Source of the DNA: Acidobacteriaceae bacterium
Lineage (GTDB): Bacteria > Acidobacteriota > Terriglobia > Terriglobales > Acidobacteriaceae
NCBI GenBank assembly: GCA_028283625.1
Contig: JAPWKG010000007.1
Span: 124,001-188,000 of the forward strand
DNA length: 64,000 nt
Reading direction: 5' to 3'
Shown here: positions 1 to 64,000 of the stretch, one piece after another
Position numbering within the stretch: position 1 is the first letter of the stretch
Layout: the number at the start of each line of letters is the position of its first letter
Program-made: the position numbers and the translations under genes
The notes under the pieces: generated by a model
What the model saw: only the letters and a program-made list of their open reading frames with translations
What the model was told of the DNA's origin: nothing
Database searches by the model: none

Positions 1-2
1 CC

Positions 3-362
3 CTGGGCAGCATCAACGTGCTCAGTCGCGGCTCAATTGGTACGGTGCGCGCGGTGGAGGAGCTGGAAGGGGTAGGGCTGCGGTTTGCCGCGCATGTGCT
101 CGAAGAGAGCTTTGCCGTGGCCACCGCCTACGGCTATCCGCCAGACGCCGCCGCGGAGGCGATGGTGCGGGGGCGGCTTACGGAGCCGGGATCAACGCTG
201 GAGTCGTCCATGTACCGCGACTTTACGCGGGGCTATTCGGTGGAAGCCATGCAGATTGTAGGAGATATGGTGCTGCGGGCACGCCGGAAGCAGGTGCCGA
301 CGCCACTGCTGGAGGCGGCCTTCGTGCAGCTGCGAATCTACGAGAAGACTCTGCCGCGGTAA
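3..362 (+). CDS. panE: 2-dehydropantoate 2-reductase (ketopantoate reductase), C-terminal part
   Basis: The reading frame is open from the window edge to a TAA, so the gene is cut off at its 5' side. The visible ~119 residues resemble the helical ApbA/PanE C-terminal domain: a conserved Ser-Ser-Met-Tyr-Arg-Asp segment (in the family the equivalent SSM-QD stretch contacts ketopantoate) followed by a helix ending in a VPTP-type turn typical of the family. The enzyme reduces ketopantoate to pantoate with NADPH in the cytoplasm, for pantothenate and CoA synthesis. The NADPH-binding Rossmann half lies outside the window, so assignment rests on the C-terminal domain alone; another 6-phosphogluconate-dehydrogenase-fold reductase is possible. 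It converges on pheS across a shared terminator. Confidence 0.6.
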   Translation: MGSINVLSRGSIGTVRAVEELEGVGLRFAAHVLEESFAVATAYGYPPDAAAEAMVRGRLTEPGSTLESSMYRDFTRGYSVEAMQIVGDMVLRARRKQVPTPLLEAAFVQLRIYEKTLPR

Positions 363-378
363 GCGGCTGCGAGAACGC

Positions 379-424
379 AAACGCCCGGCGGGGAGCCTAT
401 GGAAGCTCTCCCGGCCGGGCGTTT
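379..424. terminator. bidirectional intrinsic terminator between panE and pheS
   Basis: An 11-bp perfect stem (379-389 with 414-424) extends inward through a second GAGC/GCTC pairing. It is flanked by A-run on the left and T-run on the right, so it can end transcripts of both converging genes. Confidence 0.75.
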
Positions 425-453
425 TGCCTGCGCCGTTTCCGGCGGACGGTGCG

Positions 454-1554
454 TTAGGCGAACTGCGCGAGGAAGCGCGTATCCCCGGAGTACAGCAGGC
501 CGATGTCGGAGATGCCGTACTTCATCATGGTGATGCGGTCTACGCCCATGCCGAAGGCGAATCCGGAGATTTTTGCGGGGTCGTAGGCCGGTTCGCGACC
601 GAGTTCGATTCGGCGCTGGTTGACGGCCTCGAAAACGTTGGGGTCCACCATGCCGCAGCCCAGCAGCTCGATCCAGCCGGAGTGCTTGCACTTGCGGCAT
701 CCCTTACCGCCGCAGAAGATGCAGGAGATCTGCACGTCTGCCGAGGGCTCGGTAAAGGGGAAGAACGAGGGGAAGAAGCGCGTTTTGACCGATGAGCCGA
801 AGAGAGCCTTCATGGCGTGGTCGAGCGTGCCCTTGAGGTCGGAGAAAGTGACCTTCGGGCCGACGCAGAGGCCTTCAACCTGGTGGAAGATCGGCGAGTG
901 TGTGGCGTCGGCGGCTTCGTTGCGATGCACCTTGCCGGGGATGACCAGCTGCAGGGGCGGCTCCTCGGAGAGCATGGAGCGGATCTGCACGGGCGAGGTG
1001 TGGGTACGCATCAGCAGGCGTTCCCGCAGCGGGCGCTTCTCCTGGTCGGCGAGCACGAGGGTGTCCTGCGTGTCGCGGGCCGGGTGATTCGGAGGAAAAT
1101 TCAGGCTCTCAAAGTTATTGAAGTCGTTTTCGACCTCGGGGCCGAGGCGCAGGGAGTAGCCCATGCGCTTGAAGACGTCCACGATCTCGGCCATTGTTTT
1201 AATGAGCGGATGCTCGGCGCCGAGGCTTTGTGCGGAGCCGGGGAGCGAGATATCGAGTGTCGCCGCGGAGGCCTTGGCGTTGAGGCTGCCGGCGTTTTCC
1301 AGGGCGGTTTCGATCTGCTCCTTGAGCGCGTTGAAGCGCTGTCCGATGAGCTTTTTGGCCTCGACGGGGGCGGTCTTCAGCCATGCGTCCGAAAGCGCCT
1401 TGAGGCGGCCCTGCTTGCGGCCGAGCCATTCGAGGCGAAAGGCTTCTGCGTCAAAGCTGGGAGCGGCGATGGAGGCCTGCGCATCGGCGAGTACCTCGGC
1501 GAAGGCCTGCTCGATGGCGGCGGAAGAAAAGTCAGTAAGTGCTGTGATTTCCAA
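454..1554 (-). CDS. pheS: phenylalanine--tRNA ligase alpha subunit
   Basis: This is the catalytic alpha subunit of the heterotetrameric class II synthetase, charging tRNA-Phe in the cytoplasm. It is 366 residues, slightly longer than the usual ~330-345. An N-terminal coiled-coil tRNA-binding arm (about 1-95) precedes the catalytic core: the FNNFESLN-FPPNHPAR stretch (~145-160), motif 2 at GKVHRNEAADATHSP (~207-221), the FFPFTEPS substrate strand (~264-271), a Cys-rich insert (C278, C281, C286, C289) common in bacterial PheS, and motif 3 near GFAFGMGVDR (~335-345). pheT normally follows pheS in an operon, but here the next gene downstream is convergent panE, so the beta subunit must be encoded elsewhere. 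Confidence 0.95.
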   Translation of the reverse strand: MEITALTDFSSAAIEQAFAEVLADAQASIAAPSFDAEAFRLEWLGRKQGRLKALSDAWLKTAPVEAKKLIGQRFNALKEQIETALENAGSLNAKASAATLDISLPGSAQSLGAEHPLIKTMAEIVDVFKRMGYSLRLGPEVENDFNNFESLNFPPNHPARDTQDTLVLADQEKRPLRERLLMRTHTSPVQIRSMLSEEPPLQLVIPGKVHRNEAADATHSPIFHQVEGLCVGPKVTFSDLKGTLDHAMKALFGSSVKTRFFPSFFPFTEPSADVQISCIFCGGKGCRKCKHSGWIELLGCGMVDPNVFEAVNQRRIELGREPAYDPAKISGFAFGMGVDRITMMKYGISDIGLLYSGDTRFLAQFA

Positions 1555-1604
1555 AACGTGCGCTGTCCTTATCCGCTTCTGATTTTAGCGGAGCGGCGTG
1601 GCGG

Positions 1605-3110
1605 CTAGGGCCACATGGCCCAGAGAACGACCGCAGCCATCAGAACACCGAGCAGCAGGCTGCGCTTGTCGGTGCAGGCCCAGACCACCGGATCGTCGTG
1701 CATTTCACCGCGGCTGGTAAGCATCCAGACCTGGCTGAGCCAGAGCAAAAGCACCGGAACGACCAGCCACAGACGGCCCGTGTGGTGGTAAAGCTGCGCC
1801 GTTTCCGGGTTCGAAATGTAGACCGCCATGACGACGACGGAGGCATACGCCGCCCCGGTGCCGAGTGCGCGCAGTTGCTCCAGGTCAGACACAAAGTAGC
1901 CGCGGCCGTTTGTGATGGCTCCTCCACGCTCGCGCAGGCTCTCCAGCTCGGAAAAGCGCTTGACGAAGGCCAGTGAGAGGAAGAAGAAGACGCTGAAACC
2001 AGCCAGCCACGGGGAGATGGGGACGCCCGTGGCGGCCGAGCCGGTGAGCAGGCGAACGGTGTACAGGCCGCTGAGCACAAAGACATCGAGCAGCAGCTTT
2101 TTCTTCAAATAGAAGGAGTAGGTGAGCGTTGCCACCGTATAGAGCGCCAGCCAGCCGAGGAAGGAGTAGGGGTCGCTCAGGGTGTAGTTGCCCGGCATCG
2201 CGTTCACGATGTGGGGCAGGGCCACGGCCAGCAGCAGGGAGAGCAGGAAGAGCCCGCCGATGTTCAGAAAGCCGGAGAACATGCTGAGGTCGCCAGCGGC
2301 GAAGGGGCGGCGGCGCTTGCGCGGGTGACGGCGGTCGGCCTCGATATCCAGCAGGTCGTTGATGATGTAGGTCGCCGAAGCGCAGAAGCCGAAGCTGAAA
2401 AACGCGGTGAGCGCGCCGGCCACGGTGGCGGCGTTTACCTGGTGGGCGAGCAGTAGCGGGATAAACAGCAGGACGTTTTTGGCCCACTGGTGGAGCCGGA
2501 CGGCGCGAAGCCAGCTCTTGAGCACCGGGGTCTGGTCGTCAAACCGTGCCGCGGCCACTGTGCCTGCGGATTTCATACGCGCGGTGAGTGCGCGGTGCGG
2601 ATTGGCGATCATGGGCGCTTCGCAGGCGGCCAGCAGCTTGGCGTCTGGCTTGGCATTGCCGATGTAGCAGAAGTTGCCTTTGCCAAAGTGCTGCTCGAAG
2701 GCAGCCAGCTTGTTGCCGCCGGCGAGGTTGATGTTGCCGTCGGAGGCCAGCGTGCCGGCGAAGATGCCGATGTAGTTTGCCACGCGGTCGGCGAGCGTTT
2801 TATCGGCGGCGGTAGCCAGGTAGATGGCCCGTCCACGCCCGTGCTCCATGCGCAGGTACTCTAGCAGAGGACGGTTGTAGGGCAGATGCTCGACGTCGAG
2901 CTCGACGGATGAGGTGATATGCCGCTTGAAGCTGGCCTTGCCTTCTGCAATCCACTTGGGAATTTGCAGAATATTCATAGGTTTCTGGCGCAGCATGGCC
3001 AGCAGGGAGTCGTGCAGGGTGTCTGACTTGGTCAGGGTTCCGTCAAGGTCGACGCAGAGCGCAACTCCGGGGCGCAGAACGTTTTCCGGCGGCAGTACAA
3101 ACTCAGACAC
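1605..3110 (-). CDS. HAD-like phosphatase fused to UbiA-family prenyltransferase
   Basis: Two domains are fused. The N-terminal ~200 residues are a HAD hydrolase with the DLDGTLTKSD nucleophile motif and a GNAKPDAKLL-type motif IV. The C-terminal ~300 residues are a polytopic UbiA prenyltransferase with the Asp-rich site NDLLDIEADRRHP and about eight hydrophobic helices. The architecture resembles proteins related to decaprenyl-phosphate phosphoribosyltransferase, in which a polyprenyl phosphate accepts a phosphoribosyl group and the HAD part may remove the 5' phosphate; the exact substrate is inferred. I prefer the GTG at 3110 (501 residues) because AGAGAGG lies five bases upstream; an ATG at 3182 would add 24 residues. 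It is divergent from the RND operon. Confidence 0.8.
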   Translation of the reverse strand: MSEFVLPPENVLRPGVALCVDLDGTLTKSDTLHDSLLAMLRQKPMNILQIPKWIAEGKASFKRHITSSVELDVEHLPYNRPLLEYLRMEHGRGRAIYLATAADKTLADRVANYIGIFAGTLASDGNINLAGGNKLAAFEQHFGKGNFCYIGNAKPDAKLLAACEAPMIANPHRALTARMKSAGTVAAARFDDQTPVLKSWLRAVRLHQWAKNVLLFIPLLLAHQVNAATVAGALTAFFSFGFCASATYIINDLLDIEADRRHPRKRRRPFAAGDLSMFSGFLNIGGLFLLSLLLAVALPHIVNAMPGNYTLSDPYSFLGWLALYTVATLTYSFYLKKKLLLDVFVLSGLYTVRLLTGSAATGVPISPWLAGFSVFFFLSLAFVKRFSELESLRERGGAITNGRGYFVSDLEQLRALGTGAAYASVVVMAVYISNPETAQLYHHTGRLWLVVPVLLLWLSQVWMLTSRGEMHDDPVVWACTDKRSLLLGVLMAAVVLWAMWP

Positions 3111-3289
3111 AAAACCTCTCTCTTGCCTGTGGCGTCTCAAATTGGTGAAGCGGCGAAACCTTAGCGGACTGTCTTCCGTCACTATACCGTCAGTATTATG
3201 GAATCCGTCTTCTCTCTCGAAGAGAAGCCCCCGAGTCGCAAGGATTGACAGGTGTCCCTAGTAAGGATGCAGGTTTACCTGGGAATGTC

Positions 3290-3317
3290 TTGTTCAATTC
3301 ATTGATTTTCTTATCTT
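3290..3317 (+). promoter_or_regulatory. possible sigma-70 promoter for the RND operon
   Basis: TTGTTC and TATCTT are separated by 16 bases in an AT-rich stretch 30 bases upstream of the adaptor start. Matches to consensus are partial, so this is tentative. A consensus TTGACA at 3245 has no well-spaced -10 element. Confidence 0.3.
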
Positions 3318-3347
3318 TCTTATCTCTGCAGGAGCCGCACGATCCGC

Positions 3348-4853
3348 ATGTCAGCCCCCCAGTCGCAACCGCCGGTCACCGACCCGCATCATCTTCTCTC
3401 AGACCACTCAGCCGAAGAAACGGCTGGTAAGAAGTCAGGCTGGCGTAAATGGATCGTGCTTGCGGTCATTTTGTTGATCGCCGGCATCATTGTCTGGCGC
3501 ATTCGTTCGCAGAGCGCTGCAGACAAGCTGGAGGCGGAGAAGGCGGCGCTGGCTGCTGACCGTCCGGTGCCGGTCCAGACGGTTCCCGTGGTGCAGAAGA
3601 CCGTTCCGGTCTTTCTGAGTGCGCTCGGAACCGTGACGGCGTACAACACGGTGACCCTGAGCTCGCGCGTGGATGGCCAGTTGCTGCGGGTGAACTTTGT
3701 GGAAGGCCAGCAGGTGCATAAGGGGCAGCTGCTGCTGGAGATCGATCCCCGTCCATATCAGGCCTCGCTCGACCAGGCTATTGGCACCCTGAACAAGGAC
3801 GAAGCCAATGTGAAGTACATGCAGGCTGAAGCGCAGCGCTACACCGCGCTGTATGAGGCCGGAGTGGTGAGCCGCGAGCAGCAGCAGCTTGAAGTGTCCA
3901 ACGCAGGGCAGGCGCAGGGATCGATCGTGACCGATAAGGCTGCGGTGGAGTCGGCGCGCGTAAACCTGGCCTACACCAAGATCTACTCTCCGATTGATGG
4001 CGTGGTGGGTCTGCGTCAGGTGGATCCGGGCAATATTGTCCACGCGGCAGACTCGACCGGGCTGGTGGTCATTACGCAGGTACATCCGATCGCGGTGGTC
4101 TTTACGCTGCCGGAAGACCAGATTCCCTTGGCGCAGGAAGCGATGAAGGGCGGCAAGAAGCTGAAGGTGGAGGCCTATGACCGTGCCGATGCGCACAAGC
4201 TGGCCGAAGGTACGCTGCTGACCATCGATAACCAGATCGACACCACGACCGGCACCGCGAAGGTGAAGGCGATCTTCGACAACCAGGACAACACGCTCTT
4301 TGCCAACCAGTTCGTGAACGTGCGCCTGATTCTGCACGATCGCGCGAATGCAACGGTCATCCCGACCGCTTCGATTGAAAGCGGCACGCAGGGCGATTAT
4401 GTCTTTGTGGTGAACGCAGGCGCGACGCCGGATGCGAAGAAGAAGAATCTGCCGGCTTCAACCCGCAGCGCAGAGAAGACCGCCTCGTCCGAAGCCTCGC
4501 AGGATACGGAGTCAGAGAGCAGGCAGAACGGCAAGTATCACGCAGATTCGGTCCCGGTGCATGTGGACTTTGTTGTGGGCACCATGTCGGTGATCTCCGA
4601 TGGAATGCTGCAGGCAGGCCAGCAGGTAGTGGTTGACGGGCAGGAGAAGCTGGTGGACGGAGCAAACGTACAGCCGCAGGCAGCCAAGAGCACCGTGGTT
4701 CCGGCAAACAGCGCCGGACAGAGTACTTCGGGCGGTAGCGGCCTTACCTCCGGCAGCGGCCAGGCTGTGCCTCAGAAGGGGCAGCATGCGCATAACAACT
4801 CCGGCCCCGGCTCAACTGTGAGCGCGGGTAATGGCGGTGGAGGCACGCAGTGA
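3348..4853 (+). CDS. RND efflux periplasmic adaptor (MdtA-like membrane fusion protein)
   Basis: The 501-residue adaptor links inner-membrane RND pumps to an outer-membrane channel. After a short cytoplasmic tail there is one membrane anchor (about 34-50), then the lipoyl half-motif (SSRVDGQLLRVNFVEGQQV), an alpha-hairpin (~125-195), the second lipoyl half (YSPIDGVVGLRQVDPGNIV), a beta-barrel and a membrane-proximal domain. A charged low-complexity insert (~360-395) interrupts the last domain, and the tail is rich in Gly, Ser and Gln, both absent from textbook MdtA. AGGAG precedes the ATG. The stop overlaps the GTG of the next gene by four bases, indicating translational coupling. No outer-membrane TolC-like gene is in the operon. 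Confidence 0.9.
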   Translation: MSAPQSQPPVTDPHHLLSDHSAEETAGKKSGWRKWIVLAVILLIAGIIVWRIRSQSAADKLEAEKAALAADRPVPVQTVPVVQKTVPVFLSALGTVTAYNTVTLSSRVDGQLLRVNFVEGQQVHKGQLLLEIDPRPYQASLDQAIGTLNKDEANVKYMQAEAQRYTALYEAGVVSREQQQLEVSNAGQAQGSIVTDKAAVESARVNLAYTKIYSPIDGVVGLRQVDPGNIVHAADSTGLVVITQVHPIAVVFTLPEDQIPLAQEAMKGGKKLKVEAYDRADAHKLAEGTLLTIDNQIDTTTGTAKVKAIFDNQDNTLFANQFVNVRLILHDRANATVIPTASIESGTQGDYVFVVNAGATPDAKKKNLPASTRSAEKTASSEASQDTESESRQNGKYHADSVPVHVDFVVGTMSVISDGMLQAGQQVVVDGQEKLVDGANVQPQAAKSTVVPANSAGQSTSGGSGLTSGSGQAVPQKGQHAHNNSGPGSTVSAGNGGGGTQ

Positions 4854-7800
4854 GTCCTTCACGGCCATTTGTTCTTCGGCCGGTGGCCACCACGCTTTTG
4901 ATGGTGGCCATTTTGCTCGCGGGTGCCGTAGCGTACCTGCAGCTGCCGATCAGTGCGTTGCCGGAGGTGGATTACCCTATCATCCAGGTAACGACGTTCT
5001 ATCCGGGTGCAAGCCCGGAGGTGATGGTGAATGCGGTGACTTCGCCGCTGGAGCGTCAGTTCGGACAGATTCCGGGGTTGAAGCAGATGACCTCGGTTTC
5101 CTCCGGCGGCGGTTCGGTCATCACGCTGGAGTTTGCGCTTTCTGAGTCGATCGACGTGGCCCAGCAGGATGTGCAGGCTGCAATCAACGCGGCCAACAGC
5201 TACCTGCCGACCGATCTGCCGAATCCTCCGGTGTATGCGAAGGTGAATCCGGCGGACGCTCCGATCCTGACGCTCTCGCTGACCTCGAAGACGCTGCCGC
5301 TGGCAAAGGTAGAGGATCTGGCCGATACCATTCTGGCGCAGAAGATCTCCCAGCTTTCCGGCGTCGGTCTGGTGTCCATCGCTGGCGGGCAAAAGCCTGC
5401 AGTGCGTATCCAGGCCAATCCGACGGCGCTGGCCAGCTATGGCCTGTCGCTGGAGGACGTGCGTACGGCAATTGCTGAAGCCAACGTGGATCAGGCCAAA
5501 GGTTCGTTGAACGGACCGAGGCAGGCATACACCATCGGGGCCAACGATCAGCTGCTGAGCGCGGTGGATTATGCCAACGTCATCATCGCGTACCGCAACG
5601 GTTCGCCGGTGCGGCTGAAGGATATTGCCAACGCGGTGGATGCAGCCGAGAACCTGTATCAGGCGGCATGGACCGGCAAGGCCGCGACCGAGCAGACGAC
5701 GGGCAAGGATGCGAAGGGGAACACGATTACGATTCCGGCGCAGAAAGCGTCGCTCGATCCTTCGGTCATTCTGAATATTCAGCGGCAGCCGGGCGCCAAC
5801 ATCATCGGCGTGGTGGATCGTGTGCAGGAGCTTCTGCCGCGGTTGCAGACGAGTCTGCCGGCGGGCGTGAAGCTGGAGGTGTTGACCGATCGTACGAACA
5901 CGATCCGGGCCTCAGTCTCGGATGTGAAGTTCGAGCTATGCCTGACCGTGGCGCTGGTTGTGCTGGTGATCTTCCTCTTCCTGCGTTCGTTTGCGGCAAC
6001 GGTGATTCCGGCGGTTACGGTGCCGTTGTCTATCGTGGGCACCTTCTGCGCGATGTACATGTTGGGCTACTCGCTCGATAACCTCTCGCTGATGGCCTTG
6101 ACGATCTCGACGGGCTTTGTCGTCGATGACGCGATCGTGATGATCGAGAACATCGATCGTTATCTGGAGATGGGAGACTCCCCGCTGGAAGCAGCGTTGA
6201 AGGGCTCCGAGCAGATCGGCTTTACGATTCTTTCGTTGACGGTTTCTCTGATCGCGGTGCTGATCCCGCTGCTGTTTATGGGCGATATTGTGGGACGGCT
6301 CTTCCGCGAGTTTGCGGTCACGCTGGCGGTCACCATTCTGGTTTCGGCGGCGGTCTCACTGACCCTGACGCCGATGATGAGCTCACGCCTGCTGAAGCAT
6401 AAGCCGGAGTCAGAGCGCGGACACTTCTACAACGTTAGCGAGCGGTTCTTCCAGAGAACGATTGCGCTCTATGGCCGTGGCGTGAAGTGGGTGCTTGCGC
6501 ACCAGCCGTTGACCCTGTTTGTAACGGTGATGACCTTTGTGGTCACGGTGGTGTTGTTCTACATCGTGCCGAAGGGCTTCTTCCCGGTACAGGATACCGG
6601 CGTGGTCGTTGCGATTACTGAAGCCGATCAGGGCACGTCGTTTTCCGCCATGGCGGTGCGCCAACAGCAACTAGCCAGGGCGCTGCTGGAAGATCCGGAT
6701 GTGAAGAATCTGTCGAGCTTCATCGGCATCGACGGTACGAACCAGACACTAAACTCAGGCCGCATCCAGATCGATCTGAAGGATCGTGAAGAGCGTAAGG
6801 GCAGCATTGATGAGGTGTTGAAGCGACTGCAGCAGAAGGCGGCGACGGTCAGCGGTATCGAAACGTATCTACAGGCCTCGCAGGATCTGACGGTAGAGGA
6901 TCGTGTTTCTCGCACGCAGTACCAGTTCTCGGTAGAGTCCACCAGCCAAAAGGAGCTGGCGGAGGCTACGGACAAGATTGTGGCCAAGATGAAGACTCTG
7001 CCGGAGCTGACGGATGTCGCCAGCGATATGCAGATCAACGGTCTGGGCACGCAGTTGGTGATCGATCGCGATACGGCCTCGCGTCTGGGCGTCACGCCGC
7101 AGAATATCGACGACACGCTGGACGACGCGTTTGGTCAGCGCCAGGTCTCGACGATCTTCACGCAGTTGAATCAGTACCACGTGGTGATGGAGGTGGCTCA
7201 AAACTTCCAGCGCACACAGGACTCGCTGAATTCCTTGTATGTGAAGAGCTCGAACGGTACGCAGGTTCCCTTGTCAACGATGGTGACCGTGGTGGCACAG
7301 CCGGCGGCGTTGTCGATCGGGCGTCAGGGGCAGTTCCCGTCGAATACGATCTCGTTCAACCTGGCCAACGGTAAGAGCATTGGCGATGCGGTACAGGCGG
7401 TGAACAAGGCGGTCCAGGGCCTGGATCTTCCAGCGAGCGTGCAGACGGAGTTTGAAGGTACGGCCGCGGCGTTTGAAGCGTCGTTGCAGAACGAGCCCAT
7501 TCTTATTCTGGCCGCACTGATCACGGTGTACATCGTGCTGGGTGTGCTGTACGAAAGCTATATTCACCCGGTCACGATTCTTTCGACACTGCCCTCTGCG
7601 GGCGTGGGCGCGCTGCTTGCGCTGCTGTTGTTCCGCGAGGATTTTTCGGTAATCGCGTTGATCGGCATCATTCTGCTGATCGGCATTGTGAAGAAGAACG
7701 CGATCATGATGATCGATTTCGCGTTAGAGGCTGAACGCGAGCAGGGAATGGAGCCGGAAGAGGCGATCTATCAGGCGTGTCTGCTGCGCTTCCGTCCGAT

Positions 7801-8077
7801 CATGATGACGACGATGGCTGCGCTGCTGGGTGCGGTGCCGTTGGCATTCGGCACGGGTACTGGTTCGGAGCTGCGTCGTCCGCTGGGCATTGCCATCATT
7901 GGCGGCCTGATCATCTCGCAGATTCTTACGCTGTTTACCACTCCGGTGGTGTATCTGTTCTTCGATCGCATCGGCCGCAAGTACCTGGGCACAGCGAAGG
8001 CGGATGAAGAGTTCTACGAACACACGCACGGTGGCAAGCATCGTCCTGACCATCCGCAACCGGCTGCGGGCGACTAG
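4850..8077 (+). CDS. RND efflux permease, MdtB-like (first of two)
   Basis: This is a 1,075-residue inner-membrane proton/drug antiporter of the HAE1/AcrB type. Twelve membrane segments are expected: one near residue 10-30, a block at ~355-550 and a block at ~880-1050, separated by two large periplasmic loops. The TM4 segment carries the conserved Asp-Asp pair in GFVVDDAIVMIEN needed for proton relay. A Lys/Thr-rich insert (~275-305) interrupts the first periplasmic loop. The start is a GTG overlapping the adaptor stop. A second, divergent permease follows nine bases downstream, matching the MdtB/MdtC arrangement in which two different permeases build a hetero-trimer; the substrate is not predictable. 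Confidence 0.93.
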   Translation: MSPSRPFVLRPVATTLLMVAILLAGAVAYLQLPISALPEVDYPIIQVTTFYPGASPEVMVNAVTSPLERQFGQIPGLKQMTSVSSGGGSVITLEFALSESIDVAQQDVQAAINAANSYLPTDLPNPPVYAKVNPADAPILTLSLTSKTLPLAKVEDLADTILAQKISQLSGVGLVSIAGGQKPAVRIQANPTALASYGLSLEDVRTAIAEANVDQAKGSLNGPRQAYTIGANDQLLSAVDYANVIIAYRNGSPVRLKDIANAVDAAENLYQAAWTGKAATEQTTGKDAKGNTITIPAQKASLDPSVILNIQRQPGANIIGVVDRVQELLPRLQTSLPAGVKLEVLTDRTNTIRASVSDVKFELCLTVALVVLVIFLFLRSFAATVIPAVTVPLSIVGTFCAMYMLGYSLDNLSLMALTISTGFVVDDAIVMIENIDRYLEMGDSPLEAALKGSEQIGFTILSLTVSLIAVLIPLLFMGDIVGRLFREFAVTLAVTILVSAAVSLTLTPMMSSRLLKHKPESERGHFYNVSERFFQRTIALYGRGVKWVLAHQPLTLFVTVMTFVVTVVLFYIVPKGFFPVQDTGVVVAITEADQGTSFSAMAVRQQQLARALLEDPDVKNLSSFIGIDGTNQTLNSGRIQIDLKDREERKGSIDEVLKRLQQKAATVSGIETYLQASQDLTVEDRVSRTQYQFSVESTSQKELAEATDKIVAKMKTLPELTDVASDMQINGLGTQLVIDRDTASRLGVTPQNIDDTLDDAFGQRQVSTIFTQLNQYHVVMEVAQNFQRTQDSLNSLYVKSSNGTQVPLSTMVTVVAQPAALSIGRQGQFPSNTISFNLANGKSIGDAVQAVNKAVQGLDLPASVQTEFEGTAAAFEASLQNEPILILAALITVYIVLGVLYESYIHPVTILSTLPSAGVGALLALLLFREDFSVIALIGIILLIGIVKKNAIMMIDFALEAEREQGMEPEEAIYQACLLRFRPIMMTTMAALLGAVPLAFGTGTGSELRRPLGIAIIGGLIISQILTLFTTPVVYLFFDRIGRKYLGTAKADEEFYEHTHGGKHRPDHPQPAAGD

Positions 8078-8085
8078 TAGATTCC

Positions 8086-11000
8086 ATGAGCTTTGAACAC
8101 GGACAACCCGGTGAGGGCACGCCACGCGAAGAGGAAAACGCGCGGACGGAAACCTATGCTGCAGGGCAAGCTACAGAGTCAACGGTGAGCGCTGCCGAGA
8201 AAGCCAAGGCCGATGAGCCGATCGGCTCAGTGCACTTCTCGGCGCCGTTTATCCAACGGCCGGTAGCAACGTTTCTGCTGTCGATCGCGATTCTGATTGC
8301 GGGCGTGGTGGCGTACACAATGCTGCCGGTCTCGTCTCTGCCGCAGGTGGAGTATCCGGTGATCGCGGTTGCGGCGCAGATGCCGGGTGCGGACCCGAAC
8401 ACGATGGCTTCTTCGGTGGCCACGCCGCTGGAGCGCCAGTTCTCGCGCATCGCGGGTGTGAATGAGATGACCTCGACCTCTTCGGTGGGGTCGTCGACGA
8501 TCATCCTGCAGTTCGATCTGAACCGCGATATCAATGGCGCGGCTCGTGATGTGCAGGCTGCCATCAACGCTGCGCGTGCGCAGTTGCCGGCGAATCTGCC
8601 GTCGAATCCGACGTATCGCAAAATCAATCCTTCTGACTCGCCGATTCTGATTCTTGCGCTGACGTCGGATACCGCGTCTGTGGCGCAGATGTATGACGCC
8701 TCCGACTCTGTGCTGGCGCAGAAGATTGCTCAGGTCGATGGCGTCGGCCAGGTGTTTACCGGCGGCTCAGCCAAGCCTGCGGTCCGCATCGAGGCCAACC
8801 CCTATCTGCTGACCAGCTATGGTCTTTCGCTTGAGACAGTGCGCGCAGCGATGAGCTCGGTCAATGTGTTGAAGCCGACAGGGTTCTTCAATGGCGACGG
8901 TATCGGCTCGCAGCGTACACGCATTGCCACCACCGATCAGCTCTTCGGTGCGGCGCAGTATGCTCCTCTGGTGATTGCGACCAACCGTGGCGCGGTCTCG
9001 AACGCAACCGCCTCTTCAGGATTGCCTTCGTCAGAGGCTTCGGGCGTTTCGAGCAGTTCTACGAGTTCTTCGAGTTCTACGAGTTCTTCGTCATCCTCTT
9101 CTTCTTCGTCTTCTTCCAGTTCCTCCTCTTCGGGGTCTTCGGACAGCAGCTCCTCCTCCAACTCATCGAGCTCATCCTCTTCGAGCAGCAGCTCCAGCAG
9201 CGTAACGAACTTTGCTACCTCCACGATCTCCGATGTGGGAGCGACGAATGAGCACGGCATCGTGCGGTTGCGCGATGTAGCCGATGTGATTGACAGCGTG
9301 GAAGACATCCACACGATGGGTATGCTGAACAGCAAGCCCGCAATTCTTGTGGTGATCTTCAAGTCTCCGGGCGCGAACGTGATTCAGGCCGTCGATAACG
9401 TGATGGCCGACCTGCCGCAGCTCCGCGCTTCGATTCCGCCGAACATCAAGATGCAGGTAGTACTGGACCGAACCACGAGTATTCGGGCTTCGGTCAAAGA
9501 CGTCGAGCGGACGATGATCATCTCGATCCTTCTGGTGGTTCTGGTCGTCTTTGTCTTCCTGCGCGAAGGCCGCTCGACAGTGATCCCGTCGGTGTCGGTA
9601 CCGTTGTCGCTGGTTGGCACCTTCGGTGTGATGTGGCTGCTGGGCTATACGCTCGACAACCTCTCACTCATGGCGTTGACGATTTCGACGGGCTTTGTGG
9701 TGGATGACGCGATCGTGGTGATCGAGAACATCATGCGTCATCTGGAAGAAGGCAAAGGTCCGTACCAGGCGGCGATGGATGGTTCGCGTGAGATCGGCTT
9801 CACGGTCATGTCGATGTCGATCTCGCTGATTGCGGTCTTCATCCCGATCCTGTTGATGCCGGGTATTGTCGGCCGTTTGTTCCGCGAGTTTGCGGTGACG
9901 TTGTCGGTGGCAATCGCCGTCTCGCTGGTGGTTTCGCTGACGACCACGCCAATGCTTGCAGCGAAGTTTTTGAAGCCGCATAACGAAGAGGCCAAGGGCT
10001 GGTTCTACCTGATGGGCGAACGTCATCTGAATCGCCTGACGAAGGAGTACGGCCTGGGGTTGCGTTGGGTGTTGCGGCACAAGAGTTTGACGCTGGTTGT
10101 ATTTGTGCTGACGCTGATTCTTAACGTCTACCTGTTCGTCATGGTGCCGAAGGGCTTCTTCCCGGAGCAGGACACCGGACGTATTCAGGTACAGGTAAAG
10201 ACGCAGCAGGATACGAGCTTTGACACGCTGAAGAAGCGTGTGGAGCAGTTGGGTGCGATTGTGAAGAAGGACCCACAGGTCGATGACGTGATGGCGTTTG
10301 TCGGCGCGGGTGGTCCGGGTGGCGGCTCGTCCAATACCTCGACGATGTTTATGACGTTGAAGGACGCCGATGAGCGTGCGCGGACAGGACAGAGCGCGAA
10401 CGTGGTGATGGCGCGCCTGCGGCCGAAGACCTCGCACCTGCCGGGCACCGACTTCTACATGCAGAGTGCGCAGGAGTTGCGTATCGGTGGCCGCACCTCG
10501 GCGGCACAGTACCAGTACACGCTGACGGCGGACACGACCACGGAGCTGGATAAGTGGTCGCCGCTGCTGATGAAGGAGATGCAGCAGCTTCCGGAGCTGA
10601 AGGATGTTGCGACCGATCAACAGGATCAGGGGCTGGAGACTTATCTGACGATTGATCGCGACACGGCTTCGCGGTTGGGGGTAACGGCTCTGGCAATCGA
10701 CTCGACGCTTTCGGATGCCTATGGGCAGCGCCAGGTGTCGACCTCGTATCGCGCGCTGAACCAGTACCACGTCGTGCTGGAGGCTGCACAGCCGTTCCAG
10801 CAGTCGCCTGAGGCGTTGCGCACGCTGTATGTTCGTTCCTCCACTGGTGCGGAGGTCCCCCTCTCTGCGGTAACGAAGCTGACGACGACTCGTGTGCCAT
10901 TGGCGGTCAATCATCAGGGGTTGTCTCCGGCAGCGACGCTTTCCTTCAACCTGACACCTGGTTACTCGCTTGGTCAGGCTACGATTGCGATCAACAACGC

Positions 11001-11658
11001 ACGCACCCGTCTGGGTGTGCCTACGACGATTCATGGTGGCTTTGCGGGAACGGCGCAGGCTGCGCAGGCTTCGTTCAAGAGCGAGCCGTACCTGATTCTG
11101 CTGGCGTTGATTACGGTCTACATCGTGCTCGGCATTCTGTATGAGAGCTTCATCCATCCGTTGACGATTCTCTCGACCCTGCCTTCAGCAGGTGTGGGTG
11201 CGTTGTTGGCGTTGCTGCTGTTCAAGATCGAGCTTTCGGTGATTGCGTTGATCGGCATCATTCTGCTGATCGGCATCGTGAAGAAGAACGCGATCATGAT
11301 GATTGACTTTGCTCTGGTGGCTGAGCGCGAGCATGGCAAGTCGCCTGAGGAGGCGATCTTCGAAGCGTGCATGCTGCGTTTCCGCCCGATCATGATGACG
11401 ACGATGGCGGCTCTGCTGGGCGCTGTGCCGCTGGCCTTTGCTCATGGCACGGGCGCGGAGCTGCGTACGCCGCTGGGCGTCACAATTATCGGCGGTCTGC
11501 TTGTCTCGCAGTGCCTGACGCTGTTCACGACGCCGGTAATCTATCTGGTCTTTGAATGGCTGCGCTTGAAGCTGCCTGCATTGGGGCGCTGGATTATGGG
11601 GCGTCCCTCCAAGCCTACGCGGTCGTTGTCGGAGCCGGAACCTGCGGCGGGAGACTAA
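8086..11658 (+). CDS. RND efflux permease, MdtC-like, with poly-serine insert
   Basis: This 1,190-residue permease is the second of the operon and about 150 residues longer than typical. It has a ~45-residue hydrophilic cytoplasmic N-terminus before TM1, and TM4 retains the Asp-Asp proton-relay pair (FVVDDAIVVIEN). Residues 322-372 are almost pure serine (about 46 of 51) with a few Thr, Gly, Asp and Asn. By alignment with the sister pump the insert falls in the first periplasmic loop, in the region equivalent to the AcrB docking (DN) subdomain. Serine codons are mixed (TCG, AGC, TCC, TCT, TCA, AGT), so the tract is not a simple slippage product. It probably partners the preceding pump. Confidence 0.92.
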   Translation: MSFEHGQPGEGTPREEENARTETYAAGQATESTVSAAEKAKADEPIGSVHFSAPFIQRPVATFLLSIAILIAGVVAYTMLPVSSLPQVEYPVIAVAAQMPGADPNTMASSVATPLERQFSRIAGVNEMTSTSSVGSSTIILQFDLNRDINGAARDVQAAINAARAQLPANLPSNPTYRKINPSDSPILILALTSDTASVAQMYDASDSVLAQKIAQVDGVGQVFTGGSAKPAVRIEANPYLLTSYGLSLETVRAAMSSVNVLKPTGFFNGDGIGSQRTRIATTDQLFGAAQYAPLVIATNRGAVSNATASSGLPSSEASGVSSSSTSSSSSTSSSSSSSSSSSSSSSSSGSSDSSSSSNSSSSSSSSSSSSSVTNFATSTISDVGATNEHGIVRLRDVADVIDSVEDIHTMGMLNSKPAILVVIFKSPGANVIQAVDNVMADLPQLRASIPPNIKMQVVLDRTTSIRASVKDVERTMIISILLVVLVVFVFLREGRSTVIPSVSVPLSLVGTFGVMWLLGYTLDNLSLMALTISTGFVVDDAIVVIENIMRHLEEGKGPYQAAMDGSREIGFTVMSMSISLIAVFIPILLMPGIVGRLFREFAVTLSVAIAVSLVVSLTTTPMLAAKFLKPHNEEAKGWFYLMGERHLNRLTKEYGLGLRWVLRHKSLTLVVFVLTLILNVYLFVMVPKGFFPEQDTGRIQVQVKTQQDTSFDTLKKRVEQLGAIVKKDPQVDDVMAFVGAGGPGGGSSNTSTMFMTLKDADERARTGQSANVVMARLRPKTSHLPGTDFYMQSAQELRIGGRTSAAQYQYTLTADTTTELDKWSPLLMKEMQQLPELKDVATDQQDQGLETYLTIDRDTASRLGVTALAIDSTLSDAYGQRQVSTSYRALNQYHVVLEAAQPFQQSPEALRTLYVRSSTGAEVPLSAVTKLTTTRVPLAVNHQGLSPAATLSFNLTPGYSLGQATIAINNARTRLGVPTTIHGGFAGTAQAAQASFKSEPYLILLALITVYIVLGILYESFIHPLTILSTLPSAGVGALLALLLFKIELSVIALIGIILLIGIVKKNAIMMIDFALVAEREHGKSPEEAIFEACMLRFRPIMMTTMAALLGAVPLAFAHGTGAELRTPLGVTIIGGLLVSQCLTLFTTPVIYLVFEWLRLKLPALGRWIMGRPSKPTRSLSEPEPAAGD

Positions 11659-11674
11659 CCCGGATGATTTCCGG

Positions 11675-13210
11675 ATGCGTCTAAGCTGTAAAGACGTGAT
11701 GCTGCGCAGGGCGATCCAATTCGTTCCGTGGTTCTTCGCGCTGCCTTTGGCGGCGCAGATGCACCACGTCGATAAGCAGGAAAAGACGACGCGCGCCCTT
11801 GCGGTCTACGAGTTTACCGGCGATGTGGCCAAGCCAACCTCTGCGCGTCTGGTGCCTGTGTCGCTGTTCATTGATGGCACGTATGAGAACGCCGGCACCT
11901 ATCGGGCCAATCCTGTCCCGTTGGCGCTCGACACAGGCAATGTGTACGAGCTGGAGAGCGCAGGCGAGCAGAAGGGCACGCTGCACGTTACGCTGGCGCG
12001 CAATGTGAAGGACGAGCGTTCCGAGGAAGACGACAATCCGGTGGGCTCCTGGTACGGCTACGGGCAGTTCCACTCGCTGACGGACGATTTGCCCAAGAGC
12101 CCGAAACTTCCTGCGCCGGTCAAGGCGGTGGCGTTGAACGGCGAAGGTGAAGAGGACGATAAGCCACACTTTGTGGCTGCCCGGCCGGAGTCCGACAGCA
12201 GCGCCGCCGCAGCCAAGCCAAAGCGTACGCCTGCTCCCGCAGAGGGAGACGACGGTGAGAAGCCAACGCTGGGAAAGCGTGACGACAGCGACGACGCAGA
12301 CAAGAAGAAAAAGAAGCCAAAGAAGGACAAGCCGGGTGGCTACGTCACGGGCATTGCAGGTGGTTTGAACGACGATCCCGATCGCCCGACGTTAGGGCAT
12401 GGCAGGGCCAAGTCTGACCAGGTAGAGGCGCTGACCGGTTTGCCGAAGGAGATGCAGCAGGTGGTAGCGGTCTCTGACCCGGCAACGCCGTTGGAGCACG
12501 TCTTCACGCGCGGATGGAGCTCGGTGGGGGAACGCGCGCAGGTGATGGACTCTCTGCATGGGCTAGCCGTGGCGCAGGTGCAGGCTTACCTGAATACGAA
12601 TGCGTTGGTCCCGGCTACAGTGCAGCAGCTTGCAGCCTCTCCGGCGGCTTCTGCGCCTGCATCGGCATCGGTTTCTGCGCCTGGGAGCGATGAGCTGGGT
12701 GGTCCACCCAAGCTGCAGCGGACGCCGCAGGGGGTCAACACCGCGACGCGTGCCACCTCGTCTGCGGTGACGGCCGCACCGGCTCCCAGAGCGGTGGCAG
12801 GGCACGCCGGGGCGCACAAGAAGAGCCTTCGGCCGGTTGCGGTGCCGTTGACGCTGGCCGACGAGCAGCTCTGGGGCTTGCAGCTGAGCTACGGTGGGCT
12901 GCCGACCTTTGTGTATCAGGCCGATGCGCCGGTGGCGATGAAGGACGGCACAGTGCTGCAGGCGTACGTGACCCTGGTGGTCCAGCAGTTGCCAGCGGGG
13001 AACCTGCAGGTGGCGCTTAGTTCGACGACCGACTCGGGGCATATGAACCGTGTGCCGTGGCTGCGGTTTATCGACGCGGTGGATGCGGACGGCTCGCATC
13101 GGGCGAGTCTGTTGTTTGAGCAGCGGATGCCGCGCAGCCGGCAGTTTGCGCTGTACAGTCTGATCACGGCAAAGGCAGAGCCTTCCTTTACCGGCGCGCT
13201 GTTGGAATAG
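11675..13210 (+). CDS. acidobacterial secreted protein of unknown function
   Basis: I do not recognise a named family. The N-terminus looks like a signal peptide ending around LPLAAQ (residues ~15-28), suggesting periplasmic or outer-membrane location. A globular part (~30-130) is followed by a charged, Lys/Asp/Pro-rich region (~150-250) with recurring Asp-Lys-Pro and Arg-Pro-Thr-Leu-Gly phrases, an Ala/Ser/Pro-rich linker (~320-385) and a C-terminal domain of ~125 residues. It starts 16 bases after the RND permease stop and so is probably part of that operon; a role with the pump is inference from position only. ATG 11675 was chosen; GTG 11696 and ATG 11699 are alternatives, since no start has a strong ribosome site. 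Confidence 0.6.
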   Translation: MRLSCKDVMLRRAIQFVPWFFALPLAAQMHHVDKQEKTTRALAVYEFTGDVAKPTSARLVPVSLFIDGTYENAGTYRANPVPLALDTGNVYELESAGEQKGTLHVTLARNVKDERSEEDDNPVGSWYGYGQFHSLTDDLPKSPKLPAPVKAVALNGEGEEDDKPHFVAARPESDSSAAAAKPKRTPAPAEGDDGEKPTLGKRDDSDDADKKKKKPKKDKPGGYVTGIAGGLNDDPDRPTLGHGRAKSDQVEALTGLPKEMQQVVAVSDPATPLEHVFTRGWSSVGERAQVMDSLHGLAVAQVQAYLNTNALVPATVQQLAASPAASAPASASVSAPGSDELGGPPKLQRTPQGVNTATRATSSAVTAAPAPRAVAGHAGAHKKSLRPVAVPLTLADEQLWGLQLSYGGLPTFVYQADAPVAMKDGTVLQAYVTLVVQQLPAGNLQVALSSTTDSGHMNRVPWLRFIDAVDADGSHRASLLFEQRMPRSRQFALYSLITAKAEPSFTGALLE

Positions 13211-13240
13211 GCCGGCCTGCGCGGGTTACCCTTTAAGGCG

Positions 13241-14341
13241 ATGAGCGAAACGATGTCGGAAACACAGAACACAGCCAAGCAGATTGCCCTTCTTTTTCCC
13301 GGACAGGGATCACAGAGTGTAGGCATGGGGAAGGCGTTGTATGACGCCTATCCGGCGGCGAAGGCCGTTTTTGACGAAGCGGATGAAGCGCTGAGCTTCC
13401 CGCTCTCCAAGCTGATCTTTGAAGGACCGGAAGAGCAGCTGAAGCTGACGGAGTTTACGCAGCCGGCGATTCTGACGGCCTCGGTTGCGGTCCTGCGTGT
13501 GCTGGAGCCAAAGCTGAAGGAACTGGGGTTGAGCGCCTCGTTTGCCGCCGGGCACTCGCTGGGAGAGTACTCGGCGCATGTGGCTGCGAATACGTTTGCC
13601 TTTGCCGACGCGGTGCGCACGGTGCGTTCGCGCGGACAGTTCATGCAGTCGGCGGTGCCGGCCGGGCTGGGCGCGATGGCTGCGGTGTTGGGGCTGGACG
13701 CTGAGCGGATCAACGACATCTGCGCAAGCGTTTCTGACGCTCTGACGCAACAGCCGCCGGATCATCCTGCGGACCCGGCCAAGCAGACCGATGCCGTGGT
13801 GGTGCAGATGACCGAGCCGGGTACGGAGGTTTCTCCCGTGCAGGCGGCGTCGCGTGTGAGCACGGTGGTTTCTCCGGCGAACCTGAACTCTCCGGACCAG
13901 ACGGTTATTTCCGGTGAAAAGCGGGCGGTGGAGATCGCCGCTGAGCAGTGCAAGGAGGCAGGCGCCAAGCGTGTGGTGATGCTTCCGGTGAGCGCTCCGT
14001 TCCACTGCGCGCTCATGCAGCCGGCACAGCAGCAGCTTTCCAGCCGCCTGGAATCGGTGGCCTTTGCCGATCCTTCGGTTGCCGTGGTGGCGAACGTGGA
14101 TGCGCGGTTTGTGCGTCGTGGACCGGAGGCGCGCGATGCCTTGATTCGTCAGGTGACCGGTGCGGTGCGCTGGGTGGAGTGTGTGCAGTTGCTGCGCGGC
14201 AGCGGGGCGACGCATTACATCGAGGTCGGGCCCGGGAAGGTGTTGACCGGACTGAATCGCCAGATCGATCGCAGTCTGACCACGCTGAACGTGGAGGATG
14301 TGGAGAGTCTGGAGAAGACGCTGGCCGCGCTGGCTGGTTAA
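13241..14341 (+). CDS. fabD: malonyl-CoA:ACP transacylase, with insertion
   Basis: FabD moves malonyl from CoA to acyl carrier protein, supplying type II fatty acid synthesis in the cytoplasm. Seen: the FPGQGSQ N-terminal motif, the nucleophile elbow GHSLGE (Ser106, with His105 before it), the active-site His in SAPFHCALMQ (~255), and the NLNSPDQTVISG strand. At 366 residues it is ~55 longer than usual; about 40 of these are a Pro/Gln/Thr-rich insert (~166-207) just before the VVSPANLNSP strand. Two close ATG starts exist (13241 and 13253). The gene stands apart from other fab genes; fabZ is 12 kb downstream. Confidence 0.93.
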   Translation: MSETMSETQNTAKQIALLFPGQGSQSVGMGKALYDAYPAAKAVFDEADEALSFPLSKLIFEGPEEQLKLTEFTQPAILTASVAVLRVLEPKLKELGLSASFAAGHSLGEYSAHVAANTFAFADAVRTVRSRGQFMQSAVPAGLGAMAAVLGLDAERINDICASVSDALTQQPPDHPADPAKQTDAVVVQMTEPGTEVSPVQAASRVSTVVSPANLNSPDQTVISGEKRAVEIAAEQCKEAGAKRVVMLPVSAPFHCALMQPAQQQLSSRLESVAFADPSVAVVANVDARFVRRGPEARDALIRQVTGAVRWVECVQLLRGSGATHYIEVGPGKVLTGLNRQIDRSLTTLNVEDVESLEKTLAALAG

Positions 14342-14356
14342 TTTTTTCGCGTTTCC

Positions 14357-14400
14357 AAGCAACCATGCCCGAAGCCATTTGGCTTCGGGCATGGTTGCTT
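14357..14400. terminator. perfect 20-bp hairpin terminator between fabD and the M16 protease
   Basis: Arms 14357-14376 and 14381-14400 are perfect reverse complements around a 4-base ATTT loop. It sits between convergent genes and can serve both. Confidence 0.8.
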
Positions 14401-14422
14401 TGCAGCAAAGCGAGGCAGCGGT

Positions 14423-17284
14423 CTACTCGTCCGCAACCTTTTTCCCGTTGGTGTCGAGGATCTCCATGGGGCCCAGGTTCTGCTTCTTCAGCTCGTCTTC
14501 GATCTTCTTGCGGTCGCCTGCAGCGACGATGACGAGGTGATTGGGGTCGAGATCGGTCTTGGCCACGCGTGCTACGTCGTCCGCGGTGACGGCGCGATAC
14601 TTCTCCGGCAGCGTGACGTAGTAGTTGAGCGGACGGTTATAGATGAAGAGGCTACGCATGGCGCCTGCGGTAGCTTCCGTGGTTTCAAACTGGCCGGGCA
14701 GGGATTGAATCTGGGCTGCCTTGGCCTCGGTGAGTTCGTTGTCTGTAGGCGGATGCGTGGGGAAGCTCTTGATCTCGCCGAGCAGTTCCTTGGCCGCGTC
14801 GCCGGTAGCGTCGGTGCGGATGAGGCCGCCGGCGAAGAACATGCCGCCACGCGCGTAGTTGATGTACTCCGACTGCGCGCCGTAGGTGTAGCCGTGCTGC
14901 TCGCGCAGGTTCATGTTGATGCGTGAGCCGAAGGCGCCGCCGAGGGTGTAGTTCATGATCTCGAGCGCGGGTACGTCCGGAGAGGTCGCCGGAACGCCGA
15001 GCCCGAAGGTGGCCAGTGCGGTCTGCGGAGCGCCCGGTTTATCGAGGATGGCGACGAAGGTGGGCTTAAGCTCCGGCTTGACGGCATCGGTTGCGACGGT
15101 TTCCACCGGATTGCTCCAGCTGCCGAAGTACTTCTCGGCGAGATGGTGGGCATCGGCAAGGGTAAGGTCGCCGGTGAAGATCAGCGCCGAGTCGGAGGGG
15201 CCGTAGTGGGCGTTGTAGAAGTTCACCAGGTCATCGCGCGTAAGCGCGGAGACGCTTTCCAGTGTGCCGTTGGAGGGCATGCCGTAGCCGGTATCTCCGA
15301 AGACCAGGCGGGGACCGGCGCGGAAGGCCATCTGGAAGACGTTGTCGGTGGACTGCTGGATGCCGACGAGGGTCTTCTTCTTCAGGCGGTCGAAGTCAGA
15401 CTCTGCAAAGGCCGGTTGCTGCACAATCTCGCTGAGCAGCTGAAGGGCCTGCGCGGTGTGCGCGGTCAGGAAGGAGGAGGAGGCAATGGCGCTCTCCACC
15501 GTCGATCCGGTGCTGATCCGCGTTCCAATCAGCTCTTCGGCGCTGGCCAGCTGGGCAACGTTGAGCGTCTTGGTGGCTTCGCCCAGCGTGGATGCGGTCA
15601 GGCTGGGCAGACCGGGCTTCCCGGCCGGGAAGAAGGAGGACCCGGCGCGGATGACCAGCGAGCTTGAGAGCACGGGCAGGGTGTGGTCTTCCACGACAAA
15701 CACCTTCAGGCCGTTGGCCAGGGTGAAGGTTGCGGGTTCGGGAAGGTGGAAGGTAACGGCGGGACCGGGGGCGGGCATCTGCTTGCGCCAGGCCTGTGAG
15801 GTTTCGAACGTCTCGTCGTAGGGGTTGGTGATTTTGACGTTGGCGTCGGTATCGGCGGGCGAGCGGGGCACGTCGTCGACGACCTTCTTGCCGGGCACGA
15901 TATAGACAACCGAGGCCTGATCCTTGCCGAGGTACCGGGCTGCTGCGGCCTTGGCGCCTGCGACGGTGACGGCATCGAGCGCGGCAACGTCCTTGGGCAG
16001 GTAGCCGGGGTCTCCGGTGTACTGGTTGTAGCGGTCGAGCGTGTCAGCCACGCCGCCGAAGCCGCCGAGGCGCTGCAGGCCGAGAATCTTGCTGGAGAGA
16101 GCCTTCGCCTTGGCTGCCTTCACCTCATCCTCGGTGGGGCCGTCGGCCTGCAGCTTGGCTACGGTTTCCCAAAGCACGGGCTCGATCTCTTCAAGCTTTA
16201 CGCCGGGCCGCGCGGTGATGGCGCAGGTAGTCATGGAGGTCAGCTTTTCCTGATCGTTGTCGCACTCGACGCTTTGGGCGAGCTGGCGATCGTAGATCAG
16301 CGCTTTGTCCAGACGGCTGATTTTTGCCATGCCGAGCGCGTCGGCGGCCACAGCCAGGTTGTAAGACTCAGGCGTGAAGGCGGCCGGAGTGAGCCAGCCG
16401 ATCTGGATTTGCGGCAGCTGCACGGTGTCGGTAACGGTAGCGCGGCGCTGCGCGGTGATGGCCGGGGTGGAGACCTCCACCTTCGGCACGTCCGGACCCT
16501 TGGGGATCGGGCCGAAGTACTTGGTGAGCAGCTCTTTCAGCTTGGCCGGGTCGAAGTCGCCCGCGATCGCGATGGAGGCGTTGTTCGGGGTGTAGAACTG
16601 CTGGTGGAAGTCGCGGATGTCAGCAATACGCGCCGCTTCGATGTCTGCGTGCGAGCCGATGACGCTGGCGTAGTAAGGGTGGCTCTTGGGCAGCATCAGA
16701 TGCATCAGCTCTTCAGAGCCTAGATCGTAGGGGCGGCCTTCGCCCTGGCGGCGCTCGTTGCGTACGACGTCGCGCTGGTTTGCCAGCAGGTCGCGGTTCA
16801 GCCCTTCCATCAGAAAGCCCATGCGGTCGGACTCCAGCCAGAGCGCGAGCTCGAGCTGATTGGCGGGCATGGTTTCGAAATAGTTGGTGCGGTCGTAGTT
16901 CGTGGTGCCGTTCACGTCGGTGGCCCCTGCGGCTTCGACGTCTTTGATGTGGGCCTTTTCGCCGACGTGCTCGGAGCCTTCAAACATCATGTGCTCAAAG
17001 AGATGAGCGAAGCCGGTGCGGCCGGCGCGCTCGTTGAGCGGGCCGACGTGATACCAGAGGTCGACGGCAACCAGCGGCAAACGGTGGTCGACGTGTGTGA
17101 GCACGGTCAGGCCATTCGGCAGGGTGTACTGCTCGTAAGCCAGCGCGGGCAGCTTCTGGGTGGGAGCTGTGTTTTTGTGTGGGGCGGCGTGCGGCTTGGG
17201 GGCGGGCGTCTGCGCGTTGAGCGTCAGAGAGCCGGCCAGCGCGGCTGCGGCGGCCGCAAGAAGGCGTGTGCGCGGTAGGGTCAT
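14423..17284 (-). CDS. secreted M16 family zinc metalloprotease
   Basis: This is a two-unit M16 (pitrilysin/insulinase) peptidase of ~953 residues. It begins with a signal peptide (Leu/Ala-rich stretch ending near LNAQ). The first unit has the inverted zinc motif HLFEH with the catalytic Glu, and a downstream Glu in the RNERRQGEG segment as third ligand. The second unit (from about FTLANGLKVFVV) has the same fold signature but no HxxEH, as usual for the structural partner. It should degrade peptides in the periplasm. ATG 17296 abuts its AGGAG with no spacing, so ATG 17284 (12 bases away) is preferred, though neither spacing is ideal. The gene is divergent from mnmG. Confidence 0.9.
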   Translation of the reverse strand: MTLPRTRLLAAAAAALAGSLTLNAQTPAPKPHAAPHKNTAPTQKLPALAYEQYTLPNGLTVLTHVDHRLPLVAVDLWYHVGPLNERAGRTGFAHLFEHMMFEGSEHVGEKAHIKDVEAAGATDVNGTTNYDRTNYFETMPANQLELALWLESDRMGFLMEGLNRDLLANQRDVVRNERRQGEGRPYDLGSEELMHLMLPKSHPYYASVIGSHADIEAARIADIRDFHQQFYTPNNASIAIAGDFDPAKLKELLTKYFGPIPKGPDVPKVEVSTPAITAQRRATVTDTVQLPQIQIGWLTPAAFTPESYNLAVAADALGMAKISRLDKALIYDRQLAQSVECDNDQEKLTSMTTCAITARPGVKLEEIEPVLWETVAKLQADGPTEDEVKAAKAKALSSKILGLQRLGGFGGVADTLDRYNQYTGDPGYLPKDVAALDAVTVAGAKAAAARYLGKDQASVVYIVPGKKVVDDVPRSPADTDANVKITNPYDETFETSQAWRKQMPAPGPAVTFHLPEPATFTLANGLKVFVVEDHTLPVLSSSLVIRAGSSFFPAGKPGLPSLTASTLGEATKTLNVAQLASAEELIGTRISTGSTVESAIASSSFLTAHTAQALQLLSEIVQQPAFAESDFDRLKKKTLVGIQQSTDNVFQMAFRAGPRLVFGDTGYGMPSNGTLESVSALTRDDLVNFYNAHYGPSDSALIFTGDLTLADAHHLAEKYFGSWSNPVETVATDAVKPELKPTFVAILDKPGAPQTALATFGLGVPATSPDVPALEIMNYTLGGAFGSRINMNLREQHGYTYGAQSEYINYARGGMFFAGGLIRTDATGDAAKELLGEIKSFPTHPPTDNELTEAKAAQIQSLPGQFETTEATAGAMRSLFIYNRPLNYYVTLPEKYRAVTADDVARVAKTDLDPNHLVIVAAGDRKKIEDELKKQNLGPMEILDTNGKKVADE

Positions 17285-17424
17285 GGTGGTGCTCATCTCC
17301 TGAGGTACGGGTACAAGGGTACAGATGCGGATACAGGTCTAGACGCGATCTGGCCACGAAAGGTAGGGTGTGGCCACTAGAATAGTCTGTGGAGCGTTTC
17401 CTACAGGGAAATGACTGGATTCAG

Positions 17425-19386
17425 ATGACCTTTACGGAACAGTTCGATGTGTTGGTGGTGGGTGCTGGTCACGCCGGTTGCGAGGCTGCGGCCGCGGCGG
17501 CCCGCATGGGCCTGCGCACGGCGCTGTTCACCCTGAATATGGACCTCATCGCGCAGATGAGCTGCAATCCCGCGATTGGCGGCGTGGCCAAGGGGCACCT
17601 GGTGCGTGAGGTCGATGCGTTGGGTGGCGTGATGGGTGAGGTTGCCGATGCGTGCGGCATCCAGTTCCGTTTGCTGAATACCTCACGCGGACCGGCGGTG
17701 TGGTCTCCGCGCGCGCAGTGCGATAAAGCCTTGTATCGCGTGAAGATGCGCGAAAAGCTGGAGTCGATTCGCAACCTCTTTATCAAGCAGGCCGAGGTCG
17801 TGGACCTGGCCCGCGACGGTCAGCTGGTGCAGGGCGTGGTCTTGCGCGATGGACGTGCCGTGGGGGCGAAGGCCGTTGTGGTCACCACCGGGACGTTCCT
17901 GAACGGATTAATTCACTGCGGCGAGCAGCAGTACACTGCGGGGCGCTCGGGAGAGCCGGCCAGCGTATTGCTGGGCGAGAACCTGAAGAAGCTCGGGCTG
18001 CGGGAGACCCGTTTGAAGACGGGCACGCCGCCGCGTCTGGATGGCCGCACGATCGACTGGGAGCGTTTTGAAGAGCAGCCCGGCGATGCGGACCCGACGC
18101 CGTTCAGCTTCCGCTCGCAGCCGGAAGAGGGCGCTCCCACCTGGCAGCCGCCGCTGCGGCAGATCTCCTGCCACATTGCGACGACCACGCCGGAGACGCT
18201 GCGGCTGATTCGCGAAAACGTGCACCGCTCGCCGATGTACACCGGACAGATTGAGGGCATTGGGCCGCGCTACTGTCCGTCGATCGAGGACAAGATCGTT
18301 CGCTTTCCGGATAAGGCGCAGCACCAGTTCTTTCTGGAGCCAGAGGGGCTCTCCACGCACGAGGTCTACATCAACGGCATGAGCACGAGCCTGCCGATGG
18401 AAGTGCAGGCCGCGATGGTGCACTCGATCCCGGGATTGGAGAACGCAGAGATGCTGCGTCCCGGCTATGCGATCGAGTATGACGCGATTGATCCTACGGA
18501 GCTGGACCGCACGCTGAAGGTCAAGAGCTATGAAGGGCTCTACCTGGCGGGGCAGATCAACGGCACCAGCGGGTATGAAGAAGCGGCCTGCCAGGGCTTG
18601 ATGGCGGGCGTGAACGCTGCGCTGCATGCGCAGGGCGGTGAGCGCAGCTTTACGCTGGATCGCACGGAGGCGTACACCGGCATCCTGATTGATGACCTGA
18701 TCTCGAAGGGCACCGATGAGCCGTACCGCATGTTTACCTCGCGGGCAGAGTTCCGGCTGCATCTGCGCATTGACAACGCCGATGTACGTTTGACGCCGCA
18801 TGGCCGCCAGCTCGGATTGATTGATGAGGCTGCCTGGGCGCAGTTTGAGGCCAAGCAGGAGCGTGCCTCGGCGCTGACCGCGTTGCTGGAGAGTGCCAAG
18901 CTGACGGAGGAAGAGAATGCTCTGCTGGGCGGGGGCTTCAGCAAGGGCGATAAGCTGGCACAGATTCTCAAGCGGCCGGAGATAACGCTGGAAACGCTGC
19001 TGCCGTTGTTGCGCCCGCGTTTGGAAGCGGTTGTGAGCCTGGCTCCCTGGGTGAAGGCCATCGTGGCAGCGGAGGGCCGTTTGCCGGCCTGGGTTCGCAA
19101 TGAAATGAAGACCGTGGAGACGACGATCAAGTTTTCCGGCTATCTGGCCCAGCAGCAGCGCGCAATGGAGCGGCTGCGGCGCGATGAGGCGAGGGAGATT
19201 CCTGCCTGGTTTGAGTACAGCAAGGTGAGCGGCCTGTCGCGTGAGATGGTCGAAAAGTTGACCCGGGTGCGTCCGGCGACGCTGGGGCAGGCGAGCCGCA
19301 TGGCGGGCGTAACCCCTGCAGCTGTATCACTTATCCAGTGCTACCTGGAGATCTGGGGTAAGTCGGGCGAGCAGCGTATCGCGTGA
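17425..19386 (+). CDS. mnmG: tRNA uridine 5-carboxymethylaminomethyl modification enzyme MnmG (GidA)
   Basis: MnmG, with MnmE, installs the cmnm5 group on the wobble uridine of certain tRNAs using FAD, NADH and a folate one-carbon unit. The N-terminal FAD-binding motif is [12 protein letters not shown]. Family signatures are present: the CNPAIGG segment, the TGTFLNG strand, the PPRLDG segment after KTGT, and [10 protein letters not shown] near the middle. The C-terminal helical domain (from ~550) binds MnmE and tRNA. From ATG 17425 the protein is 653 residues, a little over the usual ~630; an upstream in-frame GTG at 17389 would add 12 residues with no homology. mnmE is not in the window. Confidence 0.95.
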
Positions 19387-19422
19387 GCAGGGGTTACTGA
19401 TCGATCACTCTTCAAGTAGCGC

Positions 19423-20511
19423 TTGAGGGTGGGGTTAACTCTTGTGGTTCCACCCGAAGGCGTTGACTTCGAGGCCCATTCCGGGAACACTGACGGCACT
19501 ATGCTCCTTCATCTGGCTGCTGTCGATGACACCGAACTTTTGCGGATGTTGCCCGAAAGGGCAAAGGCCTCCGGACGCCATGAGCTGACGGACGATCCTG
19601 CCGCGGCGGAGATGATTTTGCTGCTGGGCAGCTTTGGCGGCCATCAGACGGCTCGGCTGCTGGAGCATCCGCTCTACCAGCGGTTTCGGGATAAGGTAGC
19701 GGTTTATACCGACGACGATCACTACCTGCCGCTGGCTCCCGGGGTGTACTGCTCCGCGGCGGTGGATGAAAGCGTGCGTTGCGGCCGGGTGAGCAACTAC
19801 AGCTATGTGACAGCAAATGGGCAGTTTGCCAACCAGTTTGCGGCCGGAGCCAGCGCCGCGGCAGAGAGGACGCTGCTGTTCAGCTTTCAGGGTGGAAGCA
19901 CCTCGCTGCTGCGCAAGAAGCTCTTCAACCTGGACTTTGGCCGTGAGGACGTGTTCATTGAGAACACCTCGGCCTACCGGCACTGGGACGACTCGCAGCA
20001 GGATCGTGCGGAGCGGCAGAGGCGCTACGCGGAGACGCTGGCAAGCTCCAGCTTTGTGCTGTGTCCTCGCGGAGCCGGACGGGGTTCGATCCGGTTCTTT
20101 GAGGTCATGCGGGCAGGGGTCGCTCCGGTGCTGCTCTCCGATGGTTATGCTCTGCCACCCGGGCCGGACTGGGATTCGTTTCTGATCCGTGTGGCGGAGA
20201 AAGAGATGAAAGATCTGCCGAAGATTCTGGAGCCGCTTAAGGGCTCGGCGATTGAGCGGGGATGTCTGGCGCGAGCGGCGTGGGAGGAGTACTTTGCGCC
20301 GGAGGTGGAGTTCGATCTGATTGTGGAGCGGGCGTGGTCTGCACTGAATCACGCTCCGCCGCTGGAAGAGCATTTCCGCCGTCAGCAGCAGAGCATGATC
20401 GCTGCTGCAGCGCGGAAGGAAAAGATGCGTGCAGCGGCGAAGTCTGTGGTGTTGTGGGGGTTGAAGACGTTGCGGTTGAAGAATCCCTACCAGATGAATC
20501 GCTCGTCGTAA
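19423..20511 (+). CDS. exostosin-like (GT47) glycosyltransferase
   Basis: The ~360-residue protein has the exostosin-family C-terminal pattern: CPRGAGRGSIRFFEVMRAGVAPVLLSDGYALPP, where Arg, Glu and the GxxPV turn form the nucleotide-sugar site, then a helical tail. The N-terminal half has the GLTLVVPP strand expected of a GT-B Rossmann domain. Sugar donor and acceptor cannot be read. The start is uncertain: TTG 19423 gives a natural N-terminus but has no clear ribosome site; GTG 19444 lies nine bases after GGGTGGGG; ATG 19501 is possible. It follows mnmG by 36 bases and ends at a strong terminator. Confidence 0.75.
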   Translation: MRVGLTLVVPPEGVDFEAHSGNTDGTMLLHLAAVDDTELLRMLPERAKASGRHELTDDPAAAEMILLLGSFGGHQTARLLEHPLYQRFRDKVAVYTDDDHYLPLAPGVYCSAAVDESVRCGRVSNYSYVTANGQFANQFAAGASAAAERTLLFSFQGGSTSLLRKKLFNLDFGREDVFIENTSAYRHWDDSQQDRAERQRRYAETLASSSFVLCPRGAGRGSIRFFEVMRAGVAPVLLSDGYALPPGPDWDSFLIRVAEKEMKDLPKILEPLKGSAIERGCLARAAWEEYFAPEVEFDLIVERAWSALNHAPPLEEHFRRQQQSMIAAAARKEKMRAAAKSVVLWGLKTLRLKNPYQMNRSS

Positions 20512-20512
20512 G

Positions 20513-20558
20513 AAAACATCTGTGGCCTGCGAGACATCTCGCAGGCCACAGATGTTTT
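20513..20558. terminator. 22-bp perfect inverted repeat, bidirectional terminator
   Basis: Arms 20513-20534 and 20537-20558 are exact reverse complements with two central bases, and A-run and T-run flanks. It separates the converging glycosyltransferase and phospholipase D-like genes. Confidence 0.8.
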
Positions 20559-20576
20559 TAAAAGCGCGCTGAACGC

Positions 20577-21560
20577 TTAGGAGGTCGGCACCCAGACGGT
20601 GGAGTTAGCGTAATCCGTAAGCAGCACGCCGTTAAATTTGGTAACCAGCGCGGAGGTTTTCATGATGAGGCCGAGCTCGCGATTTTCTTTGAGCGATGCG
20701 GTGGAGTAGTTCTCCGAGCCGCAGAAGACCTTCTGGTCTCCGCTATAACCCGCGTCGGCGATGGTGACCTTGGCGTGGATGTAGAGCGTGGAGCTATTGT
20801 CTTTGAAGACGTGTACGTTGACGCCGGCGGCTGCGAGCGCGTTGAACTCGGTGGCGTAGTGGTTATCGTCATTGGTCATGATGAGCTTGACGACGACGCC
20901 GCGCTGGGCTGCGGCCTCCAAAGCTTTGACCACATCGGAGGCTGAGATCTCCTCCGATTCCACGGTCAGGGTGTAGGTTGCGCCGTTGATGAGCGCGAGC
21001 AGGTCGGCATCCGAGTCGGTCGGCGACCAGATCAGCGAATAGGCGGTGCTAGGCGTCACGGTGGCGTCGACGAAGTCTTTGTTGAAGGTGGCCTCGACTG
21101 CGGAGACGTTGCTGGAATTGGTGTCGAGCACGGCGAAGTCACGGCCGTTGGCATAGTACTGGCTGGTCAGGTTGGCGCTCAGGATGAGCGTCTTGGTTTT
21201 GTCGACGGTAATGGTCTTCTGGTGCGTGGCGTGATAGGTGGTGTTGGCCCAGTGCACCTGTACGCCGCCTGCGGTCAGCGTGTTGTAGGCTGCGGTGTTT
21301 TTGGTCTGCTCGAGGTTCTGGTCGAGGATGACGCGGACGACGACTCCTTTTTGGGCGAGTGCGACGAGGTCGGCCTCGGCGGTGGTGTCGACGAGCTCAT
21401 ACATGGTCATGTCGAGCGTTTTGGTAGCGGAGTTGATGAAGTCGTAGACGGGTTGGAAGCCGTCGTCAGGGAAGGTATAGACGGTCTGTGCAGAGAGCGT
21501 CGTGGCCACGGACAGAACAAAGGCAAACAGCAAGGCGATGCGCGAAGAAATTCGTTTCAC
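20577..21560 (-). CDS. secreted phospholipase D-like protein with two HKD motifs
   Basis: A hydrophobic signal peptide (~5-25, ending ATTLSAQ) is followed by two PLD repeats. The first catalytic motif is HQKTITVDKTKTLILSANLT and the second HAKVTIADAGYSGDQ followed by FCGSENYS; both keep His, Lys and Asp of HxKxxxxD and a downstream Asn. The family uses a phospho-histidine intermediate to cleave phosphodiesters in lipids or nucleic acids; export suggests an extracytoplasmic phospholipase or nuclease, not distinguishable here. GTG 21560 is chosen (327 residues) because AGAGGA lies just upstream; the ATG at 21587 would place nine residues before the signal peptide. It is divergent from the VWFA gene. 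Confidence 0.85.
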   Translation of the reverse strand: MKRISSRIALLFAFVLSVATTLSAQTVYTFPDDGFQPVYDFINSATKTLDMTMYELVDTTAEADLVALAQKGVVVRVILDQNLEQTKNTAAYNTLTAGGVQVHWANTTYHATHQKTITVDKTKTLILSANLTSQYYANGRDFAVLDTNSSNVSAVEATFNKDFVDATVTPSTAYSLIWSPTDSDADLLALINGATYTLTVESEEISASDVVKALEAAAQRGVVVKLIMTNDDNHYATEFNALAAAGVNVHVFKDNSSTLYIHAKVTIADAGYSGDQKVFCGSENYSTASLKENRELGLIMKTSALVTKFNGVLLTDYANSTVWVPTS

Positions 21561-21697
21561 CGTGATTCCTCTAGTTGAATTTTGCAAACGGTGTTGCTTG
21601 GGGAATGGAGCTGAGGGTATTGGAGCGAGCGTTTGAAGTCGAGAGAACTTTCGTAGGGGGCGTTGTGTGGCCCAAAGTAAGGGCTAGACTCATAGGC

Positions 21698-22798
21698 ATG
21701 AAGCGCATGGGCTTGGGTCTGGCGGCGGTATGGTTCTGGTCAATGACGGCGGGCGCGCAGCAGGGGGCTCCGGTGAGCTCTGCACAGACGCCGTCGCAGC
21801 AGGCGGGCACTCAGGAGGTTCCGCCGTCGCTGGTGGTGCAATCCAGCATCGTGTTCGTGCCGACAACGGTGCAGATGAAAGATGGGCAGGTGCTCTACGG
21901 GCTCAAGGCGAACCAGTTTGTTGTGGAGGCCGATGGCGTACCGCAGCAGGCGACGCTGGATACGAGCGAGGAGATCCGTCCTATCGCGATGGCCGTCGTT
22001 GTGCAGTGCTCGCGCGCGTATGCCTTTGAGTATCCGAAGATGGCTGGTGTTGCGACGATGGTGGAGGCGATGCTTGGCGGAGGGCCGTCGCAGGTTGCCG
22101 TGATGGACTTTGGTTCCGAACCGGAGCTGATTACGAACTTCACGACGAACGCGACACGTCGTGAGCGTGCGCTGAACAGCATTACACCGTGCGATGACGA
22201 CCCGAAGGCGGCTATCTATGACGCGGTCGATGCGGCGAACAAGCTGTTTGAGCGTATGGACCCGAAGGGGCGTCATGTGATTCTGCTGCTGAGCGAGACG
22301 CGCGATCACGGCTCGAAGACCAAGCCGCAGGATACGATTCGCGCGTTGGGCAAGACGGACACGATCGTCTACTCGCTGGCCTATTCGCCGATGCGCGATC
22401 AGATGAAGGAAGATCTGAAGTCTTCCGATGGCATGGCGGGTGGTGTGATCGGCTTGATCGGCGCAGCGGTGCAGGCCCTGCGCAAGAACGTTGCCAAGGA
22501 ATTTGCGCGCGAGAGCGGCGGAGAGTATCTGAACTTCGGCACGCAGAACAAGTTCGATATGAACCTGAACGGTCTGGCCAATCGGGTGGATAACTACTAC
22601 CTGCTGAGCTTCCATCCGCATTTTGCGGCGGGGCAGGGTGAGCCGGGAGCCTACCACCGTATTACGGTGCGGATTCCGGAGTATCCGTCGGCGCAGATTC
22701 ATCATCGTGAGTCGTACTGGTTTGATGTGCCGGGGCAGAGCGCAACGGAGGGGGATGCGCCGGCGCAGGGCAATGAGGGGAAGCCGGAGACACACTAG
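21698..22798 (+). CDS. secreted VWFA-related domain protein (acidobacterial type)
   Basis: This 366-residue protein has a signal peptide (MKRMGLGLAAVWFWSMTAGAQ) and one von Willebrand factor A-like domain of the kind expanded in Acidobacteria (VWFA-related, as in TIGR03436). It opens with VVQSSIVFVPTTVQMKDGQVLYGL, then AMAVVVQCS at the metal-site strand, VAVMDFGSEPELITNFTT in the middle and GRHVILLLSETRDHGSK later. The canonical DxSxS metal site is replaced by Gln-Cys-Ser here, so metal binding is doubtful. A protein-binding role at the cell envelope is inferred. The longer ORF from 21575 covers the divergent promoter region and is not preferred. The C-terminus is Pro/Gly/Glu-rich. Confidence 0.75.
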   Translation: MKRMGLGLAAVWFWSMTAGAQQGAPVSSAQTPSQQAGTQEVPPSLVVQSSIVFVPTTVQMKDGQVLYGLKANQFVVEADGVPQQATLDTSEEIRPIAMAVVVQCSRAYAFEYPKMAGVATMVEAMLGGGPSQVAVMDFGSEPELITNFTTNATRRERALNSITPCDDDPKAAIYDAVDAANKLFERMDPKGRHVILLLSETRDHGSKTKPQDTIRALGKTDTIVYSLAYSPMRDQMKEDLKSSDGMAGGVIGLIGAAVQALRKNVAKEFARESGGEYLNFGTQNKFDMNLNGLANRVDNYYLLSFHPHFAAGQGEPGAYHRITVRIPEYPSAQIHHRESYWFDVPGQSATEGDAPAQGNEGKPETH

Positions 22799-22876
22799 CA
22801 GGACAGGTGTGTGTCGCGACAGGGGCTGTGTGGAGAACCAACGGAAGCCAGCGCACTCCGCATCAGAACGTCTGAA

Positions 22877-22914
22877 GCCGTGAGCTGCTGTGAGGAATCG
22901 CAGCAGCTCACGGC
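22877..22914. repeat. 14-bp perfect hairpin between VWFA and downstream gene
   Basis: Arms 22877-22890 and 22901-22914 are exact reverse complements around a 10-base loop. There is no T-run, so it may be a factor-dependent terminator or mRNA stabiliser rather than an intrinsic terminator. Confidence 0.5.
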
Positions 22915-22972
22915 GCAATCAAGTACGACAGCCGGCCCATCCGGCTTGGTCGCTGGAAGGGCAAAAGCGGGT

Positions 22973-23497
22973 ATGCGGAAGCGTTGGTGGTTGTTGGCTG
23001 GTTTGCTGGTGGGGGTAGGGGCTGCGAGTCGTGCGGAACCGCTGCCATCCCAGCTGGAAGGCTCGTGGCGCGTGACTCGCATTCTGGCAATGAACAAGGG
23101 TGCCTGCTGGACGCGCGAGCAGGCGGCGCCGATGGTTGGCTCGGTGCTGAGCTATCACGCGAGTTCGATGCGTTGGCGAGGCGGCGAGGTGGAGGTCGAA
23201 GAGATCGACACGCGTGATGTTTCCGCGCAGGAGTTCACGCAGGAAGCCAATGGGTCTAACACGTTCGCCCAGCTGGGCATCCATACCGCCAAGGTGCTAG
23301 AGGTGGATATGCAGCACGAAGATATGGACATTACCGGGGCGACGACGGAGGTTCCGGGAGACAGCGTGCTGATGGCCGGGCCGGGCCGCATTGTGGTCAG
23401 CGCGTGCGGTGTGTACTTTGAGGCGCGCAGAACCGGTACCGCAGTGGCATCGTCTGCGCCTGCTGGTACGGCCGCGGAGACCACCGCGCGGCCGTAA
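22973..23497 (+). CDS. small secreted protein of unknown function
   Basis: This is a 174-residue protein with a signal peptide (MRKRWWLLAGLLVGVGAASRA) followed by a compact domain that opens LEGSWRVTRILAM and contains two Cys (one after NKGA, one in VVSACGVYF) that could form a disulfide. The LEGSW opening and beta-rich pattern resemble lipocalin-like or META-like barrels, but I cannot assign a family. The C-terminus is an Ala/Thr-rich tail. ATG 22973 is used; an earlier ATG at 22811 would place 54 residues, including the hairpin at 22877-22914, before the signal peptide. It converges on the DoxX gene with a gap of only five bases. Confidence 0.55.
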   Translation: MRKRWWLLAGLLVGVGAASRAEPLPSQLEGSWRVTRILAMNKGACWTREQAAPMVGSVLSYHASSMRWRGGEVEVEEIDTRDVSAQEFTQEANGSNTFAQLGIHTAKVLEVDMQHEDMDITGATTEVPGDSVLMAGPGRIVVSACGVYFEARRTGTAVASSAPAGTAAETTARP

Positions 23498-23502
23498 AGT
23501 GG

Positions 23503-23904
23503 TTAGAGCGTGGGGCTTTGGTTCGTGCTGAGAATGCCCGAGAAGCTGCCGCGATAAGCGTAGAGCAACACCAACTCGAGCAGCGCGCAGAGTGCTCCCG
23601 GAGCGATGCCGTGTCCGCCGGTGAGCAACAGGTGGAAGAGCAGAATGTTCACGGTGATGGGGCAGAGAAGGCAGAGCCCCAGCGGCAGCGTTCCGCCGGC
23701 GAGCACAAGCAGGCCACCCAGTACCTGTCCCGCGCCCACGGCCTTCATCCAGCCGGAACCGATCATGGAGGCAAAGTACTTGCCCACGAGCGTGTCAGCG
23801 GCAGGCTCCGGCCCGGTGGACAGAAACGGATGAAGAATATTGGCGCCGAAGAAGAGGAAGGCGAGGCCGAGAACAATACGGCAGAGCAGCGCGATGGCTT
23901 TCAT
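23503..23904 (-). CDS. DoxX-like family membrane protein
   Basis: This 133-residue integral membrane protein has about four hydrophobic segments (~3-22, 55-72, 76-95, 102-118). The opening ALLCRIVLGLAFLFFGANILHPF matches the DoxX family start, and VGAGQVLGGLLVLAG the second helix. DoxX proteins are associated with quinone or thiol redox chemistry; the specific role here is unknown. The start is fixed by AGGAG eight bases before the ATG. A much longer ORF in the same frame (to 24678) is the antisense shadow of the SDR gene. Confidence 0.75.
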   Translation of the reverse strand: MKAIALLCRIVLGLAFLFFGANILHPFLSTGPEPAADTLVGKYFASMIGSGWMKAVGAGQVLGGLLVLAGGTLPLGLCLLCPITVNILLFHLLLTGGHGIAPGALCALLELVLLYAYRGSFSGILSTNQSPTL

Positions 23905-24036
23905 GGGAAGAGCTCCTGCAGGGCTGTGGATGGCTCTGAAACGTTGTGGAAGTTGTGGATTGTTCTTGAGGCAGCGTAGCAGAGGCGGCACCGGTTTTGC
24001 CGCAAGCAAGCCCTTTGCGGTCACAATAAAGACACC

Positions 24037-24978
24037 ATGGGTTTTGAACAGAGCGGTGTTTCTCTTTCTCTCGAAGGCAAGGTAGCGCTGGTTACGGGTG
24101 GTTCGCGGGGTATTGGCGCGGCAACGGTCCGGCTGTTTCGCAAGGCAGGAGCGCGTGTGGTCTTCAGCTATCGCACGCGCACGCAGGAGGCCGAGGCGCT
24201 GGTAGCCGAGTGCGGCGGCGAGGCGCTTTGCCGCGCCGTGCAGCAGGACCTGGCCAGTGCGGAAGATGGTCAGCAACTGGTAGCGCAGGCCGTGAGCGTG
24301 TTTGGCCGCGTGGATGCTCTCGTGGTCAACCACGGGGTATGGCCGCCGCACGACCAGCCGATTGGCAGCATGAGCGCAACGCAATGGCGCTCTACGCTGG
24401 GCATTAATCTCGACAGTGTTTTTGGGCTGGTACAGGCCGCGAGCGCCCACATGCTGGCGCGCGACTCTGCTGCGCCTGAAGGCTTTGAGGGAGATCCGAC
24501 GACCTTGGCCGGGGAGCAGCGCTTCGGCGCCGGGGCTGCGGAGGATCGTGCCGGGGCCGAGGAGCTTCTGGAAGAGGTGGTGTACAGCGAGCGCGTGGTT
24601 TGGCCGGCGCGCAGCCGCGTAAAGGGGCACATCGTGCTGGTGGCCTCGACTGCGGCGCAGCGCGGCGAAGCGTTCCATGCCGATTATGCGGCGTCGAAGG
24701 GGGCTCTGCTTTCCCTGACCAAGAGTTTGTCGAGTGAGCTTGCTCCACAGGGGATTCTGGCGAACTGTGTGGCGCCGGGCTGGGTGGAAACCGAGATGTC
24801 GGCTGGAACCCTAAGCGATCCGGTCGCGTCCAAGAAAGCGCTGGGGTTGATTCCTCTTGGCCGCGCGGCTTCGGTAGAGGAGATCGCTGGCCCGATTCTC
24901 TTTCTGTGCACGCCGTGGGCGGGCTTCGTCTCGGGAGAAGTTTTCAACGTAAACGGCGGCGCGGTGCTGGTGGGGTAA
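24037..24978 (+). CDS. short-chain dehydrogenase/reductase with internal insertion
   Basis: This is a classical SDR. Residues 20-27 are the cofactor motif TGGSRGIG, ~98-100 the NHG structural motif, and the catalytic Ser204, Tyr217 and Lys221 are in place (VASTAAQ, DYAASKGAL). NAD(P)-dependent oxidoreduction is expected; FabG-like 3-oxoacyl-ACP reductases are the nearest recognisable type but the substrate is open. At 313 residues it is ~60 longer than usual because of an acidic/Ala-rich insert (~142-195) between the fourth helix and the strand carrying the catalytic Ser. It is divergent from doxX and heads the rightward run leading into fabZ-lpxA. Confidence 0.85.
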   Translation: MGFEQSGVSLSLEGKVALVTGGSRGIGAATVRLFRKAGARVVFSYRTRTQEAEALVAECGGEALCRAVQQDLASAEDGQQLVAQAVSVFGRVDALVVNHGVWPPHDQPIGSMSATQWRSTLGINLDSVFGLVQAASAHMLARDSAAPEGFEGDPTTLAGEQRFGAGAAEDRAGAEELLEEVVYSERVVWPARSRVKGHIVLVASTAAQRGEAFHADYAASKGALLSLTKSLSSELAPQGILANCVAPGWVETEMSAGTLSDPVASKKALGLIPLGRAASVEEIAGPILFLCTPWAGFVSGEVFNVNGGAVLVG

Positions 24979-24989
24979 AGGAAGAACGC

Positions 24990-25823
24990 ATGAAGCGATG
25001 GTTGCTGGCAGGGGTGCTGTTGTTGACGCCGATGGTGGGGTGGGCGCAGGCTTCCGCGCTGCCCAGCGCTACGCCTCATCCTCCGGATCAGAGCGGAGAT
25101 CGCGGCCGCAAGCTGTTGGAGGAGATGGTGACGGCTCTGGGCGGCGAGACATGGCTGCATCGCACCACCTGGATGGAGTACGGCAAGGGGGCGTCGTTTT
25201 ATAAGGGGCAGCCGAACCCTTATGTCTCGGATTTTGAGGAGTACTTCCGTCTGGCACCCTACGGCCAGCGCGTGGTGATTGTTTCCAAGCAGGGCGTGTT
25301 TATCCCGACCAGCAAGCGCGACGTCGCCGAGGTGTGGACGCCGACGGACGGCTACGAGGTAACGTATCGCGGTAAAAAAGCGCTGCCGCAGAAGGATGTG
25401 GACTCCTACCGCCGCAACCGGGCTCATTCTCTGGAGACCGTGGTGAGCGATTGGCTGAAGCAGCCGGGCATCATGATCACCTATGACGGCACGGATATGG
25501 TGGAGCGTCATCTGGCGGACAAGGTAACGCTGCTCACGGCCAGTAACGATGCCGTTTCGGTGTATCTGGATGAGCGAACCCATCTTCCCCTGAGCCGTTC
25601 GTTTCAGTACCGCAACGAGACATATCGCGACTTCGATACGGACGTGGAGCAGTATGACGACTGGCATGTGATTCAGGGCATTGCGACGCCGATGACCGTG
25701 ACGCGATTGCTCAACGGGGATGTGGTGGCGCAGCGCTTCATCACGAAGGTGGAGTACACCGTGCAGCTTGCGCCGGATCTCTTTGATCCTGATCGGCCGT
25801 TGGAGAAAAAAGCCAAGAAGTAG
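24990..25823 (+). CDS. secreted protein, possibly LolA/outer-membrane-lipoprotein-sorting-like
   Basis: This 277-residue protein has a clear signal peptide (MKRWLLAGVLLLTPMVGWAQ). The mature part begins with a helix RKLLEEMVTALGGETWL and then alternates strands; the pattern (helix, then ETxYRDF and TxVEYTVQLAPDLFDP near the end) resembles acidobacterial relatives of outer-membrane lipoprotein-sorting proteins, which fold as an unclosed beta-barrel around a helix. This is a structural guess only. The AAAGGAAGAA ribosome site precedes the ATG, 12 bases after the SDR stop. The next gene, fabZ, starts 66 bases downstream. Confidence 0.6.
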   Translation: MKRWLLAGVLLLTPMVGWAQASALPSATPHPPDQSGDRGRKLLEEMVTALGGETWLHRTTWMEYGKGASFYKGQPNPYVSDFEEYFRLAPYGQRVVIVSKQGVFIPTSKRDVAEVWTPTDGYEVTYRGKKALPQKDVDSYRRNRAHSLETVVSDWLKQPGIMITYDGTDMVERHLADKVTLLTASNDAVSVYLDERTHLPLSRSFQYRNETYRDFDTDVEQYDDWHVIQGIATPMTVTRLLNGDVVAQRFITKVEYTVQLAPDLFDPDRPLEKKAKK

Positions 25824-25888
25824 TGTGTCGCGTGCGCGCGGTGCGGGTTCGGAGCCGGGGCCGCTGCCCTGATATCCTGACCCACGAG

Positions 25889-26419
25889 ATGAGTGAGCAA
25901 ACCCCGGACGTTTCGGTCCCCCAGCAACCCGCCGCCAAGACCACGATGGACATCGTCGAGATTATGTCCATTCTTCCGCACCGCTATCCGTTCCTGCTGA
26001 TTGATCGCGTAGTGGAGATGGAGCGCAAGCAGCGCGTCGTCGCAATCAAGAATGTGACGATGAACGAGCCGCACTTTACCGGGCATTTCCCTGATTACCC
26101 GATTATGCCGGGTGTGCTGCAGATCGAAGCCATGGCGCAGGCCGGTGGCGCGCTGCTGCTGACCGAGATTCCCGACCGGGAGAACAAGCTGATGGTCTTC
26201 ACCGGAATCGAAGAGGCGAAGTTCCGCCGCCCTGTCACTCCGGGGGACCAGCTGCGCATCGAAGTTACGGTCGTGAACTGGCGTTCTCGTGCTGTAAAGA
26301 TGGCGGGCGTGATTACGGTGGATGGTAAGCCGGTTTCTGAGGCAACGATCTCCTGCCAGTTGGTGCCGCGCGCACGCAAGCCGGCCGCGGAGACCGAGCC
26401 TGCGAAGGAAGCACAGTGA
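25889..26419 (+). CDS. fabZ: 3-hydroxyacyl-ACP dehydratase
   Basis: FabZ removes water from (3R)-hydroxyacyl-ACP in fatty acid elongation. The single hot-dog fold is marked by the N-terminal ILPHRYPFLLIDRV and the active site FTGHFPDYPIMPGVLQIEAMAQ, with catalytic His66 and Glu80. At 176 residues it has ~20 additional N-terminal and ~18 C-terminal Pro/Ala/Glu-rich residues. Its stop overlaps the lpxA GTG by four bases, so the two are coupled; FabZ and LpxA compete for the same 3-hydroxyacyl-ACP pool, which explains the pairing. Confidence 0.95.
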   Translation: MSEQTPDVSVPQQPAAKTTMDIVEIMSILPHRYPFLLIDRVVEMERKQRVVAIKNVTMNEPHFTGHFPDYPIMPGVLQIEAMAQAGGALLLTEIPDRENKLMVFTGIEEAKFRRPVTPGDQLRIEVTVVNWRSRAVKMAGVITVDGKPVSEATISCQLVPRARKPAAETEPAKEAQ

Positions 26420-27219
26420 GCATTCATCCCGGCGCGACGATTCATCCGACTGCGGTGATCGCAGAGGGCGCGGTGATCGGTGCAGGCACGAAGATCGGAC
26501 CGTACTGCACGGTGGGAGCGAATGTCGTGCTCGGCGAAGAGTGCGAGCTGGTCTCGCATGTGGTGTTGGATGGCCATACGACCTTTGGCGTCAGGAACCG
26601 CATATACTCCTTTGCCTGTCTGGGCATCGCGCCCCAGGACCTGAAGTACAGGAACGAGCCGACACAGCTGATCGTTGGTGACAACAACGATATTCGCGAG
26701 TACGTGACGATCTCGCGCGGCACGGTGGGCGGCGGCGGCCTTACGCGCGTCGGTTCGGGCTGCCTGATCATGGCCTATGTACATGTGGGACATGATTCGG
26801 TGATTGGCAACGGCTGTATTCTGCCCAACGGCTCTACACTGGCCGGACATGTGACGGTGGAAGATTATGCGGTTCTGAGTGCGAACGCACCCGTGCACCA
26901 GTTCTGCACGATCGGCCGCTATGCCTATATCGGCGGCGGAACGACGATTACGCAGGACGTGCTGCCGTATTCGCTGACTTCCGTGGAGCGCAAGAACCAT
27001 GCCTATGGCCTGAACAAGGTCGGCTTGCAGCGCCGTGGCTTTACGCCGGAGCAGCTGCGCGAGCTGCAGACTGCAATGCGTGCGCTGACCAGCGGCAAAT
27101 TCAATACAACCCAGGCCTGCGAACAGATCAACGAGATGGTTGAGGCTGGCGGTGCGGGCGAGCATGTGAAGTATCTGCTGGAGTTCGTGAAGAAGAGCGA
27201 GCGCGGAGTGATTAAGTAA
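26416..27219 (+). CDS. lpxA: acyl-ACP--UDP-N-acetylglucosamine O-acyltransferase
   Basis: LpxA transfers a 3-hydroxyacyl chain to UDP-GlcNAc, the first step of lipid A synthesis. Repeated hexapeptides of the left-handed beta helix are visible throughout (IHPTAVI, IGAGTKIGP, VGANVVLG), followed by a C-terminal helical domain from ~195. The catalytic His is His126 in YVHVGHDSVIG. Length 267 is normal. The GTG start overlaps the fabZ stop. lpxI follows five bases downstream; lpxC, lpxD and lpxB are not in the window. Confidence 0.95.
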   Translation: MSIHPGATIHPTAVIAEGAVIGAGTKIGPYCTVGANVVLGEECELVSHVVLDGHTTFGVRNRIYSFACLGIAPQDLKYRNEPTQLIVGDNNDIREYVTISRGTVGGGGLTRVGSGCLIMAYVHVGHDSVIGNGCILPNGSTLAGHVTVEDYAVLSANAPVHQFCTIGRYAYIGGGTTITQDVLPYSLTSVERKNHAYGLNKVGLQRRGFTPEQLRELQTAMRALTSGKFNTTQACEQINEMVEAGGAGEHVKYLLEFVKKSERGVIK

Positions 27220-27224
27220 CGCTT

Positions 27225-28094
27225 ATGGAATCGCTTGGTCTGATTGCTGGAAACGGCCGCTTTCCGTTTCTATTGCTGGAGGCGGCGCGTGCGCACGGTC
27301 TTCGCGTGGTCGTCGCTGCCATCAAGGAAGAAACCGACCCGGAGATGAATGAGCGGGCCGCTGCTGAGCCGGAGCACATCCGGGTTCATTGGCTTTCGCT
27401 CGGCGAGCTCTCCAAATTGATTGCTACCTTTCAGCGCGAAGGGGTGCAGCGCGCTGTGATGGCCGGACAGGTAAAGCATAAGCAGATCTTTTCCTCCATT
27501 CGCCCGGACTGGCGCTTGGCAAAGCTGCTGCTGAACCTGCGGACACGCTCCACGGATATGCTGCTGGGCGCGGTGGCGAAGGTTCTGGAGGATGAAGGCA
27601 TTACGCTGGTTTCCTCCACGGCGTACCTTGAGCCGATGCTTGCGCCTGCAGGGGTGCTGACGCGCCGGGCGCCCGATGAAGTGGAACGTGGCGATATCGC
27701 ATACGGTCTGACGGTGGCGCGCGGAATTGCGGGCTTCGATCTGGGCCAGACAGTGGTGATCGCTGCCGGTGCCTGTGTCGCGGTTGAAGCGATGGAAGGT
27801 ACAGACGCCACAATCGCTCGTGCAGGCGAGCTCTTCCGCACGCTGGAGCATGAGGCGAGTACGCTGGCACGCAGGCTGACCGTGGTGAAGGTCGCCAAAC
27901 CGAAGCAGGATCTGCGGTTCGATGTACCGGTCTGTGGTGTGCCTACGATTCAGGCGATGGTAGCTGCAGGAGCCACATGCCTCTGCATCGAAGCAGGGCG
28001 GACGCTGCTTTTTGACCGCGAAGCGATGGTCGCGGCGGCGGACGCGGCAGGCATCACGCTGGTCGGTGAGCCGCTCGTCGCTGCGGCACAGTAA
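27225..28094 (+). CDS. lpxI: UDP-2,3-diacylglucosamine pyrophosphatase LpxI
   Basis: LpxI hydrolyses UDP-2,3-diacylglucosamine to lipid X, the third-from-core lipid A step, and is the non-homologous substitute for LpxH. Seen are the N-terminal LGLIAGNGRFPFLLLEAA, the central GITLVSSTAYLEPMLAPAG with TRRAPD, and the C-terminal VKVAKPKQDLRFDVPVCG with IEAGRTLLFD. Length 289 is typical. It begins five bases after lpxA, so translation is probably coupled. Together with fabZ and lpxA it forms the middle of the lipid A operon arrangement seen in alphaproteobacteria, but lpxD and lpxB are missing on either side. Confidence 0.92.
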   Translation: MESLGLIAGNGRFPFLLLEAARAHGLRVVVAAIKEETDPEMNERAAAEPEHIRVHWLSLGELSKLIATFQREGVQRAVMAGQVKHKQIFSSIRPDWRLAKLLLNLRTRSTDMLLGAVAKVLEDEGITLVSSTAYLEPMLAPAGVLTRRAPDEVERGDIAYGLTVARGIAGFDLGQTVVIAAGACVAVEAMEGTDATIARAGELFRTLEHEASTLARRLTVVKVAKPKQDLRFDVPVCGVPTIQAMVAAGATCLCIEAGRTLLFDREAMVAAADAAGITLVGEPLVAAAQ

Positions 28095-28135
28095 AATCGA
28101 GGGCACGCCGCCAGGCGCGGCCAGGAGAGATCCCG

Positions 28136-28669
28136 ATGACCGTTCGTCATGCTGTTGCCGCTGCGGCTGCACTCTTTGCCGTTTCGCTTGCCCCGCTGGC
28201 TCAGGCCCAGATGTTGACGGCAGGTGCGCAGGCGCCCGCCTTTACACTTCCGAATCAGGAAAATAAGCCGGTAAGCCTGAGCGATTACAAGGGCAAGTGG
28301 GTGGTGTTGTACTTCTACCCCAAGGATCAGACCTCGGGCTGCTCGAAAGAGGCGCACAACTTCCAGGCTGATCTGCCCAAGTACGAAGCTGCGCATGCGG
28401 TGGTGCTGGGCGTTTCTCTGGATACGGTGGAAAGCCATAAGGTGTGGTGCACGAAGGATGGCTTTTCATTCAAGATGTTGGCTGACCCGGAACATAAGGT
28501 GACCGATGCGTATGGTGTACCGGTGAAGTCGACCCCGATGGGCAGCATCGCGATGCGCGACACGTTTCTGATATCGCCTGCGGGCAGGATTGTGAAGACC
28601 TGGCAGGTGCAGGATATTGCGAACCACTCCAGTGAAGTGTTGGCGGCCATCGCTGCGGCAAAGTCCTAG
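28136..28669 (+). CDS. secreted peroxiredoxin, AhpC/Bcp type
   Basis: A signal peptide (residues 1-25, ending PLAQAQ) precedes a thioredoxin-fold peroxiredoxin. The peroxidatic Cys69 sits in YFYPKDQTSGCSKE, matching the PxxxTxxC motif of Bcp-type enzymes. A second Cys at 105 (VWCTKDGF) is not in the usual Bcp resolving position (C-x4-C), so the resolving mechanism is uncertain; single-Cys operation is possible. It should reduce peroxides in the periplasm. AGGAGA lies seven bases before the ATG. It ends the fabZ-lpxA-lpxI run and is followed by a strong terminator. Confidence 0.88.
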   Translation: MTVRHAVAAAAALFAVSLAPLAQAQMLTAGAQAPAFTLPNQENKPVSLSDYKGKWVVLYFYPKDQTSGCSKEAHNFQADLPKYEAAHAVVLGVSLDTVESHKVWCTKDGFSFKMLADPEHKVTDAYGVPVKSTPMGSIAMRDTFLISPAGRIVKTWQVQDIANHSSEVLAAIAAAKS

Positions 28670-28702
28670 CGCGTACAGGGTAGAGCACAACCAAGCAGAC
28701 GC

Positions 28703-28732
28703 AAAAACGCCCGGCCTGAGCCGGGCGTTTTT
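28703..28732. terminator. bidirectional intrinsic terminator
   Basis: A 13-bp perfect stem (28703-28715 with 28720-28732) with a 4-base loop and A/T runs at the outer ends lies between the peroxiredoxin and the histone-like gene. Confidence 0.85.
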
Positions 28733-28756
28733 GCTTGCCTTGGGTTAGGAAGGAGA

Positions 28757-29713
28757 CTACTTCTTTACAGCGGTCTTCTTCGGAGCAGCCTTCTTGACGG
28801 CCTTCTTTACGGCCTTCACAGCCTTCTTCGGTGCAACCTTCTTGACGGCCTTTACAGCCTTCTTCGGTGCAACCTTCTTTACGGCCTTCACAGCCTTCTT
28901 CGGTGCAACCTTCTTTACGGCCTTTACAGCCTTCTTCGGAGCAACCTTCTTTACGGCCTTTACAGCCTTCTTCGGAGCAGCCTTCTTTACGGCCTTTACA
29001 GCCTTCTTGGTAGCCAAGGTAGTCTTACCTCTCATAGTTGAGTTTTTCGTGCCGGTGCTCTTGTTGCCAGCGGCCTTTTTAGGGGCTGCTTTACCGCCGC
29101 GCAGAGCACCAAACGTCTTCGCGGCAGAAGTTGAACTCTTCTTGACGGCCTTCTTCGGGGCGGTCTTGGTTACGGTCTTCTTCACTGCTTTCTTCGGCGC
29201 AGCCTTTTTGGGCGCAGCCTTCTTTGCAACTTTCTTTGCGGCCTTTTTGGGCGCAACCTTCTTCGCCGCTTTTTTCGGAGCTGCTTTCTTGGGCGCGGTC
29301 TTCTTGGCAGCCTTCTTCGGAGCTGACTTCTTGGCTGCTTTCTTTGCGTCCTTTTTGGGCGCAGCCTTCTTCACGGGCTTCTTTGCAGAGGCCGCGGACG
29401 CCTTCAGGGCTTCTCCGACGCTGATCTCCGTGATGCTGGCAACCGGCTCTTCCGAGAGGCTGAACGCAGGCTCATAAGGTTCAACGGGGGAAGGAGAAGC
29501 TACTTCGAGGATGGCCTCTTCGTCATGGTCGCTGACGGGCTCGTCCTCTTCCGTATCGTCGGCTTCGCTGAGCACTACGACACGGGTCGCGCTGTACTCC
29601 ACCTCTTCGTCCTCATCCTCGTCCTCGGCAGGTTCGAGGTCGTTGACACCTTCAACTTCTTCTTCATCGTCGTATGGCGCGGCATACAGCTTGATGGTTT
29701 CGTCTTCGAACAT
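28757..29713 (-). CDS. histone H1-like Lys/Ala/Pro-repeat protein with acidic N-terminus
   Basis: Residues 1-~100 are strongly acidic (long Asp/Glu runs), and ~105-318 are almost entirely Lys, Ala, Pro and Val in KKAAPKK-type repeats like the C-terminal tail of eukaryotic H1 and bacterial H1 homologues. The C-terminal third is a near-perfect 12-residue repeat (KAVKKVAPKKAV, about six copies). Such tails bind and condense DNA non-specifically; the acidic half could mask or tune this. No folded domain is visible. The gene has its own promoter (see 29823-29851). A 227-residue Phe-rich ORF on the other strand is its shadow. Confidence 0.85.
   Translation of the reverse strand: MFEDETIKLYAAPYDDEEEVEGVNDLEPAEDEDEDEEVEYSATRVVVLSEADDTEEDEPVSDHDEEAILEVASPSPVEPYEPAFSLSEEPVASITEISVGEALKASAASAKKPVKKAAPKKDAKKAAKKSAPKKAAKKTAPKKAAPKKAAKKVAPKKAAKKVAKKAAPKKAAPKKAVKKTVTKTAPKKAVKKSSTSAAKTFGALRGGKAAPKKAAGNKSTGTKNSTMRGKTTLATKKAVKAVKKAAPKKAVKAVKKVAPKKAVKAVKKVAPKKAVKAVKKVAPKKAVKAVKKVAPKKAVKAVKKAVKKAAPKKTAVKK
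28793..29008. repeat. tandem 36-bp repeat encoding KAVKKVAPKKAV units
   Basis: About six head-to-tail 36-bp units with few differences (third-position changes such as TTCGGAGC/TTCGGTGC). The repeat is in the coding frame of the histone-like gene, so copy number changes would lengthen or shorten the basic tail without a frameshift. Confidence 0.8.
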
Positions 29714-29822
29714 CGTCCCGTCCCCAGTTTGTTTCCGGTGCGAAGTGTTCTTACGTCTTCGCTCGCGGCTTGTTTCTTGTCAGTGATAACGCTTGACATT
29801 CGCGCAGGCACACTGCGCGGAA

Positions 29823-29851
29823 ATCGTAGCAACAGATTGCCTTCCGTGCAA
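29823..29851 (-). promoter_or_regulatory. sigma-70-type promoter of the histone-like gene
   Basis: On the minus strand TTGCAC and TACGAT are separated by exactly 17 bases. Transcription would start ~100 bases before the ATG. It lies outside both flanking genes, in the right orientation. Confidence 0.5.
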
Positions 29852-29941
29852 CGAAATAGCAAGCACCTTTTTTGATACGTGTAGAGAAAACGATGCGCCT
29901 TCCATCTCGTGTTGGGATTCGCGCGCTCGCATGATTGTTGC

Positions 29942-31744
29942 TTAGTGTTTCTTTTTTGTCTTCGCGGGGCTCTTGCTTGCCGTGTGAGCAGAAGGTTTTG
30001 CGCTCCTGGCTGCGGTGCTGTGCGTGGTGGAGGTGCGTCGTGCGCGCGCGCTGCGGCTCATGGCCGCGTGCACCGGTTCAGAGACATAGAGCGTTTGTCC
30101 TGCGGAGGCGTGGTTAGAGCTGAGGTGGTTCCACGAGCGCAGCTGCTCTACGGAGATGTTGAAGCGATCCGAGATGGAAACCAGCGTGTCCCCTTTGCGT
30201 ACACGATAGCGCTGCGTGCTGACGTGCGCGGAGGCGACAGGGGCAACCGGGATGATGAGTTCATCGTCAACCTCAAGCGGTTTGGTGGCCGTCACATCGT
30301 TCAGCGTGGCGATCTCGTCGCTATGAGAGTGGAAGGCGGCGGCGAGTCCGTCGAGCGTTTCGCCGTTGCGCACGATGTGGAAGCGCCAGCTTGCACGCTT
30401 GTCTTCAGGGATGTCCTTGATGCGGTCCTGGTAGAGCTGCAGTGTGCCGGCGGGGACGTGCAGATCGAAGGGGATGTCGTTGGGCGTGGTGGAGCGCAGC
30501 AACGCCGGGTTAAGCTCGTCAATCTCCTGTGGCGTGGAGCCGGTGAGGTCGGCGATGAGATTCATGCTGACCGCGTAGTCGGTCGTTACGGTGTCGTAGA
30601 GCACGGCGGGGCTCGGCGTGAGCTTGTTCAGGCCGTACTTCTCGGGGTTCTTGGCCATGATGATGGCTGCGAGGATCTGCGGCACATAGGCGCGCGTTTC
30701 AGCCGGCATGGAGGCGTGATGGTAGAGGTTCCAGAAGTCGGAGTAACCGGTGCGGCTTACGATCTTCTGGATGTTGCCCGGACCCCAATCGTAGGCCAGC
30801 ATCGCGAGATACCAGTCGTTGAAGAGGCTGTAGTAGTTCTTGATGAGCTTGGCGTAGGCGCGCGTGCTCTTTTCGGGGTCGAAGCGGTAGTCGAAGTAGC
30901 CGTTGCGGGTCAGGCCGTACTCGCTGCCGGTGAAGGTCATGAACTGCCACATGCCGCCTGCGCCGGAGTGCGCGTTGACGACCTGGGATTGAAAGCCGGA
31001 TTCCGCGACGGCCAGGTAAATAAGATCCTGCGGAACGCCTTCTTCCTTCAACGTGTTCTGAATGAGCGTGCGGTAGCGGCCGAGGCGCTGCATGGAGGCC
31101 GCCATGTGTGCGCGGAAGGAGGGAGACTGCGAGAAGACGTTGATATAGCCTGCGACCTGATCGTTGATGATGAGCGGAAGATCCGAGGTCGTATTCAACT
31201 CGCTGCGCAGTTTGGCAACCAGCTCCGGGTTGGGCGGGAAGGTCATGTCCGCCATGCTTTCCAGCGGTGCGTCGTCCATGCGCTGGGAGAATCCGTTGCC
31301 TTGTTTGAGAGCCACGAGTTCGAGCGAGTTGATCGCATCGAGCAGGCGCTCAAACTCGTCGCTGAGCGCGGGGTCGTTCTTCAGGTCCATGCCGCTGGTC
31401 AGCATCGTGTCGACGGCGTAGTCGAAGTCCTGGTGCGCGGCGTCGAGATGGTCGGAGTTATAGTTTTTGACGCCGGAGTTGTAGCTGGCTTCGGCGCGTG
31501 CGATCAGGGCCTGCACCTGCTGGGCGTGCTGCGCGTCATTGGCCTCGGTGGGCTGCTGGGTTGCGCCGCCGGTAGCGGAGGGCTGCGCGTCTCCTGTCTG
31601 TGCGGCAGGCGTTATGGTCGGCGCTTTGCTGTAAGCGGGAAGGGAAGAGGGATTGCCTGCCTGGCTGGCATGATCCTGCGGACAACCGAGCAGCGAGAGC
31701 AGTAGCGGTGCTCCAGCGCATGCCCAGATCGACCGACGCCACAT
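29942..31744 (-). CDS. mltD: MltD-like lytic murein transglycosylase lipoprotein with LysM domains
   Basis: The 600-residue protein starts with a lipoprotein signal (lipobox LSLLGC), so it is probably anchored in the outer membrane. A Ser/Thr/Ala linker and a helical region precede an SLT domain with catalytic Glu248 in YLAVAESGFQ and the motif GGMWQFM; MLAYDWGPGNI is the later family motif. Two LysM repeats follow (FHIVRNGETLDGLAAAF and YRVRKGDTLVSISDRF) and bind peptidoglycan; the C-terminus is basic. It cleaves glycan strands to anhydro-muropeptides. ATG 31744 places the signal peptide correctly; the longer ORF to 31804 would overlap the upstream acyltransferase. Confidence 0.9.
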   Translation of the reverse strand: MWRRSIWACAGAPLLLSLLGCPQDHASQAGNPSSLPAYSKAPTITPAAQTGDAQPSATGGATQQPTEANDAQHAQQVQALIARAEASYNSGVKNYNSDHLDAAHQDFDYAVDTMLTSGMDLKNDPALSDEFERLLDAINSLELVALKQGNGFSQRMDDAPLESMADMTFPPNPELVAKLRSELNTTSDLPLIINDQVAGYINVFSQSPSFRAHMAASMQRLGRYRTLIQNTLKEEGVPQDLIYLAVAESGFQSQVVNAHSGAGGMWQFMTFTGSEYGLTRNGYFDYRFDPEKSTRAYAKLIKNYYSLFNDWYLAMLAYDWGPGNIQKIVSRTGYSDFWNLYHHASMPAETRAYVPQILAAIIMAKNPEKYGLNKLTPSPAVLYDTVTTDYAVSMNLIADLTGSTPQEIDELNPALLRSTTPNDIPFDLHVPAGTLQLYQDRIKDIPEDKRASWRFHIVRNGETLDGLAAAFHSHSDEIATLNDVTATKPLEVDDELIIPVAPVASAHVSTQRYRVRKGDTLVSISDRFNISVEQLRSWNHLSSNHASAGQTLYVSEPVHAAMSRSARARRTSTTHSTAARSAKPSAHTASKSPAKTKKKH

Positions 31745-31772
31745 TGTGTTTCTGCTCGCGACTGCCACGCAA

Positions 31773-32960
31773 TCATTGTAAGCCGGTGGTGGGAGTTCGC
31801 TCACCGGCGTTTACCGGTTCGGTGTTGTTCTGATCGACAACCACGCGATGCGCCTTCTTTTCGTCACTGTAGGCAAAGCGGTTTTTCAGCTTCAGGAACG
31901 GGAGCTCGATGCAGTGGTAGCTGAGCACAGCCCACGCTACGCAGGCGAGAAAAACAGCAGCAAAGTAAGCCACGTTGAGCAGGTGGGAGCGCGGTTCCAG
32001 CGTGCGCAGCATGTGCTGTACCCAGCGATCGGGCAGCTGATGCCACAGATAAAGTCCGTAGCTGTAACGGCCCAGAAAGCGGAGCGCAGGCAGGCCTCCG
32101 ATGCGATGCAGCAGAGTTCCTTCTTCGATGGTGAGCGTGATGACGGCTACAAAGAGCAGCGCTGCGAAGAAGTATCCAATGCGCAGGGTGTACCAGCCGG
32201 TCCAGTGCAGTGTGCGGGAACTGAGCATGGAGGCGAGCAGGATTGCGCCGCAGGCCCAGGCCATTCTGCGTGCGCGCGCGGGCGTAATCCGCGACATGGC
32301 GTGCTCGTTCCGGAAAGCCAGCGCGAGCAGGCCACCGCTCAGCAGCGAGTCCATGCGGGTGGGCAACTGGCTGTAGGGAGGCAGGTTCCAGGCATCCCAC
32401 GGGAGCGGCATCCAGCGTAGCGTGGCCGAGAAGACGATACCGCATACGCAGCCCCAGAAGATCTTGCGCGGCGTCCGCAACAGATACAGCGCCAGAGGCC
32501 ATAGCAGGTAGAACTGCTCTTCAAGCGCGAGCGACCAGAGGTGGCCGAGCTGCAGCACGCCGCCTACCCCAAGGTTCAGGTGCTGGCCGGAGAGCAGATT
32601 GCTGCCATACAGCAGGAAGGGCAGCGTATAGCGCGTCGGTCGTTCACCGAAAGCATAGCTGACGGCTAATACGACGATGCAGAAAACGATGTAGACCGGA
32701 AAGAGCCGCAGCGCACGACGACTGTAGAAATTACGGAAATAGTAGGGCTGTTGGCGCGTATCGAGCAGGATGCCGGTGATCAGAAATCCGGAAAGGACGA
32801 AGAAGAGATCCACGCCCAGCCATCCTGAGCTGGCCACCGGCGAAATCGGGTCAAAGCGATTGCGCGGGTAGTAGTGGAAGAGGAAGACGAGCGTGACCGC
32901 AATGCCGCGAAGGCCATCCAGGCTGGACAGGTGACGACGATGCGTTAGCGGGGAGCTCAC
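31773..32960 (-). CDS. acyltransferase 3 family membrane protein (OafA/YrhL-like)
   Basis: This ~395-residue integral membrane O-acyltransferase has about ten hydrophobic segments. Family hallmarks are [20 protein letters not shown] at the N-terminus (with the conserved His in TM1), [30 protein letters not shown] and the later [14 protein letters not shown]. It probably acetylates an envelope polysaccharide. GTG 32960 is chosen: AGAGGA lies upstream and the family normally starts ~10 residues before LDGLRG. The ATG at 33140 would overlap lepA and add 60 residues of low complexity. It lies 28 bases upstream of mltD, likely co-transcribed. Confidence 0.85.
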
Positions 32961-33105
32961 GAACGAGGGGGTTCCTCTGTCAAAGGGGATGAGTCTGGGG
33001 AAAAGGGGTGCTGGCGAGGCTGAGTGTACCACGCGGTCTGCGGCGGGCCGGGCCGCTGTTATCCTAGAAATTGGCGGACGTTCTACGCTCTCCGCCCCTT
33101 CTTTC

Positions 33106-34908
33106 ATGGACCCGAAATTCATTCGCAACTTCGCGATCATCGCGCATATTGATCATGGCAAGTCCACACTCTCCGATCGTCTTCTGGAGATTACCGGTTC
33201 GCTGACGCAGCGCGAGATGCAGGCTCAGGTGCTGGACGCAATGGACCTTGAGCGCGAGCGCGGCATCACCATCAAGGCGCATACCGTGCGCATGATGTAC
33301 AAGGCCTCGGACGGCAACAACTACCAGCTCAACCTGATCGATACCCCGGGTCATGTGGACTTCAGCTATGAAGTTTCGCGCTCGCTGGCTTCGTGCGAAG
33401 GCGCGCTGCTGGTGGTGGACGCCTCGCAGGGTGTGGAAGCGCAGACGCTGGCCAATGCGTATCTGGCGATTTCAAACGGCCTTGAGATCATCCCGGTCAT
33501 CAACAAGATCGATCTGCCCAGCGCGGATATTCCGCGCACCAAGGAGATGATCGAGAAGTCGGTCGGCCTGCCGGCGGATGATGCCGTTGCGGTTTCGGCC
33601 AAGACGGGGTTGAATGTTGCCGATATTCTCGAGGCGGTTGTTCACCTGGTGCCGCAGCCGAAGGGCGATCCCAGTGCGCCGCTGCAGGCGCTGATCTTCG
33701 ACTCCTGGTTTGATCCGTACAAGGGCGTCATCATTTTGGCCCGTATCATCAACGGCACGCTGAAAAAGGGCGACAAGATTCGCCTGATGTCGAACGGTCG
33801 CGAGTTTTCGATCGACTCGATGGGCGTGATGACCCCAAAGCCGTTAGAGCTTGCGGAGCTTTCTGCGGGAGAGGTCGGCTTTCTGGTCGCGACGATCAAG
33901 AACGTTGCCGACACCAAGGTTGGCGATACGATTACGCACACGGATCGCCCGTGTGCCGATGCGCTGCCGGGTTTTGAAGACATCAAGTCGATGGTCTTTG
34001 CCGGGTTGTACACGGTCGATTCCCATGAGCACGGCATGCTGCGCGATGCGCTTGAGAAGCTTCGCCTGAACGACTCCTCGTTCAACTTTGAGCCGGAGTC
34101 CTCCGTTGCGTTGGGCTTTGGTTTCCGTTGCGGCTTCCTTGGCCTGCTGCATCTGGAAATTATTCAGGAGCGCCTGGAGCGTGAGTACGGGCTCGACCTG
34201 ATTACGACCGCGCCGGGCGTGCAGTACAAGGTGAAGATGACCGACGGTAGCGAGCTGATCGTCGATAACCCTTCGCGTTGGCCTGATCCGAGCGAGATCG
34301 ATCAGATTGAAGAGCCGATCATCGAAGCGAAGATCCTGACGAACGAAGAGTATGTCGGCAATATTCTGAAGCTGGTCGAGAACAAGCGCGGTCTGCAGAA
34401 GAACATCGAGTATGTGAGCGAGACGCGTGTGATGCTCACCTATGAGCTTCCGCTGAACGAAATCGTGCTCGACTTCTACGACAAGCTGAAGTCTGTGTCG
34501 CGCGGCTATGCCTCGCTTGACTATCACCTCGCCGGTTCGTGGATTTCGCCGATGGTGAAGATGGACATCCTGATCGGCGGCGATCCAGTGGATGCGCTTT
34601 CCTTGATCGTGCACCGTGATTCTGCCTACGACCGCGGCAAGGTGCTGGTGGAGAAGATGCGCGAGCTGATTCCGCGACAGATGTTCGAGGTTGCGATTCA
34701 GGCTGCGATCGGCTCGAAGATCATCGCCCGCTCGACGGTGAGTGCGATTCGCAAGAACGTGATTGCCAAGTGCTATGGCGGAGATATCAGCCGTAAGCGC
34801 AAGCTGCTCGATAAGCAGAAGGAAGGCAAGAAGCGTATGAAACGTATCGGCAAGGTCGATATTCCTCAGGAAGCCTTCCTTGCAGTGCTCAAGGTCGGTG
34901 AAGAGTAA
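33106..34908 (+). CDS. lepA: elongation factor 4 (LepA)
   Basis: LepA is a ribosome-dependent GTPase that acts on elongation or initiation complexes. GTPase motifs are complete: G1 [10 protein letters not shown]2 region with [10 protein letters not shown]3 DTPGHVDF, G4 NKIDLP. Domains II and III follow, then the LepA-specific C-terminal domain with [10 protein letters not shown] and the basic tail ([16 protein letters not shown]). At 600 residues it is the usual length. ATG 33106 is the conserved start; the ORF extends upstream to 32989 without homology. It is divergent from the acyltransferase. Confidence 0.96.
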
Positions 34909-34932
34909 AGCCGCTAGTTCTCCGTTTTGAAG

Positions 34933-34975
34933 CCGGGTTCCGGGTTGCTGCCTTGCGCAGCGTACGCCCGGAGCC
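34933..34975 (+). terminator. possible imperfect terminator after lepA
   Basis: A GC-rich imperfect inverted repeat (GGTTCCGGG with CCCGGAGCC) with CCCCTTTGCTTTT following. The pairing has mismatches, so confidence is modest. Confidence 0.35.
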
Positions 34976-35142
34976 CCTTTGCTTTTGTGGTCAGTTGCTT
35001 CTCATGCGTGCCGCGGCGGGAGGGTTGGGAATGAGCGCTGCGCGCGAAGCATCGCCATGAGGAGTGGAAACGATGCCGCGCGCGCAACTTCTGGAAAAGA
35101 CGACTCTGTTGGGCAGGGAGTGTCGTCTCTCATCGCCGCAGG

Positions 35143-35550
35143 TTAGCGATGGCGAACGACGGCGCCTCCATTCGGGCCGGTGCCTACGACGGTGGCATTA
35201 CCCGAGCCGCGGCCATAGACGTTGCGCGTTGCTGTCTGTCCGTTCGGCCCGGTTACCGTGCTGGAAGAGTTGCCACTTCCGCGCACTGTGGAGCGGCTGG
35301 CTGTCTGCCCGTTCGGCCCGGTTACCGAGGAGCTGACGTTGCCTGTACCGCGGCCGGTGACGTTACGCGTTGCCGTCTGCCCGTTCGGGCCGGTGTAGGT
35401 GGTGGAGACGTTGCCGTCGCTGCGCGTGGTGCTGGAGGAGGCCGTCTGCCCGTTGGGCCCGGTCACGGTCTTGCTGGAGGTGACCTGAGCGCTCAGTGCG
35501 GCGGTGGAGAGTGCAAGGGCGGCGAGGGGGAGGATCATGCTCTTCTTCAT
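35143..35550 (-). CDS. small secreted protein with TGPNGQTA repeats
   Basis: This 135-residue protein has a signal peptide (residues ~1-21, ending STAALSA). The rest consists of about five tandem units of ~22-24 residues, each beginning TGPNGQTA and continuing with Ser/Thr/Arg/Gly-rich sequence; odd and even units alternate (SSSTTR / TRNVTGRG / SRSTVRG / TRNVYGRG). It is hydrophilic and basic, with no Cys. The repeats could form beta-hairpins exported to the envelope, or be disordered. No function can be assigned. The downstream strand carries a spurious ORF from the same repeats. Confidence 0.75.
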   Translation of the reverse strand: MKKSMILPLAALALSTAALSAQVTSSKTVTGPNGQTASSSTTRSDGNVSTTYTGPNGQTATRNVTGRGTGNVSSSVTGPNGQTASRSTVRGSGNSSSTVTGPNGQTATRNVYGRGSGNATVVGTGPNGGAVVRHR

Positions 35551-35686
35551 AATGGTTTCTCCTTGAGCGCGGCGAGCGCCGCGTCATCTAGTGCATTGGA
35601 AACCATTGACCCATAAGGTGTTGCGCGCAATTGTGTCAGGAAGTGTCAAGGCTGTTTTCTGGACGGATTTCGAGCAGAACGACAAA

Positions 35687-35706
35687 CGGCAGCCCGAAGG
35701 CTGCCG
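35687..35706 (-). terminator. intrinsic terminator downstream of the Skp-like gene
   Basis: An 8-bp GC stem (CGGCAGCC with GGCTGCCG) with a TTCG loop on the minus strand, followed by GTTTGTCG. It is 30 bases beyond the stop of the Skp-like gene. Confidence 0.65.
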
Positions 35707-35736
35707 CTTGCTGTTCTGCGTAAGGTGCGTGCCGAG

Positions 35737-36399
35737 TTACTTCTTCGGTGCTGCGCCCGTACCAGCGGTGGGGCGGTGCGGGGTGGGGGCCGAAGGCGCC
35801 GGAGCAGCAATACCCGAGCTGACGTTGTAGGCGTTGATCACGGCCTGGGTGATGTCGGTCGGAGCGGCGAACCACAGAACCGGGTTCGGCGACTGCTGGT
35901 TGCCACCCACGTTCATCATCAGGGTGAAGCCGTTGTCCTGTGCATACTTCACAGCGGCAGCGCCCACCTTCTGGGAGATCTTGCCGAGGGCGTCCTGGAT
36001 GTCAGCCTGGTAGGAGTTCTGCGCATCTTCCGCATCGCGGTTGAGCTGCTTTTCCTTCGTGTCGATTGCCTTCATGCGGCTGGCGCGCTCTTCATCGGGC
36101 GTGCTGGCCGGCAGAGCCTGAAGCTGCTTCTTGAGCGAGTCCACTTCAGCTGCGAGCGCGTCGATCTGGCTCTTCTTCGGCTCGTACTTCTTCTGGATGT
36201 CGGCAAACGCCTTCTGGCCTTCGTTGGTAGCCACTACGGCCTGTTCAAAGGCAATGATGGCAACCTTTGCAGGAATCGCTTCCGGCTTGACGTCAGCAGC
36301 GGCAGCAGGAGCCGCCGTGGTGGCTGCGGGAGCCTGGGCGGCGGCATAGGTGGAGGTAACAAGGCCTGCGGCCAGGGCGAGAACAAGCTTGCGGTTCAT
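35737..36399 (-). CDS. OmpH/Skp-like periplasmic chaperone
   Basis: This 220-residue protein has a signal peptide (MNRKLVLALAAGLVTSTYAAAQ) and an Ala/Pro-rich stretch, then the Skp opening KVAIIAFEQAVVATNEGQKAFADIQKKYEPKKSQI. A long charged coiled coil (~75-160, rich in Lys, Gln, Ala) forms the tentacle, followed by a closing strand AVKYAQDNGFTLMMNV with LWFAAPTDITQAVINAYN, as in OmpH. It should hold unfolded outer-membrane proteins in the periplasm. It is longer than E. coli Skp (161) because of Ala/Pro-rich termini. GAAGGAG lies before the ATG. bamA and lpxD, usual neighbours, are absent here. Confidence 0.85.
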   Translation of the reverse strand: MNRKLVLALAAGLVTSTYAAAQAPAATTAAPAAAADVKPEAIPAKVAIIAFEQAVVATNEGQKAFADIQKKYEPKKSQIDALAAEVDSLKKQLQALPASTPDEERASRMKAIDTKEKQLNRDAEDAQNSYQADIQDALGKISQKVGAAAVKYAQDNGFTLMMNVGGNQQSPNPVLWFAAPTDITQAVINAYNVSSGIAAPAPSAPTPHRPTAGTGAAPKK

Positions 36400-37607
36400 T
36401 GAGTGTTGAAGCTCCTTCAAAAGGTCCAGCGGACAAAGAAATAGAGGATGGCCGTATGCAGCAGCGGCTGAATCGCGGTACCGCTCAGGCGCCCGTAGCT
36501 TACACCCCGGGAGAAACAGTGGGTGGGCGCGAGACTCGAAACGGCTGAGCACGATTATAGGAGCGGCTCGGTATTTGGGCAACGCGCGGAGAGGAGTGTT
36601 TTTCGTGAAAATTGCACGGAAATCGATCGTGATCTCCCAAAAAGCGGAGGCAGAATCGCCGGTTTTCCGGATTTATAGAATCTTGAAGTGTAGGTCGGCA
36701 CTGTAACGGGTTGTAGTTTGAGTGGTTTGCGAAAAGCGGCTGTTTGGTACGCGGATTGCAACAGTGTTTAGCGTTCGGCAGTATCCGACGTTCAACGACG
36801 GGCAACACTGAACAAGTTCTCAACCGGGATACGAGACGCACCCACGAGGAAGCGCCGCCCAACCGAGAACTTCTAGAGGCTTACTCTCCCAACGATGGAC
36901 GAGAAGCTGATTTCTGGAGGCCAGTGACTGGCCATACGAAGAGCGGGGGCCGTCTTCCGGGGAGGGGAGATGGCCCTTGCTTATTCCGGCGAAGTTGCCG
37001 GAGGAACTCTTTACTTGCATCCTGAGGTCTACGGGCGTACTATCATCTCGTTCGCAGCGCGTGAAGCCTGCTAGACCCCAAACGAAGACTTGGTGCTGCA
37101 AGAGACGGTTGCTCTCAGGGAGAGCAACGGGAGCGGCGGAACCACCAGAAGGGTCCCATCGGCGGCCAACAGAGAAAGTCGCCAAACGAATACTAGGGTC
37201 TCCAACGAAGAATCCAGATCGAAGCTTTTGTGGTTTTGCCGAAGCAGGCATAGTTTCAGTGTGTATCGCTGAAGGGAAAAGCTGAGAGGTGGGGAGAAGG
37301 GAGCGCGGTCCAGTCCATCGGAGCGCGTGATTCGGAAACAAACAGTGCAGTAGGGGCCTCGCCGGTCCGGTAACGGATAACAAGGCGAAGCAGGCCTGGA
37401 AGTTCAGGCGGTGAGGAAGCGGTACTCCGAGCCGACCGTCATTCCGGGCACGATGATGGGCAAGCCGTATTGACGACCAGGAAGACGATTGATTTTGAAT
37501 CACGTTGAACTTCGCGCGACCGGGTTCCTGACGCTGTCGGAAGACAGCGGAAGACGGAGCCGGACGGGTGCGGCATGGCGTTTGCGGCAAGAGGAAAACA
37601 CAGCATC
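36400..37607 (+). ncRNA. gene-free 1.2 kb with a candidate large structured RNA / long leader (core ~36.76-37.55 kb)
   Basis: No credible protein gene lies here. Reading the plus strand, many self-complementary elements occur: a 7-bp pairing 36762-36768/36804-36810; an 8-bp pairing 36814-36821/36865-36872; 36919-36933 (6 bp, TGA loop); 36943-36980 (16 paired positions including G-U); 36985-37002 (6 bp); 37026-37077 (11 bp with one bulge); 37108-37128 (9 bp, AGG loop); 37355-37396 containing a TCCG-GTAA-CGGA tip; and 37532-37549 (7 bp closed by GGAA). Two GNRA-type tips suggest a folded RNA. The sequence is purine-rich on this strand and ends 59 bases before the next gene. I do not find RNase P, tmRNA, SRP or group II domain V signatures. 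Identity unknown. Confidence 0.5.
36756..36784 (+). promoter_or_regulatory. possible promoter of the structured RNA
   Basis: TTGCAA and CAGTAT are spaced by 17 bases. The -10 is weak (lacks the leading T), and part of it overlaps the first inverted repeat, so this is tentative. Confidence 0.25.
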
Positions 37608-38750
37608 ATGTCAGAGCAGAATCTTGTAGACGCCGCACAGATGGCCTTTGCGGACGACGATTTTGGCGGTGGGGATTTCGACTCCGCAGGCGATAGCGAC
37701 TTCGACCAGGCTGAGGGAGCAGACGGGCAACCGGCACCGGGCATGGGGCAGAGCAAGAGCTCACGCCGTAGACGCCGGAAGCGCAAGAATAAGATTGCAG
37801 GTCAGAGCCCGACTCAGGGCGAGGCTGCTGCTGAGGGGGGAGCTGCTCAGCCGACCATCGTGATGGAAGGCGAAAGCCTGGCCATGGCTGGTGCGGCTGC
37901 GCCGGCACCGGCTGCAGGTGGGCAGGGCAATGGCGGTGGTCAGCAGGGTGCTGGCGCTGGCGGCGCAACCGCAGGCAAGCGTTGGAAGAAGAAGTTCCGT
38001 GAGCGTGAGCGCCGTCCGCGTTCGGAGAATGCGGGCAATGATTTCCGCGGCGAGTCCAATCACAACGGTGGCGGCGGGTATGGCTATAACCGCAACCACG
38101 GTGGTGGACGTCCGGATAACTTCGGCAATCTGATTTCCGGGTTCAAGCGCAAGCAGAAGAACCAGCCGAAGGAGCGCGGATTTGTGGGACCGATGGACCA
38201 CAGCTATCGCGAGGCCCAGGGCAATCTGGATAACGCACCCCCTTCGACGATTAACCTGAACGGTAGCCGCCGTCAGGGGCGTCCGCAGGGTGATGGCCAG
38301 CCGATCGATTACAACGCACCGCGCGCGGTGCCGATTCCTGAAGACGCGCAGACGCACATCTACTTCTTTATTGAAGAGCTGTTCATCGTTGCGAAGATCC
38401 AGGAGGCAGCGCGCAAGCAGGGTGTGAAGGTCGCCTTCCTGAAGAACGAGAAGGAGTCCATTGAGCAGCTGGTGAGCGGTGGGGAAGAGAACAAGCCTGC
38501 GCTGATTGTTTTCGATCTGAACAATGCCAACGCCAAGCCGTTGACCACGATTCCGAAGCTGCGCACAAAGCTGAAGCGTTCGGTTTCGATCGTGGGCTAC
38601 CTCTCGCACCTGCAGGGTGACCTGAAGGTCAAGGCGATGGAAGCGGGATGCGATGTTGTGATGCCGCGCGCGGCGTTTTCGCAAAACGTACCGAACCTGC
38701 TGCGCCGCTACGGTGCGGAAGAGAACGACGAGATCAACTACAACTACTAG
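37608..38750 (+). CDS. Arg/Gly-rich disordered protein with degenerate receiver-like C-terminal domain
   Basis: The 380-residue protein has an acidic, Gly-rich N-terminus, a basic patch (SSRRRRRKRKNK), Ala/Gly/Gln-rich linkers and another basic RGG-like region with WKKKFRERERR and GGGGYGYNRNHGGGRP, all predicted disordered by composition. From ~245 a folded C-terminus resembles a CheY-type receiver: acidic pair Glu256-Glu257, a strand LIVFDLNN with Asp303 at the phospho-acceptor position, a VGYLSH strand with Ser, and VVMPRAAF where the conserved Lys is Arg354. It may be a pseudo-receiver. The composition suggests nucleic-acid, most likely RNA, binding. It lies 59 bases after a long hairpin-dense region. 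ATG 37608 chosen; ATG 37575 is in frame upstream. Confidence 0.65.
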   Translation: MSEQNLVDAAQMAFADDDFGGGDFDSAGDSDFDQAEGADGQPAPGMGQSKSSRRRRRKRKNKIAGQSPTQGEAAAEGGAAQPTIVMEGESLAMAGAAAPAPAAGGQGNGGGQQGAGAGGATAGKRWKKKFRERERRPRSENAGNDFRGESNHNGGGGYGYNRNHGGGRPDNFGNLISGFKRKQKNQPKERGFVGPMDHSYREAQGNLDNAPPSTINLNGSRRQGRPQGDGQPIDYNAPRAVPIPEDAQTHIYFFIEELFIVAKIQEAARKQGVKVAFLKNEKESIEQLVSGGEENKPALIVFDLNNANAKPLTTIPKLRTKLKRSVSIVGYLSHLQGDLKVKAMEAGCDVVMPRAAFSQNVPNLLRRYGAEENDEINYNY

Positions 38751-38767
38751 ACTCCGCTGGAGTCTAG
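38747..38767. repeat. 9-bp inverted repeat overlapping the stop codon
   Basis: Arms 38747-38755 and 38759-38767 are perfect reverse complements around GCT and include the TAG stop at 38748-38750. It directly precedes the strong terminator at 38773, giving two stacked hairpins. Confidence 0.5.
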
Positions 38768-38772
38768 AGGAG

Positions 38773-38810
38773 CAACGGCCGTGGGCGTCTTCGCCTGCGG
38801 CCGTTGTTTT
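38773..38810 (+). terminator. strong intrinsic terminator between the receiver-like gene and ruvX
   Basis: A continuous ~15-bp stem (outer CAACGGCCG/CGGCCGTTG, inner GGCG/CGCC, two G-U pairs) with a TCTT loop, followed by TTTT. Confidence 0.85.
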
Positions 38811-38834
38811 GTGGGCGCAGGTAGACTGGGGAAC

Positions 38835-39332
38835 GTGAGTACAGGCCGCATTCTTGCGCTGGATATCGGTGATCGCCGCATTGGTCTGGCGATTACCGAT
38901 GAGCTAAATCTGACCGCGCAGCCTTTGTTTACGCTGCACCGTACGACGCTGCGCGCGGATCTGAAATCGGTAGCGCGCTTCATCCGGCAGCGCGGGGTGA
39001 AGACGTTGGTGTCCGGGTTGCCGTTGAACGCGGACGGTACGGAGAGCGCGCAGGCTGGCAAAGCGAGGGCGTTTGCAGAGGAGCTGCGCGAGGCGCATCC
39101 TGAGCTGCAGCACCATTTGCTGGATGAACGGCTGACGACGCGCGAGGCGCATGAGCTTTTGAGCGATGCCGGGCATTCTCCCCGCTTTGCGGGCCGTGCG
39201 GCGCGTCTGGAGCGCAAGGACCTGATCGACCAGGTCGCGGCGGTTTTGCTTCTGGAAGCGTTCTTGTCACGAGAGAGTGGACCGGCGTTGTTGCCGGACC
39301 CGGATTCGGGTGCTGACGGCGAGCCCGTATAA
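38835..39332 (+). CDS. ruvX: RuvX/YqgF, putative pre-16S rRNA nuclease
   Basis: This RNase H-fold protein of 165 residues opens ILALDIGDRRIGLAITD with the first catalytic Asp and has the later motifs VSGLPLNADGTES and LLDERLTTREA (second acidic residue) and KDLIDQVAAVLLLE at the C-terminus. YqgF processes the 5' end of 16S rRNA and was earlier proposed as a Holliday junction resolvase. GTG 38835 is chosen because the longer ORF start at 38781 lies within the preceding terminator. A Pro/Asp-rich tail of ~15 residues is unusual. greA follows 68 bases downstream. Confidence 0.9.
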   Translation: MSTGRILALDIGDRRIGLAITDELNLTAQPLFTLHRTTLRADLKSVARFIRQRGVKTLVSGLPLNADGTESAQAGKARAFAEELREAHPELQHHLLDERLTTREAHELLSDAGHSPRFAGRAARLERKDLIDQVAAVLLLEAFLSRESGPALLPDPDSGADGEPV

Positions 39333-39400
39333 TGGAACTTCAAATCTCCCGCGCCGCCGCTGATTCCAGCGCGCCTGCGCATCCATGAGCAGATCCCGAC

Positions 39401-39874
39401 ATGCAAGACATCAAGAAGGCTCTCGAAGAGCAGATCAAGGCGCTTGAGTACGAATTGACGACCGAGCTGCCGGCGGAAATCAAGAAGGCCGTCGCGCTGG
39501 GTGACCTCAGCGAAAACGCCGAGTACCACATGGCCAAGCAGCGCCAGGAGTTTGTCAACGCTCGCCTGGGCCAGTTGAAGAAGCGTATGGGCGAGCTGGC
39601 GCTGGTCAACCTGGACAATCTTCCGAAGGACAAGGTGGGCTTTGGCTCGACCGTGATCGTATATGAAGAAGCCAAGGACCAGGAGCTGACCTACAAGCTG
39701 GTGATGAGCGAAGAGGCGGATGTGGTCAAGGGCCTTATTTCGACGACCTCTCCGATCGGCCGCGCGCTGCTGAACAAGGAAGTCGGCGATGAGGTAACGA
39801 TCATCATCCCGACGGGCAAGCGCCAAATGGAGATCAAAAAGCTTTACACCATCCACGATCCGTTGCCGGAGTAA
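39401..39874 (+). CDS. greA: transcription elongation factor GreA
   Basis: GreA stimulates backtracked RNA polymerase to cleave its transcript. The N-terminal coiled coil is seen at 1-75 with the tip motif LGDLSENAEYH carrying the acidic residues that bind catalytic magnesium, and the C-terminal FKBP-like domain with VGFGSTVIVYEE and SPIGRALLNKEVGDEV. Length 157 is typical. It starts 68 bases after ruvX and the phosphatidyltransferase gene begins 12 bases after its stop, so the three probably form one unit. Confidence 0.95.
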   Translation: MQDIKKALEEQIKALEYELTTELPAEIKKAVALGDLSENAEYHMAKQRQEFVNARLGQLKKRMGELALVNLDNLPKDKVGFGSTVIVYEEAKDQELTYKLVMSEEADVVKGLISTTSPIGRALLNKEVGDEVTIIIPTGKRQMEIKKLYTIHDPLPE

Positions 39875-39886
39875 GTAAGAGAGCCG

Positions 39887-40522
39887 ATGACCTGGACGAG
39901 TCAATTTGGTAAGGCCTGCGGCTGGTTGCTGCAGAAAATTGTGAATGGGCTGGCGCTGTCGAAGATCTCGCCCAACACACTGACGTTTATTGGGCTTCTG
40001 ATCAATGTGCTCGCGGCGTTTTTCTTCGGTTACGCGCGCGCGGAAAACTATGTGCGGATGTTCCTGTACGCCGGTCTGGTGATTATCGGCGCAGGGCTTT
40101 TCGACATGGTCGATGGCCGTGTGGCCCGGCAGACGAATCAGGTTTCGGTCTTCGGCGCGTTTTATGACTCGGTGCTGGACCGCTACTCGGATGTGGCGTT
40201 GTTCTTCGGACTCCTGGTGTTTTATGCGCGCGGCAACCGCTACTTCTATGTCTTCCTGGTAGCGTTTGTGATGACGGCCTCGTTGATGGTGAGCTACACG
40301 CGTGCGCGCGCCGAGGCGTTGATCGGCTCCTGCAAGGTGGGCTTTATGGAGCGTCCGGAGCGCATTGTGCTGGTCATTCTGGGAGCGCTGTGCGAGCGCT
40401 GGGACATGATGCCGGCAGCGTTGTGGGTACTGGCTGTCTTCTCGACGATTACGGTCATTCATCGCATCCGGTACACGTATCTGGAGACGGAACGGCGCAA
40501 GCTGGCAGGCATCTCTGCCTGA
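39887..40522 (+). CDS. CDP-alcohol phosphatidyltransferase family membrane protein
   Basis: This is a 211-residue integral membrane enzyme with about six hydrophobic segments. The family signature is complete: DMVDGRVARQTNQVSVFGAFYDSVLDR, supplying the metal-binding Asp residues of D-x2-DG-x2-AR-x8-G-x3-D-x3-D. It exchanges CMP of CDP-diacylglycerol (or a similar donor) for an alcohol, for example myo-inositol phosphate, glycerol phosphate or serine; the acceptor is not predictable. LTFIGLLINVLAAF near residue 30 matches the first helix. It begins 12 bases after greA. The C-terminal stretch is basic. Confidence 0.88.
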   Translation: MTWTSQFGKACGWLLQKIVNGLALSKISPNTLTFIGLLINVLAAFFFGYARAENYVRMFLYAGLVIIGAGLFDMVDGRVARQTNQVSVFGAFYDSVLDRYSDVALFFGLLVFYARGNRYFYVFLVAFVMTASLMVSYTRARAEALIGSCKVGFMERPERIVLVILGALCERWDMMPAALWVLAVFSTITVIHRIRYTYLETERRKLAGISA

Positions 40523-40652
40523 GTCTGCTTGGAACGGCAGACTTCTTTTCGGCTTCGCGCATGGCGCGGGGCCGATTGCTTTTTGCATGAGCTCGCACAA
40601 ACCTGGGGCGTGGCGCGCTCCACATGCTCTGATCCCCTAAACTCAAAGCAGT

Positions 40653-41660
40653 ATGCAGAAGCAAGAAAAGCGCAAACCTGTTTTGTTGATTCATGGTGGG
40701 GCCTGGGCGATGCCGGACGAAGCCATTGGCGTGCATGAACGGGGGATTCGGAACGCATTGACCGCCGGTTGGCAGGCGCTGGAGCGCGGCGGCACGGCTC
40801 TGGATGCGGTCGAGGCCGCGATTACCGTGATGGAGGATGACGATACCTTCGACGCCGGTACGGGATCGTTCCTCACGCGCGATGGACGTGTGCAGTGCGA
40901 TGCATTGCTGATGAGCGGCAAGGATCTGAAGGCAGGTGGCGTTGCCTGTGTGGAGCAGTTGAAGAACCCGATTCAGGCCGCGCGGCTGGTGCTGGATCGC
41001 TCCCCGCATGTTTACTTTGTGGGCAGCGGAGCGGAACGCTTCGCCACGCAGCAGGGGATGCGGCTGATCGACAACATGGAGCTGGTTGTTCCCCGGGAGC
41101 AGAAGCGCCTGATGGAGTTCCAGATTGCGGAGGCGGCTGGCCATCCGGACACGACGTTCTCCGGCGCGGTGACGCAGCAGGAAGCAGCGGATGCGGTGGA
41201 CGATGCGCTGCCTGAGGCGATGCGTCTGAGCGATCCGACACTGCACTCGCACGATACGGTGGGTGCGGTGGCGTTGGATGAGTGGGGCAACCTGGCAGCG
41301 GGTACCTCGACCGGCGGTACGTTGTCGAAGGCGCCGGGGCGTGTGGGCGACTCGTCGCTGATCGGCTGTGGTTGCTATGCGGATAACCTTTCCGCGGCGG
41401 TATCGCTGACGGGCTGGGGCGAGCCGATGATGAAACTTGTGCTGGGCAAGTGGGCGGTAGACAAGGTGGCCTCGGGTGCAGCGCCTGAAGAAGCCGCGGC
41501 TGCAGCGATTCGCTACCTGTATGAGCGCCTTGGCGGCCACGGCGGCATCATTCTGCTGGGACCGGATGGCTCGATCGGCCTGGCGCACAATACGCCCCGT
41601 ATGGCCTGGGGCGTGGCCACGGACGAAGGGTTGAAGCTCGGCGTGACCTGCAACGATTGA
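40653..41660 (+). CDS. isoaspartyl peptidase / plant-type L-asparaginase
   Basis: This is an Ntn-hydrolase (T2 family) of 335 residues. It begins LLIHGGAWAMPD, and the autoprocessing site is HDTVGAVALD with the nucleophile Thr202, followed by GNLAAGTSTGGTLSKAPGRVGD and the substrate Arg-binding segment. The proenzyme is cleaved before Thr202 to give two chains. It hydrolyses beta-aspartyl dipeptides formed by protein damage and also L-asparagine. Helices ~210-240 lie upstream of the cleavage site, within a segment rich in Glu/Ala. No export signal is visible, so it should be cytoplasmic. Confidence 0.92.
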   Translation: MQKQEKRKPVLLIHGGAWAMPDEAIGVHERGIRNALTAGWQALERGGTALDAVEAAITVMEDDDTFDAGTGSFLTRDGRVQCDALLMSGKDLKAGGVACVEQLKNPIQAARLVLDRSPHVYFVGSGAERFATQQGMRLIDNMELVVPREQKRLMEFQIAEAAGHPDTTFSGAVTQQEAADAVDDALPEAMRLSDPTLHSHDTVGAVALDEWGNLAAGTSTGGTLSKAPGRVGDSSLIGCGCYADNLSAAVSLTGWGEPMMKLVLGKWAVDKVASGAAPEEAAAAAIRYLYERLGGHGGIILLGPDGSIGLAHNTPRMAWGVATDEGLKLGVTCND

Positions 41661-41724
41661 GAAGTTGGTAAAGAAGTGTCTTGAAGGCGGATAAGGGGGG
41701 CCATGCGGAGCATCACAGTCGTGC

Positions 41725-42444
41725 ATGAAGACCTGTTTCGTTCTTGCATTCGCCTTCCTTGGCGCCGTGATGCCGCTGGCGGCACAGACCAGCGATTTTC
41801 CCGGTGCGTCTGATTTTCCTGAAGTGCACCGTCCGCCTGACTCGTTCCTGATCGGCGCAAAGCGCGTGGATCTGGACGAGTTTGCGATCCCGGTTGGACC
41901 GGTGGAGCGCGGAGGCCCGGCGCATCCGGGCAAGGCGCTCCATGCCACCGGCAGTATCGATTACCTGGCCTACTCCGGGCCAAAGACGACTTCCTCGCTG
42001 GCAACCTATACGGGACTTGCCGCGCAGTTGCGCAATGAGGGCTTTACGGAGGTCTACAGCTGCTCGCGCGCCAGCTGTGGCTCCGCGTTTACGCTCGATA
42101 ACCTGCTGTCGCAGCCGCTGGTGGACTCTATCCACACCGGTGACTGGGGGCATTACCTGATCGACGATCTGGATTCGACGACGGACGACAGCCGCTACGG
42201 GGTCTTTCAGCGCGGCGGCGTGTATTACCTGGTGCTGGCATCGCTTGGGTCGGGATATCGCTCGGGCTCGCTGCTGATTCGGGTTGCGCAGCCCCCGGCG
42301 GCCTCGGTTCTGGCCGAGACTCCGGCAGCGGCCGATAGCTCTGCGCAGGGCAATGCTCAGAGCTCGGCCAGCAGCGCCACGCAAAGCGCTCAGCAGACGC
42401 TTCGGAGCAAGGCGCGCGGCTGGCTGACGGGGCATCCGCAGTAG
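41725..42444 (+). CDS. secreted protein, possibly DUF4892-like
   Basis: This 239-residue protein has a signal peptide (MKTCFVLAFAFLGAVMPLAAQ). The mature core (~45-190) has the pattern LATYTGLAAQLRNEGFTEVYSCSRASCGSAF, in which two nearby Cys may pair, resembling DUF4892 proteins of the OmpA-associated type; the resemblance is from memory of the motif and is tentative. YYLVLASLGSG follows. The C-terminus (~190-239) is Ala/Ser/Gln-rich with no obvious domain. It stands alone, ends before a 9-bp hairpin, and is followed by a 49-residue gene. Confidence 0.55.
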   Translation: MKTCFVLAFAFLGAVMPLAAQTSDFPGASDFPEVHRPPDSFLIGAKRVDLDEFAIPVGPVERGGPAHPGKALHATGSIDYLAYSGPKTTSSLATYTGLAAQLRNEGFTEVYSCSRASCGSAFTLDNLLSQPLVDSIHTGDWGHYLIDDLDSTTDDSRYGVFQRGGVYYLVLASLGSGYRSGSLLIRVAQPPAASVLAETPAAADSSAQGNAQSSASSATQSAQQTLRSKARGWLTGHPQ

Positions 42445-42455
42445 GGTCGAATCTG

Positions 42456-42483
42456 CCCGGGCGGCCACCCGTCGCCGCCCGGG
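42456..42483. repeat. 9-bp GC-rich inverted repeat
   Basis: CCCGGGCGG (42456-42464) and CCGCCCGGG (42475-42483) are perfect reverse complements. No T-run follows, so it could be a factor-dependent terminator or an mRNA stabiliser. Confidence 0.4.
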
Positions 42484-42539
42484 AAGCATCTGACCTTCCT
42501 ACCGGAGAGCTGCGCGCGCCGGCCGAGGGAGGGAAGACG

Positions 42540-42689
42540 ATGCGTCGTGTGATTTTCTGGGGTGTTGTGATTTCAGGCGCCGTCGCGGCGGCGTTGATGT
42601 ACAAGCGCGGCGAAAGCCTCGGTACGATAGCTAAAGACGTTTCGCGCCGACCGGTGCGCTCCATGGTACGGGAGCTGCGCTCGGTCTAG
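42540..42689 (+). CDS. 49-residue predicted single-pass membrane protein
   Basis: The frame opens at ATG 42540 right after AGGGAGGG and ends at TAG 42687-42689. Residues 4-20 (VIFWGVVISGAVAAALM) form one hydrophobic segment, followed by a basic tail (KRG, KDVSRRPVR). Such small proteins are often missed because of size. It ends 18 bases before the endonuclease III-like gene, with which it may be co-transcribed. No function can be inferred. Confidence 0.5.
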   Translation: MRRVIFWGVVISGAVAAALMYKRGESLGTIAKDVSRRPVRSMVRELRSV

Positions 42690-42707
42690 CGCCTGACGCA
42701 CGATCGC

Positions 42708-43472
42708 ATGGCCGAGCTGTTTACTCAACCCGAGGATCTTGCTGCTCTCCGTCGTCCGTTGACGCCGGAACAGGCGGATAAACTGCCGCACCTTCACCGT
42801 CTGCTGTTGGGCTATTACGGTACGCCTCCTGAGCGAAAGCCGTGGGATCCGCTGACGCAGCTGATCTACTCGCTGCTGAGCGGCCGCACGAAAACGCCGG
42901 CCTCGCACCAGGTCATGCGGGAGCTGGAGCGCGCCTTTCCCGGAGCCGGCCCAGGCCACTGGGAGCCGGTGCGTGATGCGCCGGTGGCTGAGCTTGAGCG
43001 TGCGATCCAGATTGTGACCTTTCCGGAGCAGAAAGCGCCGCGGCTCAAAGCGCTGCTGGAGCAGATCTCGGTCAGAACCGGCGCGCTGTCGCTGGATTTT
43101 CTGCACCGCTACCGCACGGAGAAGATCCGCGATTGGCTGGAGCAGTTTGAGGGCGTGGGGGCGCAGGTCTCCGCGGCGGTGGTGAACTTTTCCACCTTGC
43201 GGCGGCGCGCGTTGTGCGTGGATGCGAATCATCTGCGGGTCATCCAGCGTTTGTGCGTGGTGCCGCGTGCCGACGCTGCCACGACGGAAGAGCGTTTGAT
43301 GCGGCTGGTGCCCGAAACCTGGGATGCGGAGATGCTGGATCAGCACCACTCCCTGGTGAAGATTCATGCGCAGACGCTCTGTAGCTTTGAACAGCCAAAG
43401 TGCGAGCCGTGCCCGTTGCTGAAGCTCTGTCCGACCGGCGAACGCAACCTTGCGGAGCTGAAGCTGCGCTAA
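42708..43472 (+). CDS. HhH-GPD base-excision protein, endonuclease III-like, lacking the lyase lysine
   Basis: This 254-residue helix-hairpin-helix DNA repair protein carries a complete [4Fe-4S] ligand set Cys225-x6-Cys232-x2-Cys235-x5-Cys241. The HhH loop is FEGVGAQVSA: aligned to E. coli Nth LPGVGRKTA the catalytic Lys120 is Gln153. The catalytic Asp (Nth D138) is kept as Asp172 in LCVDANHLRV. So it may be a monofunctional glycosylase or have shifted substrate, but AP-lyase activity of the Nth type is not expected. The N-terminus LSGRTKTPASHQV also differs from Nth LSAQT. True Nth may be elsewhere in the genome. Confidence 0.8.
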   Translation: MAELFTQPEDLAALRRPLTPEQADKLPHLHRLLLGYYGTPPERKPWDPLTQLIYSLLSGRTKTPASHQVMRELERAFPGAGPGHWEPVRDAPVAELERAIQIVTFPEQKAPRLKALLEQISVRTGALSLDFLHRYRTEKIRDWLEQFEGVGAQVSAAVVNFSTLRRRALCVDANHLRVIQRLCVVPRADAATTEERLMRLVPETWDAEMLDQHHSLVKIHAQTLCSFEQPKCEPCPLLKLCPTGERNLAELKLR

Positions 43473-43584
43473 GGGAACCCGCAGCCGGCGGCGTCCACGT
43501 TGACGCTGGCAGTTCCGTGCCGTGAGGGAATCGTGCACGCCGGTGAGGAAAAAAGGGTGCGCGAAGACTACACTGGAGTTTGTC

Positions 43585-44862
43585 GTGACTACAGCTTCTT
43601 TTGACCTCAAGATCACCCGCCGCGCTGCTGATCGCATTCGAGCCGGACATTTGTGGGTGTATCGCTCTGATATCGATACGTCTTTGCCTTCGCCTTCAGC
43701 CGGTTCGCTGGTGCGCGTGCGGGATTCCCGCAACGCTGACCTGGGAACGGCGCTTTACTCTTCCAGCTCGCAGATTGCAGGGCGAATCGTTTCGCGAGAA
43801 CCCTCGCTGAGCCGCGCGCAGTACCTTGCGGAGCTGCGCGAGCGCGTTGATGCTGCTTTTGCCCGGCGTGCGATTGTGGCTCCGTTGGAGCAAACCGATG
43901 CGCAGCGCGTGTTATTTTCCGAGGCCGATGGTGTTCCGGGCATCATCGTGGACCGCTATGCGGACCTGGTGCTGGTGCAGCTGCTGACGCAGGGCACCGC
44001 GCAGGACGATGTGCGTGCGGTGCTGGTGGAGGCCTTGCGGCATCATCTTCCAGAGCCTCTGTCGATCTGGGAGCGCCCAGACCCGAAGATGCGCGAGCTG
44101 GAGCAGCTGGAGCTTCCTCCGAACGAGGGCCTGCTCTTTGCCTCCGGCGAGCCCAGCCCCACGACGACGTTTACGCTCAACGGGCTGAAGTTCCATTACT
44201 CGGCCGCGACCGGGCAGAAGACCGGTGCGTTTCTGGACCAGCGGTTGAACTATGCGGCTGCAGCCCGGCACGTTAAGGCGAGCGGGCGCACGACGCGCGC
44301 GCTCGATGTCTGTACCTATCACGGTGGCTTTGCGCTCCATCTGGCGACGGTGTGTGAACGCGTAACAGGTGTCGATCAGTCGCGCGCTGCGCTGGAGACG
44401 GCGGACTGGAACTTGTCCCTCAATCCTGAGCTTGCCGGACGGGTGGACTGGATCGAGTCTGACGCGTTTACGCTGTTGCGGGCGTTTGACGATGCGCATA
44501 ACAAGCCCTCGGTGACCGAGCCGACGCTGCCACTGAATGTAGAGACCGGCTTCGATGCCATCGTGCTGGACCCGCCTGCTTTTGCCAAGAGCAAGCGCGC
44601 AGTGGACGGGGCGTTGCGCGGCTACAAAGAGCTGAACCTGCGTGCGATCCGCTTGCTGGAGCCGGGGGGAACGCTGATTACCTGCTCCTGCTCGCACCAT
44701 GTTTCGCTCGAGGAGTTTACCGGCGCGGTCGCCTCTGCTGCCGCGGATGCCGGGCGGCGTGTGCAGCTGCTGGAGACGTTGCCGGCTGCGCCGGATCATC
44801 CGGAGGTGCTGACGTTGCCGGAGTCTCGCTATCTGAAGTGCCTGATCCTGCGCGTGGAGTAA
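43585..44862 (+). CDS. class I SAM-dependent methyltransferase, RlmI-like (PUA + Rossmann)
   Basis: This 425-residue protein has an N-terminal PUA-like region (~5-75; RAGHLWVYRSDID, then VRVRDSRNADLGTALYS), a linker domain, and a C-terminal methyltransferase. The SAM pocket is seen at DVCTYHGGFALHLA; the catalytic region at DAIVLDPPAFAKSKR; and later ITCSCSHHV, where Cys residues resemble the m5C methyltransferase nucleophile of the RlmI (YccW) family. It probably methylates a cytosine in 23S rRNA. GTG 43585 is preferred because GGAG lies seven bases upstream; the ATG at 43522 would add 21 residues. Confidence 0.82.
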   Translation: MTTASFDLKITRRAADRIRAGHLWVYRSDIDTSLPSPSAGSLVRVRDSRNADLGTALYSSSSQIAGRIVSREPSLSRAQYLAELRERVDAAFARRAIVAPLEQTDAQRVLFSEADGVPGIIVDRYADLVLVQLLTQGTAQDDVRAVLVEALRHHLPEPLSIWERPDPKMRELEQLELPPNEGLLFASGEPSPTTTFTLNGLKFHYSAATGQKTGAFLDQRLNYAAAARHVKASGRTTRALDVCTYHGGFALHLATVCERVTGVDQSRAALETADWNLSLNPELAGRVDWIESDAFTLLRAFDDAHNKPSVTEPTLPLNVETGFDAIVLDPPAFAKSKRAVDGALRGYKELNLRAIRLLEPGGTLITCSCSHHVSLEEFTGAVASAAADAGRRVQLLETLPAAPDHPEVLTLPESRYLKCLILRVE

Positions 44863-44899
44863 TGCGCGAGGCTGGCCTGCAAAACAGCCTGCAAAAAAG

Positions 44900-44935
44900 A
44901 AACGGGAGTCGCTTGCTTATAGCGGCTCCCGTTTT
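44900..44935. terminator. bidirectional intrinsic terminator
   Basis: A ~13-bp stem with one G-U pair (AAACGGGAGTCGCT with AGCGGCTCCCGTTT) and a TGCTTAT loop, with T-run on both outer strands, between convergent genes. Confidence 0.75.
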
Positions 44936-44950
44936 CTGTTGTGGCGGCGG

Positions 44951-46114
44951 CTAACGCCAACGCAGGGTTTTCTGAAAGAAGCCGATGGCTTCGAGGCTGA
45001 CCTGTTGATGAATGGCATTGCGGTCGACTCCGGGGTTGTCGACGCAGTAGACGGGGAGTTCCTGCTTGCCGGTTTCGGTGCACAGATCGAGAAAGGTGTA
45101 GTGCGCCACCCCGCCGGGCAGGACGGTTTCGCGTGCCCCGTGAATGAGCGCGCGCAGGCGGTCAGCGTTTTCTGCGGGGCCCGCGATGGGATCGGCCGCT
45201 CCGACGACGATCTCTACCGGAAGCCGGATCTGGCGCAGGCTATCGTCTGTGAGGGTATAGCCGAGGGCCGGAGCGATTGCGAAGACAGCACGGATGCGCG
45301 GGTCGGCAAAGCTGTCGCCGGAGCGGGCAAGGGACTCCCCACTGGTTTTGCGAACCGTCTGGAGCAGGGTGGCGCCGGGCGGTAGATCCTTCATCTCTGG
45401 TACGCGGCAGGCCGTGTCCTGCGGCTGCTCATGGCAGTGCTCGACCATAGCGGAGAGATCGGTCTGGGCGCCTGCGAGCTCCAGCACGGTGTAGCCGCCG
45501 AGGGAGAAGCCAGCGGCGCCGATGAGCTTGCGATCGATGTGTGGCGCGAACTCGGTGTCGGCCAGCATACCGTCGAGAACCTCGGAGAGGTCCGTGGCGC
45601 GTTCCCACCAGAGCAGGAAGCCTTCGGGGGTGTAGTGGTCTGAGGCGTTGTTGCCGGGGTGGTCTACGGCGACAGCGATCATGCCCGCGCGTGCGAGGGC
45701 TGTGCCGAGCCAGGCCATCTGCGCGGCGCTGCCGCCGGTGCCGTGCGAGAGCAGGATGAGCGGCCGCTGGCCTCCGCCGGGCTCAAAGGCCGCATCGGGC
45801 GCGGCTTCACCCATCAGGAAGAGGGGGTGCTGCGGTGGGCCGATCTGCTGCGCTGCTTCGTGGGCTTCCGGGCTTGCCGGGTACCAGATGGTGCAGTCCA
45901 GCTGTTGCTTGCTGGCGCCCCGCCAGTTGCGTGCTGCGGTGGGCTTAAAGCTGCGATGCGTTACACCCGCTTTGCCCGCAGAAGGGCTCACTTCCGGATG
46001 GGGCCTGGGCGAGGTTGCGCGGCAAGCCAAAGGAGAAGCGCCGCCGAGCAGCCCAGCTCCGGCAACCAGAAGCCAGAACAGAAGGACGCGCCGCGCAGAG
46101 GGTAGGGTTCTCAT
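44951..46114 (-). CDS. secreted alpha/beta hydrolase, PAF-acetylhydrolase/dienelactone-hydrolase-like
   Basis: This 387-residue protein has an N-terminal hydrophobic segment (~10-30) ending near PLACRA, possibly a signal peptide. The hydrolase core is visible: oxyanion strand PLILLSHGTGG, nucleophile elbow GAAGFSLGGY (Ser), acid in EIVVGAADPI and His in PGGVAHYTFLD. The arrangement resembles the platelet-activating factor acetylhydrolase-like family, which cleaves short acyl esters. The GTGG motif and four Cys residues in the lid and C-terminus may form disulfides. The substrate is unknown. It converges with the RlmI-like gene and is divergent from the GNAT gene. Confidence 0.8.
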   Translation of the reverse strand: MRTLPSARRVLLFWLLVAGAGLLGGASPLACRATSPRPHPEVSPSAGKAGVTHRSFKPTAARNWRGASKQQLDCTIWYPASPEAHEAAQQIGPPQHPLFLMGEAAPDAAFEPGGGQRPLILLSHGTGGSAAQMAWLGTALARAGMIAVAVDHPGNNASDHYTPEGFLLWWERATDLSEVLDGMLADTEFAPHIDRKLIGAAGFSLGGYTVLELAGAQTDLSAMVEHCHEQPQDTACRVPEMKDLPPGATLLQTVRKTSGESLARSGDSFADPRIRAVFAIAPALGYTLTDDSLRQIRLPVEIVVGAADPIAGPAENADRLRALIHGARETVLPGGVAHYTFLDLCTETGKQELPVYCVDNPGVDRNAIHQQVSLEAIGFFQKTLRWR

Positions 46115-46229
46115 GCCTTCGAGGGTACGCGATCGTGCTGCTGCGTGGGCCGTGCCGGTGCGCTGCTTCCTGCGCCGGTACTCAGGCCGGGAGAGGTTTC
46201 CGGGGTCGGAGTTCGTACACTAGAGGGCG

Positions 46230-46868
46230 ATGGAGACGATTTTGCAGGCTGTGCCCACTGGGCTTTCCCCGAACGCGACTGAGCCGCTGCGACTGCGCCG
46301 GGCGACTGCGCCCGATGCCGCGGCGCTGGCGCTGGTTGGCGGTGCGACCTTTCTGGAGGCCTTTACGTGGATGCTTCCGGGAGCCGACATTGTGGCGTTC
46401 TGCGCTCGCCAGCACACGGCGGAGTTCTATGCGCGTGCGCTGGCGCAGCCATCCACCCGCATTACCCTGGCAACCACCGGTGTGGACGCTCCGGTGGGCT
46501 ATGCGATGGTGGTAACGCCGGATCTGCCCACGATTGAGCCACGTGAGGGCGATGTGGAGCTGAAGCGGATCTACCTTTTCTCACGTTTTCGCTCGAACGC
46601 TACCGTGGTGTATGACGGTGCTGGCAGGTTGCTGGCAGGGGTTCGCGGCGGGCAGGCGTTGCTGGACGCGGCGCTGGCCGATGCGCGCGAGCTGGGGGGC
46701 AGAAGGTTGCTGCTGGGAGTGAACGCGGGCAATGCACGCGCGGTCGCGTTCTATGAGCGCAACGGCTTTGCGGTGATAGGAACAAGAACGTTCGAGGTCG
46801 GCGCGCAGCAGTGCAGCGACTATATTCTGGCCAGAGAGCTGGCCGCGGGTCCTAATGACAGGGAGTGA
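46230..46868 (+). CDS. GNAT family N-acetyltransferase
   Basis: This 212-residue cytoplasmic protein has GNAT features: LRLRRATAPDAAALALV at the start, GYAMVV and VELKRIYLFSRF as core strands, then the acetyl-CoA pyrophosphate loop GVRGGQALLDAALADA (Arg/Gln-x-x-Gly variant) and the C-terminal NAGNARAVAFYERNGF, where Asn and Tyr are catalytic or structural. The N-terminal ~25 residues are extra. The acceptor is unknown. AGAGGGCG lies before the ATG. The zinc-ribbon gene follows 7 bases downstream, so they are probably one transcript. Confidence 0.85.
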   Translation: METILQAVPTGLSPNATEPLRLRRATAPDAAALALVGGATFLEAFTWMLPGADIVAFCARQHTAEFYARALAQPSTRITLATTGVDAPVGYAMVVTPDLPTIEPREGDVELKRIYLFSRFRSNATVVYDGAGRLLAGVRGGQALLDAALADARELGGRRLLLGVNAGNARAVAFYERNGFAVIGTRTFEVGAQQCSDYILARELAAGPNDRE

Positions 46869-46875
46869 GTGAACG

Positions 46876-47166
46876 ATGAAGCTAACAGCAAAACCGGTTC
46901 GCGGCTCCGGTGTTCGTCATAAGCCGCTGGCGGCGACGACGGCGCCGGGGTATAAGAATCCGAACCGTCAGATCGTGGTGCGGGATACAGGGGCCGCGTC
47001 CCGGCTGCGCGACCGGCAAAGCGTGTATGAGCTGCGTTGCGATGCCTGCGGCCTGCGCTATGGCTGCAACGGCATGGACATCAAGGCGCGGCTATGCCCG
47101 GGTTGCCAGGGCGGTGTGGCCGCTGAGCCGCTGCGGGAGTCGCAGCAGAGTTCCCTCTTCGGCTAG
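46876..47166 (+). CDS. small protein with a zinc-ribbon-like C-terminus
   Basis: This is a 96-residue basic protein. Its C-terminal half has CDACGLRYGCNGMDIK followed by LCPGCQGG, so two CxxC pairs plus one extra Cys that could bind zinc. The N-terminal half is Arg/Lys/Pro-rich (KPVRGSGVRHK, NPNRQIVVRDTG) without evident fold. Its GGGAGTG ribosome site overlaps the stop of the acetyltransferase gene, suggesting coupling. No family is recognised; nucleic-acid or protein binding would fit a ribbon. Confidence 0.6.
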   Translation: MKLTAKPVRGSGVRHKPLAATTAPGYKNPNRQIVVRDTGAASRLRDRQSVYELRCDACGLRYGCNGMDIKARLCPGCQGGVAAEPLRESQQSSLFG

Positions 47167-47339
47167 AGAGGAACCCTCGATCGAAATTCGCGCACGTAAC
47201 AGCTATGTTGTTAGCGCTTGCGGTTCCCTGAGGAGCCAGCCGGCGATTCTAGCGGTAGTCTAGGAGACGCACCTTTTTTGTTCGAAGCTGTCTGTCAAGC
47301 ATGTAAGGGCAAATCTCCTGAAAGTTATGGGTTGTCGCA

Positions 47340-49421
47340 ATGGATTGGCGTGTAGCGTTACGTGCACTGATGGTGAGTGCAGTTGTGTCGGGGATCGCGG
47401 GCTGCGGTATGGGGCATCAGGCGACCTCCGGTTCTACCGGACTGGATAGCGCCTTAGGCAATATCAAAGGCAAGGTGATCGGTGGACGCCAGCCTATTTC
47501 CGGTGCCAAGGTCTTTGTTTTGGCGGCTTCGACACAGGCCTTTGGCGGCGTCGGAATTTCAAGCTCCAGCAGCAATCTTGCGAGTTCGCTCCTGACGGCC
47601 TATTCCTCGGGCAGCTATCCGACGGCGGAAGATAACAGCAGCGGTGCGACCAACGGCTTTTATTATGTGACCTCCGATGCTAATGGCAACTTCGGCCTGA
47701 GCGGTGAATACTCCTGCACGGCCGGCCAACAGGTTTACCTTTATACGTCGGGTGGCGACACCGGCGGTGGCACCCCCAATGCTGCGGCAACGTTGATGGC
47801 CGTTCTGGGTACGTGCCCCTCTTCCGGCAACTTTGCCGCGCAGATCCCGAGCCTGGTGGTCAACGAGCTTTCAACGGTAGCTGCGGCCTATGCGTTGGCA
47901 GGCTTTGCCACGGATCCGTTGCACATTGGCGATGACGAAAGCGTAACCAGCAATACAACCGCCAGTCTGGCCAAGACCGGTATGACGAACGCTGTTGCTA
48001 CGGCTGCGTTGTTGACCAACATTACAACGGCAAGCGGCACGGCTTTGAGCACCACACCGAGCGGCAACGGCGCAGTGCCTGCCTCTACGGTCAATACGCT
48101 GGCCGATATCCTGGCCGCGTGTGTGAACACGACGGGTGCAGGGTCGCAGACCTGCTCGACCTTGTTTGCCAGCGCGACCGCGGATGGAACGTCGACCGGA
48201 ACCGCCGCGACCGACACAGCAGATGCAGCGATTAATATCGCGCATTTCCCGGCCTACAACGTAGGCACGTTGTACGGTTTGGTGCCCGCCACGGCTGTTC
48301 CGTATCAGCCCACGCTCAGCGCGAGCCCAAATGATTGGACGATCGGCATTCGCTATACCGACGGCTCTCTGTACAGCCCAAACAGTGTGGCGCTGGACTC
48401 CCAGGGGAATGTATGGGCAGGAAACGGGGCTCATGGCCTCACGAAACTCTCTCCGCAAGGCAAGGCGCTGAGCGGGACCTCAGGATTTGTTGATTCCGCC
48501 CACGGCCTGGCTCCCACTGCCCTTGCAGTGGATACGGGAGATAACGTTTGGGCGGCTAATAACTTAACTGGCGTGCCGAGTGTTGAGTTCTCCAACGACG
48601 GAAGTTACGTTATGGCCGGCGCGAGCAGCTCGGATATGGAAACGGACATGAGCTCAGTCAGTTTGGATGGTGCCAATAACGTGTTTACCTCGCAGATGGC
48701 CGCCAACGCGGTGAATGAGAGCACAGCGTCCAGCTCTTATAAGAGCTTTGTCTATCTGCATCCCGGCGGTTTAAGCGATACCACAGAAATTGCTGCAACC
48801 CCTATGACGTCTACCAGTGGATACACTCTGGTGTGGACCGCAAATGTTGGTACGGCAGCAGCCCTTATCGATACGGACCCAGGCACCTCGGGGATCGGGT
48901 CCACGCAGGCCAGATCGAGCAGTTATACATGCGGCAAAAATGGTCCGAGTATTATTGCGGTCGATCGTCGAGGTTATGCCTGGACGGCGACATCCGCCAG
49001 CGTCAATAATGTCGATCTCTCGCACAACCTCTTCGTTTTCAATACCTCAGGCAAACCGGTTTACGATACGACCGGCTGCAGCGGGAGCAATGTAGATACC
49101 GCTTCGCGTGGCTACACCGGTGGAGGCCTGAATCAGCCCGCGGCCATTGCGCTCGACGGCAACGATACGGCGTGGGTGGCCAACAGCGCGGGGAATGTTT
49201 CGGCCTTTACAGAGGCCGGTTCGGCGATCTCGCCTTCAACCGGTTACACCGCCGGAGGCGCCTTTACGAGCCCTTCTGCGCTGGCGATGGATGGCTCGGG
49301 CAATGTCTGGATTACCGACTCTACGGCGAACACGATCACGGAGCTGGTCGGTGCAGCAACCCCGGTCGTCACTCCTCTGTCCCTGGGCATAAAGTACTCC
49401 AAGCTGGGGACGCGTCCCTAA
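47340..49421 (+). CDS. lipoprotein with NHL/Vgb-type beta-propeller
   Basis: This 693-residue surface protein has a lipoprotein signal whose lipobox is SGIAGC (Cys at ~22), so it should be lipid-anchored. An N-terminal domain starts GNIKGKVIGGRQPISGAKVFVL, typical of carboxypeptidase-regulatory-like repeats. The rest carries propeller blades with the motif SVALDSQGNVWAGN, ALAVDTGDNVWAAN, AIALDGNDTAWVAN and ALAMDGSGNVWITD. The family is frequent in Acidobacteria; a virginiamycin-lyase-like or sensing role is unproven. Base composition is slightly lower in GC than neighbours. It ends at a perfect hairpin. Confidence 0.8.
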   Translation: MDWRVALRALMVSAVVSGIAGCGMGHQATSGSTGLDSALGNIKGKVIGGRQPISGAKVFVLAASTQAFGGVGISSSSSNLASSLLTAYSSGSYPTAEDNSSGATNGFYYVTSDANGNFGLSGEYSCTAGQQVYLYTSGGDTGGGTPNAAATLMAVLGTCPSSGNFAAQIPSLVVNELSTVAAAYALAGFATDPLHIGDDESVTSNTTASLAKTGMTNAVATAALLTNITTASGTALSTTPSGNGAVPASTVNTLADILAACVNTTGAGSQTCSTLFASATADGTSTGTAATDTADAAINIAHFPAYNVGTLYGLVPATAVPYQPTLSASPNDWTIGIRYTDGSLYSPNSVALDSQGNVWAGNGAHGLTKLSPQGKALSGTSGFVDSAHGLAPTALAVDTGDNVWAANNLTGVPSVEFSNDGSYVMAGASSSDMETDMSSVSLDGANNVFTSQMAANAVNESTASSSYKSFVYLHPGGLSDTTEIAATPMTSTSGYTLVWTANVGTAAALIDTDPGTSGIGSTQARSSSYTCGKNGPSIIAVDRRGYAWTATSASVNNVDLSHNLFVFNTSGKPVYDTTGCSGSNVDTASRGYTGGGLNQPAAIALDGNDTAWVANSAGNVSAFTEAGSAISPSTGYTAGGAFTSPSALAMDGSGNVWITDSTANTITELVGAATPVVTPLSLGIKYSKLGTRP

Positions 49422-49423
49422 CG

Positions 49424-49473
49424 AGCAGGAAATGGGTCATTTGCGCAAAGCCGCGAATGACCCATTTCCTGCT
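49424..49473. terminator. 18-bp perfect inverted repeat after the NHL lipoprotein gene
   Basis: Arms 49424-49441 and 49456-49473 are exact reverse complements with a 14-base loop. No T-run follows on the plus strand, so termination efficiency is uncertain. Confidence 0.6.
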
Positions 49474-49746
49474 GTCGTTGTAATGTAAGGCGCGCGTCAA
49501 GCACGGAATTGCGACGCCTAGCATCTTTTTCCACACTTTACCGTCTAATTTGTTAGACTGGACTCGACCGGAACTTGCGCCTTCGAGTCGCCGGAAGCCT
49601 TCCCTGCGCGGATTTTTGATCTGCCAAATGTGCTTCGGCCTGCGCCCGCGGCCCTGACCGCAACCAATGTTCCGGCAAAGCCCGTCACAACCCAGGGAGA
49701 GCTCTATGCGCGGCAGCCTCGCGCTTTGGCTCACAGATTTTTTTTG
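49474..49746 (+). promoter_or_regulatory. rpoD upstream region with no gene; small inverted repeat at 49543-49558
   Basis: This ~270-base stretch has no credible ORF. GTCTAA (49543-49548) pairs with TTAGAC (49553-49558) around TTTG, which could be an operator or a hairpin. AT-rich sequence at 49520-49560 is the likeliest promoter area, but I cannot fix -35 and -10 elements. A T-run at 49738-49745 follows. Confidence 0.4.
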
Positions 49747-49763
49747 AGCCCGCTGTGCGGGCT
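49747..49763 (+). repeat. 7-bp hairpin just upstream of the rpoD ribosome site
   Basis: AGCCCGC (49747-49753) and GCGGGCT (49757-49763) enclose TGT. The hairpin ends 4 bases before TAGGAGA, the ribosome site of rpoD, and is preceded by eight Ts, so it could affect translation or act as a weak attenuator. Confidence 0.5.
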
Positions 49764-49780
49764 TGTTAGGAGAGCCCGCC

Positions 49781-51493
<1,713 letters not shown>

Positions 51494-51495
51494 AA

Positions 51496-51535
51496 AAACT
51501 ACAAAGGCCACCGATATCGGTGGCCTTTGTAGTTT
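51496..51535. terminator. 20-bp perfect palindrome after rpoD
   Basis: Arms 51496-51515 and 51516-51535 are exact reverse complements with no spacer, A-run and T-run at the ends. It closes the rpoD transcript. Confidence 0.8.
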
Positions 51536-51562
51536 GGATAAAATAAATTACTCTCGCAGCAC

Positions 51563-52837
51563 ATGTCTACGACCACTGCTCGTACTTCTTTACCGCGGCC
51601 TCTTCTGTGGTTTCTGTTTCAGAGTGCTTTTTGGACTTCTCTTTGCCTTGGTACAGAAGTCGTTTGCAAATTCATATTGCATCTGAATTACGAGTACGTG
51701 AACCCTGTTCTGCCCGGCCTGAGAGATACGCTTTGGGTGGACTTTCGTTCTTATATCCCTAAATTTGCCTATATTCACTCGCGGGCTTTTTACGACGGGG
51801 CAGCGCTGACTTATCCGGCAACTACAGTTGTGCCGTTTGCATTTTTCTTAATTCCGTATCCGCATGGACGTGTGCAGATTTTGTTGGCGTGTCTCCGCCT
51901 CTGCAGCGTAATTGCGGCGGGTGCCTTCATCATGCTGGTTGGTTTTCGCTGCGGATTACTTCGTCGCGGGATGTCGAAACCTGAAGCAGTACGTTTCCTA
52001 TTAGCCACACTATTTCTTAGCTTCCCTTTTTGGTTCTTGCTCTACACGGGCAACTTTGAATTCACTGTGTGGTTCGTGCTTGTAGGAGCTTTTTATTTTT
52101 TCTGGAAGGGCGACGATCCGCCAGCAGCAGTTTTGTTCGGCTTAGCCGCTGCTATGAAAATATTTCCAGTGATTTTGCTTGGACTTTTTATTGCACGGCG
52201 TCAGTTGAAGGCAGTTGCAATCGCAATTGTGACAGCAGTTGCTGTTACGGTGCCTTCTCTTTGGATTCTTTGCCCTGATATTCATGTGAGCTGGAAACTT
52301 ACGAACGATGCAATTGGCTATACACGGAACTTTTATATGCTCACGTTACGGCCAATCGAATCAGGCTTTGACCATACCCTTTTCGTACTGATTAAGCGAT
52401 TGCTTTTGCCGCTCCCACCTCCTGCGCAGATGGATAAGTTGCTGCATATCTATCTTGTGGTGGTTGCAATCGGTGGCGTGTTAATTTTTATTTTTCGCAT
52501 CCGCTTTTTACCTGTGATCAACCAGATCTTATGCTTTGTCGTCGCGATGATCACATTGACGCCCGTATCATACGATTACACGCTCATCCACCTGTATATC
52601 CCGTTTGCGTTGCTTTGTTTTGTCTCGCTTGAGAGATTCGAAGAAAATAAGCGCGCTTTGCTCATTGCGTTTTCCTTATTTGCCTTCGTATTGTCTGCGC
52701 AATCAGAATTCATTTTGCATGGTTTACGTTTTGCTGGACAGCTTAAGGCGCTTGGTTTGCTCTTGCTGTTCGTTCTTGCTCTGGTCCACCCATTTCACTC
52801 TTCGAGTAATCAACATCTCCAAGAGCATGCACAGTGA
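51563..52837 (+). CDS. polytopic membrane protein, GT87/DUF2029-like mannosyltransferase
   Basis: This 424-residue protein has ~10 hydrophobic segments spread along its length. The N-terminal part has LWVDFRSYIPKFAYIHSRAFYDGAALTYPATTVVPF, where the Asp and the Pro-rich loop resemble the polyprenyl-phosphate-sugar glycosyltransferases of the GT87 (PimE-like) group; FGLAAAMKIFPVILLGLFI with a Lys is the second family marker. It would transfer a sugar from a lipid carrier on the outer face of the membrane. Codon use is visibly AT-richer than neighbouring genes, suggesting recent acquisition. Assignment to GT87 is moderate. Confidence 0.6.
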   Translation: MSTTTARTSLPRPLLWFLFQSAFWTSLCLGTEVVCKFILHLNYEYVNPVLPGLRDTLWVDFRSYIPKFAYIHSRAFYDGAALTYPATTVVPFAFFLIPYPHGRVQILLACLRLCSVIAAGAFIMLVGFRCGLLRRGMSKPEAVRFLLATLFLSFPFWFLLYTGNFEFTVWFVLVGAFYFFWKGDDPPAAVLFGLAAAMKIFPVILLGLFIARRQLKAVAIAIVTAVAVTVPSLWILCPDIHVSWKLTNDAIGYTRNFYMLTLRPIESGFDHTLFVLIKRLLLPLPPPAQMDKLLHIYLVVVAIGGVLIFIFRIRFLPVINQILCFVVAMITLTPVSYDYTLIHLYIPFALLCFVSLERFEENKRALLIAFSLFAFVLSAQSEFILHGLRFAGQLKALGLLLLFVLALVHPFHSSSNQHLQEHAQ

Positions 52838-53043
52838 TGTGGAAAATTTCTGATCCTCAGATAAACATGTAAAAAAATCTATTCCTATAACCCTTGGAAG
52901 CATCGACAATTGAGCTGTGCGTAATGCCCCGTATTGACGTCGGATGAGGAAGCAAAAGTCGTTTGATCACTGATTGAGTGGTGGCTGAGTTCATACACTT
53001 GCGCGGCATGCTTGTCGCCGTCCAATTTGTACTAAAGGCCTTT

Positions 53044-54243
53044 ATGAGTCGCGCTAGCATCGTTGCCGGAAATACAAACCATACCGCTCCCGAAAATCGT
53101 GTCTTTTATCCGGCTCTTGATGGGCTGCGGGCGATTGCGTTCCTAATGGTGCTGGCTCAGCACTACATGTCGATGCCGTGGGGATGGACGGGCGTCAATG
53201 TGTTCTTCGTTCTCTCTGGTTTTCTCATTACCGGGATTTTGTGGGATACACGCGAGGATCAGCACCGCGCGCGGAACTTCTATGTTCGTCGCACACTGCG
53301 TATTTTCCCACTCTATTACGGCATCTTTCTTCTGTTAGCTGTTACATGGCCGCTGGCGCACTGGCACTTTACTCGTTATTGGTTGGCATGGCCTCTTTAT
53401 CTTGGCAACTTTTTGCGTTTCCTTTCCCCTGCGGCGCTGGTGGTCAATACACCCTTGGAGCTTGCCGCAGATGCACATCTCAAAAGCCATTTGTTGCAGG
53501 GAGAGCTTTACTTAGGTCACTTCTGGTCTCTGTGTGTTGAAGAGCAGTTTTACCTGGTTTGGCCGTGGGTGGTGTTCTGGTGCCGAAGCAAGCGAGCACT
53601 CCAGTGGCTGTGCGTCGTGGTTATTCTTGCTACGCCCATTGCGCGAGTGCTTTGTGTTGAACATGCGCCGCTCTGGATGAACCAGCTCGAGCTGACCTAT
53701 CGCTTTACCCCGTTGCAACTGGATTCTCTGCTGCTGGGCGCTCTGGCTGCTTTTCTGTTGAGAGGGGAGCATCGCAATCTACTGATCAAGGCTGCAGGAT
53801 GGGTGGCGGCTCTCTTCGGTGCTGTCGTTCTCGTTTCTCTAGCGATTACGGTGTGTGCAGCCGGCAGCTTCCAGGAGTATGTCTACCCCGCGTGGAAGCA
53901 GACATGGGGTCTCTGTGCGGTGAACGTTTTGACCGTCTCCATCATTCTGGCGGTGCTGCGGCCTAAGACTCTGCTGGCCAGGCTGCTAGCGTTTTCACCT
54001 CTGCGTTGGTTGGGGCGCATCAGCTACGGCGCGTATATCTTTCATGATTTGCTGCACTTTGCGTTCGCGCATGTGACGCGAAAGAGCCGCCTTCCCTTCG
54101 TTGCGGAGCATAATGGCGCGGCTACGTTCTTGCTGGCGCTGGTGGGAACGACTGTGCTCGCATGGCTTTCCTTCCGTTTCTTTGAAAGCCCCTTCTTGAA
54201 TTTGAAGGAAAAGTTTACGGTGAGACCGCTGGCGCAACGTTGA
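53044..54243 (+). CDS. acyltransferase 3 family membrane protein (second copy)
   Basis: This 399-residue integral membrane acyltransferase resembles the one at 31773-32960. Markers are YPALDGLRAIAFLMVLAQHY (TM1 His), [40 protein letters not shown] and WSLCVEEQFYLVWPW, then ~8 further hydrophobic segments. It probably O-acylates a surface polysaccharide. ATG 53044 follows AAAGG; an ATG at 52978 would add 22 residues. The nearby GT87-like and GT2 genes suggest they cooperate on one glycan. Base composition is lower in GC at its 5' part. Confidence 0.88.
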   Translation: MSRASIVAGNTNHTAPENRVFYPALDGLRAIAFLMVLAQHYMSMPWGWTGVNVFFVLSGFLITGILWDTREDQHRARNFYVRRTLRIFPLYYGIFLLLAVTWPLAHWHFTRYWLAWPLYLGNFLRFLSPAALVVNTPLELAADAHLKSHLLQGELYLGHFWSLCVEEQFYLVWPWVVFWCRSKRALQWLCVVVILATPIARVLCVEHAPLWMNQLELTYRFTPLQLDSLLLGALAAFLLRGEHRNLLIKAAGWVAALFGAVVLVSLAITVCAAGSFQEYVYPAWKQTWGLCAVNVLTVSIILAVLRPKTLLARLLAFSPLRWLGRISYGAYIFHDLLHFAFAHVTRKSRLPFVAEHNGAATFLLALVGTTVLAWLSFRFFESPFLNLKEKFTVRPLAQR

Positions 54244-54319
54244 CTCTTGTAACAAAAGAGCCGTAAATCCATTCTCTTTTCGGGCATTGCAAGGGCGATG
54301 GCTCCGCTATACTCAGGCC

Positions 54320-55477
54320 ATGTCTCCCACCGCTTCGGTGACCATTCTTATGCCCTGCCTGAATGAGGCAGAAACGCTCGCGGTTTGTGTGCGTAAGGCA
54401 CGTGCGGCCATAGATGCCACAGGTTTGCCCGGTGAGGTGCTGGTGGCAGACAACGGTTCTACTGACGGCTCACAGGCCATCGCCGAGGCGGAAGGGGCCC
54501 GGGTGCTGCCGGTGCCGGTGCGCGGCTACGGTGCGGCGTTGATTGCCGGGATTGAGAACGCGCAGGGCAAGTACATCCTCATGGGCGATGCAGATGACTC
54601 TTATGACTTCTCCCATCTGTCACGCTTTGTAAGCAAGCTTGATGAAGGTTATGACCTGGTGATGGGCAATCGCTTTCAGGGCGGAATCCTGAACCACGCG
54701 ATGCCTCCGTTGCACCGTTACCTCGGCAATCCGGTGCTCAGCTTCATCGGACGTTTGTTCTTTCGTGTGCCAACAGGCGATTTTCACTGCGGCTTGCGTG
54801 CGTTTCGCGCAGATAAGATGCGGTCGCTTGGGTTGCGTACGACCGGCATGGAGTTTGCCTCCGAGATGGTCGTGCGTTCGGCGCTGACGGGCTTTCGCAT
54901 CGGTGAGGTTCCGACCACGCTGCAGCCGGATGGCCGCTCCCGTGCGCCGCATCTGCGTACGTGGCGCGACGGTTGGCGGCATCTGCAATTTTTGTTGATG
55001 TACTCGCCGCGCTGGCTGTTCTTCTATCCTGGCGTGTTTCTGATGTTTCTCGGGTTGGTGCTTTCGCTCTGGCTGCTGCCGGCGGAGCGTCAGGTTGGCA
55101 ACTTGCATCTGGACGTCGATACGCTGGTGTACGCGCTGTTTGCATTGATGATCGGTGTGCACATGTCTGTCTTTGCAGTGAGTGCGCGTGTGTTCGGAGC
55201 GCAGCAGGGGTTTCTGCCGCCGTCTTCTCCTGCGAAGGCAAAGCTGATTGAGATGGTGAATCCCACGAACGGGCTGTTGGCCGGTGTGGTGTTTTTGCTG
55301 CTGGGGCTCTCCGTTGCGGTCTACGCGGTGCTCGAGTGGAAGCTGACGGGCTTTGGTACGCTGACGGCTACCCGTATGCTGCGCTTCACGCTGCCCTCGG
55401 CGACGGCGCTGATGCTGGGGGTTGAGGCGATCTTTGCCAGCTTCTTTATTGGCCTGTTACAGATCAAGCACCGCTAA
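54320..55477 (+). CDS. GT2 family glycosyltransferase, membrane-anchored
   Basis: This 385-residue enzyme has an N-terminal GT-A domain (~5-225): TILMPCLNEAETL, VLVADNGSTDGS, GKYILMGDADDSYDF (a DxD metal site) and GDFHCGLRAFR, as in dolichyl/undecaprenyl-phosphate sugar synthases (DPM1/GtrB type). The C-terminal ~150 residues contain four hydrophobic segments, typical of membrane-bound polyprenyl-phosphate glycosyltransferases. It likely charges a lipid carrier with a sugar. ATG 54320 chosen; ATG 54287 is upstream and adds 11 residues. Confidence 0.85.
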   Translation: MSPTASVTILMPCLNEAETLAVCVRKARAAIDATGLPGEVLVADNGSTDGSQAIAEAEGARVLPVPVRGYGAALIAGIENAQGKYILMGDADDSYDFSHLSRFVSKLDEGYDLVMGNRFQGGILNHAMPPLHRYLGNPVLSFIGRLFFRVPTGDFHCGLRAFRADKMRSLGLRTTGMEFASEMVVRSALTGFRIGEVPTTLQPDGRSRAPHLRTWRDGWRHLQFLLMYSPRWLFFYPGVFLMFLGLVLSLWLLPAERQVGNLHLDVDTLVYALFALMIGVHMSVFAVSARVFGAQQGFLPPSSPAKAKLIEMVNPTNGLLAGVVFLLLGLSVAVYAVLEWKLTGFGTLTATRMLRFTLPSATALMLGVEAIFASFFIGLLQIKHR

Positions 55478-55596
55478 CGACGGGCAAGTGCAGCGGGGTG
55501 AAGGCAGGAATCAACACAGCGTCTGCTTTCTGGGGCTGTGTTCGTCAAGCTGCAACAATGCTGGCCTAGCGTGGGACTCATATGGAGACATCTCCG

Positions 55597-56349
55597 ATGG
55601 CTCGTCTCTCGTTTGTCGTGCCGGCGTTCAATGAAGAAGCGTATCTGGGCGATTGCTTGCGAGCGATTCTTCGCGAAACCGCATCGCTATCCATAGCAGC
55701 AGAGATCATTGTGGTGAACAACGCTTCGACCGATAGCACGCGCACGGTGGCGTTGGGGTTTGCCGGCGTAACGGTGGTGGACGAGCCGCGCAAAGGGCTT
55801 ACCTATGCCCGGCAGGCTGGCTTCGCCGCCTCAACCGGTGACCTGATTGCGAACGTGGATGCGGACTCGCGATTGCCGGAAGGCTGGGTGGGCCAGGTGC
55901 TGCTGACCTTCGCACGCGAGCCGGAGCTTGTGGCCCTTTCGGGGCCGCTGGTCTATTACGATCTGACACCGCGGCAACGCGTACAGGTCCGCGTCTTTTA
56001 TGCGATGGCCTGGCTTACCTATGCGTGTAACCGCTGGTTGCTGCGCGTAGGTTCCATGCTGCAGGGCGGTAACTTCGTGGTGACGCGAAAGGCGTTGGAG
56101 CAGATCGGCGGCTTCAATACGGCCATTGCGTTTTATGGAGAGGACACCGATCTTGCGCGGCGTCTGCACAAGGTGGGGCCCACGCGCTTTACCTTCCGGC
56201 TCAAGATGCTTTCAAGTGCGCGCCGTCTGAAACACGAAGGGCTTTTCACGATGGCATGGAAGTACTCGGTGAACTATCTGTGGACGACGTTCCTGAAGCG
56301 TCCGTACACGGAAGAGTATGTGGATGTGCGTGAGAAAGTAGCGAACTAA
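55597..56349 (+). CDS. GT2 family glycosyltransferase
   Basis: This is a 250-residue GT-A enzyme. Seen are LSFVVPAFNEEAYLGDCL, IIVVNNASTDSTR, TGDLIANVDADSRLPEGW (DxD site) and QGGNFVVTRKALEQIGGFNTAIAFYGEDTDLARRLH, with the ED acid-base motif. The C-terminal part (~200-250) is basic with one amphipathic segment. ATG 55597 has GGAG nine bases upstream; ATG 55582 is alternative. Donor and acceptor unknown. It follows the membrane-anchored GT2 by 119 bases, consistent with one glycan pathway. Confidence 0.85.
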   Translation: MARLSFVVPAFNEEAYLGDCLRAILRETASLSIAAEIIVVNNASTDSTRTVALGFAGVTVVDEPRKGLTYARQAGFAASTGDLIANVDADSRLPEGWVGQVLLTFAREPELVALSGPLVYYDLTPRQRVQVRVFYAMAWLTYACNRWLLRVGSMLQGGNFVVTRKALEQIGGFNTAIAFYGEDTDLARRLHKVGPTRFTFRLKMLSSARRLKHEGLFTMAWKYSVNYLWTTFLKRPYTEEYVDVREKVAN

Positions 56350-56396
56350 GGTTCGCGGTGTAGCGCGCTTCCATTTTGCAGCGAGTGAAGGAAAGA

Positions 56397-56432
56397 CACG
56401 AAAGGGAGAGCAGGTTCGCTCTCCCTTTCGTG
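56397..56432. terminator. 15-bp perfect hairpin between GT2 and PHP genes
   Basis: Arms 56397-56411 and 56418-56432 are exact reverse complements with a 6-base loop. It ends transcripts from both sides. Confidence 0.75.
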
Positions 56433-56460
56433 CTTCTTGCGGAACAGGGTTGTGTCGTCG

Positions 56461-57648
56461 CTAGAAACCCTCCGCTCCCAGGCGATTAACGCCAGGGAAG
56501 GCGAGGCGCAGCGGTGCAGCTACGGCACGGTTGCGTCCTCCCATGCGGACGAAGTGGATGGCGGCGCGCATGCCGCGAGGGGCATCGCCGTCGGGCCAGA
56601 GCTCGCGCAGGGAGCGCATCTCGCCGTTGGCGTCGGGGTGGAAGGCGCGATCGTCCCAGCGCTGCCAGCCGGGGAGGAAGTTGGGGAAGTCGGTGATCGC
56701 GTTCAGGGTGGACTCAAGAATGCGCTGCTCCCAGCGGCGCTGGTACTGGTCCATGAAGTGAACGTGGGAGCGCCGGTCGACGCGAACCTCCTCGACGAAT
56801 TCGGTGAAGGTGGCCGCCGTGGTGAGGTTGACGTTGGCGTTGGGTTCAAGGCCGTGGCGGTCGCCGCCGGAGATCAACAGATGGTCGGTTTCGCGGGCAA
56901 GCTGAGCGACGTCGCGGTTCTCCTGCGCATGCCGCAGGCCGTTGAGCTCCAGCGCATGGATGCAGCGGCCAGTGGCCTGCAGAAAACGATGGAGCTCTTT
57001 GCGGTGCGTAGCAGCGCCTACGCGATGAAGATCCCAGACCGGGTGGTTGAACACGATCAGAACCTGAGGGCTCTCGTGCATCTCGCGGATCATTTCGATC
57101 AGCTTGCGGTCAAAGGCTTCCAGGTCGCCGTTGTTGGCGCGCGCTGCGTCTGCTTCTTCGGTGAAGCGCTTCATGCGCTCCATCCAGCGGACGGCATCGC
57201 GGCTGGGCAGGTTGTGGATGCCCATGTGGAACCAGGTCGCGCCGTAAGGTACGCTCCACTCGGTGGACATCGGGATGTGGCGGCTGGAGGGCACGGCGCG
57301 TAGCAGTAGCGGCGCCTCCATGGAGTCGTGGTCGGTGATGGAGACCAGAGGAGTGAGCCAGAGGCGCTGAATCTGCCGGGCCTCGACGTCATAGGCCATG
57401 CGGGGAAGCAGCGGTGGGCACCAGTAGGCGCGATTCAGGTCGAGCCGGATGCCGTGGCGCTGGCTGGAGCGTTGCCCATAGTGCTGCAGCATCTGATTGA
57501 GCCCCGGCATCCAGGAGCAGGCGCTCTTGACGAAGCTGAGACTCTCTTGCGAGACCGACGTGTGTGAGTGCAGACTTACGCCGGTAGTGTAGGAGGCGAC
57601 CGCGAGCGGCTCGCTCCAGTTCGTTGTGATCAGCGTCAGCGAGTGCAT
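56461..57648 (-). CDS. PHP-domain metal-dependent phosphoesterase-like protein
   Basis: This 395-residue protein carries PHP motifs: SLHSHTS (HxH) near residue 25, SITDHDS (DHD) near 105, a FNHPVWD segment near 205 and a GGDRHG segment near 270, which together supply trinuclear metal ligands. This fold hydrolyses phosphodiesters or phosphomonoesters; substrates range from histidinol phosphate to nucleotides and are not predictable here. There is a long segment between DHD and the NHP site that includes STEWSVPYGATWFHMGIHN. No signal peptide is evident. The ribosome site AGGAG is nine bases before the ATG. Confidence 0.7.
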   Translation of the reverse strand: MHSLTLITTNWSEPLAVASYTTGVSLHSHTSVSQESLSFVKSACSWMPGLNQMLQHYGQRSSQRHGIRLDLNRAYWCPPLLPRMAYDVEARQIQRLWLTPLVSITDHDSMEAPLLLRAVPSSRHIPMSTEWSVPYGATWFHMGIHNLPSRDAVRWMERMKRFTEEADAARANNGDLEAFDRKLIEMIREMHESPQVLIVFNHPVWDLHRVGAATHRKELHRFLQATGRCIHALELNGLRHAQENRDVAQLARETDHLLISGGDRHGLEPNANVNLTTAATFTEFVEEVRVDRRSHVHFMDQYQRRWEQRILESTLNAITDFPNFLPGWQRWDDRAFHPDANGEMRSLRELWPDGDAPRGMRAAIHFVRMGGRNRAVAAPLRLAFPGVNRLGAEGF

Positions 57649-57798
57649 CGGTAGCGGCTCCTGGCAGGAATGGGATGCTCACCTTCCTTGTCAGCTTGCC
57701 GTGTTTGCAAGAACGTCCGATGACGACTGCGCGACGAGGCGGTCAATTCCCGCAGTGCAGGAACCTTGCCTGAGACCTGCTGTTCTGCCGTAAAGCAA

Positions 57799-57824
57799 AA
57801 CGGCCCGGCCGGAGCCGGGCTGTT
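57799..57824 (-). terminator. intrinsic terminator of the small Cys-rich gene
   Basis: On the minus strand a GC-rich ~11-bp stem (one G-U) with a TCCG loop is followed by TTTTGCTTT. It lies 18 bases beyond the stop at 57842. Confidence 0.7.
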
Positions 57825-57841
57825 CGTGCGTAGAAAGAGAG

Positions 57842-58048
57842 CTAGGCCGCAGCGACGGCAACGAAGCCATCGCATCCCGAGATCGCGGTGACCTTCAGGT
57901 GCAGGGCTGCGTGCTTGGGGTGGCCGCACTGATCGAGCGTGGTGGGTTCAGCCTGCTTGCTGGTGATGATGCTTACGAGAACATCCGTTTTTGCATGAGA
58001 TTCACCAAAGTGTTCACAGAGTCCGCACTGTCCGTTCTGTACTTGCAT
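57842..58048 (-). CDS. small Cys/His-rich protein of unknown function
   Basis: This is a 68-residue protein with Cys8-x2-Cys11, a later QCGHPKHAALHLK segment with Cys and several His, and a final Cys before GFVAV. The ligand set could bind one or two metal ions or an iron-sulfur cluster, but no known pattern is matched exactly. GGAGG lies eight bases before the ATG, which supports translation; it is closed by its own terminator. An in-frame ATG at 58072 is possible but has no such site. It is transcribed toward the PHP gene. Confidence 0.6.
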   Translation of the reverse strand: MQVQNGQCGLCEHFGESHAKTDVLVSIITSKQAEPTTLDQCGHPKHAALHLKVTAISGCDGFVAVAAA

Positions 58049-58254
58049 TTGCTCATCCTCCGGTCGGTTCAAGGTTGGAAAACTTCGCCTGAATCATGCC
58101 GCCCTCACGGCAGGTCTATTGCTGTGATTTCAGGTAATACACCAGGGTTGCACGACCGATCTAGTCCGAGAAGCGATGAAAAAATACGACCAAAAGCCTC
58201 CGTGAGCGATATGCTTGAGAGATTCTCAAAAGCTTTTCATAAAAAAGGACACGC

Positions 58255-61200
58255 ATGCGTCTCCGTTTGTTCTGGCTTTCCTGTGTCACTTTGTTGGTCG
58301 CATCCACTTCTTCTCCCGGCTTTGCGCAGACGACGCGCAACGTTCCTGCGCAGTACACGACGATCGCTTCCGCGATCAGTGCGGCGAGCTCGGGAGACAC
58401 AATTCTGGTAAACGGCAGCAGTGCCACCTTCCATGAGCATGTGGACTTTGGTGGCAAGAAGCTGACGCTCCAGGCTGCGACGACCGGCGGCGTTACGCTG
58501 AACGGCGACGGCGCGGGACCGGTGATTACCATCAGCGGCAGTACCGCGGAAGGCTCGCAGGTGATCGGCTTCAACATCACCAACGCGGGCAAGCCACAGT
58601 CAACCGGCGGGGCGCAGGGCGCTGTGGTGGTGACCGGGGCCAGCGTGACGCTGCAGTACAACACCTTTACTGCCAACTACTGTGCGGCGATCGCGGTTTC
58701 GAGCGCGAATCCGCAGATTCTGAACAACACCATCACGGGTACGTTGAACACGGGATGCGCCGCAGGCGAGGGCGAGGGTTCCGCAGTCGTGATCTCGGGG
58801 TACAGCACCTCGAGCACGCTCTTTGAGGCTGCGCTGATTCAGGGCAATACGATTTCCAGCAACGTGAAGTCGCTGGCGTACAGCACGGACAACGGCGGCG
58901 GCGGCGGGCTGAATATCACGGGCGCCAATAAGGTGTGGATCTATAGCAACCGTCTGATGAACAACACATCGACCGGTTATGGCGGAGCGATGTATATGGC
59001 TTCGACGCCGTACCTGAACTTTGTCGGCAACCTGGTGGTGGGAAACGCGGGGGACTCGGGCGGCCTCGATATCGTGGTGCCGGGTATCTCGGTGGGGCCG
59101 ACGGCGGGCGTGATTGCGAATAATACGATCGGCTACAACACGGCCAATAGCAGTAACGCAGGGTCGGATGTGTACCTGGCGGGGAATCTGGCGCAGTACC
59201 AGTTTGTGAACAACATCCTGGTGGCTACAACGTCGAAGGCAGCATTGAACTGCGGTAAAACGTACGCTTCGCAGACTGTGACACCGTTGGTGATTGACCA
59301 CAACGATCTGTATTCGACCGGCAGCGGCGCTGCGGTGGGAGGAGACTGTACCGCGCCTGGCACCAAGGATGGCAACCTTGCAACGAATCCGCAGTTTGTC
59401 AGCGTGAGTTCAACGACGATTGCCAACGGCACCGCAGACTTCCATGTGCAGACCGGATCGGCGACGATCGATGCCGGCAACAACTCCGTGATTCCAATGC
59501 TGGCAACCGACTTTGACGGCATGGCGCGGTTATATGACGCCACCGGCAAAGGCTACGCCGTGATCGACATGGGCGTGTATGAAAAGGGTGCACCGGCAAG
59601 CTGCAGCGGCACGGCTTGTTCGGTACTGACACCCACCAGCCTTCTGCTGACTCCATCCAACTACTCGCCTGCGGCGGGTACGGCCATTACGCTGACCGCC
59701 GCGTTTCAGAACGCAGCGCTGCCTGACAGCGGCACGGTTACGTTCTCAGAAGACGAAGCTGCGGTGGGTACGGGAAGCATTAGCGGAGGCGTCGCAACGT
59801 TTCTCACCGGCAAGCTGACGCAGGGAACGCACCTCTTCCGTGCCGATTATGCAGGAGATACGCAGTTCGCTCCTGCTTCCTCGATTTACATCGTCATCCT
59901 GGTAGGTGCTCCTTCGGCTGCAACCACTTTAACCTTGCTGAATTCCTCGAAGAATCCTTCGGTGTACGGCGATACGGTGACCTTTACGGCGACGGTGACC
60001 GCATCGGACGGCACGGTGCCGACAGGCACGGTCTACTTTACGGACGGCGCGGCTTCGCTGGGGCAAAAAGGGTTGGACGCCAACGGTCAGGCAGCGGTAA
60101 GCAGCTCGACGCTTAAGGTTGGATCGCACTCGTTGGTTGCCGCCTTTGCGTCTTCGAACTCTTTGCCGGGTTCAGCAGGCGATCTGACCCAGGTCGTAAC
60201 CGCTGCTCCATTGTTGACCTCGACGGTGGCACTGGTGAATCTGCCGGCGACGGCGGACGCGGGCAGCAAACTGGCGCTGACCGCTGTCGTGAGCACCAGC
60301 GGCACTGTGGCTCCGACCGGTACGGTGAGCTTTACCGACGGCTCGACGACGCTCGGCAGCGGCGCGGTGAGCGCACTGAGCGCCAGCAGCGGGCAGGCCG
60401 TACTGTCTACCCCGGCGCTTACGGCAGGCGAGCACCACTTCGGTTGCTCGTACTCAGGCGATAGCGTGTATGACAAGAGCAGTTGCGCCGTGGGTGAGGT
60501 CAACGCTCAGGCGGTCAGCTCCACACTGACCCTGACGGCCAGCAGTCTGACGCCCTATGCGCTTACGCCCTTTACGGTGACCGTGCATCTGGTGGCAGGC
60601 AGCAACCCGGTCTCCGGCGCGGTGACGCTGAGCTACAACGGAACGCAGCAAACGGTCACCACCAATGCAAGCGGTGATGCGGTGGTTACCCTGACGCTTC
60701 CGGCAGGGGAGCAGAGTATCAGCGGCGTTGCCGCGGCCTCGTCGATCTATACACAGAGCAATACCGCGTCGACGACGGTGAATGTGCAGAGAAACCAGGT
60801 GAGCGGTACGCTGCTCGCCTCGCCGGTTACCTCGTACCAGGGCCAGACGGTGAGCTTCACGGTGACGCTGGCCGATCAGACCGGTACGGTCTCTCCGGCT
60901 GGCTCGGTGGTGCTGCTGGAAGGCGCGACGACGGTCGGCTCGGCGAATCTGCCCGCGGCGGTGCTGGGACAGACCGTGGCAACGGTGACGATTCCTGTTA
61001 CCGGTCTTTCGGTCGGAGATCATACGATCACCGCGGTCTACCAGCCGGATAACAACTCGGTCGCAGGCAACATCGCGCCCCTTACCGTCACGGTGCTGGC
61101 CTCCAGCTTTACGATTACGCCCGATCCGGGCTCCATCACGATCCAGACACAGCACCATAAGTCGATGCTGGTGAAGGTGACTTCTGTGGGGGCGTTCTCC

Positions 61201-61617
61201 GGAACCGTGCAGCTGGGCTGCGTAACCCCCTTGCCGCAGGTTCTCGCCTGCACCTTCGCGCAGCCGACCCTGACGCTGAGCGCCGGGGCCACCGTGGAGA
61301 GCTCGCTTAATCTGGAGACCTCGGCCATTGCCAACTTCTATGCCGCCAACCAGCAGAAGCAGGAGCGGTTGACCGCCTTGGCGGCCTCCGGCCTGCTGGC
61401 CGCTGCGCTTTGCTTCCGCCGCCGCCGGGCGCTTCGCAATCTGGCGCTGACCGGTTTGCTGATGGCTGGCGTCCTGGGCGTTTCCGGCTGCAGCGGCAAG
61501 TGGCCGGACCACACGCCGCCCGGAACCTACACTATTACCGTGCAGGGCTACGGTACCCAGCCGGGGGTGGGAAATACGACCAAAACGGCCCAATTTCAGC
61601 TGGTTGTGACGCCCTAA
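58255..61617 (+). CDS. 1,120-residue surface protein: beta-helix, Ig-like repeats, membrane tail
   Basis: The signal peptide (residues ~1-24, ending SPGFAQ) precedes a right-handed parallel beta-helix region (~25-450: recurring LNGDGAGPVITIS, VVVTGASVTLQYNTF, NPQILNNTITG, KVWIYSNRLMNN coils). From ~460 come about five Ig-like repeats with the refrain TGTVYFTDG / TGTVSFTDG / SGAVTLSYN. Near the C-terminus a hydrophobic segment (LAASGLLAAALCF), an RRRR run, and a second hydrophobic segment ending GVSGCSG lead to a final TYTITVQG beta motif. Such proteins are surface-exposed or secreted in Acidobacteria; polysaccharide binding or lyase activity is possible but unproven. AAAAAAGGA precedes the ATG. 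Confidence 0.8.
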   Translation: MRLRLFWLSCVTLLVASTSSPGFAQTTRNVPAQYTTIASAISAASSGDTILVNGSSATFHEHVDFGGKKLTLQAATTGGVTLNGDGAGPVITISGSTAEGSQVIGFNITNAGKPQSTGGAQGAVVVTGASVTLQYNTFTANYCAAIAVSSANPQILNNTITGTLNTGCAAGEGEGSAVVISGYSTSSTLFEAALIQGNTISSNVKSLAYSTDNGGGGGLNITGANKVWIYSNRLMNNTSTGYGGAMYMASTPYLNFVGNLVVGNAGDSGGLDIVVPGISVGPTAGVIANNTIGYNTANSSNAGSDVYLAGNLAQYQFVNNILVATTSKAALNCGKTYASQTVTPLVIDHNDLYSTGSGAAVGGDCTAPGTKDGNLATNPQFVSVSSTTIANGTADFHVQTGSATIDAGNNSVIPMLATDFDGMARLYDATGKGYAVIDMGVYEKGAPASCSGTACSVLTPTSLLLTPSNYSPAAGTAITLTAAFQNAALPDSGTVTFSEDEAAVGTGSISGGVATFLTGKLTQGTHLFRADYAGDTQFAPASSIYIVILVGAPSAATTLTLLNSSKNPSVYGDTVTFTATVTASDGTVPTGTVYFTDGAASLGQKGLDANGQAAVSSSTLKVGSHSLVAAFASSNSLPGSAGDLTQVVTAAPLLTSTVALVNLPATADAGSKLALTAVVSTSGTVAPTGTVSFTDGSTTLGSGAVSALSASSGQAVLSTPALTAGEHHFGCSYSGDSVYDKSSCAVGEVNAQAVSSTLTLTASSLTPYALTPFTVTVHLVAGSNPVSGAVTLSYNGTQQTVTTNASGDAVVTLTLPAGEQSISGVAAASSIYTQSNTASTTVNVQRNQVSGTLLASPVTSYQGQTVSFTVTLADQTGTVSPAGSVVLLEGATTVGSANLPAAVLGQTVATVTIPVTGLSVGDHTITAVYQPDNNSVAGNIAPLTVTVLASSFTITPDPGSITIQTQHHKSMLVKVTSVGAFSGTVQLGCVTPLPQVLACTFAQPTLTLSAGATVESSLNLETSAIANFYAANQQKQERLTALAASGLLAAALCFRRRRALRNLALTGLLMAGVLGVSGCSGKWPDHTPPGTYTITVQGYGTQPGVGNTTKTAQFQLVVTP

Positions 61618-61814
61618 ACCATTGGCCGGGAAGCGCTACCGTTCAATGCAAATACTCGCCGTTCGCTGTAATCAAGGGGACAGAGCCGGAAGCAGGCCCT
61701 AAAGTCAATCGTGACAAGGTTTCATCGTCGCGGGAACCGTACGATGCACTTTCGTGACGGGTCCGATCTAGGTACTCTGAGTTACGAAACGTTTTCAGGA
61801 GATAAAGAACCACC

Positions 61815-63911
61815 ATGGGAAAAGCAACCAAGCTGGTTGAAAAAGGTGTAGTGCTGGCCGCAAAGGCCAGCTGGGCAGTGTTTGACAAGCTGAACGCCAT
61901 CAGCCCCAACGAGAGCTTCACGCCCAAGTGGTCGGACAAGCCCCTGTTGAAGTCGTACCAGAAGGAGAAGCCGCCCCTCGGCTGGCCGCGTACGACCGAT
62001 TCGCTGTGTCCGAAGTGCGTTCCGGAGATCCGCCAGCAGATTCTGGACGGCAAGCTCCCCCACGAAGTCCTTCTGAATGAGAAGGTTGGCGAAATCAAGG
62101 CGCAGATCATCGAGCGCGACGGCCAGATCCTGATGGTGAAGGACTGCCCGGTTCACGGTCACTTCGAGGACGTCATGTCCATCGATCCGCCGATGATGAA
62201 GCACCTGGAAGACGTCTTCCCGGGCCGCGACATCCGCGCCCACAACGACGAAAAGCTTCACAACCACGGCACCTCGACCGTGACGCACGGCCGTGGTTCG
62301 GTTCTGACGATCGATCTCACCAACCGCTGCAACATGATGTGCGACCCCTGCTTCATGGACGCCAACCAGGTTGGCTTCGTTCACGAGCTGACGTGGGACG
62401 AGATCAAGACCATGCTGGACAACGCGATCACCATCAAGCCGCGTCGCCAGATGTCGGTGCAGTTCTCGGGTGGTGAGCCCACGCTGTCGCCGTACTTCCT
62501 CGACGCTGTCGCGTATGCCCGTAAGGTTGGTTACAACTCGGTGCAGGCAGCGACCAACGGCATCGAGTTCGCCAAGTCCAAGGAGTTTGCCAAGGCCGCT
62601 GCAGAAGCCGGTCTGCGTTATGCCTACCTGCAGTTTGACGGTATCGGCAACGCTGCAAACTCGCACCGTAAGGTGGGTAACTCGTTTGATGTGAAGCTGC
62701 AGGCGATCCATAACCTGCACGAGGCAGGCGTGGACATTGTTCCGGTGACCTGCATCATCAACGGTATCAACAACGAGCAGGTTGGCCGCATCATCGAGTT
62801 CGCGCTCGACAACCCGAAGAAGATCAACTTCCTCTCGTTCCAGCCGGTTTCGTTCACGGGCCGCGACGAGGCGATCTCCGACGAGCGCCGTCATGCACAG
62901 CGCTACACGCTCTCGCATCTCGCGCACGACGTTCGTTCGCAGACGGGTCTGGGCGAGTCCACGCGTGACTGGTTCCCGATCTCGTTCATGTCGACCTTCT
63001 CGGACTGGGCCGATCTGGTTCACGGACCGAACCACGAGTGGGGTCAGCTTTCCTGCGGTTGCCACCCGAACTGCGGTATCGGCATGGCGCTCATGATCGA
63101 TAAGGAAACCAAGGAAGCTGTGCCGGTTACGGCCTTCCTGAAGGCCGATCAGCTGGCCAAGGACATTGCCAAGGTCAACGACGCTGCTCGCGGCAAGTTC
63201 CTGACCATGGTTGGAGCTGGTCTGGCTCTGATCCGCAACTATGAGCCTTCGAAGGCTCCCACGCACTTCAGCATCTTCTCGCTGCTGGAGAAGTTCGATA
63301 AGTGCTTCGGCGCAACGGGCCGCAACTACGGTAAGGTTACGGGCGACCGTACCATGGCCGACATCGAGCAGCGCCGCGGTGACCGCTGGAACTTCCTGTT
63401 CATCGCAGGTATGTGGTTCCAGGATCTGTTCAACTACGACTTCCGCCGCACCGAGCAGTGCATCATCCCCTACGCTACGCAGGAAGGCGAAATCTCCTTC
63501 TGCGCGTACAACACGGGTATCGGCTGGCGCAACATCGTTGAGAAGATGCACATGACCTCCACGCTCACCAAGTGGTATGAAGAGCATGGCCGTCACGAGA
63601 TCTTCGCCGGCGGTAAGAAGGTCGGTCTCGAGCGTCAGGATAAGTACGACCTGAAGCTGAACGATGATCACGTGAACTCGGCTGCCAACGATACGTTCGA
63701 CAAGCTGGGCATTGCAAAGAATGCGCGCGAAGAAAAGATCCGTGCACGCGACGCGAAGCTCAAGCAGGATGCAGAGAACGCCCGTATGGCCAAGCTCTAT
63801 CGCAAGGAAATCCTGAAAGAGGCTGATACCCCTGGTTTCATCGCTCTGGGCGAGATCAAGGCTGCTCCGGCTGCGAAGGCAGAAGAGAACGACCTGGTTT
63901 CCGGCGACTAA
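61815..63911 (+). CDS. large radical SAM protein, tetraether/membrane-spanning-lipid synthase-like
   Basis: This 698-residue protein has a radical SAM core with Cys172-x3-Cys176-x2-Cys179 (TNRCNMMCDPC) and a later SGGEPTLSP SAM-binding motif. Upstream lies a CPxC pair (Cys65, Cys68) and KDCPVHGHF; downstream SCGCHPNCGIGMAL adds further Cys residues, probably auxiliary cluster ligands. The CPxC + CxxxCxxC + CHPNCG layout resembles archaeal Tes (GDGT synthase) and the bacterial Mss homologues that join two acyl chains tail to tail. In subdivision 1 Acidobacteria, iso-diabolic acid is a major lipid, so formation of membrane-spanning lipids is plausible but unproven. The C-terminal ~90 residues are highly charged. 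Confidence 0.75.
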   Translation: MGKATKLVEKGVVLAAKASWAVFDKLNAISPNESFTPKWSDKPLLKSYQKEKPPLGWPRTTDSLCPKCVPEIRQQILDGKLPHEVLLNEKVGEIKAQIIERDGQILMVKDCPVHGHFEDVMSIDPPMMKHLEDVFPGRDIRAHNDEKLHNHGTSTVTHGRGSVLTIDLTNRCNMMCDPCFMDANQVGFVHELTWDEIKTMLDNAITIKPRRQMSVQFSGGEPTLSPYFLDAVAYARKVGYNSVQAATNGIEFAKSKEFAKAAAEAGLRYAYLQFDGIGNAANSHRKVGNSFDVKLQAIHNLHEAGVDIVPVTCIINGINNEQVGRIIEFALDNPKKINFLSFQPVSFTGRDEAISDERRHAQRYTLSHLAHDVRSQTGLGESTRDWFPISFMSTFSDWADLVHGPNHEWGQLSCGCHPNCGIGMALMIDKETKEAVPVTAFLKADQLAKDIAKVNDAARGKFLTMVGAGLALIRNYEPSKAPTHFSIFSLLEKFDKCFGATGRNYGKVTGDRTMADIEQRRGDRWNFLFIAGMWFQDLFNYDFRRTEQCIIPYATQEGEISFCAYNTGIGWRNIVEKMHMTSTLTKWYEEHGRHEIFAGGKKVGLERQDKYDLKLNDDHVNSAANDTFDKLGIAKNAREEKIRARDAKLKQDAENARMAKLYRKEILKEADTPGFIALGEIKAAPAAKAEENDLVSGD

Positions 63912-63949
63912 CTCTGCAGGGGGCGCATGCTCCCGGCACAGCAAGAAAA

Positions 63950-63981
63950 CGCAAAGGCCACCCTTCGGGGTGGTCTTTGTG
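63950..63981 (+). terminator. intrinsic terminator after the radical SAM gene
   Basis: A ~14-bp stem (63950-63963 with 63968-63981) with a TTCG tetraloop and two G-U pairs. It lies 38 bases after the radical SAM stop, near the window end. Confidence 0.7.
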
Positions 63982-64000
63982 CGTAGGTGCGACATAAGCT

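Follow-up and report, generated by a model that had tools for sequence, protein, structure and literature searches.

The DNA analysed here, a 64,000-nt stretch of an Acidobacteriaceae contig that we call the window, contains about 1.2 kb without a conserved open reading frame (ORF) between a Skp/OmpH-like gene on the minus strand and the ATG of a receiver-domain protein gene at 37608. An earlier note on this DNA had proposed that the gap contains one large structured RNA or leader and no credible protein gene. Comparison with relatives suggests the following features (window coordinates):

35740-36399, minus strand: Skp/OmpH-like gene, the divergent neighbour (Pfam OmpH, E=4e-21)
36635..36671, plus strand: candidate upstream activating sequence, an imperfect dyad TCCCAAAAAGCG-N13-CGGTTTTCCGGA that starts 111 bp before the -24 GG
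36742..36759, plus strand: sigma-54 promoter GTTTGGTACGCGGATTGC, with the -24 GG at 36746-36747 and the -12 GC at 36758-36759
36770..36985, plus strand: RNA-1, a small RNA of ~216 nt recognized by covariance models, covariation and fold z-scores, its ends placed from promoter spacing and the terminator
36916..36928, plus strand: near-invariant motif GGAGGCCAGTGAC, the exact complement of GTCACTGGCCTCC in a second RNA (RNA-2), overlapping hairpin D (36919-36933)
36939..36985, plus strand: terminator hairpin E with a short U-run, containing a 16-pair stem (36943-36980)
37015..37043, plus strand: sigma-70-like promoter TTGCAT-N17-TACTAT for the receiver gene
37050..37607, plus strand: 5' leader of the receiver gene, ~560 nt from a presumed start, with a weak folding excess
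37608..38747, plus strand: receiver-domain protein of 380 aa with a basic, glycine-rich N-terminus and a C-terminal CheY-like fold

Four ORFs in the gap were searched against 25 same-genus loci. The minus-strand ORF at 36820-37590 gave six matches (E 0.001-0.008) and the plus-strand ORF at 36744-37025 gave nine, three of which contain stops; the best of these (4e-7) was to the close relative L032, 40% over 89 aa. No matches were obtained among these loci for the plus-strand ORF at 36977-37285 or the minus-strand ORF at 36500-36862. The matches among those listed (at most six per ORF) centred on the DNA-conserved core, and none of the four ORFs was conserved outside it. A protein gene in the gap was therefore rejected, in agreement with the earlier proposal. 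Elsewhere in the window, a 135-aa protein encoded on the minus strand (35143-35550) has tandem GPNGQTA-type repeats and no Pfam family. A tRNA/tmRNA scan of the window found none, and PADLOC returned no match.

A sigma-54 promoter precedes the conserved core, a hairpin with a U-run follows it and a sigma-70-like promoter comes next, from which we infer that 36770-36985 is a separate short RNA. Judged by sequence comparison, the region is two units, RNA-1 and then the receiver-gene leader with its own promoter. The picture of one RNA of ~860 nt ending just 5' of the protein gene is thus replaced by a structured RNA of ~216 nt (about 36770-36985) that ends at its own terminator, with ~620 nt and a separate promoter between it and the ATG. 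The four hairpins for which positions had been given (36943-36980, 37108-37128, 37366-37377 and 37532-37549) are all present in the sequence. Their assignment to one large folded RNA stands in part: the 16-pair stem lies within the RNA-1 terminator, whereas the GTAA, AGG-loop and GGAA hairpins fall in the leader.

Folding of 36700-37607 gave -355.8 kcal/mol (z=-3.6), and none of 20 dinucleotide shuffles was as low. The excess comes from the 5' part, where RNA-1 of the window had z=-4.6 (100 shuffles), and is weak in the leader that holds the other three hairpins (z=-2.1, 16 shuffles). Across species RNA-1 had a mean z of -3.8, with 58 of 61 loci below -2, compared to a mean of -0.25 and 3 of 40 below -2 for control segments. 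Among 12 leaders, z was between -2.3 and +1.5 in the eleven whose promoter had been located; the twelfth, L043, for which the leader start is a placeholder, had z=-6.1. In L043 and L044 a repeat-rich insert, REP-like by eye, widens the spacing between RNA-1 and the receiver promoter, and this insert probably inflates the L043 score. Loci L036 and L175 were left out of the fold and duplex statistics because their promoter pick was wrong or doubtful.

The sigma-54 element, TTGG[CT]-N7-TTGC, was present in all 26 same-genus loci, 138-280 bp 5' of the conserved core. Over genus and family the pattern was found in 63 of 66 distinct loci, a count in which L175 is doubtful and L036 was mis-picked but is clear in the genus alignment; it was not found in L179, L183 and L184. 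With a promoter score built from the own genus, 26 of 40 non-genus rows scored above the 99th percentile of shuffled sequence. Sigma-54 promoters require an activator. The RpoN AID domain is present in the window's own genome, the one genome checked. In 12 of 25 same-genus rows the best dyad, of the form CCGAAAAACGGA-N17-TCCGATTTTTGG, begins 93-99 bp upstream of the -24 element, and the window dyad matches this form at 9 of 12 positions. In the other rows the dyad is weak. As inverted-repeat scores over all 63 rows were barely above those of shuffled sequence (mean 9.0 versus 8.5), we place weight only on the constant position and sequence of the dyad, which we regard as a candidate enhancer.

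The RNA-1 unit of the window (36742-36985) combines the sigma-54 promoter, covarying hairpins, a near-invariant GGAGGCCAGUGAC and an intrinsic terminator. Two covariance models were built, R1 from 25 sequences and then R2 from 47. Both describe an outer stem (A), two hairpins (B and D) and the terminator E; one more hairpin, C, was noted by eye and lies outside the models. As to redundant rows, L045, whose core equals that of L042, was removed from row set A2, and L255, a near-copy of L231, from row set A5. Among the 47 sequences, double-sided changes occurred at 32 of 39 pairs. There were 280 double-change cells compared to 82.8 ± 9.1 in shuffles and 52-74 for slid structures; the alignment had been fitted to the structure, which biases the count in its favour. 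In hairpin E all 12 inner pairs showed double-sided changes and 99.2% of cells pair; in other genera its sequence differs while the hairpin remains, mostly with its U-run. Hairpin D showed no double-sided change, indicating that its sequence rather than its pairing is conserved. GAGGCCAGYGA was found in 70 of 71 loci and exact GGAGGCCAGTGAC in 53 of 71, and GAGGCCAGUGAC was retained even where the 3' arm of the hairpin was lost (L086, L088 and the loci L324-L329, L331-L334 and L341-L343 of g9, g43 and g135). By these comparisons, RNA-1 is a noncoding, structured RNA with an intrinsic terminator.

In a DNA search with the region, 26 of 61 genomes gave a match. They represent 26 of the 28 genomes of the own genus (own included), and none of the 33 genomes outside it matched. 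Model R1 matched 50 of 349 class genomes, with two weak matches in other families (G119 and G124). R2 at E<=0.01 found RNA-1 in 104 of 300 family genomes and 20 of 79 genera, G035 and G150 being partial matches and a few others weak. Across the phylum (396 genomes) it gave eight weak matches outside the family (best E=8.6e-5), five of them terminator-end fragments and three (G701, G712 and G818) full-length with E 0.002-0.007. A contig-database scan returned 18 records, with titles all naming Acidobacteria, Acidobacteriales, Acidobacteriaceae, Edaphobacter, Granulicella or Acidipila, and IMG/VR scanned with the core pattern gave none. Rfam 15 had no match above the gathering score in the window. 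A permissive search gave only mir-9428 there (E=0.65, 36581-36643, upstream of RNA-1), and at RNA-1 loci a CsrC match that lies outside RNA-1, at L043:4796-4837, with 21.6 bits against a gathering score of 61. Conservation, covariation and the absence of an Rfam match bear out the idea of an undescribed structured RNA.

The sigma-70-like promoter of the receiver gene, TTGC[AG]-N15-18-TA...T, was seen directly in 22 of 26 same-genus loci and in 25 of 26 with the alignment, which adds L043, L044 and L047; L052 had none by pattern or alignment. In the 21 of 26 loci with a located promoter, the ATG lies 566-931 nt away. The protein itself has no Pfam family, NCBIfam receiver matches far under the cut-off and no sequence match in the PDB. 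An AF2 model of its C-terminal domain (pLDDT 73; five models 39-73), from an alignment that left out L038 (reference misplaced, 24% identity), matched PDB response regulators (best E=6e-7), and this medium-confidence model suggests a CheY-like fold. RGG-like regions had been noticed in this neighbour, and its N-terminus is indeed rich in arginine and glycine. The protein of the window (37608-38747) and its relatives have an N-terminal arginine/lysine run and a conserved PMDHSYR motif. A long N-terminus occurs mostly in genera with RNA-1 and a short one in several genera without; as L093 has a basic N-terminus and RNA-1 was not found there, this pattern was discounted as evidence.

All 26 same-genus loci have the receiver gene, and it lies downstream of RNA-1 in 38 of 40 scored non-genus rows, where the two misses are one genome counted twice and a few other genomes are also counted twice. 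The receiver domain is more widespread than RNA-1 (55 of 61 relatives). In the ~1.5 kb fetched upstream, the Skp-like gene was seen only in the own genus and g28. Wherever both neighbours were readable in same-genus loci the order was the same: divergent Skp-like gene, element, receiver gene. The position of the receiver gene after RNA-1, together with possible read-through where the U-run is short, speaks for one large structured RNA that serves this gene as its leader or riboregulator. We consider that explanation extremely unlikely, since RNA-1 has its own terminator, a separate promoter lies downstream, the leader folds weakly and complementarity between the RNA-1 motif and the leader is no better than for shuffles (6.3 versus 6.6). 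Pairing of the motif with the downstream leader was rejected on these values. RNA-1 as a contiguous cis-regulatory leader was also rejected because the terminator and second promoter intervene, although read-through is conceivable.

The complement of the RNA-1 motif, GTCACTGGCCTCC, was searched before RNA-2 was known. Allowing one mismatch, it had seven sites in the own genome, and the sole exact complement outside RNA-1 abuts a strong terminator:

G000:C31:5679-5785 (L229:1980-2085): RNA-2, in the own genome and unlinked to RNA-1, with 18 conserved nt ahead of its terminator

Exact complements were found at further sites in most same-genus genomes; across all 28 of them the reversed control pattern matched once in forward and once in reverse orientation. 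Twenty-six of 36 fetched non-RNA-1 sites are one conserved element, TTGCGTCACTGGCCTCCC followed by a terminator, and ten are other sequence; the 26 come from 24 of 28 same-genus genomes plus G029 and G035. RNA-2 has a UUGCGUCACUGGCCUCCC stretch 5' of its terminator, and within the conserved 18 nt directly before the terminator it holds GUCACUGGCCUCCC, the exact complement of RNA-1 GGGAGGCCAGUGAC.

The 25 aligned RNA-2 sequences were picked by the motif, so that motif identity among them is partly by construction. Model R3 (E<=0.001) found RNA-2 in 138 of 300 family genomes and 24 of 79 genera. Among 20 other-genus loci found by R3, TTGCGTCACTGGCCTCCC was exact in 16 and the motif was absent from L349, L355, L357 and L358; in other-genus loci the conserved stretch is constant while the terminator varies. 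L355 and L357 (G374 and G588) are second, weaker model matches without the conserved motif and are possible RNA-2 paralogues. Rfam searches of eight RNA-2 loci gave only tmRNA-type matches, and no family was accepted for RNA-2. A tmRNA_permuted match at L263:1748-2084 (46.6 bits, gathering 47) spans RNA-2 (L263:1965-2084) and was taken as overrun from the adjacent true tmRNA (L263:1513-1864). In three of the eight loci (L230, L237 and L263) the few kb retrieved around RNA-2 also include a tmRNA gene.

RNA-1 and RNA-2 co-occur. Both were present in 95 of the 300 family genomes, RNA-1 only in 7, RNA-2 only in 43 and neither in 155 (Fisher p=6e-35, shared ancestry ignored), with RNA-1 scored at E<=0.01 minus the partial matches G035 and G150, and RNA-2 at E<=0.001. 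Thirteen of 20 second motif sites fetched in RNA-2-only genomes are RNA-1-like (g9, g43 and g135) and seven are not (L330 and L335-L340). The 13 have a sigma-54 element by pattern in 11 cases and a receiver gene downstream in 11, and on these features g9, g43 and g135, although scored RNA-2-only, hold a diverged RNA-1. In g37, g158 and g177 RNA-2 is present and RNA-1 was not found with the R2 model or the exact 12-mer.

Duplexes between the RNA-1 motif and a 23-nt RNA-2 consensus averaged -29.7 kcal/mol, and at each of the 71 loci the energy was lower than with any of 200 shuffles. A second RNA-2 site was detected at the 5' end of RNA-1 in 26 of 71 loci (p<=0.05; about four expected); in the own genus only L040 has it and g28 has none, and its register differs among genera. 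The whole-length RNA-1 × RNA-2 duplex was no better than shuffles (-78.7 versus -84.0 ± 6.4). That method ignores internal pairs, and joint folding (cofold) was used instead. For 21 same-genome pairs the mean interaction was -17.8 compared to -9.2 with shuffled RNA-2; at most 1 of 25 shuffles was as low in 14 pairs, and 2-5 of 25 in the other seven. Part of the RNA-1 motif is hidden by hairpin D, and the RNA-2 stretch is predicted to be on average 53% unpaired (26 loci). The variants CGAC (L038, L051, L053, L182 and L129) and UAAC (L055) mismatch RNA-2, which was unchanged in all five such genomes where it was read. Apart from a minority of uncompensated mismatches, extended complementarity is conserved on both RNAs.

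These mismatches, and the seven of 21 species in which joint folding was not clearly above shuffled, could mean that the two RNAs do not pair and that both motifs were selected for a common third partner, either one protein or 16S rRNA anti-Shine-Dalgarno (SD)/mRNA SD mimicry, GGAGG and CCUCC being SD and anti-SD words. This is very unlikely in our estimate, as the exact complement extends over CAGUGAC, a segment that belongs to no SD word, and RNA-1 and RNA-2 tend to be found in the same genomes. The most conserved part of RNA-1 is the exact complement of a stretch in RNA-2; thus, the two probably pair and one titrates the other.

The most likely explanation, to which we assign a probability of about two in three, is that RNA-1 is a sigma-54-induced sponge for RNA-2. 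RNA-1 would be transcribed from its sigma-54 promoter under an enhancer-binding activator and would stop at its own terminator. Its near-invariant GGGAGGCCAGUGAC would base-pair with GUCACUGGCCUCCC of RNA-2, encoded elsewhere, and in several genera the 5' end would offer a second RNA-2 site. Small RNA seeds with CCUCC are able to block ribosome sites, and RNA-2 probably represses mRNAs via its SD-complementary CCUCCC end. A sigma-54 signal would then supply RNA-1 as a decoy and relieve RNA-2 repression. Hfq, for which a domain search gave two matches, probably assists the RNA-1/RNA-2 step. The promoter element, structure, terminator, complementarity and co-occurrence come from comparison; expression, cellular pairing, the part of Hfq, direction and targets are inferred.

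Direction is where a further explanation enters, in which the pair forms and RNA-1 regulates mRNAs, with RNA-2 a constitutive antagonist or decoy. The pairing evidence is symmetrical, RNA-1 is longer, more structured and condition-specific, and some sigma-54 small RNAs are themselves regulators (Qrr; PMC10162802). We nevertheless judge this unlikely, because the 18-nt conserved stretch of RNA-2 exceeds the 14-nt complement, as expected of a seed with several targets, and stays the same where the terminator has changed, and because several genera have a second RNA-2 site on RNA-1 in differing registers. These points favour RNA-1 as the sponge.

A pair of RNA-1 and the receiver protein, along the lines of the RNA-protein pair raised earlier, is hypothetical and compatible with the conserved gene order; the partner pointed to by sequence is a second RNA, not a protein. 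The receiver protein may belong to the circuit as a candidate. We consider distinctly unlikely a three-part Acidobacteriaceae module in which RNA-1 and RNA-2 are brought together, instead of or beside Hfq, by a phosphorylation-gated receiver protein whose disordered tail is rich in arginine. If true, this protein would be a dedicated matchmaker, and the RNA that it serves would be induced by sigma-54 and titrate an anti-SD small RNA that is widespread.

CsrB, CsrC and RsmY/Z, which titrate CsrA, are sponges rich in hairpins that carry GGA close to a hairpin, and RNA-1, as a presumed sponge, resembles them in this; a CsrB/RsmY-type sponge was rejected, as a search for CsrA in 31 genomes gave no match. 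Small RNAs disabled by sponge RNAs have precedent (PMC9732341 and PMC10470494). The QrrX sponge of Vibrio cholerae (PMC9732341) is alike in its Hfq context. As that source describes it, a LysR-type regulator activates QrrX and the Qrr RNAs are targeted, whereas here the presumed sponge carries the sigma-54 promoter; Qrr RNAs are themselves sigma-54-driven (PMC10162802). RNA-1/RNA-2 are set apart from QrrX by description, the sequence comparison consisting of the Rfam scans. CjNC110/CjNC140 of Campylobacter jejuni are likewise two small RNAs with a GA-rich/CU-rich contact, and CjNC110 is possibly under sigma-54 (PMC10470494). That pair belongs to another phylum and setting, and its contact was observed by gel shift whereas ours is seen by comparison. 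GlmY works as a decoy, as proposed for RNA-1, and is likewise transcribed from a sigma-54-dependent promoter; in GlmY this promoter has upstream activating sequences (PMC7073468 and PMC6075780). GlmY decoys the protein RapZ in the GlmY/GlmZ system, whereas the complement of RNA-1 is an RNA; there was no Rfam match to GlmY/GlmZ. Acido-1 and Acido-Lenti-1 (RF01686 and RF01687; PMC2864571) are also candidate noncoding RNAs of Acidobacteria, and neither was matched in the Rfam scans of the RNA-1 and RNA-2 loci. A paper on REP sequences, PMC12306157, mentions both Granulicella and sRNA often. In searches of open-access PMC papers, no such RNA or small-RNA circuit was found for Acidobacteria. With no Rfam 15 family accepted for either, we regard RNA-1 and RNA-2 as two new RNA families, although small RNAs and the sponges that titrate them are a known kind.

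Acidobacteria are abundant in soil. If our interpretation is correct, the window contains half of a conserved circuit of two RNAs in these organisms. Its predicted signal input is sigma-54, the two RNAs are predicted to make contact over 14 base pairs, and the predicted output consists of mRNAs with GGGAGG-type ribosome sites. All three predictions would be testable in cultured Granulicella or Edaphobacter.
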